From Bolinopsis microptera (lineage: Eukaryota > Ctenophora > Tentaculata > Lobata > Bolinopsidae): a stretch of DNA of 64,000 nucleotides. The stretch spans positions 9,434,901 through 9,498,900 of the forward strand of contig NC_087082.1 in assembly GCF_026151205.1 (NCBI RefSeq), read 5' to 3'. Positions within the stretch are counted from its first letter, which is position 1. The number at the start of each line of letters is the position of its first letter. Below are positions 1 through 64,000 of the stretch, piece by piece. The position numbers were made by a program, and so were the translations under genes. A model generated the notes under the pieces. That model was given only the letters and a program-made list of their open reading frames with translations. It did not search any database and was not told the DNA's origin.

Positions 1-371
1 CGAAATCGTATTATTATTTGCATTCCGTTCGTTCCAAGTAATATTAAAGTTTGAATGGCAGAGTTAGTGGCTGCCATGTGCAAACACTACATGTGCTTTG
101 TACACACCACGGTGAGGGAAAAGTAACCCTATTTCCGATTACATTTTATGTGTACTGTAGCTGCCCCTGCTGATCAACCAGCATTCTGCAATCTTGGTTT
201 TATAATATGGGGTCATGGAGTGAGAGTTAACAATGTGTGCAACAAATTTTAAAAATCCAATTTTATTATGTGGCCCCACCCGTCTGAGAGAAATAACCTT
301 GCGTTTCGTAAAGAAAAGTAGATTTAATTCTTGACAACTGTACAGTAAATTAACGTGTTTATTTCGTGTAG
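1..371. other. intron of the hnRNP F/H-like gene
   Basis: This stretch precedes the first recognisable exon and ends with the acceptor TTCGTGTAG at 363-371. I see no coding signal in it. It is most simply the intron before the exon at 372, so the 5' part of that gene lies outside the window. Confidence 0.6.
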
Positions 372-3300
372 GTCAAGCAGCTGGAGACGGATACGTACAG
401 TTTGACAAGGAGTGTGACATGAAGGACGCTCTGAACAGACACATGGAGAAGATTGGACACAGGTTTGTGTAACTCAGTTTCCTTGTTAAATCACGTACAC
501 CGACTAAAGATGCAGTTTGTGTAACTTCCGTTCAGGGTCCAGACCCAACACCAACTTAATTCAGTTAAATGAGAGGAAATGTTTCTAGATATATTCTACC
601 GTTATTACAAGCGCATGATAACTGGCATTATTGTGAAGTTTTGTATGCTACCAAATAAAATGATTCTTTCAATCTTTCCTATATCACCTTGATTTATAAT
701 GTAATTTAAATATATATAATTTATGTAAATGTGAATTTGGTCCCAACACTGCCACTAATAATACACTGTACCTTACGTGAATTATATCTACTAGAACTGT
801 GATGATGTAAATAATGACAAAAGAGACACTGTGCCGTGCTAAATAAATAATATTTACAAAGTAACAAGTTTATTGTGTCGGAGAATTGTTAAACTGTTGT
901 GTACCGACTCCGGCGCGGTGCACAATGAAATCACAATATCATATTTATGTGCCTACCTTATTTTCAACAACGAAACCGCAGTTGTTGTTAAGTGTAGTGC
1001 ACAGTGTAAAATAATTAAATGGTGTGCAGGAGAATCACCAAGATAAGCTAACGAGGACCCATTCATATTATGTGCTAATATATAGTTACTCTACAGTTAC
1101 TTTTGTAACTATTTCACCATGATATCACACCACTAACACTAGTAGTAGTAGTGGTTACACCCACCAGTCACAACTAATTCTAGTCACCACTACTATTTGT
1201 AATGTTACAAGGCGTGTGTACTTCCAATTGAGAGACCGACAATAATTGTTTACTATCACTGACCCCACAGATCACTCAATGTGAGGACTATTCTATCTCA
1301 ATGGGTTCTAATTTCACAGACATTAGTAGATAGTTTGTACTTATCCCTGTAACATGGAACACGTGTACTATAATTATAGGTGTGTCGTTATTGACTACTA
1401 TCATTTAAATAGTCCCCTAACTCCGTGTCCCCCCTCCAGGTATATCGAAGTGTTCCAGGCGTACAACGTGACAGATTTAGATGACATGCCCAAGTCCCGG
1501 CCCATGAAGCCCCTCAAACCCTGGTCCTACCACCCTGACCAGGCTGGTTATAATGTGTATGATAACGAGTGGGCATCGCCTCCCCCTCACCGCATCCCTC
1601 CCAGACCTTACCACTGTCTCAGAATGCGAGGTTAGTGCGAGGGCTGTAGGGTGTAGAACGAATATAAACTGGATAACCTGAATATTGCTTTATTATGGTC
1701 GTGGTCTTGACCATTATGTAATGGCATAATGGATATTTTTCACCAAAGTCCATGGCCAAAACTTAAGAAAAGCTGGTCAAGGTCCATTATTTCATTAAAA
1801 TTAATGTTTAGAATTCGATGTCTGTTACGTGTTGATCCCTGAGAATAATTAATTGTCGTCTAAAAGATTGAAATTATGCGGATATCCATGAACTCAATGA
1901 CCACTATGACCACGGCACCCTGAAAGTTTACCCCCGTATTTTCACAATTGTGTAGTGCGTACTTCCTTGGGATAGATAATGCTGAGTGTGAGCTTAATGT
2001 TAGGCTATGTAGATCGTGCTATATGGGAACCAGTGACGTTGGTTAGTGTGGGTCATTCTACCAGGTATTAAGTCAGAACTCTTCAGAATGTTTTCAAATT
2101 TAGGCAGATTGCTTTAATTTTGGGTATTGCCTTGGCAAGTTGGCAGTTTTAGCTTCTGGGCTAGCCACTCGTTTTGTGTCATAGATTTGAGATATGCACA
2201 GTTGTCCAGATTTAGGATATTTGAGCCATGAATGAAAGAATAAATACAACTTTAAAACCCTAAAAGCCTACTACTGCTTAAATAAGATGTAATTGGCAGC
2301 TGTATTTTCCATTACTTTTGTAAATCTAGCGTCAGCTGTTATGATTGAAGGTCGTAATAAACAGATCTAAACATGTAGCACGCCAAAGTTGCATGATACT
2401 TGATAGTTTCGACCAAACTATCGGCCAGACGTTATATTCCGAAGAGCACGCAATCTGCTGATCTGCTCTTGTACTGGTAAATCACTGTGCCCTATTCTAA
2501 ACCAGGCTTGTCTGCTTAGAATAGGGCACAGTGATTTTAGAATAGGGCACAGTGATTTTAGATTAGGGCACAGTGATTTTAGAATAGGGCACAGTGATTT
2601 TGTACTGGTCTCAATGCTCGTGTTTTGTCCATAAATATATTTTACTGTGTGTGACTGGTGAGCAACCTCACCATCATTACAAATCTCATTAGTTGCTTTT
2701 TCAAAAACAATAAGCTTCATTACATAATGTTAAATTCTTACAAAAAGAATAAGTTGATGAATAACATGATCATTGTCTGTAAAGTCAAGACGTATCTATA
2801 GATCTACGTATTTAGACGTATTTATAACTTTATTCTCATTAAAACTGTATCACCACATGTTGGTCTATCAATAACAATATCTTAAACGTGTATCACCAGA
2901 TGTTTGTGTATTAATAACAATATCTTAAAATCAGGTCTCCCGTTTGAGGCAACGGAGCAGGATATCGCAGATTTCTTCGACCCCATTATGCCAGTACACA
3001 TCCAGCTCGTCTTTACAAGACAAGGACGACCCTCTGGTGAAGCTGAGGTAAAAAACTTTTATTTTATAATTTTCTTAAAGTTACTTTTCTTATTCTAAAC
3101 TATTTTCTTGTCTTTCGTGGGCCTGAGGTAGGCACCCTTTTCTTTAGTCTCGGCTAATGGATTATTCATCAGGTGACATTTGGCAACTACAACGACTTGA
3201 CGAATGCTTTGCTCAAAGACAAAGAGTATTTGGGTTAGTTTCCGTGGTTACAGACCTTTGAGTTTACTGGTGCGAGACTTTCTAGGCTGTTTAGTGTACC

Positions 3301-4006
3301 ACTTACTAACTAACCATTTCGCGTGTTTTGGTGATAAGGTAACTGTAAAAAATGTTTAATCCTAGAAAATCTCAATCTCCAGGACAGAGATATGTTGAGC
3401 TGTTTAACGAGAGTGCTGGTAATGCGAGTAACAACAATCCTGGTTATCCACCCAATCCTTATCCCGGTCCTGGTCGCTTCCAAAGTGAGTACTGAGTGAC
3501 CGTTTAGGTTTAATGGTTTCGCGATTGAATGCGCGCGGTACGGTGGTGCTGAAAAAGTTGGCTTTATAAAATATTGGCTGTATTGTCATAGAAAATAACA
3601 AATTGACAGTAGTATGTCATGCTTCGTGCGCGCGGCGCTGGCCAAATAGTGAGCCGCGTGAGGTCGGTAGCCTTAGGGGCTTTCGGCATGGTGAGCATGC
3701 GACAAATGAGTTCATATTCACCGTTACACTTGTCAAAAGAACCAGGTCTATTGCGAGAAAGGACTCTGGAAGTTTACTCTCTAAAACTCTCACATATAAT
3801 TTGGACGTGGTCGGTGACTCGGTTGAGGAGGATTTTAAAAACTATTGCTGCATAGGCCAGAGTTCTATTTCGATCATTATAAATTCAAAGATATATAAAC
3901 GGTTTTGCCCAAATCTTGCAGCAACCGAAAAGATTGACCTATTATTACTTCAGATCAGCCCCCACGAAGCAACAGGATTCCCAACAGACGGTACTATGAA
4001 CGCTAG
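372..4006 (+). CDS. hnRNP F/H-like quasi-RRM RNA-binding protein, 3' part
   Basis: Six exons join in frame: 372-462, 1440-1630, 2935-3047, 3173-3233, 3383-3484 and 3954-4006 (TAG), giving the last ~202 residues; the 5' end is outside the window. The first exon is the end of a quasi-RRM (VQFDKECDMKDALNRHMEKI, then GHRYIEVFQ across the intron). After a Pro-rich linker a complete second quasi-RRM follows (LRMRGLPFEATEQDIADFF ... GRPSGEAEV ... QRYVELFNES). The tail is Asn/Pro/Gly-rich and ends RRYYER. GLPF, GxAxV and RYxExF are signatures of the hnRNP F/H, GRSF1 and ESRP group, nuclear proteins that bind G-rich RNA and steer splicing. Which member this is cannot be fixed without the N-terminus; the short tail resembles hnRNP F/H more than ESRP. 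Introns are 125 bp to 1.3 kb. Confidence 0.88.
2479..2600. mobile_element. 122-bp terminal-inverted-repeat element in intron of the hnRNP-like gene
   Basis: The insert starts AAATCACTGTGCCCTATTC and ends with the exact reverse complement (21-bp inverted ends). It is flanked by a 9-bp direct repeat TGTACTGGT at 2470-2478 and 2601-2609. Inside, the terminal sequence is repeated as about four 21-bp tandem copies. This looks like a very small foldback-type non-autonomous DNA transposon. Superfamily is not assigned. Confidence 0.65.
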
Positions 4007-7000
4007 ATACTCTTGACAACGTTCGGCAAAGATCCTCAACAATTGATATCTTTTGCCTTTAACCTTAGAACTTTGTGTTCTATTGTTGTCATGGTTACTG
4101 CTTGCTTTTGTCATGGTTACTGTCCCGCAGACTCATCGTCTCGTACTCTTTAATTTTTATTAAGCTTTATTTTTGTACCTTTTCCAAAAAGATGATTTGA
4201 AACTAGACGGTATCCGTAGTTATACACGTGACCGTTCTGTCGGAGCCTCACATCCCAAATTTCCTCAGAAATTACCTACTTCAAATTCTTTGAATGATTT
4301 CGGATTCTTGAATAGCCCTGATCAGAAAATTCAAATTAGCATTAATAGCTAGTTGATTTAGGAACCCTTTCAGTTATTTATTCCATTACAAAATCCGAAG
4401 CTTGAAATTCTGCGACCAGTTTCAACGTTTGTTGATAAAATGTCACAACCTTTTCTCCGACGCCAGAACGGTGGTCTATTTATTGTTTTACAACTCAGTG
4501 ACAGGTACTTAATGAAAATGGGAGGACAGAAAGTGTTATTGATCTAGATATATGTGCTATGCTGGTGCTTCTTAGGAGACTGTGAAACAGTTTGTAATTG
4601 GAAAAGAAATTAGAACTGTGACACGGAGTAATTTATTTCGTTTTTATTGGAACATATTTAACCTGTCACTGCTTTGTTTATAGTATTTGTTGTACAGATA
4701 TTTTGACGAGAAGCCCTAGTCCAAAGTAAGTGTTTTAACAGCTTTTTCAAACGTATTTATGTGTTAACCTCTGCAAGAAGAAATCGGTTCAATACATCTC
4801 GATTTAAAAAATCTCGACCTATTTGAAAGAAACATATTACCGCCGTATCTATTTTCCAAATATATAATGCTAATCCGGCATATTGCCTCATCACGATGAG
4901 TTCACTATTTATTGATACGTTATATCAGAGTCTAGAGGGCCGGACCGATAGGCTGGCTGACAGGCGACAGAGGGACAAGGAGATAACGCCAGGTCCGGCT
5001 CTGCTTGGCTCTGTGAGAATGTGTGAGCCACTGTGTTTATGTAATATGAATTTCCGTTACATTTTTACAATATTCGAGTTTACCTTATTTTCTTATGGGC
5101 ATTTTTGGGGACTGGTGGTGAAAAATTCAAACTCAGAATTGTGGTCCTGTAAGTAAAATAAGAGCACTGCCAATATATCATGTGACATATACAGAACCAT
5201 ACTCACTGCAGCAGATATGGCGAGAGGTACAGTTTATATACCTTACTATTAATGCTAGTCCTGACAGAGATGTTAGTGTCATCAATAGAATTTCCCACGG
5301 CTCAATGATTGATTGAAATTTATCTGACAGGATGGCGTGAGGTGGCCAAGTCCTGAGAACGTGCCTGGCTGGCGTGGGTTTCCGTAGTAACGTGCCATCA
5401 TGGCGTTCGTTTCCATGAGAGTACCCTGCATGGAGTAAGTTAGCATTACTAAATTGGCTTGAATTATTGAACACGTGAGCAAAAGGATCACCTTTAATTG
5501 CGGCTGGTTCGTAAATGGAGTAAATAGTAGGTAAATACCCAAATTAAAAGAGTCAATAAAGCCCTGTAAATGTATCATACCCTTGATGACTTGATGCAAG
5601 CTTACTGAAATTAGATTGGTGAAATAAGGGGCTGGACTGAATATCCATTGGCTAGCACTCGCTAAAAACCCCCAAAAGCCTGGATCTCTGTGGCATGATG
5701 TTATATTTAAGTGCTTTAGAACTTAAGTCTGTTGTTAAGTGCTTAGTAAAACTCCTTAACAAATTAGGCCAATAGAATTATCTCCAAATAAAGCGGACCA
5801 GCTCACGACTAAATAGCATTAATAATCGGTGGCTCGATCCTCGAGGAACTTAGCTTTTGACCGTTATTGTGCAGTCACGTGCCCACCCCGGCCCACCACA
5901 TCCATCAATAGGAAAATATTCTGTCGTAATAAATTTTGAGCGAGTTTAAGTGAATATTTTTGACAAAGACTTCACGCCAGCCTGTCCACGTGGTCAGACT
6001 GAGTAGTTACCTTAGTAGCAGTTCTCTGGCGTGATTGGGTTGTACTTGCCACGTGCACGGTTAGAGGAGTGTTATTGACAATTGATATTTGGTCGTCATT
6101 CCATCGAGGATTTCCATTTCAGTTATTAATGTGTCAATAGCACTTACTGAAGACTGAGCTAAAGTCATAGCTTCACTTTTCTTGTCAATAACTCGGGAAA
6201 TCCGCCATGCGTATTTCTCATTTTGACATTAAGCTGCTTTTGTTCCGACATTTTCCGGCTAGATCATAGATTGGGCCTGGTCTCTATCTTTTAAGATGTG
6301 CCGTATTATTACTATGATGTATTGTTGCTTCATGCTTGATATCGTTTTATGAGTCTAGGCGATATAATTATATTTTAACAGATCTCAATTAGGAATAGGC
6401 GTAAGACTAAGTGACAAATAATATTTAAGTATTTTTAGATATTGTTTGATGTCCATTATCGGTTGTAAGTTTTGCAGCCCTAAACAGGTATGAGGTAAGG
6501 CCCTTAGTTTTAATGAAACCGTTAGACCTGCAAATAAAAAAGGTCGGCTGATGAGGCCAAAAAATGTATGAACTAGTAGTCAGTAGTACTACTACTATGT
6601 ACTAGTAGTAGTAGTGACCTGTGTAACTTTGAACTTGGGATCGTTTTTGATCGGGTTAGTTAAAACTGATAGTGATATAAAGTTTACAATGTATGGTTTT
6701 TTTCATGATCGTGCTGTGAAGATCTGAATTTTATTTATATCATTGCAGATACTGAATGGTCAAGGGTTGGTTTGTAGTGAAAATAAAAATTTCGCAAATT
6801 CCTGCACAATTTTAGAATGAGGAAACATGAAACAGTCGAAGCCGTGGAAATCCAAAAAAGCCGATATCTTTGTCCGATAAATTTGGGCCGATAAGATGAT
6901 ATATGATTATGATGACATTGCGCCAACTTTGGGGCATGCCGGTCGTGTTACATAATATACCGATACGCGTAGCCTAAATTACCAATGTTATCCTTAGTCA

Positions 7001-7199
7001 CCCATCTCTGATCCCATAATTTAATATTAATAACGAAGCACTACTGGAGGCTAAACTCTAAAAGTTAGAATTGCCCAATGAATTCCAGTTTGGCATCTTA
7101 TCTGGTATGACCATCCAATCACATTGGCATTATCTGTATTACAGGTAGTTTATATGTATTATATATATTTCAAGTTAAGCCTCCAAGTTAAATATAATA
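4007..7199. other. intergenic, no gene recognised
   Basis: After the hnRNP-like stop codon I find no exon with a recognisable protein, no tRNA and no long repeat in this 3.2 kb. The open frames present are short and lack domain signatures. Small (CTA)n/(TAG)n stretches occur near 6580-6616. Confidence 0.5.
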
Positions 7200-7205
7200 A
7201 AGGTT

Positions 7206-7918
7206 GGGGGGGGGGGGGGGGGGGGGGGGCCAACCATATTAAAGTATATTAAAGTATATCCCCGGGTCAAAATCGGAAAAAATCCTACATTTTAATATAC
7301 TTTAATATACCTACAATTAGAAGATTTATATTCTTCGTTAAGATTTACATGATGAACTATATTTTTCACTCAGATTCGCAAGATAAGCCTGTTTTAGGAC
7401 TAGTACATGAATTTCCATCCAGATTGGTCAAAAATTGGCGGAGCTATGAGCTTTAAAAAATATGCCCATATTTGGGCATAGGCTTTTGCCCAAATTCGCT
7501 TTTGCCCAAATTCGATAAAATTTCAATATTTTTTAATGAGACTAACTCTATGTGAAAGATATAACTCAGTGTTTGTTGAATATAGTGGATACTAAGTAAA
7601 AATACCTCCATGAACAAAATTGGGAAAATTGCACATAATATCTCTGTTCAGAATACTAGCCAAAATGACTTCATTAAAATTGAAATAACTCCATCAGTTT
7701 TCAATATTTTTTCAAGAACTTTTTGGAATCGATTAAGAATTGCATTTCAAGCTTATTTTGGGTAACAATTTTCGATGTAGGCCTCCAAGGATAGGGATAT
7801 ATTAAAGTATATTGTAGGTATATTAAAGTATATTAAAGTATATCCCCGGGTCAAAATCGGGAAAAATCCTACATTTTAATATACTTTAATATGGTTGGCC
7901 CCCCCCCCCCCCCCCCCC
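7206..7918. mobile_element. poly-G-terminated foldback element
   Basis: A 24-G run at 7206-7229 is followed by CCAACCATATTAAAGTATAT. The far end reads ATATACTTTAATATGGTTGG and then a C run to 7918. The two ends are thus inverted repeats including the homopolymers, and the whole is flanked by AAGGTT at 7200-7205 and 7919-7924 (target-site duplication). Inside each arm a ~45-bp core (TATCCCCGGGTCAAAATCGG ...) lies in the same orientation at both ends rather than inverted. No transposase remains in the 713 bp. Confidence 0.75.
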
Positions 7919-8279
7919 AAGGTTACTAGAAAACCCTTTTGAGTTTTGTAGCTGTCACAGCTGCAGGGAGGGAACATATGTTGTATGTGACTCGAATTTA
8001 AGTCGTTTAACTTTAAATTTAAAATTGAAAATGAGTCAAGGATTAACTTTAAGTGACCGACAGTTTTTCGACAGATCTTCTTATAAATTATATATTCTTT
8101 CGCTCTGAATAAAAAACTCCACCTCTCTTGATGCTCGTTACCCGACCTGCCATTTCTCATTATTCGCAGAATCTGTTATTCACTTTCTGCGAATATCCAA
8201 TATTCGTTGTTGTTTATGTATAACGATGTCGCAAAACTCGCAACTTTATAGCCTTGAAACTGAAGGCCACGATTGCATT

Positions 8280-8770
8280 GAGAGGACAATACCGTATCGG
8301 ACATAATTGTCACGGACAAGTTTTTGATCACAGACCAAATTTTTCACGGACATAATTATTCACGCTCATGACCGCCCAAAAATTCCAAGAAACTGTGAAA
8401 ATTTTTGGTGATTTTTAAATATAACTATAAGTGTTTTACTCTTTTTTGAGCTCTAGAATGTGACTGAGGAGTGATTTAGATTATATTTGTCCTAGTATAC
8501 TAATTGTATCACGTGGTGACCCCCACGGTCGCTTCACTGTAGCGTCTTCGACGCTACAGGGGGAGCCGCGCACTTCGTGCGCGGCGGGTCATACAACGTA
8601 TGACAATATACTAATAAGCTTATATAGTAATCGGCTACACACATATCTACGCATATGTAATGTAGGGACACACACTCTAAAATTAATGGAAATAATTACC
8701 GGACTTTATTATTCACGGACCTAGCTTGATGCCACAGACAATATTTTCACGGACATAATTAATAACAATG
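8280..8770. repeat. repeat region with CACGGACATAATTA motifs
   Basis: Variants of TCACGGACATAATTA and CGGACTTTATTATTCACGGA recur at both edges (8300-8365 and 8699-8760), suggesting a decayed transposable element. The middle holds the hairpin cluster listed separately. I could not identify a clean boundary or target duplication. Confidence 0.35.
8535..8661. repeat. cluster of four short hairpins
   Basis: Consecutive perfect inverted repeats with tiny loops: GTAGCGTC-TTC-GACGCTAC, CCGCGCAC-TTC-GTGCGCGG, GTCATAC-AAC-GTATGAC and ACATAT-CTACGC-ATATGT, the first three within about 75 bp. A diverged version of the same block lies at about 8844-9045 (shared TTGTATCACGT and the GCGCGGCGG end), so this is part of a repeat family rather than a gene. 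Confidence 0.6.
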
Positions 8771-8963
8771 TCTGGAGAAGACAACTTAAATGCAATTTGC
8801 TCGGTTTGTAGTTTGGCGGCATATCAGCATATAGATTTAGTTGTATCACGTCGTAACCCCCCGGCCCCATTGTCATTTCACGTAGTAAAAAGTATCGGGG
8901 CGAATAAAGTCACGATACACAATACAGCCGCGCATGACTCGTGCGCGGCGGACCTACGGCTAC

Positions 8964-9046
8964 ATTACTGGGCTGCGCTCAGCCTGTCATGTGTCATTCC
9001 GCCTAATCTCTGTTTACCAACATTAAAGCCTGGGGTCCTCAGGTAA
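8964..9046 (+). repeat. dispersed repeat, copy 1 (second at 26303-26388)
   Basis: The stretch from CATTACTGGG through GCGCTCAGCCTGTCAT, ATTCCGCC, AATCTCT and GCCTGGGGTCC to CAGGTAA recurs in the same order at 26303-26388. It is a short interspersed repeat of unknown class, with no coding capacity. Confidence 0.6.
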
Positions 9047-9079
9047 CGGCTACAATGTACAACGTGAGGCAAGGATTTA

Positions 9080-9787
9080 GGGGTCGTTCACAATCACATA
9101 TTACGTAATCACTTTTTGGCAAATTTTAAACCAAATCGATATATTGTTTTTAAGTTTATCCAATCCTTTTAGTTTTAGCTTTTTTTGTTTATGATTTTCC
9201 TGGTCCGTTTTACTTATAGCAATACTAATATGTAATATGGCACGGCCATATTTTGACTAATGACTATGAGTATGTACTTGCGACGCGACGAGGGCCCCGT
9301 CAATTCTAATATGTCGCTACTGGATGATGATTAATCACTCTACACTCGAATGTCACGTGACTTTTTCGGTCGTTGATTACGTAATCCAAATTTTCTTTTT
9401 TACCCTCTAGAATAATAACAATTTGACAATATAATATTTTAATTCAAATTTCATTCAATTTCACTCTGATAGTGATATAAAAATTTAGAAATTGATCGAA
9501 TATCCGGCTATAATAGTAACTGTAAGTAGTTTAGAAGGTGCTCGGCCGGATATCATAACAATGATTTCGGCTCATCATGATCGATAGCATGATCAGGGTA
9601 GCATGAAACGTAGAGAAAAGTGTTTTCTAGGAAAAGTCAAGGGGGGGGGGGGGGGGGTCAGGCCATGATGACGTAATATTGCTGTCAGGAGGGGGGGGGG
9701 GTTGGGTCTTGATTACGGTTGATTACGGAAGGGGGGAGGGGGGTTAAAATTGCTAAAATATTGATTGCGTAATATGTGAACGACCCC
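9080..9787. mobile_element. large copy of the GGGGTCGTTCAC MITE family
   Basis: It begins GGGGTCGTTCACAATCAC/ATATTACG and ends with the inverted CGTAATATGTGAACGACCCC. Three shorter relatives lie at 14409, 40992 and 46196. Poly-G runs occur at 9641-9657 and 9691-9701. The 3-bp flanks are TTA and TAA. TIRs starting GGG with a TTA-type 3-bp duplication fit the PIF/Harbinger superfamily, but no transposase is visible in the 708 bp. Confidence 0.7.
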
Positions 9788-9796
9788 TAACTTGTA

Positions 9797-9905
9797 GGTT
9801 TATAACCTACCATTACCAAGACGCGCGCCGAGTTGGACTCTTCGATCGACGGTCTTAATATTTGAAACAAATATTTTACGAGTTATATCACCCGTTAATT
9901 TGTCA
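9797..9905 (+). repeat. dispersed repeat shared with 24626-24712 (opposite strand)
   Basis: GTAGGTTTATAACCTACCA, GCGCGCCGAGTTGGACTC and ATTTTACGAGTTATATCACC appear here and, as the reverse complement with small changes, in the centre of the foldback element at 24021-24890. No coding content. Confidence 0.6.
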
Positions 9906-9984
9906 CGCTCAGCTTGAGCTAGGACGTGATTATTTGGACGTGTCTGACGTCTGTCTGGTTTGACCACACTGACACATGTTTAAT

Positions 9985-10963
9985 CAAGGTTGTTAAATAC
10001 GTCAAATTTTCGTGAAATAATACGACGTATTCGGTTCTAATAGGGGGTGCACGATAAAAATAAACTTGCTCGGATTTTCAAAATTTTTGTACCATTGTTT
10101 TCTAGAGACTGTGAGAATTTTCACAGTACCAAATTTGTTATACTTTTTTGGAATGATCAGTGAGCTTCGCCGAGGTGCCATATTTGATGGTGCGCGGCTT
10201 TTGGAGCAAAATTAGGTGTTAAAGTCGCGTAATTTGACGAAATTCGTTGATTTTTGTCATATTATTCCGTCATATCTTCGGTTTCTGAATATGAATCATG
10301 CTGAAAATTTGTCAGAACCTTCCAATCATACTTAACTACCGAACCTAATTTAGTTGGGAGAGATTGGCCTTGATTTAGAGGTCTAAAAATGACAAAATAG
10401 GTACAAATTCGTTGATAACTCAAATTCTGACCATCGAAATTGCTCAAACTAAATTAGGTTCAGTAGAACATAAGTGTTTACGTAAGCTGACCAAATTTCA
10501 ACAAAATTCTTATATGGGAAGCATTATAACTTTTCGATTGTTTCCAAAATAATGTGCTGGCCGAAATAAGAGCTAAAAAACCATTCAATGGTCAGCGCGC
10601 GCGTCTTACTGTTATGTCGATGGCGCACTGCCTAGTTCTAATAAAGAATACGTCGTAATACGCCGTAATACGGTAATTTCTATGGATTGTTAAATACGTC
10701 CACGAATACGCCATAATACGCTGATTTGTCAAAATTAAACATTACAGCTGCGCGCCACCCTCATCATTGATCATGCATTAAAGGAGTGCAGTTATACATG
10801 ATAACTTAAATTTGTAATCAAATTTCATGGATAATCCGATAAGCAAACAATTTTTTGCGCGCACGACACACCTTTTCGTAATACGTCAATTTTCGAGGAT
10901 TAATACGTATTCGTATTCCAATACGTATTCCCTCCTAATAGTAATACGTATTTAACAACCTTG
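9985..10963. mobile_element. non-autonomous hAT-like element
   Basis: It starts CAAGGTTGTTAAATACGT and ends with the inverted ACGTATTTAACAACCTTG. The flanks carry an 8-bp direct repeat TGTTTAAT at 9977-9984 and 10964-10971. An 8-bp duplication and ends of the form YARNG (CAAGG) are hAT hallmarks. The interior has many AATACG motifs but no transposase-like frame. Confidence 0.75.
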
Positions 10964-10971
10964 TGTTTAAT

Positions 10972-12513
10972 GGCAAGTGACATGCTGCCAAACCTTGTCT
11001 ACGTATATAAAGCCAAACTTGAAAGTCAAAGATATCAATACCAGCTACAACTTTACCAAAACACCTGTCTAAGTGTCTTGGAATTCTGATCGATCTGGTT
11101 GCCTGTATACTGTTCGTTAACGTAAGGTTATTATATGAAATCATGTGAGTGCTGAGTAAGTGTCAAATTAACGACAAATCTCTGAGGTAAAAACTGGAAC
11201 TGGAAGTTGGTATTAAAATGAAAGTGTATGTTGCTTCAACTGGTCTGATCTCAAATTTAGGGTTGCACTAAAATAATCATCAATGTCATCATTATGCGAC
11301 TATTTTTTGATTTGATTGATCGGGTTGATGACAGATCGTTAAGATTGCAGAAGAGGTGCATTTCTAAAGGTTAGACTTTGATAGTTGATATCTACCATTT
11401 TACTTTTGGACTTATTGGTCGCGGTTAAAGAAAACTGAATGGAGTTGTAGCGCGAGAAACTGTACGTTGTAGCGTGACGAAATCGTAGACAAAGCTACAA
11501 GCTGGAACTGATTGACGTAGTCAATCAACTAATGGAGGCCGGAGAGGCACTAAGCACCTTCATCTACAAAATATTAATATTATGAACATGTCTCTGGGAT
11601 GCTTCCACTTTCTGTGATCATTAATGCCGAGCTGATATAAATTGATACTGATAGCAGGTGCATGCTGGCTTACTGTTATATATCGATGCCTTGTTGCGAA
11701 GCTGCCAAGGCATCGCACGGCTTCATATTTTGGTCAAAAGGGATCTTTAGGTCAACAATTTTATAAAACTTTGCTCTATTTCGTTTCGTTACAGACTATC
11801 AAAGAGGTTACAGACAGTCAAAGAGGTTGTTCTCCAGCTTAACTTTACGAAATATTTACCATGTTATAATCAGTCAAAGTGACACCTTTGGCTTTATTTC
11901 GGAACTGTAAAATTAAAGTGAGCAAAATCTGTGCTGGTCTTGTAAACATACAAAATATTGGTATAAGTGGAATATTCTCAAGCTGTGAAATCGACACCAT
12001 CTGCATACCTTCAGCTTCACTCGTCAGGAATACTACTAGTACTGTTTACTCCCTGTTTAATTCGGTTCCTTTCTACCTGGTTGTTCATGCACTTGGTGTG
12101 CAGTGGTAGTGCATGGTACATCAAGGATAAAAGTAAAGTGAATAACTCACCTGATACTGATACAACCTTGAAATACTTCAAGAGACTCGCTTATTAATAT
12201 TATAACTATTGTTCTCAAACATTTGTTGCTACTTATTCTTTATATAATTATATTGGGCACTAATCAGTAATCATGATGAGCATTTATTCCAGATATTCGC
12301 TTATAGCCACAGCCTAGTAGTAGTTACTCAAAAAGTAAAGGATAAAAGGATAAGCGGGTTTTTGACAATTATCCGTCTAGTTCTACATAAATCTAATTAA
12401 TGCCATGTTCTTTAGTTCTTTGGCTAAGAACCAACCTATACGTTAAAGAAACGAGAATTGTCTTCCAAACTAATATTGAAAAGTTAGACCTTTTTCATTT
12501 TTGCTACCAAGAT
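10972..12513. other. intergenic, no gene recognised
   Basis: I see no exon with recognisable protein content and no clear repeat in this 1.5 kb. Open frames here are short and without domain signatures. Confidence 0.45.
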
Positions 12514-12515
12514 TA

Positions 12516-13339
12516 CCTTATCGGACCTTATTTGGACGGACATTACTTGAACGCTGGAGGCCCTAGCGTTCATTTTAATGTCCGTTCAAATAAAGTCCGT
12601 TCAATTAATGTCCGTCCAAGTTAAAGTCCGTTGAAATTTTTTCAAAAATTTCACCATTTCGAACTTTTTACCCAGAATATGACAACTATGAGAACTTTAT
12701 TGTGCCGTAAGTTAACGACGGAAAGGTTATCCTTGGTCTGCCGAAATCATGGCACTCAACAACATAGTTCATGAGCTAGTCCCCGCCAACATGACAAACT
12801 TGTTCCAGCCTCTAGATATTACGGTAATTCGTGTTGCCAAGGACATTGTCCGACGTTTTTATAGTTCATATTACTGAGGGGAGGTAATGAAACAGTGCTA
12901 GGAAAGCTCCACGTGATTTTAAGGTTAACCTAAAGTTGTCTAAGATAAAACCACTTCACGCCGAATGGCTTGTAAAAGTTAACACTGAAATACAGGACCG
13001 GGGTAGTTTGATAAAAAAAGGTTTCCACAAAGCTAGAAATCACTGATGCTTGTTTAAGCATGGACTATTTCATGCACGAAAACCCATTTAATGAAGATGA
13101 TATGTGATATTAGACACTGATCATGTACACATATTAACATTTTTACTGATTAATGACTGCTATTCTTACTTACTGTATAAAAATGGATTAAAAAATCATT
13201 TGCTGAAATTAAAAAAACGTCTAAAATTGAAAAAAATTCGGATTTTTGATGGTTTTGAATGCCTTCGAGCGTTCATATTAATGTCCGTTCACAATTATGT
13301 CCGTTCATGTAATGTCCGTCCAAATAAGGTCCGATAAGG
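12516..13339 (+). mobile_element. decayed pogo/Tigger-like DNA transposon
   Basis: The ends are inverted repeats (CCTTATCGGACCTTATTTGG ... CCAAATAAGGTCCGATAAGG) followed inward by repeated GTCCGTTCA-type motifs. TA flanks both ends (12514-12515, 13340-13341), as in the Tc1/mariner superfamily. The interior holds the transposase remnant listed separately. A shorter relative lies at 22222-22412. Confidence 0.8.
12752..13046 (+). pseudogene. pogo/Tigger-type DDE transposase remnant
   Basis: One frame from 12752 reads ELVPANMTNLFQPLDITV, matching the LxPPNxTxLxQPLD block of pogo/Tigger/jerky DDE transposases around the last catalytic Asp. It stops at a TGA (12875-12877). A shifted frame further on reads SKIKPLHAEWLV ... 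KKGFHKARN, the LKPLHAxWL...GWxxAGI block that follows in that family. Stops, a frameshift and loss of the N-terminal two thirds make it inactive. Confidence 0.75.
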
Positions 13340-13494
13340 TAGTAATTTCGATGGCCAAAATATTGATCAATTTTGATTTTTGTGCTACACTGTCGAATTA
13401 CAAAACGCCATTTCATTTAATCCGAAAAGAAACCCCTCGAAAATGGATAGATACAAATTGTAACATTCCCCAGCTTTAACCACTACCAGACAGG

Positions 13495-13517
13495 GGTACT
13501 GGTACTACCAGTACCCT
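13495..13517. repeat. 23-bp perfect palindrome
   Basis: GGGTACTGGTA-C-TACCAGTACCC: 11-bp arms around one base. It is surrounded by further CCAGTAC/GTACTGG motifs. Confidence 0.7.
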
Positions 13518-13962
13518 TGTACAACCAGTACTCTCGCCCTATTTTATAATTAGCACTGTTTAATTGGTTCACGACTCGGTCAGCTGATAGAACTAATACA
13601 TGAATATATGATAAATGACATCATTTCGTGCTACCCATCGATAGAGAATTATATTCATTTGCTTTACTGAACGAGCTGTAAATTAAGTTGAGATCTGTGC
13701 TAGCTCACTGTAGCTGGTGTCAATAAAATGTGACAAATCAAAATCTTAGCCTAATCAATCCTCACAACCGTATTTAAATAGATCCTTTTATTAGTTCATA
13801 TTGTAATAACTATCAGTTTAATGAACAAAAGACGCCAAAAATGCCGGATAGCTTTCAATAAATTTTTAATTTCAATCAATAAATAGGCTGATCCGAATAG
13901 TGCCGTGCATTACGATTTAGAATCGTTACTATGCTTTAATAGTTGACGTGTCACATCCCGCC

Positions 13963-14009
13963 GTAGCTTATTAATAAGGCGGCGGGCCGCCGCCTTATTA
14001 ATAAGCTAC
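13963..14009. repeat. 47-bp perfect palindrome
   Basis: The arms GTAGCTTATTAATAAGGCGG(CGG) and their exact complement are 23 bp each around a single G. The sequence is unrelated to the other palindromes in the window. Confidence 0.85.
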
Positions 14010-14408
14010 TGCTTTTTAATTGACCTTGCATTGCACTTTTATTAGCATTAAATTTAAAGTTATTTGAGCGAGATTTAGCCTAGTTACCACTACCAGTTCC
14101 CTAGTTACCAGTTCCCTTCCTACTACTTCCTCAAGCTGGTACTGGTAAATGAAGTGTTTTTCATATTCTGAATCACTTTTTAAGTATTTGTTGCAGTTAT
14201 AAGCGAAGAACTAACGATTTCTAATTGCATTGCTTGCATACTATCATATACTGAATTTTCTGAAAAATGTTTTCAGTGCAAATTTATTTTCAATTGCTGA
14301 TTTATATTTATAAAACACCTTTTGAACGAAACTCAAAGTTTGTATGCTGAACAATTTGGGGTGTATAACTATAAGTGTGGGTATTCTCAACTCTCGATTT
14401 TTATCTCA

Positions 14409-14566
14409 GGGGGTCGTTCACATATTACGTAATCACTTTTTGGACAATTTTTACACCCTCCCTCAGTAATCAGTTTTACACATAACTATAGTGTCAAAAT
14501 TACACTAGCGTAATGATTTGGAAACCCCCTCTCCCTCGGCTGATTACGTAATATGTGAACGACCCT
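14409..14566. mobile_element. MITE, GGGGTCGTTCAC family
   Basis: A 158-bp element with ends GGGGTCGTTCACATATTACG and the complement; TCA flanks both sides. The interior CAGTTTTACACATAACTA and ATTACACTAGCGTAATGATT is shared with the copies at 40992 and 46196. It sits about 90 bp upstream of the homeobox start codon. Confidence 0.8.
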
Positions 14567-14654
14567 TCAGGACGTTCGCGTTTGACCCCCCTCCTTCCTG
14601 ACACTGACAGTTCATCACTCTTTGATATAATATTATTATTATTTTCAGTCCAAC

Positions 14655-15658
14655 ATGACCTCTTTCATGATAAGAGACATTCTCAATCTGACCTCCTCCG
14701 ATAGCGAACAAAGCGACTTATCCACTCATCAACCAGAACGCAAACATAGAAACTCCCCCGATCGGAAACGAAAACACAGTGTGTCCACCATATGTGCTCG
14801 TGAGGTCACGCATCTCTCACGTGACGTCACACACCTGTCGCGTGATGTTACGCGAAGTCCGGAGGAAGTCTGTTCAGACATCGATAAAAGGAATTCTTCT
14901 GAATCTGGTAGTCCTGGAATGATACAAACCTCTTGGAGCAGAAACAAGATGAAAGTTAGAACAGTCTTTACTGACATTCAGAGGCAAGTTTTATTCATAC
15001 TTAAAATACTAATCCATCATTAATATTGAATAATGAATATTACTCCTAAAATTGCGGGTCGAAGAAGATGGCAGTAGCATGGAAGGGTAAAGGGTTAACA
15101 GAAATAAAGCAAGTGAGGACTAATGAGCCAAAACTAATTTCTATTTCACCATACCTATAATTCGAATAAAAAATTGACAATCAAAGTCTTATAATCACAA
15201 AGATCGTATAATCTTATAACGCTCAGGTTTGTTTTAGAGCAGACGTTTAAGGATTATAAATTCCTTGCTTACTCAGAAAGAGAAGAACTGGCTAACGGGC
15301 TTGGTCTCTCCGAAAATCAGGTTTAATAAATAAAACTAAAAAACTAAATCACAGCACATAAGGTCCTAATTTCTGCCAAACTTTATCATTATATTAGTGA
15401 TTCCTCTCGTCTAGAGAAATTACCAATGAAACCTCCCAGATAAAAACGTGGTTCCAGAATAGGCGGAGTAAGTGGAAGAAGAAGAGACCGTACGAAAGCA
15501 GAAGGGTGCTAGCGTTCCTCAGAGCAGGTGTTCCTCAACACCTTATACCCTCACCTACCGGCTCAGATTCCGACTGCAAGTGCTCCATCACTAGCACATT
15601 CGGTAGGGACCGTTTTTATAGGTTTATTTTTGCTTTCGTCAATGGTACAATTTTATGA
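14655..15658 (+). CDS. NK-like homeobox transcription factor
   Basis: Exons 14655-14983, 15227-15320 and 15440-15658 join to 213 residues. Residues 3-13 (SFMIRDILNLT) form an EH1/TN motif of the FxIxxIL type, which recruits Groucho/TLE corepressors and is typical of NK-class proteins. The homeodomain spans about 98-157: RTVFTD, then LEQTF (L16, F20), EREELANGLGL, and helix 3 IKTWFQNRRSKWKKK with W48, F49, Q50, N51 and R53 intact, so it should bind DNA. The first intron has a GC donor (AG|GCAAGT); GTTTGTTTTAGAG after the acceptor CTCAG restores residues 13-17 exactly. The second intron splits positions 44/45, a common homeobox site. Start chosen because the TN motif follows at once and TTTTCAG lies six bases upstream. 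The NK subfamily is not resolved; BARX or NK2-like are possible. Confidence 0.9.
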
Positions 15659-16256
15659 GCAACATGATCAAGCTTTTGTAAATTCCCTTCAGCCCTATTT
15701 TGTTCAAATTTCAGTAAACCATGACCTTCATCCCGGTTTTTAGGCACGGATCTGCATGTCAGATGTGAGACCTCCTGTGATCATTCAGTGAAACTTCCCC
15801 ACAGTCTTCTAACCCCGACTGCACGACCAGTTTTGTGGCAGGTGCTACCTTCCAGTGCTCCCTCGGAGCACCCACGTGACTTCTCATCCTACTCATGTGA
15901 TCAAGTGCTCTTACAACCTGGTAATGTCTCAAAATGAACCCCCCTGTTTGACGGGTGATACAACAACCTCAGCAAAATCTTTAATGATAATAAGAGTCCA
16001 CGTTATTACGTGCCAATTCTCAGTGCGTACCTTTTCAGAACAGAATTTCTCAGACATTTTATGGGATAGATAAAGCGAAAGTAAAAATCAGACTCTCGAG
16101 AAAAGTTTTGGTTATTTTGTTAATAAATTACAAGTTCATTTTAAAAACATCTAAAAAACATTTATCGTATCAATTATAATATCATATGTTCCTAGAACCC
16201 CGTATAATACAAGTTGGACTGTTTACTTTGTATTAGCTACTGGGTGAGTGCAATCA
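15659..16256. other. 3' region of the homeobox gene
   Basis: No further coding exon is apparent. AATAAA at 16122-16127 is a possible poly(A) signal for the homeobox transcript, which would make the transcript ends converge on those of the potassium channel gene. Confidence 0.45.
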
Positions 16257-16262
16257 TTTATT
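16257..16262 (-). terminator. poly(A) signal of the K2P channel gene
   Basis: AATAAA on the minus strand, about 230 bp beyond the channel stop codon and just past the CRE/E-box array, so the array would lie within the 3'UTR. Confidence 0.5.
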
Positions 16263-16291
16263 TCGACACTACTTAGTCAAACAAAAACTTG

Positions 16292-16486
16292 AGGTGACGT
16301 CATGACAACACCACGTGACGTCATCAAATCACCACGTGACGTCATCACATCACCACGTGACGTCATGACGTCACGTGACGTCATCACAACACCACGTGAC
16401 GTCATCACATAACCACGTGACGTCATCAGATAACCACGTGACGTCATCACATCACCACGTGACGTCATTACAACACCACGTGATAC
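16292..16486. repeat. tandem CACGTGACGTCA array in the K2P 3'UTR
   Basis: A ~21-bp unit, CACGTGACGTCATCACATCA, is repeated. It contains ten perfect TGACGTCA (CRE/ATF sites) and about nine CACGTG (E-boxes) that overlap each other. The array begins four bases after the channel's stop codon and precedes its poly(A) signal. Unit spacing is mostly 21 bp with one 18/19-bp irregularity around 16358-16376. Both core sites are palindromic, so the transcript could fold into serial small hairpins. The same CACGTGACGTCAC string occurs once in the coding part of the neighbouring homeobox exon 1 (about 14818-14830). Confidence 0.85.
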
Positions 16487-16490
16487 AGCT

Positions 16491-19400
16491 CTACTCCACG
16501 ATGTCGTTGTTATGACCGTTACACTTGTTATCTTGATCAGCCTCTTCTGGACTATAATCTGATTCCGGCTCAATACTCGACCAGTCACTGTATCCATCGT
16601 CACTTGTGGAGCTTTGATCCTCATATGCGTCTATCCACCTGCAAATTCTGTCTGGTAATTTGGCGACGAAATATGTGTAACAATACATTTTAAAGTCAGG
16701 GCTGTTAGCTGTACCATAAAAATACGAAGACTATACTGTTACCACTGGTAATACCAGTATAATTTAAACTTACTGAGCCGGTAGTATTAATTCTGAAATT
16801 TACCTCTGAATTTCAGCACGCTTATCCGGATCTGTCTGCAAATCAAGCTGGGCCACCAAGAACTTAACATCCACCATAATCAGGCTCTGAGAATGAAAAT
16901 TCGTTTATATTAAGCTCAGCAATCGAAGTAATAAATGTATAGCTTTTTTTAAAAATCTCCAGAAAGCGATTATAGATTTTATCTAAGAATATTGCTTAGA
17001 ATCCTTGCCAGATACTGACAGTTCCAATTGTATCCATAGAGGTAGATTTTATCGAAAGTATGTTGTCAGACTAGGTTAGAATATTCTAAACTAACGTTCA
17101 GGGCTTCATCATCCCTCCGTCCATGACCTCTTGTCTTGAGCGGTTTCTTGTACTTCTTCCCGAATGCCAGTCTGTTCATCAGCTCGAACACTTTCCTGTG
17201 ACTGGTCTTGGTTCGAGAGGATATGCTCATTATGGTGGCAGACAGGATGGACATGCCAAGGTAGAGAGCTAGCGCCCACAGTGCTAGAATCATCTGAAAT
17301 TAAATTATAATGTTAGTGGCCATTTAAATCTTTACTTTTATCGATTATGGGGTTTCCTAGAAGTTTTTATAAGATTTGAGGTCACATTTGCTACTCCATG
17401 TACAAAAAAACAATGATTTCCCGTGTCCCAATTTAGCATATCTAGCAATGAAGTATGGTAAATCGCAGTACTGTTAAAGATTGAATGAGGCAACCTCATC
17501 CATTTCACCCAAATTTTAGGAACAGTGTCCGTGTCAAACTGTGCCGTGAATGTGGGTTTTTTCAGTTCGCCTTTTTATTCTTAGTTTCCATTGCGAGAAC
17601 AGATCTTTATTCGTTTCGTGACTAGGCATCTTGTAAAATCTCACTTAATTGCGACCAGGCCATTTTGAACTGATATCTTCCTTTTTATGGCTGTTACTGC
17701 AGTCTCCTTCGCCACAGTGAACCATTACTTTCAAGAGATGGCATTAGATCGAGAAGACAAAAAATAAACATATTGAGATGTGGTATAATATGAAATATCA
17801 TCAATGAATATTAGAATTACAGTGATAGTTGATACTAGCAAGCTGGATTCAACTTTTTAAAATTTCAAGCAGAATTTGAAGGTTAGAAGTGCCTGAGAAT
17901 AGCTGTCAATTTATTCAGCTGCAAATCTAAATCTTAAGCTTAAGTAACACGTAAGCAGTTTCCCGGTATATAGTAGCAGAATGGGAATATTTAATATATA
18001 TTTTAATATATCTAACATATATTTTATATTTCGTGTTCCAACCTAATTATAGTTAGCAGGCTATATGTGTAGTAAAATTCCGTTGTGGACCATTACACAC
18101 TGTAAGGAAGATAAATGAACTCATAATACAACAATCAAAGTTTCCCGCATTCAAAAGGTGCAGGTGTTACTCATTTAATAATCAATTAATAATCAATTAA
18201 TAATCAATTAATAATTAGTCAATTAATAATCAATTAATAATTAGTCAATTAATAGTCAATTAAATACTCACAACTCGGTTATAGTCACTTTGTTCCTCGA
18301 ACCTGATGACAAAGTCCCCAAACCCGATAGTACTAATGGTAACGTAGATAAAGTAGATAGCCTGTATGTAGGTTACATCCCCCATGATGAGGCGCACTGA
18401 CCTGAAAAATATAATACTATAATGGGTACTGGTAGTGTTGGTTTCAATAATCTGATCTCGACTGTAATAAACTGATAAAGTTCTGAACATTTTAAATACT
18501 CTTCCTAGCATCACCTGTGACTAATGACCACAAGTTGCCAACAGCAGCTCCGAAATGGATTAATATGACAGATTCAGGATGTCATCGGACGGACCAAAGG
18601 TTATAACGATTGAAACTTGATTAAGTTACATACGGATTTTAATGGCAATAACCACCACATTTACATCACTTACAATGTAATTGATGTAATTGATGTAAAT
18701 AACATACCCAGCACTGAAAATAACGAAGAACAAAAGCAGGGAGAGGGTTACAATGAATGTAGCACTATCTTTCTTCCCTTGACCCTTGTTGATGTACTTC
18801 CCCGCTGAGAAGTTTAAGAACCTGGAACACAACTAGTGAGATGAATTTCATATTTCAAATTTCAAAGTCTTATCTGAGAGTCTGAGTTCAACTCAACTAA
18901 TCAACTTTTTAAGTTGACCGGAAAATCGGATTAGAATAAAAGTGGATAAGTAAGTGGATAACTTTAAGCGAGCAGTTCAACAGTGGTAATTATCTAATTA
19001 CAACAGTGGTAATTATCTAATAATTATAATTACAAACCTTGATATGACGCAATTGAGGTGTTTACCAATACAACCTAGCGTGACCATGTGCAGTGGTATT
19101 CCCCCTAAACTGAAGAATATACAGAACAACTGTCCCCCTCCTGTCATAGGACTGTGATGCCCGTAACCTGCAGGATAATAAATTGGTTATTTACCACTTT
19201 GTAATAACGATACTCAAGTACAATTACGTTAAAGTAACTTAATGACACGGTTAAAATGCTAGACTCGCCTGACAGTGATCATGGAGGGGGATGTTTAAAA
19301 CATATTATAAGTGATTAAGGAGCTTCCTTAGCAAAATACATGTGTAAATCGTCTTCAGCTTAACCTGACTGTTAGTTAGTATTGACACTTGTATAGTAAT

Positions 19401-20320
19401 ATAAGTTAACTTACGTGTTAACTTTGAATAAAACTTCTACTTTTAGTATACAATGTTTCCGGACTAATGAGCAATAATGACATATAAGTTTGAAGTTTCT
19501 AAGTTTCTATATAAGTTTCTAAGTTCTTAAGTTCTTAAATTTCTAAGTTACTAAGTTTCTAAGTTTCTAAGTTTCTATATAAGTTTCTATATAAGTTTCT
19601 AAGTTTCAAAGTTTATCAAGAAAGGAGAACTAACCAATAGTTGTGGTAGAAGTAATGCTGAAGTACAAGGTAGAGATAAAATCCCAGGAATGTCTTGCTG
19701 TTGCAGGTAGCTCATCATCGTGAAAACTAAAACCTTTACTGAAAGCAATTTTAAGTACGTTTTCCTGCTCTGCTGTCAGGGACATTTCTTTTCTCACCTC
19801 CTTCAACTGATCTGAAGAATAAAATGCAAATGATGCATAATTGTCACGGGCAAAATATAATTGTCGCGACTCAGGCAAAAGAAGCGCTGTTAAAAGTACA
19901 AAAACATATCAAGATGAGAACCTGAACCAGCTGTGAAGCAGTGTGCACCCTGTGCAAATATCCAAACTTTACAAACTACACTTTTAACAACAGACTCAGA
20001 AAAGGATGGAACTGCAGAAAAGCTACATAAATTAAGCACTGTCCGTAATTCATGTATAAATGTGGATGAAAAGTCGTCTTACCAAGAGCGATCCTATATC
20101 CCTTCTGAGTGGAGTCCCTCTCCAGAAACATGAACATACCACTTCCCAACATCAGGTAAATGAACTGAGCCACGATAAGACACACCATTTGACATACTGA
20201 CTTCTTCACCTGTCTCTCCTTCTCCATCGGCAACATGATGGCGTGTGATCCCTCCTGGGAGCCTTCAGATGTGAAGATGGGGGTTTTACTTGAAGTGGAT
20301 GAAAAGGTTGGAGGCTGCAT
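16491..20320 (-). CDS. two-pore-domain potassium channel (K2P)
   Basis: Eight exons join to 405 residues: 20083-20320, 19635-19811, 19038-19167, 18708-18821, 18272-18401, 17096-17293, 16804-16886, 16491-16638. Order: cytosolic N-terminus, TM1 (about 45-66), extracellular cap region, pore 1 (TTTIGYG, 134-140), TM2, TM3, pore 2 (STIGFGD, GFG at 246-248), TM4 (from 264) and an acidic Ser-rich C-terminus. Two pores and four helices are the K2P plan; such dimers carry background K+ current at the plasma membrane. GYG then GFG are the usual K2P filters. Start: the first ATG in frame; the frame is open to about 20350 but without an earlier ATG. The gene converges on the homeobox gene. Subfamily (TASK, TREK, TWIK) is not resolved. 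Confidence 0.92.
17294..18271 (-). other. intron 5 of the K2P gene
   Basis: It separates the pore-2 exon from the TM4 exon. Apart from the AT-rich tandem repeat next to the donor I see no gene or known repeat in it. Confidence 0.6.
18174..18264. repeat. AATCAATTAAT tandem repeat in K2P intron
   Basis: About eight copies of an 8-11 bp AT-rich unit (AATCAATTAAT / TAGTCAATTAAT) lie within 10 bp of the splice donor of the pore-2 exon. Confidence 0.75.
19485..19612. repeat. AAGTTTCT tandem repeat in K2P intron
   Basis: An irregular minisatellite of AAGTTTCT and AAGTTTCTATAT units starts about 22 bp from the donor of the pore-1 exon. Its minus-strand sense is A/G-rich. Confidence 0.75.
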
Positions 20321-22221
20321 TTTTAAACGAGTAGTGAAAAAGTGAAACAACGAGAACGGTAAGGAATAAAAATGAGTGGAATCAATAATGATCCAGGAAA
20401 TGCTGGATCATGTATAAGGAAACTAAGGACAGGAAATTAGATAAAGCCAAAAGTGACGGAATTGTTGTGGTCCGATAAAGTCATTACCCTAGTCCCGAGT
20501 ACGTAACTGATATGATCCCTTCTAAGTTCATGTTAAAAAGAAGGGATATGTATGCGAGTTGCGTAATTGCCTCTGACGACATTTTTCTATTTTTAATGGC
20601 AGTTGAAAACTAGTGTCTAGTGACTTCATTCAGTGGTAAAATGGTGCACTACATAATGCATATAGCCGTTGTTTTCATAACTGCGAGGAGTATAACATAA
20701 TGCACTACAACTGAGATTGTAATGGTATACTAATCGCTGTAGACCAAGTACCAACAATAAACCAGTCTGTATATATTGTGTTTACGTGAGATAATACTGA
20801 ACTAAACACTTCGAAGAAACAGTAAACACACGGTTCTGAAGAAACAGTAAACACACGGTTCGCGGGTTCATTCCTTCAAAGAAAGGCTGCCAAAAGATAA
20901 ATTCTTACTGATCCTAATTAACAAGTTAACAAAGCAAACTACAACAAGGGCAATATGTGACAACGTACAGCTTTACTGAGCTTTGTATTAGTTAATGTGT
21001 CGCCAGAAATATTTGAAGTGACTTTCAGCAATCAGCTTCCCAATAAAGGAATGTAAATTTTGTGTACTCCGCTGCTGAACAACTATTAAAAGTCAATGAA
21101 ATCATAAGATTCTAAATTTATCCACGGTGCTTGCGTTAAATTTAATTATATTTTCACAGTAAGGGATATTATTAAAGTCATGATCACCAGCTACTCAACT
21201 ATTATACTATACTTGACTGCTGCATGATCATAAGTATTGTTTAAGATACGAACAGCCAGGGGGCAGGGACATCAAACGCGTAGTAACAATTGACAATTCA
21301 AAGCCATGGACATGCTTGAGTAAATAGGAGAGAATCGGAACTAAAATCAAACTTTGTAAAAGAAGAACGTACATGACAGTAACAAACATGTAAATGACAG
21401 TTCACTGTAATACTATCCACGTAGTTACTTAATTTATACCAGCTGAACGGAAGGAATCACCACACATATCACAGACAAATGTAACATCCGAACACCCTGC
21501 TACGGTTAAATGTAAAATGATCACGTTTGGTAACTTGGTGATTGAGGTAATATGATATGGTCCGTTATAGTGGAATTAACGTTGTGTCACTTCACGAGTA
21601 CAGCGTTTGTTGCCACCACCTTTAGCGCTGTGGTGACGTCACGCTGCTAGTTGTGACGCTATACCACGTTATGCCCTTATAAGGAATGCCACGTGGCTTT
21701 TTATCTTCCTACTGAAATTACAATTTAATCAATCTTATTACCACTTCTTATGAAGTTTGAAGTAGGTGTTAGCCAGTGAGTAGCATGAAAACTAGTGGAA
21801 ATCAGTAAATTCCGGCTTCTTCTGTGCAGCTATAGTGGCTGTAGGGCTTCCTTCCAGAATCTGATATGACACTGCACTTCAAAGATCACCTTTATTCACT
21901 TAAAGTGTACATCTATACAATATACATTTCATACATTATACACTATACAATATACATGGATGACCGAATGAAGAAAAGTTAGTAAAAGCCAGAGATACCT
22001 GTTTTCTCGGATCAAATTCAATTTGAGGCTCGTCATCCTTAGTCATTGGTCAAGACACTTATCTGTAATTGTAATTGTATGACCTAATCTTTTGTTCCTA
22101 TTTACAGTGACATCATTATGATATTGAAACTATAATTTACTAGAAATTCTAGAAAATACGCAACAAAAACAGAAGCCAATTTATTAAGGAGCTATTGCTA
22201 AGTAAACAATTATTAAACATA
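20321..22221. other. intergenic region upstream of the K2P gene
   Basis: Presumed to hold the K2P promoter and 5'UTR. No protein-coding exon is recognised. A 25-bp duplication (GAAGAAACAGTAAACACACG ...) is at 20813-20861, and a single CRE-like TGACGTCA occurs near 21633-21640. No TATA box position can be defended. Confidence 0.4.
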
Positions 22222-22412
22222 CTTTATCGGACTTTATTTGAACGGACATTAATTGGGCGCTGGAGGCTCTTACCTAGCGTTTATTTTAATGTCCGTTCAA
22301 CTTCAAATAAATTCCGATAAGGCATTTAAAATTAAATGCTGATTATGAATGCCTTCGAGCGTTCATTTCAATGTTCAAAATTATGTCCGTTCACGCAATG
22401 TCCGGTAAACTA
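22222..22412. mobile_element. short relative of the pogo/Tigger-like element
   Basis: CTTTATCGGACTTTATTTGA ... AATAAATTCCGATAAGG forms a ~100-bp inverted-repeat element after a TA. It is followed by a remnant matching the right arm of the 12516 element (GCCTTCGAGCGTTCAT, ATTATGTCCGTTCA). No coding sequence. Confidence 0.65.
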
Positions 22413-22424
22413 CCGTTCAATAAG

Positions 22425-22447
22425 TAGTCTAGGGAGTAGCTAAGGAT
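22425..22447 (+). repeat. 23-bp repeat also at 25386-25408
   Basis: TAGTCTAGGGAGTAGCTAAG(GAT) occurs exactly at both sites. It follows a B-box-like sequence at the second site and may be the tail of a SINE. Confidence 0.5.
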
Positions 22448-22804
22448 ACATTGGATCTATGCGATCTCCTCGGTCGAATTAGCCGAATGATAGGAAACTT
22501 GATTGAGGGTTAAATGAGGAGTGGTACCTGTTAAAAGTTCAAGAAACTTCCTGGGACACCCCTTCAGTACATACTGTAAACATAGTACTATTATTATTAT
22601 TAACAGAAAGCAGCTCGATAACTTATTTCCTATTCAATAAATTTTATAACGATAAGATGCTATAGCTAGCACGTAAAAAGCAATCGCTGGCCCATATGAA
22701 TTATTATAAAACTGTTAACATTGTTCTTTCATCAAAAACAAAGAAAAGCCGGAATCATGTCCCACAATCGTGTTCCTATTGACATATCAAGTCGAAATCT
22801 TACT

Positions 22805-23959
22805 TTACATTTTAACGGTTGTGTTCCCCTTTTGAGGCGTTTCTTCCTCTTCCACTCCATTATTCCCCGTCCTCCCAATCTTCAATGACATCACGAGCAA
22901 CACACCGGCAGAAACAGTGCTGACAATAGCCACTACCATAAACAAGTAGTAGAGCTTTTCCTTTCTTATCTTTGCGTATCCACCCTGACAAGCCTCTCTT
23001 GGACTGATCTGTTTACAGAGCCTTGGTTTAGCATCCTCCGAACATGTCACTGTCTGCACTGTTGTATAGTTGAGACTTCTCACTCCGTAACCCTGGTCAC
23101 ACTGTATCTCCACCTTCTTTCCTGGTAGGAATAAAGGGACGTTATCTTTGTTTTCGACTCTTCCGTGAGGTACGGAGAACTGGTGTAAGGGGCAGGACTG
23201 AGCTCCAGTTTGTTCAGGCTCCTCAAAGGTCACCCCAAGAAGTGATTCTGCGTCACTTATGTCATTGCTAGTGAAGAGGGTATAAGGGTGGTACGAGACC
23301 GAGTATATTGTGTGTCTTTCATAGCCTATTATTACCTCGGCCTTCTCGTCATAATGAACATCCAAACAAAAGTCTGGTCCTTCTACTGGTTTTATCTGAT
23401 AATATTCTAAAGCTTAATTTTGGATCTCAACGGTTTTCAGGGCCCATCTGCCGGCTTCTGCGCAACTTTTCCAAGTCAAATGGTAAACTTCCTCATCGAC
23501 GTTCTGTAACGGTGTTTTGCGTTTAGTCAAACAAGCGAACCCTGCTATGTCTTGCCGGATCAGAAATCCTGCTCCGGATTGACTTAGTGATACTACCTCT
23601 GAAATGCTCAACCCTGGAGAACTTCGCTGGACGTTCTCGACGCAGTGCTTATAAAGTGTAAAGTACAGGAGCCTTTCGTACTTCTGCTGTTTCGAAAGGA
23701 AATCTTTCGTGAATAAAGAACAGGTGCCGTTTGTGATATCGAACGAAAGAGCAAAGCATTTGAAGATGTGTTTGCAGTACAGCCAGCATTGGTGCGCCCC
23801 AGCCGTAGTGAAGGTGGCCTAGTGACTATCATTAGGAATTATTTTCCAGCCGGTTTTCAAACATGCTACAAAATTGTCATCTTTATCCAATGCACTGCAC
23901 CTGCAAGGCTGAACTGCGATCATCAACACAAGAAGCGTTGTTGCGACTCCAGAGGACAT
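22805..23959 (-). pseudogene. PAN/CCP single-pass membrane protein frame with two in-frame stops
   Basis: One uninterrupted register of 385 codons runs from ATG at 23957-23959 to TAA at 22805, broken only by TAG at 23819-23821 and TAA at 23414-23416; both fall inside recognisable domains. In order: signal peptide (MSSGVATTLLVLMIAVQPC), PAN/apple-like Cys pattern (CWLYCKHIFKCFALSFDI ... CSLF), a region like a ricin-type lectin (GFACL ... WKSCAEAGRWAL ... DFCLDV), a CCP/sushi-like module (CPLHQF ... GKKVEIQCDQGY ... TVTC), a transmembrane helix (YLFMVVAIVSTVSAGVLLVM) and a short acidic tail. The rest is well preserved and intronless, unlike its neighbours, suggesting a recently silenced or retroposed gene. 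A 36-bp intron could formally remove the TAA but is shorter than usual animal introns. Readthrough or a local sequencing error are alternatives. Confidence 0.7.
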
Positions 23960-23993
23960 TGCTGCAAACTAATATTGTTTTTAGCTACCACAT

Positions 23994-24890
23994 GGGGGGG
24001 GGGGGGGGGGGGGGGGGGGGTGCCAAAATGGCAAGTTGGTCGTTAAGCTCCGGACAGTCTATGCACGGTCCCTGCACGGTCCATGCAACAATGAACACTT
24101 GATGCACGGTCCCTGCACGGTCAGTCCCTGCAAACTCCCTGCACGGTCTATGCACGGTCCCTGCACGGTCCCTGTACAGTAACATATGAACACCGGCTAC
24201 TAGCCGGCACTCGAAAAGCGGTCACTAGCCGGCTACTAGCCGGCTAGTGACCACTTTTTAAGTGCCGGCTAGTAGCCGGCTAGTAGCCGGTTTGGGACCT
24301 CGAGAAAGTAGGTCTGCTTTAGAGCCAAGCTAATAGCCGGCTAGTGATCGGTTAGTAGCCGGCTGGTGACCGGTTAGAAGCCACTAGTGACCACTTTTCA
24401 AGTGCCGGCTAGTAGCCGGCTAGTTGCCGGTTTGGAAACCCGAGAAAGTAGGTCTGCTTTAGAGCTCAGCTAATTGCCGCGTAGTGACCGCCTAGTAGCC
24501 GGTTAGTAGCCATTTTGTGGTCACTAGCCGGTTAGTAGCCGGCTAGTGACCACTTTTTAAGTGCCGGTTAGTAGCCGGTTTGGTAATGGTAATGTGAAGT
24601 TGAGGAGCTGTTATTACAAAAGTTAACGGGTGATACTCGTAAAATATTTGTTCCATATCGTCGACGAGTCCAACTCGGCGCGCGTCCTGGTAGGTTGTAA
24701 ACCTACAATACAAAAGTGACTACTAGCCGGTTAGTAGCCGGCTAGTAGTATAGGTGTTTAATATGTTACTGTGTTTATATGTTACTGTGCAGGGACCGTG
24801 CAGGGACCGTGCAGGGACCATGCATAGACCGTGCAGGGAGTGTGCATGGACTGGCCGGAGCTAAACGACCAACTTCTCGCCAAAATGCCA
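23994..24890. mobile_element. layered foldback element with poly-G edge
   Basis: After a 27-G run (23994-24020) comes GCCAAAATGGCAAGTTGGTC...GAGCTCCGG-type sequence, whose complement is at about 24849-24890. Next inward is a GTGCAGGGACC tandem array (24056-24180, complement 24784-24840), then GCCGGCTAGTAGCCGG-type arrays on both sides, and a unique centre (24600-24710) shared with 9797-9905. The arms are thus built of three nested inverted layers. No transposase frame is seen. Confidence 0.7.
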
Positions 24891-25310
24891 AATTCTCATT
24901 CTCAAAAATTGATTTTGAGCATTTTGGACCACATTGCACTGATATGAAGATCAAGAATGATTTGGTATATTACTATTTTTGAGTGGAGCAATTTTTGAGA
25001 AAATGAGGAATCCATGCTGAATTTCTCAAATTCAAAAATAATTTTTGAGACATTTTTGAGTATTCCCGGCGAAAATGGTTAAATTCTCAGATTCAAAAAT
25101 TCTTCCTGATAATATGAACACCTTCGAATAATCTGCAATTTTCTACGATGTTCACAACTAAAGATATTTGACAAACAAGAAAGGTGGTAAAAAGTGGTAA
25201 AGTGGCAAAAAGTGGCCTTAAGACACGTGGAAAAGTTTGGAAAAGTTGGTCAGCCGTAAAGGGCACCTAATGGGACTAAAAAACGTCAAAAATCCTTAGA
25301 AAACTTCTTG

Positions 25311-25408
25311 TGTCGGCGCGGCAGATCGATTTTTTCAGACGGATTTGTCTGTACTAAGGTTCAGGATTCGAATCCCAGTGTAACCTAGTCTAGGGAGTAG
25401 CTAAGGAT
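25311..25408 (+). repeat. possible tRNA-derived SINE fragment
   Basis: GGATTCGAATCCC matches a Pol III B box. A plausible but weak A box (GTCGGCGCGGCAGA) lies about 55 bp before it, and the 23-bp tail is repeated at 22425. It does not fold into a clean tRNA. Confidence 0.35.
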
Positions 25409-26302
25409 CATTTTTAGTTTTTCTTGATTTAAAAATGTGGTTTTAAAAAAAAGTTTTTTTAACGCGAAAGTTTTTTAACGCTTTTCTGTATCGGTTATCA
25501 GACTCAACACCAAGAAGGAGTAGTATAATGCTTGGTGTAATATATTTGGCGTATCTTTAACGGAAGCTCGAGATCTGATATTTCCGTATAATCATTATGT
25601 TAATTCGGTCCCCACTGAGAACCGAATCAATTATGATCGCTTGAAAATGGGAAACATACCTTACACCGTACCTACAGTACCACATTCCACAATAACCATA
25701 TGTTTAAATGAGATTCACCATGTCTGACATTGTTGTGTAAATTTGTCTCACTGTTCCAATTACAGCATCATGGCCGCATCATATGAACAGTCACTCTAGA
25801 GGAGGCTTGTTGCATGTGTGTGGTAAAGTTTCTCTTACTCCCATAATCATGGCTCATTGTCTTCATCCACCCATTAGGTACCAATGGCAATACCATAGGA
25901 AGAGGAACAAATGGAAACTTCGATAGTTCGTTTACTCAACTTGTACTTGGGATGACTTCAAAAGTCAGCCAACGGTTGGGATGGCCGGTTGACTGCTCCT
26001 CTCCTCATCCGATTAATACACTTGGACCCCCAATTAGTTTACAAATCGTATTGTTTAAACATTTGCTTGTGTGTGTTGGACCCGTAACACGAATTGTATT
26101 TGCTGGCATATATATACTATAGTTAAAAGGCGCTTAACCCAGCACCAGGAAATTGTAAATAATACAATGAGCTGGAAGAGCTGATCTATAGTTTACACGC
26201 TCATTATGATTCTAATATATAATAAAAAGAAACACTTTGTTCTCTTTATGCCGTCCATGACCATGTAATTACGCCGCCTCGCCTGGTTGCAATGACTGGC
26301 AT

Positions 26303-26388
26303 AAGATTTACTGGGCGGCGCTCAGCCTGTCATTCCGCCGAATCTCTATTCATCTTTATGAACATAATGGCCTGGGGTCCCCAGGTAA
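26303..26388 (+). repeat. dispersed repeat, copy 2 (first at 8964-9046)
   Basis: It shares GCGCTCAGCCTGTCAT, ATTCCGCC and GCCTGGGGTCC in order and orientation with the first copy. Confidence 0.6.
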
Positions 26389-28260
26389 GCATACGATTTG
26401 TATTACAATTTAGTTATTTACACTCGACCTTTCATCTCGCGACGTTGTATTCACGAATTTGACCCTAATATTAGCGTAATGAATTAAAATTCGATTTGAT
26501 TTCGATGGCTTATACAGTTATAGGGTGAAATAATATAGCATGAGTATTTCGGTGCTTTCAAGAGCCTTTTGTCAGTCACTGCCCGAGTGCTAGACCCATG
26601 ATATCATCAATCACCTGTAGCCGGGACGGTGGAGGGGGTGCACGATCACTGTGCAGTGTGCACGTGAAGCTGTTACACAACAAACACTCTGTAATTCCAG
26701 TGGCATTGTCTCAGTGTGGTTGTGGCATTGTCTCAAACAATGTTTAAACGTCTTTACTCTAGTTTACTGTAGTTCACCTCTTATATGGTCGCCCATTCTG
26801 ATGCCCATTTCCAAGCGTTTAGGCCTATGGACACAGACTGATGTTTAACACCACAACTATATGACCCTGTAACCGTTTTGAAGCACATTAATATACACGT
26901 CAACACGACCTGGTTTAATCTTGCTTTATATACTATTCCAATAAGAATCAAGAATTTGCTCCATTATCTACTAGAAACAGGGTTAGTAGTTTGAATAATG
27001 GATCTGGTCACATGTGAGTAACATTATAGCTCACTGTGTGTGAGCAATTACATAGCTTACTTCAAACATTAACACAATGTATAATCCTCTGGTCCGCCCT
27101 ATGTAATGTAAGTGTCACCTGATCTAAGTGATGGACCCTTATCTCCATACTATATAGTGTCCTTGTCTGTATCCATGTTCACAAAATTACGTGAGATTCC
27201 CCCTTTGTTTTGTGGGGGATCTAGCTGAGCAAGTCAAATCTGTCCAAATGCTTTTATGGATGGGGATGGTTAAATCAAATTGTCGATTCCAGGATTTAAA
27301 GAACTGAACTAAAAGGTCCAGACCAATTCAATGGTAAACGTATTGGCTGATGTCCAATCACCAATTATTATGGTTTAACATTGAGTCAGGAAGCGGGCCC
27401 TTTATCTTTATCTTTATCAGTACTGTTCAAGGTTATGATCCTTAGTGGAGGGGAAATTCCTCAACTCACTTGCCATTGTTACACCATCCGTTTGGGGACT
27501 CTCAAATTAGCCTAATCAAATAGTTAATACTGAGTAGTTATGTTGTGTAGAGAGCCGTGGATCAGTCTTATTCGCGTACTGTGATGTTACATAACATAGT
27601 ACTTTATACATCCTAGGTCTAGACTTAGTTAATTTTGAGTACCAAGTTTGATTGTTCGCGAGGAAACGTCTGGTTCGTAACCCTTTGCGTCCGATATTTT
27701 CTGTGGCGTTATTATGGCCATTTATTGAGGATCCAAGCTTCTTAATTTAAATAGATAACAACCCCTCGACCAAAATTGAAGAATTTTCTTCAATTCTTTA
27801 ATAGATTTAAGTACAACCATCGACCAAAATCCGCTATAGTGCCACATTCCCAATTTTACTTCGTTGGCTCATGAGCTATGACTTGATTTTAGCTGTCAGG
27901 TGTAGTTCGATTTTCAAGCAAGTAAATTATTTTGAGAATTCGTCGTCTCACTTTGATCCGATAGATATGTGAACAGACCAGTTTGTGCAAAAACGTGCTT
28001 ATCAAGGATAGGAATCTATTTGTTTGGAAAGCTATTGTCTACAGAACCCTCATACCTGTAAGTAAAAGTTAATTTGATCTAATTTATAGTTGATGGATTG
28101 CTTTATTTGTTTTATCATTTGGTACGAGTTTTTTTTGCCAAATATGCACCTGCAGCGTGATTTATATCACGAGATGTAGCATAATTAGTTTGTCATAATC
28201 TGGAGTGTATACATGGTGAATTGTAAGTGATTTCTCAGGTAGACGACAATATAATAACTG

Positions 28261-31200
28261 ATGCCTCCACTCTGGAGGCTAGCTCTTCTCCTATGCTCCG
28301 CCTCAGCTACCATAGCAGCTGCTGACTTGGAAGATATCAAGAAGCGTGAAACGAACCAAGGTGAGAACTGAGAAGAAGAGATTAACTACAGGAATAACTT
28401 CAGTAGCCATTTCGAGTTGAGTTTTAGTCAAAATTATCAATTTTCTGCAGAAATTGTGATGAATCTCTCCGAGGCTGAAGCTATAAATATATTTACAGCA
28501 TGATTGTTTAAATTATGGAATGAATCAATAAAAGTAAAAGTGCCATTATACGCTAACTGGTAAGAGTAAGGGCACAATGCACATAGGTAATACATATTAA
28601 GGTATTTAAAAGAAGGACACACAATTGAAGACTCGTAAACCGTTATCAAAGAACTATTTCAGGAGAAAATATGTTGATCACCATTGTAAGTGCAGAAATG
28701 AAGAACCAGTTCGGAACATACCCTTCCTCAAATCTTATAGACGGAGATCTGGACAGTTTCGCTCACACATCAGAAGCTGAAGACGGTATGTGGATGCGCG
28801 TTAATCTGGAGAAGCAGTATTCTGTTACTAAAGTGATCATCTACAACAGAGTACACAGTTGCTGTCAAGACAGGATAGTTGGAGCTTCAGTCTTCATAAA
28901 GACAGGAGATGAGCATGTTACTGATTGTGGTACGATTAGCAGAACAGAAAGTTCCTACACTTTTAACTGTGAAGGAGACGGAAATGTGATTGAGTTGAGT
29001 CAGGAAGGAACGGTAGGAGTATGGAACATTGCTGAGATTCAAGTCTACGGCACACCTTCAGGTTTGGATTTATAGATAATATTTTTCAGGGAGGGGAGGA
29101 AGGATCCTTTTTTTACCCCGACAATCTTTTAAGCCATCAAGTTACGTAGGAGCAACACATGGTCGCTTGTTGGACCAAATTTTGAGACCTAAAGTTCTTA
29201 TTCTTTGGCCAGTTTTTTATATCTTCATACTGCTAAAAAGGTCATAAATGACCCAGCCAAAAAAGTTCCAATTGCATATCTGTCACGGTTTAATGACTAA
29301 AATTCGTGTTAAAGTTGATGCCGTGTTGTCAGTAAAATGGCAACAGATATAATATCTATAATCTATATCGTCTCGCTTTATATATAGTAAGATATTCACA
29401 CATGTCTTTCTGACAGTTAATGAGGAGATCGGCTTCACTGTTGAACTTGAAAGACAGACAGTCAGATCAGAGTGTAAAATACGGCTATCATTTGCAAAAA
29501 TATATTTAGTTTTACAACAAAACATCACTTTACCCTAAACAATAAACATCCTAGAAGTGACCTGCACCAGACCCGCAGTCTCAGATGCCACAATTACTCC
29601 CGCAGCTGAGACTATTGGCGATGGCGAGGTTTACACGATAAAATGTGATGAGGAATTGATCGATATAACTGATGCTGATGGTGCTAGTTCACGCAAAGCA
29701 ACATGTGATGCTGGTAAACTGTCCAAGTTGCCAATCTGTGCAGGTAATCGAAAAAATTGTTCACCTTTGTTTGTAGTAGATTTGGCCTAACGAACAGCAA
29801 GTTCCGCGATTAATTCGTGAAAATGTACACTACATTACCTCATGAAAATGTTGCTAAAAAGTTGCCGAAAAATAATACCCTTGTTTGACGATTACCTATT
29901 TTTAAGGGCTCACTAACCCATCTGTATTCTGTTAAAACTTTACTAACGTTACCAACCACCAAGCTTGCAACGTTCCCTCTAATATGGGAGTGTACACTGT
30001 AACCAATGTAACCACTCCTGGTACCTTTCTCTTGGATGGTGACTCAGTTACTGTGTCTTGTGAACACAACCTGGTTAACTTCGGCAGTGACCTTCTTACT
30101 TGTGCAACGGGTGATAAATTCCAATTTGACTTTCAACCTGAGTGCCTAAGTGAGTTTTTGCCAACCCTGATAAATGCAAAAGTTCATTGAATTCGGATGT
30201 ATTTATGTCGTAGTCATTTTTCGGCTGATTCAGTGTACTGATTGCTTCTCATTATTACAAATTTATTCTCTCCAGGTAAAGTCCCAATAACAGAAACTAA
30301 AACTTCATCTGGTGTTTCTGTACCCGCTGTAAACGATGACAGCAATTTGGAGAACATTCAATGGGTCAGGTCTAATGAACAGGAGGTCTGGATTGAAGTG
30401 TTCTTCGACTCGATCAATGCTATAAGCATCGTCAAAGTGTTCAATAAAGACGGCTGCATGGCTTCGGATTCATACGATTTAAAAATATCTGCGAAAAGAG
30501 ATGATCAGTACATCCTGGATTGCGGGAACGTTTGGTTCTGGAACGTTGGTAGTCGTTCCAGAACCAAACGATATGACTGTGCTCTTCAATTCCGATGTGG
30601 GTCGTGGTTTGAAGCAACCTCGATCAAAATAACAGATGCCAATCCAACATATGACGGAGAGAATGTCGTGATGAAAATAACAGAAGTCATTATTGGTCGA
30701 GCAGCCAGTATGTCTGTAGGTATGAAGTGTATTTGTTAACCCATACCTCCATGCTATAAGTATAGCAGTTATAAACATATTTTCTGATTTTAGCAGCTTT
30801 TTTTTCGTGTTACGTATTCATGATTTATGTTTTTTGTTGGTCTGCAGTCTTCGTAACAAGAACTTCTCCAGGTATAACCACAGAACCTACAGTTTTAAAA
30901 GAAACAGATAACAATGACGTGTCCATAATATGCACGGTGAAGTACGACCCTCTTTACTTTTTTGAAGGATTTACTTTGAGGGTTCAGCATTTTTACAAAG
31001 ACGTGGCGGGGGTGCAACCAAAACAGATATCGTCGAAGGATCTTAAGGATGGCTGTTCCTACTCTGAAGAGGAATTGGTGTATACTATTCCAGTGGCGAA
31101 TAAAGGGCACAATGGCCCTTATCGTTGTAAAGCTACAAAATGGAAGAGCATAACTCTAACACTTGCATTTGTTATCAAAGTAGCCCCAGTCATTCCTTCC

Positions 31201-34200
31201 ATAAAAACTTATCGATGTAGGGAAGTCATTTTTACTTGTAAAATCCATGGTGATAAACCGCGTGCAATAAAATGGTTCAAGGATCAATCTGAAATATCTG
31301 CTGTAGCACCGTATGAAATATATGTTACGAGTGCCGACTCCTACTCTGTTCATAGTTACTCAGCTAGCTCACTGGGTTTGGTCTGGAATGGGACCTTAGT
31401 GGTAGGGTATTCCACCTTGGTAATCACTCCGGAGGGAACAAAGACTGCTAAAGAAGTGCAGTATCGGTGTGAGGTCTACTGGGACTTGAATGGAAATGAT
31501 GTTTTGATCAGCACACATTTTAATCTCCTGGTTCACGGTGAGCTTTAAAATTTGACTTCTTGCTACGTGTTGGTTCATTGATATCATTCGTCAAGGTTCA
31601 CCTGGAAATTCATCCCTGCTTATGGTGTAGATTTATTCTAATATCATTATTCATTCTAAACGATCTAAATTATGAATTATCAGACGTTTATGTGGGTTTG
31701 GAAGAACGTGAGGTGATGACAGGAACCACAACAACACTCTCTTGTGTTGTAGACGCTCCCCCAGAGACAACCACTCCGTTTGATATCACATGGACTGGTG
31801 GCGATGTAACCTGGGACTCTAAAAATCCCACTACAATATCCGACTACTCTATATCTGCCGGAGTACTCGTAGACCAGGGAGTTGATGATAACTCAGCAGC
31901 ACCCCGGAGAAGGAGACAGGTAACCACACTTGAGGTCCTATCAGCAGCTGTTGTTCACGATCTTCAATACACCTGTACTGTGGACTCTACTACGTTTAAC
32001 CTGGAGAATGCTGACGACAAATATTATCTTAATTTGGGAGTATATGGTTAGTAATCAGGATACACGTATTTATACAGTTACCATGAATAGGATGAATAGA
32101 ATGGGGATATGTGCCAACTTGGAGTTCTAGTAAAGATTAGTTCAGCATAATGAGGTAATGAGCGATTAAGTATAGCCCCAGGTACGACCTTTATAAAAGC
32201 TCGTGAAACAGCACTCGTACGGCGTACAGTCAATCATCCCTACATAACAATAAATAAATAGAAATGTTAACACCTAGATTCTCCTCCATTTCAGATGTCA
32301 CCCCTGTTAGTAAAAACGTTTACCGAGGGGACTTCTCTTCGGAGACAATATCTTGCGTAGTAACGAACATGGTGTCTACAGAACATACCATTCTTTGGCA
32401 ACCTGATGATACGATGTCTGGTGAGGACATTACCTGGATTTCACCATCCGTCACATCAGAGTTAACCTTGAAGAAGGACCTAGTAACAGATGACCACGTG
32501 TATAGGTGTGAAGTTCAGGCTACCACTAAGTCAGAGCCTGCTTCCATCGAAGTTCATCTCAATTTCTACTGTAAGTATGAGATTTTGTTTGTTCACCCGA
32601 CGCGACAGTTACTGAGCTCTTCCAAATGTACGATATCACTAAGGTTAACGAAAGTATGTAGCTTCGTAAGGCTTCTTGAATATTTCACTAAAATTTGATA
32701 CCTGACCAATAAGTTATTGGTCAGGTATCAAATAATATTGGCAATAACCTTGTGAATTTATTTCAGCAATCGAAATTAGTCAGTCTGTAGAAATCCGAAC
32801 ACTGAGCGAGGCTGTCACCTTAACTTGTAAGGTAACAGAAATAAGTCATGACATGTCGATCGCCTGGTTATTCACACCAAATTACATGAGTGAGTTAATG
32901 TTTCATCAAGAGTTTGATGTGGAATCAAGTTTGAAGTTCAGTGAGCTGAATGTGGTTAGGGAGGCGACAGAGCAAGATAGGGCCTACACCTGTAGGGTGT
33001 CCTCTACTCAGCAAACCTTTACTACTTCAACAGCTCGGGAATTTACTGTGGACCTCAATGTTTATGGTAAGTAAGGTGATGGAGTGTATGATAACATGAT
33101 CAGAGGTTTTCGTACGTCGAAGAATTGCCGTATGAAAATGTTTTGGAGAGTAAATTGTTTAAACTGATAGTTAGATATTAAGCGAATGCTAACTAGAACT
33201 TTCTGTCAGACGTAAATGTTATCAACAAAGACATCCAAAAAGACAGTATTGGTGAACAAATAATGATCACTTGCGAAGTATCAGGGATATCAGTTGATCC
33301 AGAGATAATTTGGTCAAACACAGATCAAAATGGAGCGGTTCAAGATAGTGATGCCGGAACTTTCGTTAACAATAGGAAAACATCCGTTTTGACTGTAACT
33401 TTGAATTCGGCAGAGGACACACAATTCTTTTGTAAGATTGAAAGCGATGAAACAAAGAAGTTGACTGGGACACAAGAAACTGCAGCCATATTTGTTTATG
33501 GTAAGAATTTTAACAGGATAGTATTCATTGCAATAAAACATTGTCTTCACCAATTTCTCCTGTGTATCTTCAAAATTATCATTATCCCAAATTCTCAGAC
33601 GTTGAACCGAAGAGTACAGAAGTGATAAAGAACACGGAAGCAAAGATATCATGCACAATAACTGACATTTCCGCGGCTATGAAAATAACATGGTCGGAGC
33701 TTATAACATCGGGTGACACGACCCCCATCTCCGTCTCAGATACATTTTATCCGAAAAATGAAAACCAGATCAGCATAATCACAGTGACATCAGAAGTAGC
33801 AACCTCTGACAAGGTGTTCACTTGTACGGTTTCTTCCCTGCAGAACCCAACATCTGACCAAACAAACTTTCAAGTTGAACTGAAGGTGTATGGTGAGTTA
33901 TATTTGACGATACGCTTGATTTTGATAGACAAAAGAGTGGATTATTTAATTTTATTAAGTTAACAAATTAACGTATTCACAAACGAATATTATGGAGCGT
34001 TTCATAATCTTCTAGAACCTGCACAATTATTGCTGTCCTTAATATAGTTTTGTCTTCTTCAGATGTTGCTGTAAACGGACGGGAAGTCTCCAAAGGAACA
34101 ACTACGACATTAACCTGCGTTGTATCCAACCTGTCTCAGATAAAACTGATACAATGGCACGACGAAGCTGATAAAATACAAGCCTCTGTTCATGTTGATG

Positions 34201-37200
34201 AAGATATTACTGCTGGGGGATCTCAACGTTCAACACTAACAATCCCCAATCCAACTGAGTCTAAAGTGTTCACGTGTCGAGTATTTTCTACTCTCTACCC
34301 TGACAGTCCTCCCTCTGATACACCTGTTCAACTTTACGTTTACGGTAATTACCTTAAATTTAAAAAATTCACGAACATTTTTGTCGTGACATTGAGTGTT
34401 TCTACTTCATTTCTCCATTGAATTCGCAAAAATTGATGACGCGAAAATGATCCAGTTTTAGAAATCCACCAAAATGAATGCCCGCTAAAATATCTGGTTT
34501 AACAGTATGTTATAACTGCAGATAAAATTGTTTTACCTTTTGTAGTGCATACCAAGACCAATCAACTAAAAATTTTACAGAGGTAGCTGGACCTAGCATA
34601 GAAGTAAAAACAGGAGTAACCGTTACTCTCATCCTCACCATCTCCAATGTACGGGAAATTGGCGTTACTGTCACGTGGAAAGATAGCTCAGGCAATGTAT
34701 TGGACGTGGGAACGGAATCTGAATACTCCGAAGAGGTTCAAGTATCCACACTGAGTCTACAAAACGTTCAGTTAGAGTCCGTCTACACTTGTGCAGTGAA
34801 TTCAAAGGAATTTGCGGAATCGGAGTCGGCAGATCATGTTATCACATTGAAGACTTATGGTGATTCATTTCATTGCTTTATAGCCTTTAAACCCACTTTT
34901 TATTGCAAATGGTCGAATAAGAGTTCGTTATGGAGACATTGCATTGTGAGCACGCGTCCCTTATAATGATGCTATTAACTAATTAACTTATTAACACTGA
35001 AATCAACATTCGTTCTTATCAGACGTGATACCTTCACCGGACCACCTAGTGAAGACTGGAACAGAGGTAACTTTATCTTGTGAGATATCAGACCTTGATG
35101 AAGCAGTCAGTGTTGAATGGTTGAAAGATACAACAGTCATTTCACACGGAGGAGACTACACTGTGTCACTAAGCAATCTGGAGTCTGGTAAACAAACAGC
35201 GACTTTGCTAATAGGAGGGGCAGCAGTAAAACAGGACTCTGATTACACTTGTAGAGTAAAGTCAATACAGTATGACTCGTCACCCTACTCGGACACACAA
35301 ATCAGATTGGAAGTGTATGGTGAGTTTTAACCAAACTAACCACAGTTATGATTCGGATAGTTACTTTTGTGGATGGTTAAAATTATGCGTGACTAAGATT
35401 ACATACTTTTTTAGTTAGTAAGACATAATAATTAATACTTTAACTGATAACAACTCTTGATATTGGCTTTTGAGTGGTGCAATGTGTTACCTGTGCATTT
35501 TTCAGAGGTGGAGATGACCTCACAAGCTGTTATAGTCGGCGGTGCAGCAACCATAACATGTGCAGTAACTGGACTAGGATCCAATACTGCCGAAATCTCT
35601 TGGCTTCCAGATGCTAGCGGACCTGTTTCAACTGGAGATCTTGATACGAACATTAGTTCCCGAACATCAACGCTTACAATAGCTAAAGTGACTCAAGAGA
35701 CATACAATATAAATTTCATTTGTGTGGTCAAATCGGACTCAGAGAAGTACTCAAACTCTCCTGCGTCAAATACTGAGAAACATGTCAATTCTTTCAGTAA
35801 GTATTCAATAATCAATACAGGTCGAGGCTATGTCTGCTGATTTCCTAAACAGTTTCAAGCGTATCTCCATTTTATCAATCGTCACACATAAGTTAGAACA
35901 TTGTTGTATTTTATATTCATTAACAATTTCTAGGTGTAGAAGTGAGCCACAGAGAGGTGAAGAAGAACACGGAAACGGAGATATCGTGCACCATAACAGA
36001 AATTGGAGCTGCTATGGAGATTACTTGGACAGGCTATACAAATAAGAACTACTTTAACTTATCGCCAGCAGTGGCAATTGGCCGTGATTCTGAGTCGCAG
36101 ACCAGTACTCTTATTGTCGGATCGGAAGCAGTAGTTGCCGATGCTACTTATACTTGCACAGTATCTTCTGTGGTAGAAGGGAACCTATTTGAAACCAAGA
36201 ACTTTGACGTTCAACTATTTGTCTACGGTAAGAGGAAAACATGTACTCTGCATTCGATACTTAAATATTAGTTAAATACTTGTACAAGTACGAATAAGTT
36301 TATTTGTACAATAAAAATATTTACAATATTTACAAATTTTGAACTTCATTAACGCTTAATTAAAATTGCAACAACAACTCACATCCCCCTCTAGATGTGA
36401 ACGTTCACGACAGAGAAGTAGCTAAGGGGACCACAACTACACTAACCTGCATCGCGTCTGAGTTAACTCAGGAAATGGAGATCAAGTGGATCCTCGAAGA
36501 TGTAGAATTGGTGTCGAGTAATGAATACACAGTAACTGAAGTGAACAATAATGGCTTATATGAATCACAAGAATCAAAATTAACTATTCTCAACCCAACT
36601 AAATCAGAAGACTTTACCTGCCGAGTATCCTCGACTCTTTATCCGGAGAGTCCTAGTTCTGAAACCGTTGTCCATCTCTACGTTTTCGGTAAGCTATCAC
36701 ATATTTACTCTTATTTACTCTAATTAACTCCAATATCACGATCTATATGTATTCTTTTGATCTCGTATCGTATTAGTTAACCTGTTAACCAAGCCACTCA
36801 CAGATATAGCAGTAACAGGAGTAGAAGTTAAACAAGGAGAGGCTGCCTCACTTACCTGTACCGTGACTAACTTTCTTACAAGGTGTGTAACCGTCGAATG
36901 GAAATATAAGCAAGTGACAGTTATTGAACCTACTGATTACAATGAAGTTTCTGTACTGAGTTTGAAAGACGTTCAATCAGATTCTGTGTACACTTGTGTG
37001 GTAAAATCTAAAGAATTTCCTGAATCAGAGGCGACTGAGGAGACTGTAAACTTGAAAACATACGGTAATTTAGTTATTTATAGTTTATCAAATTGTTATT
37101 TCCGTCTCAGCCCTTACAATTCTACGTTCCCCCTTTTAAAATCTCTTCTCTAATTATAATATCAGTTATCAATCATCCTCAGTCGTTACACCAAAACACC

Positions 37201-40200
37201 GCCAAGTAAAGATGGGAACAGAGATAACATTATTTTGTGAGATATCAGACCTTGATAAAGCAGTCAGTGTTGAATGGTTGAAAGATACAACAGTAATTTC
37301 ACACGGAGGAGACTACACTGTGTCACAAGGCAGTCTGGAGTCCGGTAAACAGATCGCAACTCTAATGATAAACACGGTTACAGCAGACACAGTTTTCACT
37401 TTTAGAGTCCAGTCAATTCAGTATGATAACTCTCCAAGCTCCGACACGGAAGTCACACTGCGGGTTTACGGTAAGTGCTTTTAGTTATACCAAATTATAT
37501 ATCGAAGATTCAAAAGCCTATTACTAAAAAATGAGAAGCGTCAAAAAAGCTGTTTTCAAAAAATAGTAATGAAGATAATTTTCTATCTAGTTCCTGATTA
37601 CTAGCCTATTGAATTGTATACTGGGCGATCTTTGAGTTTGTGGTCATTGCTACTAACAATCTGTAGTTTGTATAATTTCCAGGAGTAGAAAATCTCCAAA
37701 AGGCTGTTCTTGTCGGCGATCCAGCATATTTGACCTGCAAACTAGTCGGACTATCATCCAATGACGTGGAAATATCGTGGTTACCCAGCAATAGTGGAAC
37801 GTCAACTCCTGGAAATCTTGATACCACGACTGGGGTCAAAATATCAACCCTCACTATAAGTAATCCTCAAACAGATAACACTTACACCTGTTTGGTCAAG
37901 TCAGAGCTTTACCCGGACTCTCCTCCATCGGAGACTGAGCAACGCCTGGATACTTTCGGTAAGTAGTCAAGTATGGATCACCACCCCCGCGCTTAAAGAG
38001 TTCTAACGTTTAACACGAACTCAAGTAATACTTTTTGTTTGCTACACGTTCATTTGGCGGAAATTTCCAGCTCTTATAGAAATTTATTATAGATCGTACT
38101 CATGATGATTAATTTATTTGATCTAATTTTATATTCTCATCACTCAATTTTCAGGTGTTAAAGTGACTAACAAAGAAGTAAAGAGTGACACAGAGACAAG
38201 TATGTCATGCACAATAACAGATATTAAAACTGATATGAGGATCACCTGGTCGGGGTATCTCGATACTGATATTATAAACTACAGTACCAATATTGACGAT
38301 TCAGTCAGTGGTTCCCGAAGCAATGTTCTGACAATAAAGTCAGGAGCAGTCAGCACTGATAGGAAGTTCACATGTACTGTTCAATCGGTTCAGAGCTTGG
38401 TATCAGAGATCAAAACCTTTGACGTTCAACTTCTTGTTTATAGTGAGTGCAGAATGCATAGCTTGTATCGATTTTAAAAGTGATCTTAAGCTCAGGATGA
38501 TAACAAAGAGATGCTATGACCTGTATTATATATATTATATATATATGAATATCTAAATTAGGTACAGGTACGAAATAACGTTTTAGTATAATAACCATCT
38601 TACACAGGTGTTCATATCCAGAACGGAATTGCAGCTAGTGCAAGTACTTTTACTCTGACCTGCATTATTTCCGACCTAACTCAAGAAGTAACAATAGAGT
38701 GGCGTCTGGGTGACAATAAGTTGGAGACTGAGGGGAACTACTTAGTTGATGTTGTAGATAGTATCCACACAGACAGATCACAGATATCGCACTTGACCAT
38801 CCTTCAAACAACTCAATCAGAAGTTTTTACCTGCCAAGTAGCTTCGACACTTTATTTGGAGAGTCCAGTCTCTGAAACCTTAGTCTATCTAGACGTTTAC
38901 GGTGAGATTTAACGCAACCAATAAGTGATTTCGTGTTCATCCTTATAAGTCTCAGTACATCAAGACATGAAATAAGAAGTATATCATTTTAAACAATCTA
39001 TCAAAGTCAAATCACAACTTAAAACTTTCAAAATCCACTCTTTTTGCAGATGTAGAAGTTCAAGACAGAGAAGTAGTTACAGGAACCACAACTACGCTAA
39101 CCTGCATTGTTTCTAGCTTAATAAAACGAGCTAAATCTGTATCTGTCGTGTGGCTTCTAGGGAGTGAGGAGTTGAATTCGAATATCGTTAATGTCTTCAA
39201 CACTGATGGATCGCAAATAACATCAAAATTGACCATCCCCAATCCGACTAAATCGGAAACTTTCACCTGCAAAGTATCTTTAGATAGTCCCATCTCATCA
39301 ACCCCAGTCCATTTATACGTCTACGGTAAATTTTATAATTTATTGTTCCGATCCCAATATGCTTTTTTATGTTCAACTTTTGATCTTTCTGGAAATCTAA
39401 GTTCAAATCGTTTTCTAACCAAGCCTTTTTTCAGGTATAACTGAAGGAACAGGAGTGGAAGTTAAACAAGGAGATACAGTCTCACTAACATGCGCAGTTT
39501 CAAACATCCGACAAACTGGTGTGACCATGCAATGGATTGATAGCTCTGGTTCGGTTACGGAAACTGTTGATTCCAGTACTGGAGCTCAAATTTCTGTATT
39601 AAGTTTGGAGGACGTGCAATCAGATTCTTTTTACACTTGCGTGGTAAAATCTAAGGAATTCCCTGATTCGGAGTCGACTGAGGAGACTTTCATTCTAAAA
39701 ACATATGGTAAAAATTCATACCAAAATTTCATACAAGTTTTGTCATAATTTATGTTTCAGACGATGATGCCAGAATTAAAATCACCAATATTCTCCCTTT
39801 AATTGTAACTTAATTTCTCATACCAGTTTATATCACCAGCCGTGAAGCCCAAAGATCAAGAAGTAGAACCTGGGAGTGACGTGACGTTATCTTGTGAGAT
39901 AACCGATCTGGATAGCACAGTTAATGTTGCGTGGGTGAATGAAGCAGGTGACATTGTTACAGATGGAGAACAGTACACAGTGACACACTCTCAGGAATAT
40001 AATTGGGATCACGTGACTACTCTTGCGTTAGAGGGCAGTACTGTTACAGAGGATTTGTCGTTCACATGCAGGGTGAAGTCAGTTGAGTTCAGTAACTCTC
40101 CAAGCTCTGACACTGTTGTAAAACTGGTAGTCAATGGTAAGTTTTATTTTGATGTTTTGTTATGTAGCTTTCATGTTTAAGTTCAGTACACATTTAATAA

Positions 40201-43200
40201 ACAATCTGCTGAGTACATCAAGTCACTGGCTGATTTCAAGTCACTAGCCCTCTTTATGTATAAAATATTTTAAAATCAAAGGTTTTTAATTCCCCTTTAA
40301 TTAATTGAACTAACAAATCAGGCGTCTGCATGAAAGAGGTATCACTGACATTGGGGAAATTTGGGAAGGGACCTTGGGTGTTCAATGAGACGAGAGGAAG
40401 ACAAGAGTTCTCCATCGCTTGTACTGATGGGTATGTTAGGAGGGCGTGTTTACGAACAGGACAGTGGGATGATATAGAATCTTCTAGCTGTACTTTACTC
40501 GTGGACAAGATCAACAGGGAGATTGATAGTTTAGTAAGTAGAAATAAACTTTTCACTTGTACAATTAATATTTATCGTTAATTGGGATATCCAGGGGGAT
40601 TTAAAATAATCATACCCTGATCATATCGAGTCACCTTGTATAACTATAAGCAATGTGATATCTGCATTTAATAATTCCTTCAGGGTGAAGAGGCCACTTT
40701 TGAGCAAGTTGAAAGTGTTGTGAATAACTTGTCTGGGATGGATGAATATGTCAAAGATAATCCCCACAAAGCTGGTCAAGTTATCAACTCCTTGTCAAAA
40801 CTCAACAGCAAATTCCGTGTTGTTAAAACTCCCAATGCTGTGGATTTAGTAAGTCGTCCAATTTAAATAGAACGACTCTTCAATGAACTGATATGTCGTT
40901 TCAACTGACTCAATCATTTTAAAAATATCATTTGAACATTTCATGTTTCATAAGAACTTTCCAATTTCCCGCAGTTTACAATAATATGTTAGGGGTCGTT
41001 CACATATTACGTAATCAGCTGAGGGGGGGGGGGGGGGTTCCAAATGATTACGCTAGTGTAATTTTGACACAATAGCTATGTGTAAAACTGATTACGGAGG
41101 GGGGGGGGGGGGGGGGGTAAAAATGTTCCAAAAAATGATGACGTAATATGTGAACGACCCCTTACAACCAAGAGTCGACCGAGGGCAGGATTTGCGACCG
41201 AGGCCGAGGAAATTTTGCTTTGATAAAACCGAGGCCGAGGAAAAATCGCTATTCCTCAGTGAAACCGAGGCCGAGGACTCGGTCGACCCTTAAAATCTTC
41301 AAAATTTCGCCGAGGCCGAGGAATAGCAGCTTAATTTTTAAACGAGGCCGAGGCAAACCGAGGAATTGTCCTCCTGACCGAGGCCGAGGACAAGGCCGAG
41401 GAAAAATCGCTATTCCTCGGTAAAACCGAGGCCGAGGCCGAGGCCGAGGACTCAGTCGACCCTTGGTTACAACTCATGACATACAACGGTTTAAATATTT
41501 TCATCAGTGTATATTTTGAATTCCAAATTTTCATATATTTTCAGAAAAAGGCGGTGCTTGGATCAGTATCCTCTGTTCAAAACGTTAATAAACAAAGTAA
41601 TATACTGAAAGATGAAGATAAACAGCAAATTATTCCCATGATCGAGGCCCTCGCTCAGTCAGTCGGTAAGAATATGGTTTTAATACAATAGTACAATCCC
41701 ACACTTTGCAACATCAACCCTGTTTTAGTAACACAAGCGCTAAACCTGTGCACTGCACAGGTTTAGCGCTTGTGTTACTCAGCAAATTTCACACTGCACA
41801 GTGTGCAGTGTGAAATTTGCTGAGTAAAAACCAACGCTTAATAAAATGTTTATTCTTGACTCAACCTACAATGAAACTATAACACAAATATGTTACAGTT
41901 TTAATTTTTAACTTTGATATGCATGGTATTTAGATTTAAACTCTTCAGATAGCACAGAAGGCACTCTAGTAAATGAGCAAATTACTGTAAAATCGGTCAG
42001 CAAAAGTAACGAACCCATCACACTTGAGAAGCCTAGCGAAATGAAAGGATCGGCAGTAATGGTGGGTTTCACTTACTCGGCTTGCAAATATATTGTCGCT
42101 AATTGCTCCATTACGTTTTAGGGCGCTAGATAAATCAAACATGAGAGGATTTATTTGTGAAAAGTACCCAAAAACCTTTTCTAGGGTTGTATAATGTATA
42201 ACATATTAACAAATCATGAGAGAGATGGAACGATTGAGTAAATTACTATAACACACAAGTACTTTTACCGTTTCAGTTCGATTTCGGAAGAAACCGAGCC
42301 ACAAGAGCAACAGTAGCAGTTATGGCTGAAGATTTTATGGGTATCTTACCTCAACCATTAAGTAACGGAACTATGGAGTCTCCAGTAATATCTGTGAATG
42401 TAAGAGATTTTTACGATTAATTACAGACAAATACATGCTATTAAATAACCTTAAATAAAGTAACTTAGAGTCGCACGATAGAGTTGTGTTTAAAAAATAT
42501 TACAATGTAGTCAAGATCTGAATTCAAGAGCGTATTTTTAAGTGGCTAATAATAAAAATCTTATCAGTTTATGGAACAAGAAGGAGAAGGTTCCGCAGAA
42601 TTCACTATTCATTTTCCGAAGGAAGCGAACAAGTCTAGTTTCGTGTAAGTCGTGTTATCGTCAACGGTAATTTGTTCAACCAAAATACAAATTTGCTTCC
42701 TCCTTTCGAGAGAAAAGTCTACTGACCCTTGTCCCACACTATATTATCATAAACCTACTCCCCTTAACATGACTTTGTGGCCAACAGAAAGGGAATAGAG
42801 AAGAACTACACTTGCGTATACCTGGACACTGTCACCTCTGAATGGAAGGGGGACGGGTGCGTGATATCTTACAAACCTGACGGTGGTCACACCTGCTCTT
42901 GTAACCACACAACTAGCTTTGCAGTTCTGCTGGTCGGTGGTTTTATGATGTAGCATTTTCAGTTCTTGTGAATAATTTCACGGTTTTATTTGCACAGATG
43001 GTACTAATACTACTATATAATAGAATATAAAGACTAAGGGTCAATTATTCATTCTACACGTCCTATAGCATATATAAGTAATGTTGGAAATTTTAAAGTT
43101 GGAACTTAAATATTTTCAGAGTTTGACAGATGTAACAGATCCATATCAAGATCTCGTGTCCTATATCATGTTGGGAGTAAACATGTTCTTTCTTCTCATT

Positions 43201-46123
43201 ACATTTTTGCTTGTTGCTCCATTCAGGTATTTCCACTATTTGTTAAATCGTTTTATAATTACTCTATATAAGAGGAAATTCTTGGCTCACAATTTTGTAA
43301 AAGATACTTGAAAGTTGTCCCAACATCACTAATATCAATGACCATTAACGGGCATAATAAATTATTATTCACGATAGAGAGCTGAGGAGGAAACAGTTGG
43401 CGATATGCCAAGTGAACCTCATTTTATCTCTACTCCTTGCTAATGCTGGGTTTACTGTTCTCTCTTCTTTAGCAGTAGTTACTGTGGACCACAGAGGCGT
43501 GAGTACAAAACACTCATACAGTTTACTTTTCAACATGAACTTTTAAACAGTTATTTGCATCATAAAACCGGTCATCCTACAAATCCAAAAGCAAACTTTC
43601 GACCAGTACAGGTTATTAAAATTAAAATTAATATAAACCATGGTTCTACCTTTCTACACTATCTACTACAAATATTGAAATGAAGATGTTTTCTATTTCA
43701 GATGCCGATGTTGAGCCTGAACACTGGTTGTGTGACAGGAGCAATCATTGTACAGTATCTCTTCTTATGTTCCTTTAGCTGGATGGCTTGTACTGCTTAC
43801 ACTCTACACTCCAAGGTACTGGTCTTTGGTTGGGTGTTTAAACATCGTTTACAGTTCACACAAAGGGGATAATTGTGGATAAGGAGTAACATTAGCATAA
43901 CCATTTCAAAACTGCCGGCCCGTCCCATAACCTAGTTGAAGTTGTACAGTAAAACCAGGTACAACTTGTACCTGGTTTTACTGTACTACAAGTTACCAGC
44001 TCCTGGATTACCCTACCTGAATCAAAATAGGGATCGGTATTTGAGCCAAACAATTCCCAGTGAACCATAATGTTCACATATTCACATTTCACTCTTGCAG
44101 ATTGTGGATGCACTGAAGAGTTTTGGTAGATCAGACCCATATTACATGTTGAAATGTGCGCTGATCAGCTGGGTATCCCCAGGTCTGTTGCCACTGACTG
44201 CTTTCACCGTGTCCTACGCTACCAACTACAGGAGGGATCAGTACGACTCATCTTATGTCGGTGGGTGTGTTTTAATTTGTGAGAGGGTGTTCTTTAAAAA
44301 TCATAATTGATGAATACTGGTTCAAACAGTATTCAATTCGTTTGCTAATAGAAAACATCTTCATACTGGCGAAAAATGATTTATGTAAAATGACATGAGA
44401 CGGGCGGTATCTCACTAGGTCTACATTGCAGGGAAGCCTGGCGCGGAGACAGGGAGTGTCTGCTGGGTGGAGAACCCCTGGAGACTGTACACCTTCATGT
44501 TACCCTGCTACCTGATCTTGATGGTTGATGCGGGCTGTTTCGTCATGATAGCTAGGGTTGTTATCAAATCCGCCAAAGCTGGGAGTAATCCATCCAACCT
44601 AGAGGTGAGTAGTTAAGAGTTGAAGCAAATTAAAATTAAACACTACCGTGACTCAAGACAGTATTCAGGGTTAAACATTTCACTGTATCGCAAAGTATCG
44701 CACAGATTTGCACAGAATTACACAGTTTGCACAGTATAATCCACAGTATAATCCACGACCACAGTATAAGTATAACACATGAATCATTCAAATCTTCAGA
44801 AAGCGGCTAAAGCATTGTTTGCAGTGGGAGCGTCTGTGGGACTCCCCTGGGTGTTTGCTGCCCTGACAATTATAAAGCCTCTTGCTAACGTGTTCCAGTA
44901 CATCTTCATCATCCTGGCTGGACTTCAGGTCAATATTTTAGGCATGCTTAAATATGGGCGAGTCCAAATTCCTTAGACAAATTTGAACTATATTTGCTTT
45001 GACCAAACAAGTTGAGGTAGCGTAATACTTGATAGATCGCTTCTTTGTTCATCATGTGAGACATATTATACCATTACCGCTATGCGATCTTTTGTTTTTA
45101 TGGAAGTTTCAAATACACCTATTATCCGGTTATATATATATTAATCGGAACTCTTCATAACTCTTTTTAATTGATTTCGCTAAAATAAGCATTGTTATAG
45201 GGACCACTGCTGTTTGTAAGCTTGGTAATTCTTCAAGATGATATCAAGATTCACACGTTAAAGCTATTCGGATTTACACTACCGAAAAAAGGAGATCGAC
45301 CAACAACCTCTGCAGCCGGTCCACAAACTGCCACTACAACTATTCAACCATCAGTTGGGCCATCGGGTAGCCGAACAGTCACTACCAAGGTTAATTCATA
45401 ATTATCATGACAATATTTATGAGAAAAATTAGGCTTTTCCAAACATATTATTGCTAGTGCTAATTAATCGATTATTTTAGTAATTGTGTGTGACCTTTGT
45501 ATATAATAATCACTTATATAATCAATTCATACTTCAGGAAATCCCTGAATTTAAATTTGTGGCACCACAAGAATCAGCTGAGCTTATGACCAAACCACCG
45601 TAAGATAATGATATTAGTTCATTTTTAAACTGTGTCCCACATATAACCAAATTACAAAAGATCTAATCGATTTGTTTTTCAAATTGAAATTCCACCTCTT
45701 GTCGTAATGTAATACGTACAAAGTATTAACTTTGTTACTTGTTGCAGAGCATGGGGAGTATTAAAGTAAAACCATCGCATCTTCCGTATCGACTTATAAA
45801 AATAAATACCATCTTCATTCTTCAACAGAAACAGCGAAAACGTGATATCAAGAAGTAACCCTGAATTAGTTATGAAGGAAGATGAGAACGAGCCAAGAAT
45901 CATTTTGCTACCTGGCCCATGCAGCGAGGAAAAGTACTCAAACCATTATGAGAAGTATGACTTGGCGATTCAGCCTAACACTAACAGCAGCAACTATCCA
46001 CTGAACTATGAAAACGAGGAAGAGAACATCGTGATACCTATTGTGAAGATTCCAATACGGTCCAAGGGCAAGGAGATAAAGATGCACGGTTTCGATAATA
46101 AAAAAATCAACTACACCTGCTGA
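28261..46123 (+). CDS. giant Ig-rich adhesion G-protein-coupled receptor
   Basis: Forty-one exons (first 28261-28360, last 45829-46123) join to 9816 nt, 3271 residues. Order: signal peptide (1-22); fucolectin-type lectin (about 35-165; FAHTSE, NRVHSCCQDRIVGASVFI); two CCPs (167-291); a second galactose-binding-like domain (292-435); 21 Ig domains (436-2503, two in exon 30848-31537, then one per exon to 40136); HRM (exon 40322-40533); GAIN with GPS (CSCNHTTSFAVLL, end of exon 42788-42932; cleavage expected at H|T); seven helices in 43120 to about 45240 (Cys in TM3, CW in ECL2, GLPWVFAALT in TM6, FQYIFIILAGLQ in TM7); tail of ~165 residues. Adhesion GPCRs self-cleave at the GPS and signal when the tethered peptide (TSFAVLL) is exposed. 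The ectodomain suits a carbohydrate- or cell-surface recognition receptor, but the ligand is unknown. Exons 2-25 are all multiples of three in phase 1. The donor of the exon from 30276 is ambiguous (30707 or 30719). Confidence 0.93.
30529..30570. repeat. hairpin within a coding exon
   Basis: CGTTTGGTTCTGGAACG and CGTTCCAGAACCAAACG are perfect 17-bp arms around TTGGTAGT, inside the GPCR exon for the second lectin-like domain. The frame is kept, encoding FWNVGSRSRTKR. Confidence 0.85.
32693..32733. repeat. 41-bp perfect palindrome in GPCR intron
   Basis: ATTTGATACCTGACCAATAA, a central G, then the exact complement. It sits between the Ig exons ending 32570 and starting 32767. Confidence 0.85.
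33599..40136 (+). repeat. tandem five-exon Ig cassette
   Basis: Exon starts fall into types A-E by sequence. A: 33599, 35934, 38155 (CTIT.I...ITW). B: 34063, 36395, 38608, 39050 (GTTTTLTC). C: 34581, 36804, 39435 (KSKEF ... LKTYG). D: 35023, 37183, 39840 (CEISDLD). E: 35506, 37683 (EISWLP). The order is A-B-C-D-E, A-B-C-D-E, A-B-B-C-D, with a period of about 2.2 kb. Confidence 0.88.
40992..41161. mobile_element. MITE, GGGGTCGTTCAC family, in GPCR intron
   Basis: Perfect family ends, TTA at 40989-40991 and 41162-41164, and two internal poly-G runs. Intron between exons ending 40848 and starting 41545. Confidence 0.85.
41169..41466. mobile_element. CCGAGGCCGAGG-rich TIR element
   Basis: Ends CAAGAGTCGACCGAG and CTCAGTCGACCCTTG are inverted. 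TTACAAC flanks both sides (41162-41168, 41467-41473), and the 8-bp flanks match at 7 of 8, fitting hAT. The interior is GAGGCCGAGGA repeats and their complement. It lies back to back with the preceding MITE and shares its TTA. Confidence 0.7.
41727..41827. repeat. two overlapping 53-bp perfect palindromes
   Basis: 41727-41779 and 41775-41827 each have 26-bp perfect arms around one base. Arm sequences are unrelated (AACACAAGCGCTAAACCTGT versus CAGCAAATTTCACACTGCAC). They lie in the GPCR intron after the exon ending 41665. Confidence 0.88.
43944..43986. repeat. 43-bp perfect palindrome in GPCR intron
   Basis: GTACAGTAAAACCAGGTACA(A), a central C, then the exact complement; 21-bp arms, in the intron before the TM4 exon (44101). 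Confidence 0.85.
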
Positions 46124-46195
46124 CCTATTTAGACGAGGATTTTAACGAAAGGAAAACAATTAACTCACCAAACCAGACTGAACAACGAACAGTTA

Positions 46196-46350
46196 GGGGT
46201 CGTTCACATATTACGTATTATCACGTTTTGGCCAATTTTTGCCCCCCACCCTTCGTAATCAGTTAAATACACATAGTTATTGGATTAAAATTACACTAGC
46301 GTAATCATTTGGAAACCCCATCAAGGATTACGTAATATGTGAATGACCCC
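46196..46350. mobile_element. MITE, GGGGTCGTTCAC family
   Basis: 155 bp with inverted family ends and TTA at 46193-46195 and 46351-46353. It lies about 70 bp past the GPCR stop codon, in its 3'UTR. Confidence 0.85.
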
Positions 46351-46493
46351 TTAGGCATGATCTGACAAACTGTTATTATTGTGAAATCAGACATAAGAAA
46401 GCAGAATGTGATCACACAACCGATGACGGATGGCCATTTCTCAGATTTTATAAGTGAGAATCTTAGTTCGGCCTTTTTAAACTTTGAACAAGC

Positions 46494-46499
46494 AATAAA
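46494..46499 (+). terminator. possible poly(A) signal of the GPCR gene
   Basis: AATAAA about 370 bp after the stop. A second AATAAA is at 46964-46969, and either could serve. Confidence 0.45.
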
Positions 46500-47268
46500 A
46501 CAGAGTTGTTATTTTGCGGCCCATTTTTAGATTAAGAACGCAACTTTCGTTTTTCAGATTTTACGTTTTTTATTTTGCGACTATTTTATCCTTTTGATTT
46601 CGTTTTGGATTGATTAATATAATAATATAATACTTCCTTTAATATAGTTTTTAGGCCTTCCAGCTTTTTATGATTTTTCGCGTAATTTGTTCAATTTTAT
46701 TTGATTTTGTTTAGATTTTACTATTGTTCCACTTATTCCATAGTACTAACTGTATAATACGGATGTTACTTCTAGCTGTTACTTTTAGCTGTTATTGTTA
46801 GACCTTTTGCTTTTAATAATTTTAGCTTCTATCTTGTTAAACAAAAGCAGCTCAATGAAGTTACCCAGCGACGGGCTGGAATAGGGGCTATTATCAGACA
46901 CCACCGAACACAGTTAAAAATCTGTTTACGATTGACATGCTCCAAAAAGCACATATAATAAACAATAAATTTTGAAACATTACAGCTTTGTAAGTACAGT
47001 CATAATGAGGGTAATATCATAATTTGAAGATGAAGTTACTAAGCTTTCCAAGTATTGCACTCGTATAATAGTAGTAATGTAATTGTAAAATATTTTGACG
47101 CAATAGTTATCAGGATCTATGTTCTGCAATATATCGGAATGTATGTTCTGCAATATCTGTACTTTAACAGACAGTTTAAATGAAGTCCCATCATCAAGCT
47201 TCGGCACCACTATAAACAAAAGTTCATTCAAACGGTGCCATAAAAATATAAATAAAATAAACGACATC

Positions 47269-47274
47269 TTTATT
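47269..47274 (-). terminator. poly(A) signal of SNW1
   Basis: AATAAA on the minus strand about 90 bp beyond the SNW1 stop. The SNW1 and GPCR transcripts converge here. Confidence 0.55.
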
Positions 47275-47361
47275 GTCAGTCTCTCAGAAACGGACTCGAA
47301 TTCTGTCATGACTCAGATGGACATGTTTGTATCTTCAACACAGTCAGTTAAACTGGTCGGG

Positions 47362-49206
47362 CTATCCTCTTCTCTTCCTAGACTTAGAATCATTGTCACC
47401 GGGCCGTTTCAAGTTCTTTACATCAGTTAAGAACTGAGTAAGACCGAATGGATCCTCCTCAACAATATCTTTTTCAAACTGAACAGGTCCCTCGTGCCCA
47501 CGAGAATGGTCCGTTCCAGCGAACTCTTTATCTGCCACAAACCTGTGAGGGAGTGTTTGTGAATATATGCGGACGTTTTTATTTCACTGTGAAACAAAAA
47601 AAGCATGGTGTATCTTATTAAACGAAATCAATTAATTAGTTACCTTACTCGGGATTATTATGACCGGGATAAAGTGGTGGGTTTAGGGTAATTTCGCCAT
47701 ATTTTTCCCGAACCACATTTTCACCGGTCGTTAATAAACCCGCCTACTCAGCTTTTAGGGTTCCCAAGGGGTATGGGTGCTCATATTTTAATCGTTGTCT
47801 TATATTCACTAAAGAAGACTATTGGGACACTTGTTGTAGGTTTTTCGACTTCATTTGGCTAAAATTGCAAAAAATTCACCTTTTTGCCCAATTCTTGTCA
47901 TATATCCTTATTGTCAAATTTGATTTAAATAGGCCAATTTTTAATTTCTTAGGTATTGACTATCTCTACATAATGAAATAGGACTCAAAGTAAAAGTAAC
48001 AGTTAAATTAAAACTTGAATTAATTAAAACTGATGAAAGGGATGATCCAGATGAAGATAACGAAGATGATTACAACTTATTGGAAGACTAAACAGCTCTC
48101 CCTTTATCTTAATATTGATCTGGTTTTTACGCTTCAAATGTTAAAAATTATTTTCCATCTAGTTTGATTAACCACGAGTCATTATTTCTGTCTACTTTCA
48201 ACAATTATTGATAATTCGACTTGTTTCACAAGTTTTAGCAATGCGAAAATTTCTAAACTTGCTTATCTCTAATAAGGAAATTTACATCTGAGACAAAATT
48301 TTTGAATCTAAAATTGAAAGGTTGGACACCGGTAAAATGGCGACCGGGAAAATGTGGTGGGTTGTGAGCAATTTCGCCATATTTTTCCCGAACCATATTT
48401 TAACCGGTCGTTAATAAACCCGTCGTAATAATCCCGAGTAAGGTATACAATATTCATTGTAGTGACTTTTAAGATGAAGCTGCACATTAGAGTGAAACGA
48501 GCTATTTATCAATCGAGACAGAATCACAAAAAAGTTTAAGCTAAACGTACCTTTTGTTTTTGGTGTACTCCTCGACATTATCACCGTACAATTCACTATC
48601 CAGGTCTTTCTTGGGACGATATATGGTGTTGGCAGCACTGCCGCCACCTTTACGCCACGGCTGGTCGTACACATTGTACTGATCATCCGCCAAACCGTAA
48701 CCTGATTGGATTGGAAACAATATTACCATGTGTCACTGTGTATTGGTGACAATTTAATCGTATATTTGGTGTAACGAAGTCATCTTGCATGGCAAGCAAA
48801 AATCACGCAAGCGCGCGCTGTTAAATTAAATATATATATATATATATACACTACACGAAGGCCAACGCAGTTTACAACTTTAAAAGCCAAAGATATCTTA
48901 CTACCTTACTTCATAGACAATTTTAAAATTGGGACGGACAAAATAAACTGTTTTTTTGGAAATTTTGTAAATTTTGATAATTTTGAAAATCTTTCATGAT
49001 CGATAAAAATTATTTTATAAAGGAGCAACATGTCATAGCGCTACAATTCATTATTCTATTTGGCACTGATGATTGGTATTGTTTTTATACATATCATGAA
49101 ACGGATCGTTTGCCCGCCAATTTGATTTGTTTCAATTGTTCGAATTATAATGCTCCTGCTTAACTGCAGTCGAGCACTCTCTTTGGGAAACCAAACAACA
49201 ACTATT

Positions 49207-49267
<61 letters not shown>

Positions 49268-52200
49268 GCGTGCGTGAAGCAAGTGCGTTCAATGGAATAC
49301 GATTTTGTCGCTGCGCCGTACTGTTATGTATGACAAAATTAAAATGATATGACGTCACATGAACTTATTCATTGTGTATTCAGTTGCCAGCACAGTAAGC
49401 ACAGTATTCTTAATTTGGATGCATGGACGACACGCAACCAAACAAAAACCGTTGACCGAGCCGCAGCAGTGAGTAATTGGTACCTGAATCAAGACCACTT
49501 GAAGCATTGAAGAGTCTCTGATCGTATAGCTCAGCTTGACCTTGTGCTGCTTGTCCCAGAGCTATTTTCTCTGTTATATCCCTGTCCTGAAATAATCGTA
49601 CGGTAATATTCAGTAATTGTTAAGCGAATATGTGTTTAACATGTTCTTTAACGGATATACATATCATTTACAATAAGCCGAACGAAACAAGATATCTTCG
49701 ACTCCGCATGTAATAATTTACCTCCATGGATCTCATTTTCTCAGCTTTTCCGGGGTTAGCTCTCTTGATTCGTCTGTCTCGTTCCCTCTCTTTGTGACGA
49801 TCTCGTCTCAAGTCGTCTCTTTCAGCTGCCTCTGTCTCTTCAGGATCTCCTAAACAAAACTCCAATTACGAAAAGGAAATAACCAGGATATTGGTCAGCA
49901 ATTTGGGCATTTTTGAGATCAGAGTGCGAAAAATCTGGCAGATAAGAGTATACACGACCATATCAAAGAGATTATTTATCATTCGAAACCACTTCATAGC
50001 CACTTCATTTACCTCTAATAATACCACTTCTTTCATCTCTTGCTTTCTGTGCAATCAGCCTCAGTTTCTGCTCCTGCTCCTCCTTCTCCTTGGCGGCCAT
50101 CGCTTTCTCAATGTTAGCTCTCATATCTACTGCTTCACGAGCTTTACGATCAGCTATGTAAAGCGCTTCAGCGAACTTTGCAAAGTTATCGTTGATTGTG
50201 TTGTCCTGGAATGTGGGGATGATAAGCGTTTGCCAAATAATAATGAATAAATAATAGATCAAAAGTAAAGACAATCTGATATTTCGGTAATCATTTTCCT
50301 CATTCAATAAGGGCACAAATACTACAAAATTGTAAACAATCCGTTAAATCCTACTTAAAGTAATTTAGTAATACCTGTAGTCCACGCCCGTCAGCAGCCA
50401 GCCTCTTGTCAAGAGGAATAGTGTAACCTCTAGGATTCTTCCAGTTACTGATGCACGGGGGTATTTTCCATTCTTGCTGCTCCTTCACTGTTACCTGAAG
50501 TCATATCGTCATCAATATTTACAAACAGATACTATCTTGATTCGTACACATTTCGTCTTAAAATCAAATACAAATATGTCTAACTCTAGACCCACATCCC
50601 AGTAGCAAGCCAGAGTATAACTAAACAATACCTTGCGAGTGGGACTGTGGAGGACTGGTGCAGGTGGAGAGGGTGGTCCCCTGGGGATCTTCTTGTTGGT
50701 TTTAAATTTAGGGGGCTCCATCGGGTCTTTCTGTGCTTCTACCATCCTGATTATCCTTTGCTTTGCTCCTAAAATGTGTTATGTCAAATTATTTATTGTT
50801 TAACATAAACACTGTGTATTGTTCGGTTAAAAGTATCTAGTACTATGCTATCTAAAAATTTCATTCTGGAAATGTGATTATCATTTGAGATGCTAAGCCT
50901 CCACATATCCCACGAGAGTAACCAGCGACAGATGGCAGTTCCCGCCACCAGATTGGTCAGACTCTAACACCATGAAACTGACATCATGAAACTAACCTGA
51001 GTTGTAAGCGACACCCTGCTGTGAAGGAGTATATCTGACATATTTGGGCGGTTCCTTCTGACCGTTAGCTATTGCTACTTTGTTAGGCAGGGCTGCTGAG
51101 ATCTGGGGAACACATGGTTATGTCAGGTATTATAGAGATTTGGTGGGGGATGGGTTCTGCTACCCGCATTGTGAGACAAGTATCACAGTGTTTAAGTCAT
51201 GTTAGGTCTACTGTATTTCATCTGCCCGTTCAGCTCCATTGAATTCTGTTTAGTGTTTACTGTCAGCAACGTTATATCTCCAATATCCATACCTTAGCAT
51301 TGATTAGTTTCTCGAGAGCGTCTCTAGTATCATCAGTAGATTTCTTCACTTCATCTTCATCAGGCTTATCTAGATCAGCACCCTCTGTCTTGGGAAGCAG
51401 ATCCGTCGGTTTACTGTAAAAAATAAATTTGTATGGTAAAAAACTGCTGATCTTATAAACGATCAAGATCAAAGATCGTGCGATCACGTTTGTACGCTTT
51501 AACAGAGTCTGTAATGGCAGTTAAATACAGTGCTGTACACTGTACAACCATCTTCTGACTCTGTTATTAATTAACACAACTTCTGCCGTGTACTATCACG
51601 AGCACTAGAGTGGTTCATTTTACCAAAAGTTGTTCAAATAATTAGAAATCATATCTTATTAGTTGCTCTATAGGGTCAGGAACGACCAAAACATTTTTTT
51701 TGACTCTAGTGTTCCGGATATGGTCCGCACATGCCACGCCCATTTTTATAGCGTTTCTTATACAGGTAAAATTGTCTAAATCGTCAATTTAGTCATGAAG
51801 GAGTATGGAAGGAGTTCTGAATGTGTGCTCCTCTAATATAAACAGTAGAAAATGGTTAACTTTAGTCGAGGTCTCAGGTCTCTACAATGTCGGGAAGTTC
51901 CTGCAGGAGTTTGCGCATTGCGCTGAAGCGCGGGATTCACTGCGCCAAAAGTGAAGGTCGTAGAGACATGAGACCTTGACTAAAGTTAACCATTTCATAC
52001 CATTACTATAAGAGTATGACACTTTCAGAGTCCTGAACACATTCCTATATCACTTAATCGTCAATTATATGAATTTTACCTGTTAAAATATTTCATCTTT
52101 AACTGATATCAATTTAGTTTAACACTGTTAGCTTTTAAATAGGAAATAATGCTTCACACCAAACTTACACACAGCATAAAGAAATACAAAAAGATTCCAA

Positions 52201-54029
52201 ATTGAACTTTGATTATATCCTGGGACTGGTTATCATTTCTCGATTGTTCTCCATTCTCCAACGCAGTCAGAAAGTTCAGATTTAGGTAGACTTGGTTTTC
52301 GAATCTTCATATGTTCAGCAGTAGGCCAGAAGGGGTTTGGTTACCAGAGGAATTGAATATCTTCGTGGAACAAGGAAATTAATGAGGTCTTCGTTGATTT
52401 CTTCATAACTCGTCACTGACAGGATGAGTATTGACGAGATCCACTGATTACTTCATAGCTCGTCATTGATAGGATCAGTATTAATGAGATCGAATGATTA
52501 CTTGATAGCTCGTAACTAACTGGATCAGCATAACATGACTAACGACTAACGAGGTCCAGTGATATCTTGCTGATTCGTCAAGGTCAGTAAATAACTATAA
52601 ATATCGAAAAAATTTGCTTACAAATTACAGAGTTCAAATGCCTTCTTCACAACTATCGGCTATGAACGGAACAGATGAATCTCTTGTTTGGCTTCATCTT
52701 TTAAAGTGACTCAGTCCCTCTGAAACAAGATAATGCTTAGGACTAGGAGGAACTTAGTTAAGTTCTCGTAGGATTCGCTAAGAGGAAAATTACTTAGTAA
52801 GTTAACATTCTTTTGTAGGATGTTACCACTCATCATATCTGTTATCCAGTATAATCCCACAACTAGACCCTCTCATTTTTGAGTCTCGACAATGACTGCA
52901 GCAATGTGTACTATTTTGATGCTCGGTCCAGGTAGTCTCCAAGAAAGCCTCCTTTTTGTATACTCTCATATTGTGTGTTAGTTTGGTGTGAAGTAAATTA
53001 TTTCCTATTTAAAAGCTAACAGTGTTAAACTAAATTGATATCAGTTAAAGATGAAATATTTTAACAGGTAAGTGTCATACTCCTATAGTAATGGTATGAA
53101 ATGGTTAACTTTAGTCAAGGTCTCATGTCTCTACGACCTTCACTTTTGGCGCAGTGAATCCCGCGCTTCAGCGCAATGCGCAAACTCCTGCAGGAACTTC
53201 CCGACATTGTAGAGACCTGAGACCTCGACTAAAGTTAACCATTTTCTACTGTTTATATTAGAGGAGCACACATTCAGAACTCCTTCCATACTCCTTCATG
53301 ACTAAATTGACGATTTAGACAATTTTACCTGTATAAGAAACGCTATAAAAATGGGCGTGGCATGTGCGGACCATATCCGGAACACTAGAGTCAAAAAAAA
53401 ATTTTTGGTCGTTCCTGACCCTATAGAGCAACTAATAAGATATGATTTCTAATTATTTGAACAACTTTTGGTAAAATGAACCACTCTAACGAGCACTGTG
53501 ATAAACGAGCATTTTATTGTATTGTACAAGATGCCATCGTGGAGTAGGTGGTCTCGAGTAGATTATAAAAGAGTAGAAGGCAAAGAAAATTATGTACCTG
53601 TAAATTATTCGGTCTTTGCCGTGCCCCTGTCTTACTAGAGCATCGTACTTTACTTTTCCTTGAGCATCAACCTGGAAATGATACCAGCTAGCTGATAAAT
53701 AACAGTACACAATTATAGTTAGGGATGAAAACTAATGTTTACGAGATTCAAAACAGTAGTATCACTTCACTAAAACTAACCTGCATAGCAATAACTTTAG
53801 TGTTACTGTCTCTATCCTCCAGCCCCATATTCAGAGGATACTGCGAAAAGTGGATCTCAGGGAAGGCGCCCCCATCTCCAAAGTCAGATGGGGTACGGGG
53901 GGCCCACCCCTCACGTGCTCCATACGGAGGGGGGCCTGATGTGGCTATTGTTTTGATGTCAGGACGGGCAGGTTTTACTCTGTTCTCTACAGGGAGACTG
54001 GGGGCTGGTAACCAGGCTTTAATGGACAT
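47362..54029 (-). CDS. SNW1: SNW domain-containing protein 1 (SKIP/Prp45)
   Basis: Eleven exons (53781-54029, 53598-53671, 51293-51413, 50997-51102, 50632-50768, 50375-50494, 50013-50205, 49722-49849, 49484-49586, 48551-48701, 47362-47542) give 520 residues, close to the ~536 of the human protein. Landmarks: PPYGAREGWAPRTPSDFGDG near the N-terminus, DPMEPPKFK and KIPRGPPSPPAPV, the defining SNWK motif (CISNWKNPRGYTIPLDKRLA), the charged helical EALYIADRKAREAV segment, YNVYDQPW and an RKRR-type basic C-terminus. SNW1 is a core factor of the active spliceosome (Prp19-associated) and a transcription coregulator in the nucleus. Upstream of the ATG is CCACCCTCCCCTAG. Intron 2 holds a hAT-like element and intron 10 a TA-flanked element; neither touches an exon. 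The family is nearly always single-copy. Confidence 0.97.
47643..48443. mobile_element. TA-flanked TIR element in SNW1 intron 10
   Basis: Ends CCTTACTCGGGATTATTA and the complement TAATAATCCCGAGTAAGG, with TA on both sides (Tc1/mariner-type). A ~70-bp direct repeat (AATTTCGCCATATTTTTCCC ... CCGGTCGTTAATAAACCCG) is present inside both ends. No transposase frame in the 801 bp. Confidence 0.75.
49209..49264. repeat. (AT)n microsatellite
   Basis: About 28 AT dinucleotides in SNW1 intron 9. A shorter one is at 48828-48849. Confidence 0.9.
51606..53488. mobile_element. hAT-like element with ~500-bp inverted arms in SNW1 intron 2
   Basis: It begins TAGAGTGGTTCATTTTACC and ends with the complement. 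The 8-bp ACGAGCAC flanks it at 51598-51605 and 53489-53496. The ends match the hAT YARNG rule. The arms (51606-52170 and 52985-53488) are nearly identical inverted copies; the left has ~50 bp extra near 52035. Each arm contains its own inner inverted repeat (AATGGTTAACTTTAGTC ... GACTAAAGTTAACCATT). The centre has diverged ~60-bp repeats with TCGT/GATCAG motifs (52390-52590) and no transposase. Confidence 0.85.
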
Positions 54030-54470
54030 TATTACCTAGTTCTAGGGGAGGGTGGTTAGATGTTATCTAATTGTGTGATGTTATAAAGCTTTATTTGTTG
54101 ATATTGAGACTTTGAGATACACAACTTGTGTAAAGAAAACAGTCCAAGTAAGTTTTATAATTGGCAAGAACTTTTGCAGTAAAACGATCAACTACAAACT
54201 AAACAATAAATAAACCAAATTTATTCAATCAATTTTTATGCTTCAGAATTCCATAAAATAGTGGTTTGATGTAAATAATAATAACAGTTGCTCGTCTGAG
54301 AGGGTCGGTATAGATTGTGTATGTCTGTAAACACTAAGCAATTGCAGAGTTATAGAGGGCCTTGATTTACGTATGATCTTACTACTCCATCATTACTAAT
54401 ATCAACAGAATCATATTCTTAAGAGGGTCAACTCCAAAAGTAAAAATGTAGATCGTCACATCATAAACTA

Positions 54471-55119
54471 TCATCTAACAGCAAGGATTTCAATCTCAAA
54501 AGCAATGTTTGTGTGTCCAGGAATATTCCAACTTCTGTTCCCGATCTTGCCGTATCCCTTGTTGGAGGACATGTATATTTTAGATATCTCACCCTCGCTC
54601 ATACCCTCCACTCCCTCGTCCCACCCATCTATAACGGTGCCTGAAGAGACTTCGGTTAAAATGGTCAATATTAATAGCTATTTGTGTTTTTTTAATGCTA
54701 CATTATTACAATACTACATTGCAATTGAAACAAGCAATTTTGGTGGGAGAAGCAATTTGTTTCATGATAATGATATTTAAACAATACCAAATAAGCAAAT
54801 ACCAACCATACATATATTATGTAGTATATAATGTTAGTCCGGTGTAATAACTGTGTTTATAATCGCATCAAAGTGGCATCGTATCCACACTAACCAATTC
54901 CAGCTTTGTAAGTGAAAGGGTTCCCTCCCTTCGTGCTCCAGAAGACCTTATCCTCCTCATCAGGCAGAAACCCAGTCACGTGACACACCACGGTAGTGCC
55001 AGGTTCTACAAACTCTTTCTCGTAGCCTTTACGCAGTATTGTTTTGTACACCTCGTCGTTTATTATTACGATTTCGTCAGATTCAGGGATGTTGAACTCA
55101 GCTGGAGTCATACGTTCTC
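54471..55119 (-). CDS. FKBP-type peptidyl-prolyl isomerase domain (own gene or C-terminus of COX11)
   Basis: Exons 54895-55119 and 54471-54640 encode one FKBP domain: VEPGTTVVCHVTGFLPD, PFTYKAGIGTVIDGWDEGVE, SEGEISKIYMSSNKGYGKIG, NIAFEIEILAVR. Compared with FKBP12, core residues equivalent to V55, I56, W59, Y82 and F99 are kept, but Y26 reads Val and D37 reads Trp, so isomerase activity and drug binding may be weak. If independent, translation would start at ATG 55109-55111 (128 residues), only ~90 bp after a possible COX11 stop. The exon begins at a good acceptor (CCCAACCCAG|GAGAACG) and is in frame with the donor AACG|GTTTGT at the end of COX11 exon 55267-55404, so a fusion is equally possible. 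AATAAA signals follow at 54216-54221 and 54090-54095. Confidence 0.85.
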
Positions 55120-55198
55120 CTGGGTTGGGTATAGTTGGGATCTATTATATGCGGTATGGAAATTAAGCTAAATAAGAAACATTATAGATTGTTTCGAG

Positions 55199-57418
55199 TT
55201 ATATAATTATTGTACAGTTTTTTAAAAATTTCCATGGAAGGTTCTCGAACAACAAAGCACACAAACCGTTGAAGAAAGCAGTGATATCCTTGCTAAGTTG
55301 CTGGAACCTGCTGTGTTCCTGATCAGTATCAAAGAAGGTGTAGTGGAGTTGTACGTCGTGACACCTGTTCCTGATTAGGTCAGGGTCTAACACAAACTCT
55401 GGATCTGAAACAAGGTTCAAACTGTAATTTAACAATATTATGGAATAACATTTATGTAAATTGAAGGAAAGCCATATAACATAATCTCTATTAAATGTGG
55501 GATGCAATGAATATTGAATATTAAACAGTACATCTGAAAGCTCAACACTGTTTACAAATATTACGAGCAGAGAGCAATCTATAAAATGCCCAATAACTGA
55601 AGCAATTCAATAACTTATACTAACTAATAGCTGTCTTCCATACTACTAACCGATATAAAAGAAGACAGGCATATCCAATTCCTCGCCAGGATTCAAAGTC
55701 TGCTCATCGAAACAGAAGCACTGTATCTTGTTGAAGTAAGCTCCCGCTTCAAACGGGGTCACGTTGTAGGTCGAGATACCGGTTATTACGCGGGCGGAGT
55801 TGTTTTTAGCAGTGAAGAATGCCAAGCATGTCTCTCCAGGGACCAGGGACACCTGCAATATTTGTGGAATGTAATTGTATATCTTTTTCTATCCAGCATA
55901 TCCTGCTACGATCATTTAAATGGTTTTAGAAACAATCTTGAAGCAGCCGTGGAAAATATAGATTAAATTTATAGCATGAACCCACCGAGTTCTGTACAGG
56001 GGTAAACTCCCAATCCAGACCAGGATTAACAGTAGAGGTAAAGGTAACAGTAACTGGTCTCCAGTCGACCGGTAACATTGTCTTCACCTTCGCGTTGTCC
56101 TCCTCACTGTGCTTCTTTGTGGTACCTCCGTACCCTGCAGACAGATCGGAATGTTAGATATGGAATTACAGAGGGAATTAGTTTAATGTAGTCCGGGGAG
56201 TCCTCACTCCTCACACTTCTCCTAGAAGATGGCGTTTCTCTTGTAGCATGTATATTGTATAATAAGATAACATTTGGTATCGGAATGTTATAATTATATT
56301 TTGTTATCTCGCTCTTGCACACTATTACAACATAAGGTTTTATCTTGTGGTTAACGTTAGGGCCAAGAATACTACAGGAATACTAATACGATACTATATA
56401 GTACTATACACCTCTAAAACAACAGACTAGCAAATGCAGAAGGCATACAGACTCAAGTGTGTGATTTTTGAAATAATTGCACTGCTACGAAGATAAAGGC
56501 AGAATGGTAATCTGCATAATTTTATGGTCAAATTACTTGATTAAGTGAATTATCAAGTAATATGAGATTGACATATCACAGTCATTACTTGATAAGTGGG
56601 TAATCAAGTCATTAAAAAAATGTCTAATCGTAATAGGCCGAATTTGTGTCCACACCTAGATTATAACAATTTGTTTAATACAATCCAGCAAGATTTCAAA
56701 TGGAACCTATCAATATTTTAAGAAATACGATAGATTCTCATTTTGTAGGTTATTCTCCCCGAATCAACTAACCAGTAGCACTGCAGAATACTTTGTAGAG
56801 AGGGACAGAAGCAGCGGACACACCAAACATCAGCAACAAGATGGATATAGTAATCATCATCCAGTCTCTAAACTTCCTGTTCTTCTTGCCATGTTGTTCC
56901 AGGTACTGTTGAGCTAGTGCTATCTGCTCAGGGTTAGCTCGGGTTCGAGTGCTTAGGTGTCGTGCAGGTATGTTTAGTCCTAGGGTGATGTTTGTGTGTT
57001 GAACAATTTGAAAAAATGTTTAACTTAATCATGGCCAGGGCCAGGGTGGTGACACATAATATAATGTCAATGAGTGATAAAATAAAGAAATAACTAAATT
57101 GTAGCAGTTATAAAACGCTTTGATAAAATCATACCAAAAACGATATTATATATTTCAAGGGCATAATGTTTTAGTGGATATGATTAATTCCATACCGAAG
57201 ATATCAACACAGCGGTTACTCTGATCAACAGTCCTGACTGAGAGTGATATATCCCCATTTCTACACTGGTGTAGTCTCGCTACACTGGTCACGTGACACA
57301 ACCTTGTCACATGACTTGTTCTGTGAAATAGTCTGACCTCGGAACCACCGTTTCTCAGGAAGGATTGGATGAACTTTCTGGGTACATTAGATTGTGATGC
57401 TCTCAGACATATCGACAT
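55199..57418 (-). CDS. COX11: cytochrome c oxidase assembly protein COX11
   Basis: Exons 57196-57418, 56773-56979, 55986-56134, 55651-55852 and 55267-55404, the last either spliced on to the FKBP exons or read through to a stop at 55199-55201. The N-terminus is Ser/Arg-rich as in a mitochondrial presequence. A transmembrane helix (WMMITISILLLMFGVSAASV) leads into PLYKVFCSATG, then DWEFTPVQNS, GISTYNVTPFEAGAYFNKIQ, the copper-binding CFCF, and LNPGEELDMPVFFYIDPEF. COX11 sits in the inner membrane and supplies copper to the CuB site of COX1. Normal COX11 ends soon after YTFF; here YTFF is followed by at least 20 extra residues. Read-through gives 328 residues, the join with FKBP 437. Start: first in-frame Met with presequence character; the frame is open further upstream. 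Confidence 0.93.
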
Positions 57419-57916
57419 GTTACCTTCAACATGAGCGGAGCTGTTTGAGGTAGACGTAAGAACGGAAATCAGGGTGATAACAAAATTACAAATAAATATG
57501 ATAATATTATCACAAAGAATCATTAGAATTTCAGATCATTTTGAGAAGAGTAAATTCAAACAAGAAAATGTGTAATAAATATTTACAAAGAGTTTCACAA
57601 TCATGATAATATCATGATACTAAGTAATAACTATCAGATTAATTCTAAACCAGTTCAAGTTAGGGAACTCGGGACAAAATAGTCTTACTAAGTATAGTAA
57701 TTATGGAAATTGAGAACCTTAATTAATAATTTAGAGTCATGATAAGACCAATTCGATATCAGATTTTAATAATTTAGATAGTTGGAACAATTGGTATATT
57801 CCACTATTCAAGGCTTGAACTAGATATGCACTTTACAACAATGCATTATTAATCCTATAAAATCAGCTCACTGACAGATCATGAAGTCTCACTAGGTGGC
57901 ACTGTCATTCTCTGAA
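57419..57916. other. spacer between COX11 and the small mitochondrial gene
   Basis: AT-rich and without a recognised gene. The COX11 side ends in a pyrimidine-rich stretch with AG (CTACCTCAAACAG) about 20 bp before the start codon. Confidence 0.4.
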
Positions 57917-58325
57917 TCACTTAAGTTTAGAGTATCTAAAGTTGAATTTTGGTTCAGATGCCATGTAGACACCATAGCCGCCCATAACAGCAAAGAAAGC
58001 CATCCACACAGAACGCTGCATGACATCTTTCCATGCCCATGAAATGTCCATTACTTTTCGGACCTCGGCCCAATTTTGGAAGTTATCACCACCTCCAGCA
58101 TTTCTCACCTGAACCACATGACCTAAAAAATGTTAGGTTAAATAAGTAAAATAAATTATAAATTTTTAAGCATTATGATACAAAATGTCTTGATTTGCCA
58201 TCAATATTAGACTAAAAATCGACAAAATATTCTTATTCAGAATAAAACCAAATTTAACAAGATATTTACTTACTTTTCACGAGTCTAGCAGTAGGTCGCA
58301 GTAGAGCTCGAGAGGCAATATTCAT
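57917..58325 (-). CDS. small single-pass mitochondrial membrane protein
   Basis: Exons 58274-58325 and 57917-58122 join to 85 residues. The N-terminus MNIASRALLRPTARLVKS is rich in Arg, Ala, Leu and Ser and lacks acids, as in a mitochondrial presequence. A hydrophobic segment (SVWMAFFAVMGGYGVYMA) is followed by a short basic tail. Size and plan match accessory subunits of respiratory complexes, but I do not recognise the family. It lies on the same strand between COX11 and the AlkB-like gene; the start is the only ATG giving a presequence. Confidence 0.7.
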
Positions 58326-58920
58326 TTCAATTACCTGTTGATGTAACAATGTTGTTGTTAATTTATAATTCTGGACAATAGTATGATAGTGAAAACATTA
58401 TTTTTATCAAAAAAAATCATTCACAAAATCAAGTTTTTGCAATAAGTTTGTGGAACTTGGAAGCATCTAAAAGGATTAAAGAAACAGAAAACAGAATTGG
58501 ATGAGTTTAAGGAAAGCAGTTCGATAACAATAAACAAAATATACAGTATGTAATAACTCAATCAACTGTTTCAGACATAGATGTATATTGTATACAGTAT
58601 AAGCCATATAACCACAATTCATGTTAAAATCTTAATTCCTACTTTTCTGGTCAAAGTTCGCGACTTTGTGCGGCATTATTTACACTGTGTTAATCCTGGA
58701 TAAAACATAAAATACTTCAGCACAATTCAAATTATACACTGAGTATAAGTCAGATATTATCATTAAAAATAACACAGTCATCTTACTGTTTGGATGAGCA
58801 TAAATGAATATTTAATTTAGAACAAAATAAATTCAGGATGTACACTGTAATAATTTCATACTGTTGAGTGTTGAAACCACCAAACTAAATACAATTAAGA
58901 AGAGATTTCAAAACAGTTAC
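58326..58920. other. spacer before the AlkB-like gene's stop
   Basis: AT-rich, no exon recognised. It likely holds the 3'UTR of the oxygenase and the 5' end of the small mitochondrial gene. Confidence 0.4.
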
Positions 58921-59994
58921 TCAGGACCCAACCATTTTACCAGTTGTCCCGATGTTAATAACTCCATGAACCCAACCCCATGCAACAATGCTAATCCTCC
59001 CTTCATTGATTTGTTTTTCAGGAGTCACTTGCGGTACTCCATGTCGCCATATAACGTTAACATCGTTTGAAAATGTGTAGAGAGTGCCATTAGGGAGTGG
59101 AAATGAGACAGTAGATCCTGACTTGGCATGCTGAAATGCGATCTCACGTTCAGTACCAAATGAGACTGCAACTGTTATATTTTGAACTGCTGCCTTCTCT
59201 GGTTTGATTGCTGCAGCATCATGATGATAGGGCTTCCAATCTTTAGTGTCTCTGAACCAATTAAATCTTGTGGCATGAACATCCATACTGAAATACTCTT
59301 TAATTGTGTTAATTATCTTATCAAAAGTAGGGTAAGACTGATTTCTTCTGGTGCGATCGTCAGCTATCAAATGGTTGTCACCATGCCACAATTTCCACTC
59401 ATGATGCTTATTGCCCTCAACTTCCTTCAATAAGTTTTGATATATAGTTTTATCTTCTGATTTGCAAAATAGGTCACTCACAACAATGACATCTCTGGAT
59501 GTAATCTCTCTGTGATATTTCTTCTGACTACTGCCATTTGCAACTAACACCCTCATTTCAGCTGGAGTATGATCAGGTTTAAAATCAACAGTGTTCTTTA
59601 TTTTAGGCTTATTGTTGTGATTTCTATTGTTGGCTCCCTTCAGCTGCTCCTCTGCGTTATTTTTAGGAGCAGAACTGTTGTGAGAGGAACTGTTTGTTTC
59701 CTTAAATGTGAATCTTCTGCTTAAATCTGAACTGTTATTGTTTTTTATACTATTTCCCCAAGATCCCTCATTTCCAGGACTATTATTACCAGAACTGTTG
59801 TTTGCTACATGTCCACGACCAACAGATCTACTTCTCCCTCGCCCAGGACCACGTTGGTTAGGAAATCCACCTCGTGAAAGATGAGAGTTTCCTCGATGTG
59901 AGTTTGAAGTTGAATTGGGTCTGTACAATCTCTGGTCATTGATTTCTTTGTTGGATGTTGGCAGTGAATTGGCTAACTCAGAAAGGTTATCCAT
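58921..59994 (-). CDS. AlkB-like 2-oxoglutarate/Fe(II) dioxygenase with RG-rich N-terminus
   Basis: A single exon of 357 residues. Residues 1-150 are low complexity (Asn/Ser) with RGG-type repeats near 34-62 (SRGGFPNQRGPGRGRSRS), as in RNA-binding proteins. From about 165 the oxygenase follows: RFNWFRDTKDWKPYHHD with H257 and D259 as the HxD iron ligands, NITVAVSFGTEREIAFQHA, SFPLPNGTLYTF, the distal His in WRHG (H318) and the 2-oxoglutarate Arg in GRISIVAWGW (R333). All cofactor ligands are thus present. The family oxidatively demethylates nucleic acids or proteins; RG repeats favour an RNA substrate, which is inference. Lack of introns contrasts with the neighbours. CTTCCTCATAG ends four bases before the ATG. 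Confidence 0.85.
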   Translation of the reverse strand: MDNLSELANSLPTSNKEINDQRLYRPNSTSNSHRGNSHLSRGGFPNQRGPGRGRSRSVGRGHVANNSSGNNSPGNEGSWGNSIKNNNSSDLSRRFTFKETNSSSHNSSAPKNNAEEQLKGANNRNHNNKPKIKNTVDFKPDHTPAEMRVLVANGSSQKKYHREITSRDVIVVSDLFCKSEDKTIYQNLLKEVEGNKHHEWKLWHGDNHLIADDRTRRNQSYPTFDKIINTIKEYFSMDVHATRFNWFRDTKDWKPYHHDAAAIKPEKAAVQNITVAVSFGTEREIAFQHAKSGSTVSFPLPNGTLYTFSNDVNVIWRHGVPQVTPEKQINEGRISIVAWGWVHGVINIGTTGKMVGS

Positions 59995-60172
59995 GAAGCT
60001 ATGAGGAAGTAAATTGTGTTAAAATCATTTAGAAGTTACTTAACAATACAGAGTTCATGAAGATTAGCACTAGTCACACCTACATCCAGCCTATTGTGGC
60101 CAGAAGGCAAAATACAGTGACATCCATCTCAGTGACATAATGAAGGCCAAGGGCCCTGCCGACCCTGCTGCA

Positions 60173-60425
60173 GGGGGGGGGGGGGGGGGGGGGGCGCAAT
60201 CTTAATTAGAGGGGCACCAAATTGTCGTTTGAATGTGGGACAATTTGAAAAACTTAACTATGGTAAGTTAGCAAAACTACGTTTTGCTCTAGAAACACAC
60301 TTTTTTAGAGATTTTACCGGTGCAGTGTATCCTTTGAAATCATCTAATTTGTTCAATTTCAGGGAGGGGCGACAAAAGGGGAGGAGGGGCGCTTTTTCAG
60401 CGGGGGGGGGGGGGGGGGGGGGGGG
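60173..60425. repeat. segment bounded by two poly-G runs
   Basis: 22 G at 60173-60194 and 24 G at 60402-60425, with GGGG-rich flanks. The open frame across the second run is a by-product of the homopolymer. Both runs are on the same strand, so this is not the foldback type seen at 7206. Confidence 0.6.
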
Positions 60426-61013
60426 TGCTAACAGGCAACGTTACGCCACTGATCCATCTAAGGGTACAACAAAAATTATCCCATGATTCGCGATCCTTTG
60501 GAAAGGCCCCTGCTCAGCAATAGATATCCATTCAATTGGACGTGTCGACCATGGGGAATGCATAGAAGCAGTGTATTATATATTACAAGCTTCCAATTAT
60601 AGACAAAAATCTCAACTATTGCAAAGGCAATAGTTGTGATTGATTAACTTGGAATCATTAGATTAGATTAGATTAGATTAAGAATTATGACATAAACATC
60701 ATCACTAGTTTTAGACATTCTTCCTAATTTCTTCATCGTCAGAACTGTGAAGAGTAGCAGACCTCATAGCAAGAAAAAGGAATGAGACATACTGCGATGT
60801 AGTAAGACATGTGAGAACTCAGAACAAGAATAAGATATGCAATGTTGAGAACAACTCTTATTGCTTTACGAGGGTACCGAGGAAAGAAGGTGGACACCAA
60901 ACGTGAGATTCATCTATCAGAATTCTCATACAACCTCATCCCTGCCCCTATGATAATGGAGTAGATCATGTGTTTTGTTTAAAATTTTAAAATTTTAAAA
61001 ATATTATTGTTAG
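60426..61013. other. 5' flank of the LINE, nothing certain
   Basis: No recognisable endonuclease sequence precedes the SDH motif at 61029, so the LINE is 5'-truncated or heavily decayed here. Contains (GATTA)n at 60658-60681. Confidence 0.4.
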
Positions 61014-62541
61014 CCATGTATTGTACGATCTGATCACAAACCTGTTGTAACTCGATTAACGCTGAAAAATCATGTTCTCATTCACAAAACCAAAAAATCA
61101 GATAGCACTCAGTTTGACTGTTCAACTCTCTACAGTGATAAAGAACTCAGACAGAAATATCAAAGTGCGATTGCTGAAAGATTATCGGGTAAAACTTATC
61201 CAGATGACCCAAATGAGAAAATGAATGAACTTTTTAGTGACATACATGCGTGTGCTGAAGAAACTATACCACTGAAAGGGAAATCCTCTAAACAAAATTT
61301 CTCCAGTGATCTAACAGTAGCTTCATTAGTTGCTAAAAAGTGTGATCAGACTCTGAAGATCAAATCAGCCCCAAATGGTAGTGATGTTAGTGGAGATAGG
61401 AGAGAAGTTAGAAAGATTCAGAATAGCATTTCTAAGAGACTTGTGCAAATAAATAACATGAAGGCTGATGCTCTAGCGGAAGAAATAAATAACACTGACG
61501 ATGCTAGAAAGATGTTTGAAGCTTCAAGATCTTTAGCTGGAATAAGAAAGTCGGGTAACATAGTGGTCAATGATATCAACAACAACCCTATTGGTACTGA
61601 TTTAGGGAAAGCAAACACAGCGAAATCTTTCTTCGAAAAACAACTAACAGAAGGAGTTGAAGCTGGCCTGCAACCTTTTACCTGCGATCCAAAACCACTT
61701 GATAACCCCATCACACCAGTTGAAGTTAAACTTGCTGCAAGTAAACTCAAATCAAACCGTGCCAGTGGTCCAGATAATCTCCAGAATGAGCGGATAAAGT
61801 ACGCCCATCCAATCACTTTTGAGAAGTATGCTGAGGCAATCAACGAGTCATTTAGTGGGAACAAATACATAAGTTCGATAGGACAAGGTATTGTGACTCC
61901 TCTACAGAAGCCCGGTAAACCTAAGGGTCCCCTCACAAGCCTTAGACCACTTACACTGTTAAACGGATCGAGGAAGATGCTCACTCAAATTGCCTTAAAA
62001 CGGGTTGAGAGTAGAATTGACAACTACACCATGCCATGGCAGAGTGCTTACAAGAGAGGTAGGAGCTGCTCTGACATTGTGTGGGCTCAGAGAATGCTCA
62101 TATCTGTTGTAATGAGGAAGAAATGGACATTTAGCAAAATGGGTATTGATATGAGTAGAGCTTTTGATACCGTGAAAAGGGACACTATCATCAATGTTTT
62201 GAAAGATGCTGGTTGTTCGGAGGACGACATTCGTTTAGTTCAATACCTTCTATCGAATACTCTCCTTAGAGTTCGTGTTAACTCCTCACTGTCGGAAGAG
62301 TTTGAAAGTTTACTCGGAGCCTTTCAAGGTGACAGTTTATCTGGAAAGCTATTCACACTTATTCTTGCAGCAGCCTTACACCACCTCAGAGCTGTATCTG
62401 GGAGACCAAACCCACCAGTATCAGAACTAGGTTTTCCAACTGAGTGGGAATATTCAGACGATTGTGACTTTGCTGACGAGGACATCGAGAAACTGAGAAT
62501 TTTCCTTCCTACAGTGAAGGAGATTCTCAAAGACTGGAACC

Positions 62542-63221
62542 CCAGTGACATAAATTTAAAAAGGGACTAGGAATCCAGTCTGGAAAGAAAAAACGGCTAC
62601 CATATATTTTTAAAACGACTACCATAAATTTTTCGGCCGCTCCGCGGCCGGATAACGATTTCATTTTACTTTGCTAGGTATATTACAGAGGTTTAGTTAT
62701 TCATTAGTATAGTTATTAATTCATTAGTATAGTTATTCATAATTGCCAAGAGATTGTGAAAGAATTCCTTTCCGGGTCTCGAACTCGCGATCTGCTAATG
62801 TAGTACCGACGGATCAACCAACTAGGCTACGATTCCATGTACGCTTTTGTAATATTTACATATAGGGCTTCGCGCGTTCCTGCAACTACCATACTACCAT
62901 ACTACCAAACAGTCCATACTACCATACTGGTAGTAGGAAAATCTTGGATCCTGACAGGAATATCTTGGATTATTTGGTAACGCGCAAGTTAAGCACAAGA
63001 ACTAGGAATCTGCAGGAATCTGGCATTTGCGCTCGATTCGAACATCTTCTCGGATAAATATAGAATTAAAGTACAGTGCGCGGCGTTACAGTGTGTAACA
63101 ACCAAGAGCGACTATTTTAAAGTTGATTTAATAATTTTGTTGACAAAAATTAGTCGGCGTGGCTATGGAAATTAATATGGCTAGGAATTAGATTCTTAGA
63201 TTCCTCACTTTATGTCACTGG
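62542..63221. mobile_element. 680-bp TIR element inserted in the LINE
   Basis: Ends CCAGTGACATAAA and TTTATGTCACTGG. A 10-bp direct repeat GACTGGAACC flanks it (62532-62541, 63222-63231). The reading frame of the LINE is exactly continuous across the site. A 9-11 bp duplication fits Mutator-like elements better than hAT; the superfamily is not proven. It contains the tRNA-like segment at 62762-62838. Confidence 0.85.
62762..62838 (-). ncRNA. tRNA-like Pol III promoter segment (SINE head)
   Basis: On the minus strand TAGCCTAGTTGG is a good A box and GAGTTCGAGACCC a B box, spaced as in a tRNA. The T-stem and acceptor stem do not pair properly, so it is a tRNA-derived relic and not a functional tRNA gene. 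Confidence 0.6.
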
Positions 63222-64000
63222 GACTGGAACCTCCAAGTAAATGAAAGTAAAACTGAATTCAGTACCTTCTACCTAGCGACAAAATCTGATAAAGATACAA
63301 ACGGTCAGCCATTAGCTAATAACGAACCATGGAGAAGTAACAAGTCACTAGGTTCCTTACTGTGTACTGAGAAGGACATTCAAAGAAGAAGAATCCTAGC
63401 TGAGATTGCTTTTAAGAACTTTGAAAAAGTTTGGCTTTCTGGTAAGAAAATATCCCTTGAAAGAAAGCTGAGGTTATACGATGCTCAAGTTGTATCTGTA
63501 TTGATTTACAACTCAAATAGTTGGAGTCCTAAGAAAGCAACCATGGAGAAAATGGACACACTCCATCGTAGACACCTCAGGTCCATTTTAAACATCAAAT
63601 GGCCTAAAGGTATGATAAGCAACAAAGCATTGTATGAAAGGTGCAAAGTTGAAAAGTTATCCAAGCGTATTGAACACCAGCGGTGGAAAATGTTTGGACA
63701 CATTCTCAGGAGTATGGAGAACACCCCAGCCCAAACGGCTCTCTCATTTGCTATTGAATCAGATAATTTATTCATTGGAAGATTGGGGAGACCTAGAATG
63801 AACTTGTTATCGGTTTTAAGAAGTGATTTAAATAGTAGAAGTTTGCAAATGGACAACTTGTATGAATTGAACGAAATTAAAGATATAGCTGCATGCAACA
63901 GATGTTGGGAAAATCTTTTTCAAGGGTACAGTTTACCGCATTAAGGTATTTTTAAGTATCATTTTTGTCGGTAAGATCCTGTTTTTTTATAATAATATGT

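Follow-up and report, generated by a model that had tools for sequence, protein, structure and literature searches.

Domain repeats that have grown by blocks are known from the super-repeats of titin and from the A-B Ig pairs of CEACAM5. In Alr-like allorecognition receptors high allelic polymorphism controls fusion, and in Dscam-like exon-choice receptors copies of an exon are spliced in a mutually exclusive manner.

Nebulin has grown by blocks of seven domains (PMC1553488). The same study reports that duplication of single domains is most frequent in the IG and EGF families (Bjorklund et al. 2006, PMC1553488). Among adhesion GPCRs, Ig domains are listed for sponge receptors (PMC4302439) and I-set and discoidin domains for amphioxus receptors (PMC2246102); the accessible portions of these two accounts mention no block-duplicated Ig array.

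Here we describe a predicted adhesion GPCR gene of the ctenophore Bolinopsis microptera, found in a 64,000-nucleotide stretch of DNA (the window, to whose first letter positions refer; all receptor features lie on the forward strand). The genome gave 18 innexin matches, which points to a ctenophore; a search for zf-C4 gave no match, but nor did its controls, so that absence is not demonstrated, and with COX1 no mitochondrial match was obtained. The array of Ig exons in this gene probably arose by in-situ tandem duplication of a five-exon block, its exon types being older than the array. As in the nebulin blocks, several domains were copied together in fixed order. The array differs from the pattern reported by Bjorklund et al. 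2006 in that its unit is five Ig exons, of types found in several genes. It is not mentioned in the ctenophore immunoglobulin, allorecognition and adhesion-GPCR literature that was partly accessible to us, and a description may already exist.

Domain architecture of the receptor

The N-terminal part of the receptor includes an F5/8 type C (discoidin-like) domain, whose exon is held in an open frame at 28629–29075 (PF22633, E 2.4e-14; PF00754, 9.6e-9). Two sushi-like cysteine-containing open frames follow (29539–30190), the first with no convincing match and the second with a weak Sushi match below cut-off (E 0.06), and then a second F5/8-C-like open frame (30242–30739; PF22633 at E 0.01, below cut-off). 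A single exon encodes two Ig domains (30872–31537; Ig_3, E 2.4e-8 in two stretches, boundaries by eye). Next come 19 single-Ig exons at 31684–40136, four of them upstream (31684–33500) and 15 in the cassettes (33599–40136); the sequence-only reading had also counted 19, a number that agrees once the upstream exons are included. All 19, as delimited by AG/GT boundaries, have a length divisible by three and phase 1-1, and the introns of the array are short (98–248 bases). The predicted structure of exon D1 is an Ig fold (pLDDT 90.4), the nearest chains including domain C1 of cardiac MyBP-C, titin, Dscam and DIP.

After the array lies an HRM-like exon (40322–40533; HRM E 0.077, below cut-off, boundaries by eye). 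By their position the exons at 40684–42645 (ends approximate) may encode a GAIN domain; joined, they gave no match to a GAIN model in Pfam at E 0.01. The GPS autoproteolysis motif is held in an open frame at 42768–42950 (PF01825, E 3.7e-10), directly before the seven-transmembrane exons of class B2 (43120–45272, boundaries by eye), which read together match 7tm_2 with E 7.6e-21. The best PDB chain for these exons is ADGRG6 (E 2.8e-18), ADGRG2 is also among the best, and each of the 21 PDB sequences matched is an adhesion GPCR or a fusion protein containing one.

By its GPS and class B2 7TM the gene is predicted to encode an adhesion GPCR, and the long multi-domain N-terminal region characteristic of these receptors is found as well, in the F5/8-C and Ig matches and the single-Ig exons. 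GPS and 7tm_2 are common to this receptor and to adhesion GPCRs of the ADGRG6/ADGRG2 type, from which it differs by its 19 single-Ig exons and two further Ig domains. The GPS, the 7tm_2 match and the ADGRG6-like 7TM bear out the earlier label of GPCR; that of lectin would refer to the F5/8-type-C-like domains, one above cut-off and one below.

Exon types and block duplication

The cassette exons were delimited and typed by boundaries, tree and pair scores. The first round consists of A1 (33599–33892), B1 (34063–34344), C1 (34581–34859), D1 (35023–35319) and E1 (35506–35796), C1 having L in place of the first canonical Ig cysteine. The second consists of A2 (35934–36227), B2 (36395–36688), C2 (36804–37064), D2 (37183–37470) and E2 (37683–37958), D2 having F in place of the second canonical cysteine. 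The third contains A3 (38155–38442), the extra B exon B3a (38608–38901), B3b (39050–39325), C3 (39435–39707) and D3 (39840–40136). The order is ABCDE, ABCDE, ABBCD, with starts and end exactly as the sequence-only reading had placed them.

For 15 of the 15 cassette exons the top-scoring partner in pairwise comparison is of the same type. In trees of all 19 exons each type forms one side of a branch, with support of A 97/94, B 94/91, C 98/99, D 96/98 and E 95/99 for DNA and A 58/35, B 92/92, C 91/95, D 79/91 and E 94/96 for protein. Six labels require five changes on the 19-exon tree, which is the minimum and was matched in none of 200 shuffles. The exons cluster by type; clustering by neighbourhood, which the earlier reading had set against its own proposal, was absent. 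Within the A subtree the sister pair among the copies differs between trees.

Over the 15 exons the mean pair score is 83, 83, 87 and 81 at exon distances of 1 to 4 and 169 at a distance of 5, a value matched by two of 20,000 random exon orders (one of 20,000 with 19 exons, none of 20,000 when the extra B is left out). Between neighbouring exons similarity does not rise above background. The array has the two marks of block duplication, types that repeat in fixed order and a similarity peak at block length. Tree, best partners and the distance-5 peak support the claim that whole five-exon blocks were copied, to which one single-exon copy of B is added.

The repeat can be read in more than one phase, E-A-B-C-D accounting for the order as well as A-B-C-D-E does. 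None of the four upstream exons can be given a type with confidence. The exon p1 (31684–32046) is possibly A-like, grouping with the A-like exons L016_2236 and L020_2689 at 95/90 on a long branch; p2 (32295–32570) is defined by its AG/GT boundaries; p3 (32767–33066) scores highest with A, and p4 (33210–33500) with E.

Age of the array

Within types the cassette exons are 39–70% identical in protein, dS ranges from 0.6 to saturated with synonymous sites near saturation, and the corresponding introns of the rounds do not align. On these grounds the block duplication is ancient, about three copies having been made long ago. Intron similarity did not mark the block ends, z lying between −2.1 and 2.0 in the 11 corresponding pairs and reaching its maximum, 6.2, in a non-corresponding one. 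No exact direct repeat in the array is longer than 37 bp, and the best self-match covers 154 bp at 91%. Such short repeats and the unalignable introns leave little substrate for unequal crossing-over, and together with the self-match and dS they give poor support to the earlier expectation that length varies at this locus. Present-day length polymorphism would fit other loci of the genome better.

D1 and D2 show an abrupt step in identity, a stretch of 120 nt being 94% identical and the remainder of the exon 65%; the runner-up among the 15 other within-type pairs reaches 83% in such a window. From this step we infer that local conversion re-homogenised part of the two exons after the duplication.

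The same exon types in other genes

Types A, C and D (firmly) and B and E (less certainly) recur in a second family of Ig-array genes in the same genome, at C2:18.53–18.55, C13:1.10–1.14, C11:20.80–20.81 and C3:21.13–21.14 Mb. No GPCR part was found in this family and no GPS match occurs among the matches listed. Its genes have common short 3' peptide signatures, whereas none is present in the receptor window at E 1e-3. Types A to E are found in both, with the full cyclic order at one pair of loci on C13 and partial or skipped order elsewhere.

The first locus of the pair, L011 (C13:1126000–1133500), has the order D-E-A-B-C-D-E-A; its duplicate L010 has B-C-D-E-A, preceded by D, E and A in L025 (by eye). 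Since these are a single locus and its duplicate, the full cyclic order outside the window counts as one event. At L001 the order is B, C (a partial exon), E, A, D, and at L002, L016, L017 and L020 D comes straight after A, with types skipped. When adjoining full-length exons of unlike type outside the window are counted, with recent repeats and duplicate loci taken as found, 25 pairs are in cyclic order (EA 14, DE 5, BC 3, CD 2, AB 1) and 10 against it (AD 5, and AE 5 inside E-A repeats).

Profiles built from the other loci place the window exons in their own type for A, C and D (3/3 each) and E (2/2); the window B exons are called B in none of four cases (best D in three, E in one). Window profiles rate E-position exons as B over E at L010, L011, L018 and L019 and for most at L012. 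In genome-wide trees, which have only 97 informative columns, and after removal of eight long-branch rows, with groups drawn when the first tree had already been seen, the types form clades for A (99/94), B (98/85), C (98/89) and E (95/80); D does not come out as a single clade (2 changes). Within each type the copies from the window group together as a separate clade (A 99/85, B 99/94, C 100/96, D 100/99, E 100/99), so the three rounds arose in the receptor gene rather than by three separate imports. In the full tree of 64 rows the E exons of the window stand apart from those of other loci, and the joining of the B exons has support of no more than 81/71. Three wrong unions were not rejected by AU tests: window E with other-locus B (p 0.113), window B with other-locus E (p 0.184) and window B with all D (p 0.29).

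At other loci the amplified units are E-A pairs of 0.88–0.93 kb or single D exons of 0.4–0.47 kb, about 92–98% identical, and these multiplied much more recently than the block of the receptor; membership in the second family is established for some of the D arrays and not for every one. Mean dN/dS among the copies is 0.24–0.55 (six sets), which does not suggest diversifying selection.

The locus at C11:20.77 Mb was considered as another adhesion GPCR with an Ig array and rejected. In the 36 kb upstream of it, L029–L031 have no Ig match, and the last exons of the L032 array are 3' Ig exons of the second family, with other-looking open frames in between (by eye). A like neighbourhood occurs at C11:17.33–17.38 Mb, with 7TM and weak GPS-region matches on the minus strand and Ig exons on the plus strand 20–27 kb away.

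Alternative readings

It is quite possible, if short of probable, that the unit of the array is E-A-B-C-D, its first E having been lost or surviving as the remnant p4. Round three would then require no loss of E; E directly precedes A at L001, L002, L010, L011, L012, L018 and L019; and p4 scores best with E both by profile (39.3 bits against 36.0 for B, a difference of 3.3) and, marginally, by pair score (73 with E1 against 72 with B2 and A3). These margins are small, however, and p4 sits on a very long branch, unplaced in the trees. Gene conversion among positions could also make exons of one type alike in place of block duplication, and there is one clear tract of this kind in D1/D2 and a weaker one in C2/C3 (83% against 64%). 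Conversion would be expected to touch neighbours too, but adjoining exons stand at background, and in the remaining 14 within-type pairs identity stays at or below 74% in every 120-nt window; we consider this account very improbable.

Two further readings concern variability. One is a receptor of variable length that recognises self or microbes, its cassette number differing between individuals. This would suit a signalling receptor that carries a tandem Ig array, and related exons do form young, highly similar arrays elsewhere; the short repeats and diverged introns of this locus and the dN/dS of the recent copies speak against it, and we think it unlikely. The cassettes might be alternatives, splicing using one or two rounds at a time, as every exon can be skipped without a change of frame. 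Here the introns are short and no mark of mutually exclusive choice was noticed in a general reading of the sequence, making exon choice slightly less likely still. A broader proposal is an Ig receptor repertoire based on cassettes, in which an ancient ordered A-B-C-D-E set, distributed among several genes of which one is GPCR-coupled, expands by different sub-blocks at different loci, the young arrays varying in copy number between individuals and serving cell-cell or microbe recognition. It is speculative, and only a little less unlikely than the length-variable receptor.

Proposed history and function

In the preferred account of block duplication, exon types A, C and D, and with moderate confidence B and E, would predate the array, as they also occur in the second gene family. 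An ancestral five-exon block would have been tandemly duplicated in situ, giving, with one single-exon copy of B, the 15 membrane-proximal Ig exons. Since all exons are of symmetric phase 1-1, a block of any size could be inserted without a break in frame, and recombination between introns is the mechanism that may have added them. Conversion would later have evened out part of D1 and D2. Elsewhere one duplicated locus would have retained the full cyclic order, the others keeping parts of it or skipping types, with recent growth there of E-A pairs or single D exons.

The Ig domains, about 21, may form a long I-set-like stalk. Such a stalk would hold out the N-terminal discoidin/sushi-like region towards a ligand on matrix or on a neighbouring cell and transmit binding or pull to the GPS-7TM part. 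An adhesive or mechanosensing stalk would be a more cautious reading than recognition, although the receptor might recognise self or microbes.

Ig exons, which Bjorklund et al. 2006 report as mostly copied singly, here multiply as an ordered five-exon block, and their types are common to several genes while different sub-blocks grow. The old, diverged GPCR array is set apart from the young arrays, where variation should be sought. Ctenophores have been proposed as the sister lineage of all other animals, and the young arrays on C2, C4, C11 and C13, such as those at C2:18.54, C4:4.79, C11:20.72 and C13:1.27 Mb, are loci at which the question of variable Ig receptors may be addressed.

Organisation of the Ig exon array

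Delimited at AG and GT boundaries, 19 exons of the adhesion GPCR gene (31684-40136) each encode a single Ig domain. All 19 have a length divisible by three and symmetric phase 1-1; in translation the first canonical Ig cysteine is missing from C1 and the second from D2. Four exons (p1-p4, 31684-33500) precede 15 cassette exons (33599-40136), which read A1 B1 C1 D1 E1 A2 B2 C2 D2 E2 A3 B3a B3b C3 D3, the letter giving the type and the number the round. The sequence-only reading had described five types in repeating order, with rounds starting at 33599, 35934 and 38155, an end at 40136, and a third round with an extra B and no E. This observation was right, and its boundaries match ours to the base.

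In an all-against-all comparison the top-scoring partner of all 15 cassette exons is of the same type; p1, p2, p3 and p4 score best with A2, A1, A1 and E1 respectively. Each type forms one side of a branch in DNA and protein trees of all 19 exons. Paired branch supports in the DNA tree are A 97/94, B 94/91, C 98/99, D 96/98 and E 95/99, and the protein tree is weaker for A (58/35) and D (79/91). The type labels require five changes on the tree, the minimum, which none of 200 shuffles matched. Similarity is 169 at exon distance 5 versus 81-87 at distances 1-4; this was matched in 2 of 20,000 random exon orders, and in none of 20,000 without the extra B. Clustering by neighbourhood is absent from both the trees and this profile. 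Copying by blocks, as previously proposed, is upheld, the evidence being silent on the phase of the unit.

Scored with profiles from other loci, p1 comes out highest as D, with A trailing by 0.6 bits, p2 and p4 as E, and p3 as A; the margins are small, and the pattern hints at older E-A pairs ahead of the first cassette.

Age and mode of duplication

The duplications in the window are judged to be old, because same-type exons share 39-70% protein identity, dS (Nei-Gojobori) is lowest for D1/D2, at 0.62, and too saturated to be defined in 4 of 16 within-type pairs, the 11 pairs of introns at matching positions show no excess similarity over shuffled introns (z -2.1 to 2.0), and the longest exact direct repeat across 31684-40136 is 37 bp.

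B2, B3a and B3b cluster away from B1 (100/98, DNA tree of 19 exons), and C2 pairs with C3 (98/53) in the reduced genome-wide tree, from which eight long-branch rows were removed (p1-p4, L005_1325, L021_1870, L022_2009 and L022_2309). The A copies are ambiguous, with A2+A3 in the 19-exon tree versus A1+A3 in the reduced tree. D is at odds with B and C, as D1 pairs with D2; these are 94% identical over 120 nt versus 65% elsewhere, a tract that we read as probable local conversion.

The same exon types at other loci

The window occupies C11:9434901-9498900 of a 264.65-Mb assembly, a search of which with A2-E2 gave at least 129 matches (90 of 744 candidates scored). Thirty-two genomic pieces were taken (L001-L032). 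The Ig-exon scan covered 21 of the first 23, L004 and L007 being outside it, and gave 144 matches, 104 of which clear both cut-offs, E<1e-12 and 78 residues. A separate scan covered L007 and L029-L032, and L024-L028 were read as open frames only. Full-length exons, labelled from the reduced tree, are written 5' to 3' with a dot for a partial or weak exon.

Outside the window the complete cyclic order is found at one locus (L011, ...DEABCDEA) and its duplicate (L010, BCDEA, preceded by D, E and A in L025, by eye). The remaining loci show partial order: ..EAEAEAEA (L012), EAEAEA.EAD (L002), B.EAD (L001, the dot scoring as C), DDDDDDEA (L018), EA (L019), fifteen D followed by E (L009), ADDDD (L016), AD (L017), ADD (L020), BC (L005) and D only (L006, L008, L013-L015). 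Where D comes straight after A, B and C are skipped. The E-A unit is 0.88 kb on contig C2 (94-98% identity) and 0.93 kb at L012 (97-98%), and the single-D unit at L006, L009 and L018 has a period of 0.4-0.47 kb (about 92-96%). Recent copies at other loci have a mean dN/dS of 0.24-0.55 in six sets. The length variability predicted earlier is disfavoured at the window array by its short direct repeats, and would fit these loci better.

At about 7.9-8.0 kb in L008 (C13:995000-1004999) the single-D array flips to its own reverse complement, with forward copies up to 7661 and mirrored copies from 7955; this would be either a palindrome or an assembly fold-back.

In the first genome-wide tree (64 rows, including 45 representatives after near-copy removal) the window E exons stand apart from the E exons of other loci, and B is united with a support of 81/71. 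In the reduced tree, with groups defined after the first had been seen, type clades are supported at A 99/94, B 98/85, C 98/89 and E 95/80, and D needs two changes. Other-locus profiles give window exons their own type for A (3/3), C (3/3), D (3/3) and E (2/2) and for none of four B, and window profiles call several E-position exons elsewhere B. AU tests fail to reject three wrong unions: window E with other-locus B (p 0.113), window B with other-locus E (0.184) and window B with all D (0.29). Taking clades, profile assignments and AU tests together, we consider types A, C and D firm across loci, and B and E moderately so, on tree support and position.

Four short 3' peptides are shared among pieces from C2, C3, C11 and C13, though not every piece has all four, and none has a match in the window. 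These peptides mark a second gene family. Among 38 GPS matches in the genome, only the window's own has a listed Ig match within 100 kb (lists compared by eye). Among the matches listed, the window gene is the sole one in which a GPS was found together with exons of these types. At C11:17.33-17.38 and C11:20.77 Mb there are weaker GPCR matches with D-like exons 20-36 kb away; the fetched neighbourhood of the latter revealed no link to Ig exons. Innexin matches number 18, which fits a ctenophore, as would the lack of a zf-C4 match in a search whose controls were silent too. Innexin, GPS, Ig and 7TM matches are all on contigs C1-C13, a pattern suggestive of 13 chromosomes.

The receptor and its relatives

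Closest to the window gene by 7TM sequence are five dispersed open frames (C5:19229602, C8:7524224, C4:3129870, C4:5374400 and C8:10088413) of 626-875 aa, each with 51% identity to the window GPS-7TM and with GPS and 7TM uninterrupted by introns. They may be a retrocopied family. One (L004, 2071-4356) has GPS and 7tm_2 matches, HRM below cut-off and no Ig match at E 0.01.

Intron-free frames of 874-1319 aa also span several Ig domains (C3:21005645, 21043284, 21138800 and 21150998; L005:3-3149), one match having an internal TAA. The frame that was read combines several Ig domains with a kringle and five TSP1 domains, and gives one Pfam match to the ADGRF3-like receptor Ig domain.

The receptor class, the Ig array and the order of its exon types are directly supported: the window gene is an adhesion GPCR. 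On the 3' side of the array come an exon with an HRM-like match below cut-off and exons that occupy the GAIN position and give no Pfam match. Next are a GPS motif (E 3.7e-10) and then the seven-transmembrane exons (7tm_2, E 7.6e-21); among solved structures, their closest matches are adhesion GPCR chains, with ADGRG6 at the top. On the 5' side are a firm F5/8-C domain, weaker F5/8-C-like and sushi-like parts and one exon encoding two Ig domains.

Hairpin-like inverted repeats (arms 24-27 nt, loop 1 nt) lie between receptor exons, two perfect and adjacent (41727-41779 and 41775-41827) and others at 43941-43989 and 32686-32740. On the minus strand, 18260-19908 has open frames with potassium-channel-like selectivity motifs (by eye) and is probably a two-pore channel gene.

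Counting p1-p4, the receptor has about 21 Ig domains. D1 clears the Pfam I-set cut-off, and its structure model (32 rows, pLDDT 90.4) has MyBP-C C1, titin, Dscam and DIP domains among its nearest Foldseek matches. On the recognition of self or microbes suggested previously, the evidence from the window array appears neutral, apart from the scant substrate for length change. We infer that the array forms a long stalk, which would be adhesive or force-transmitting.
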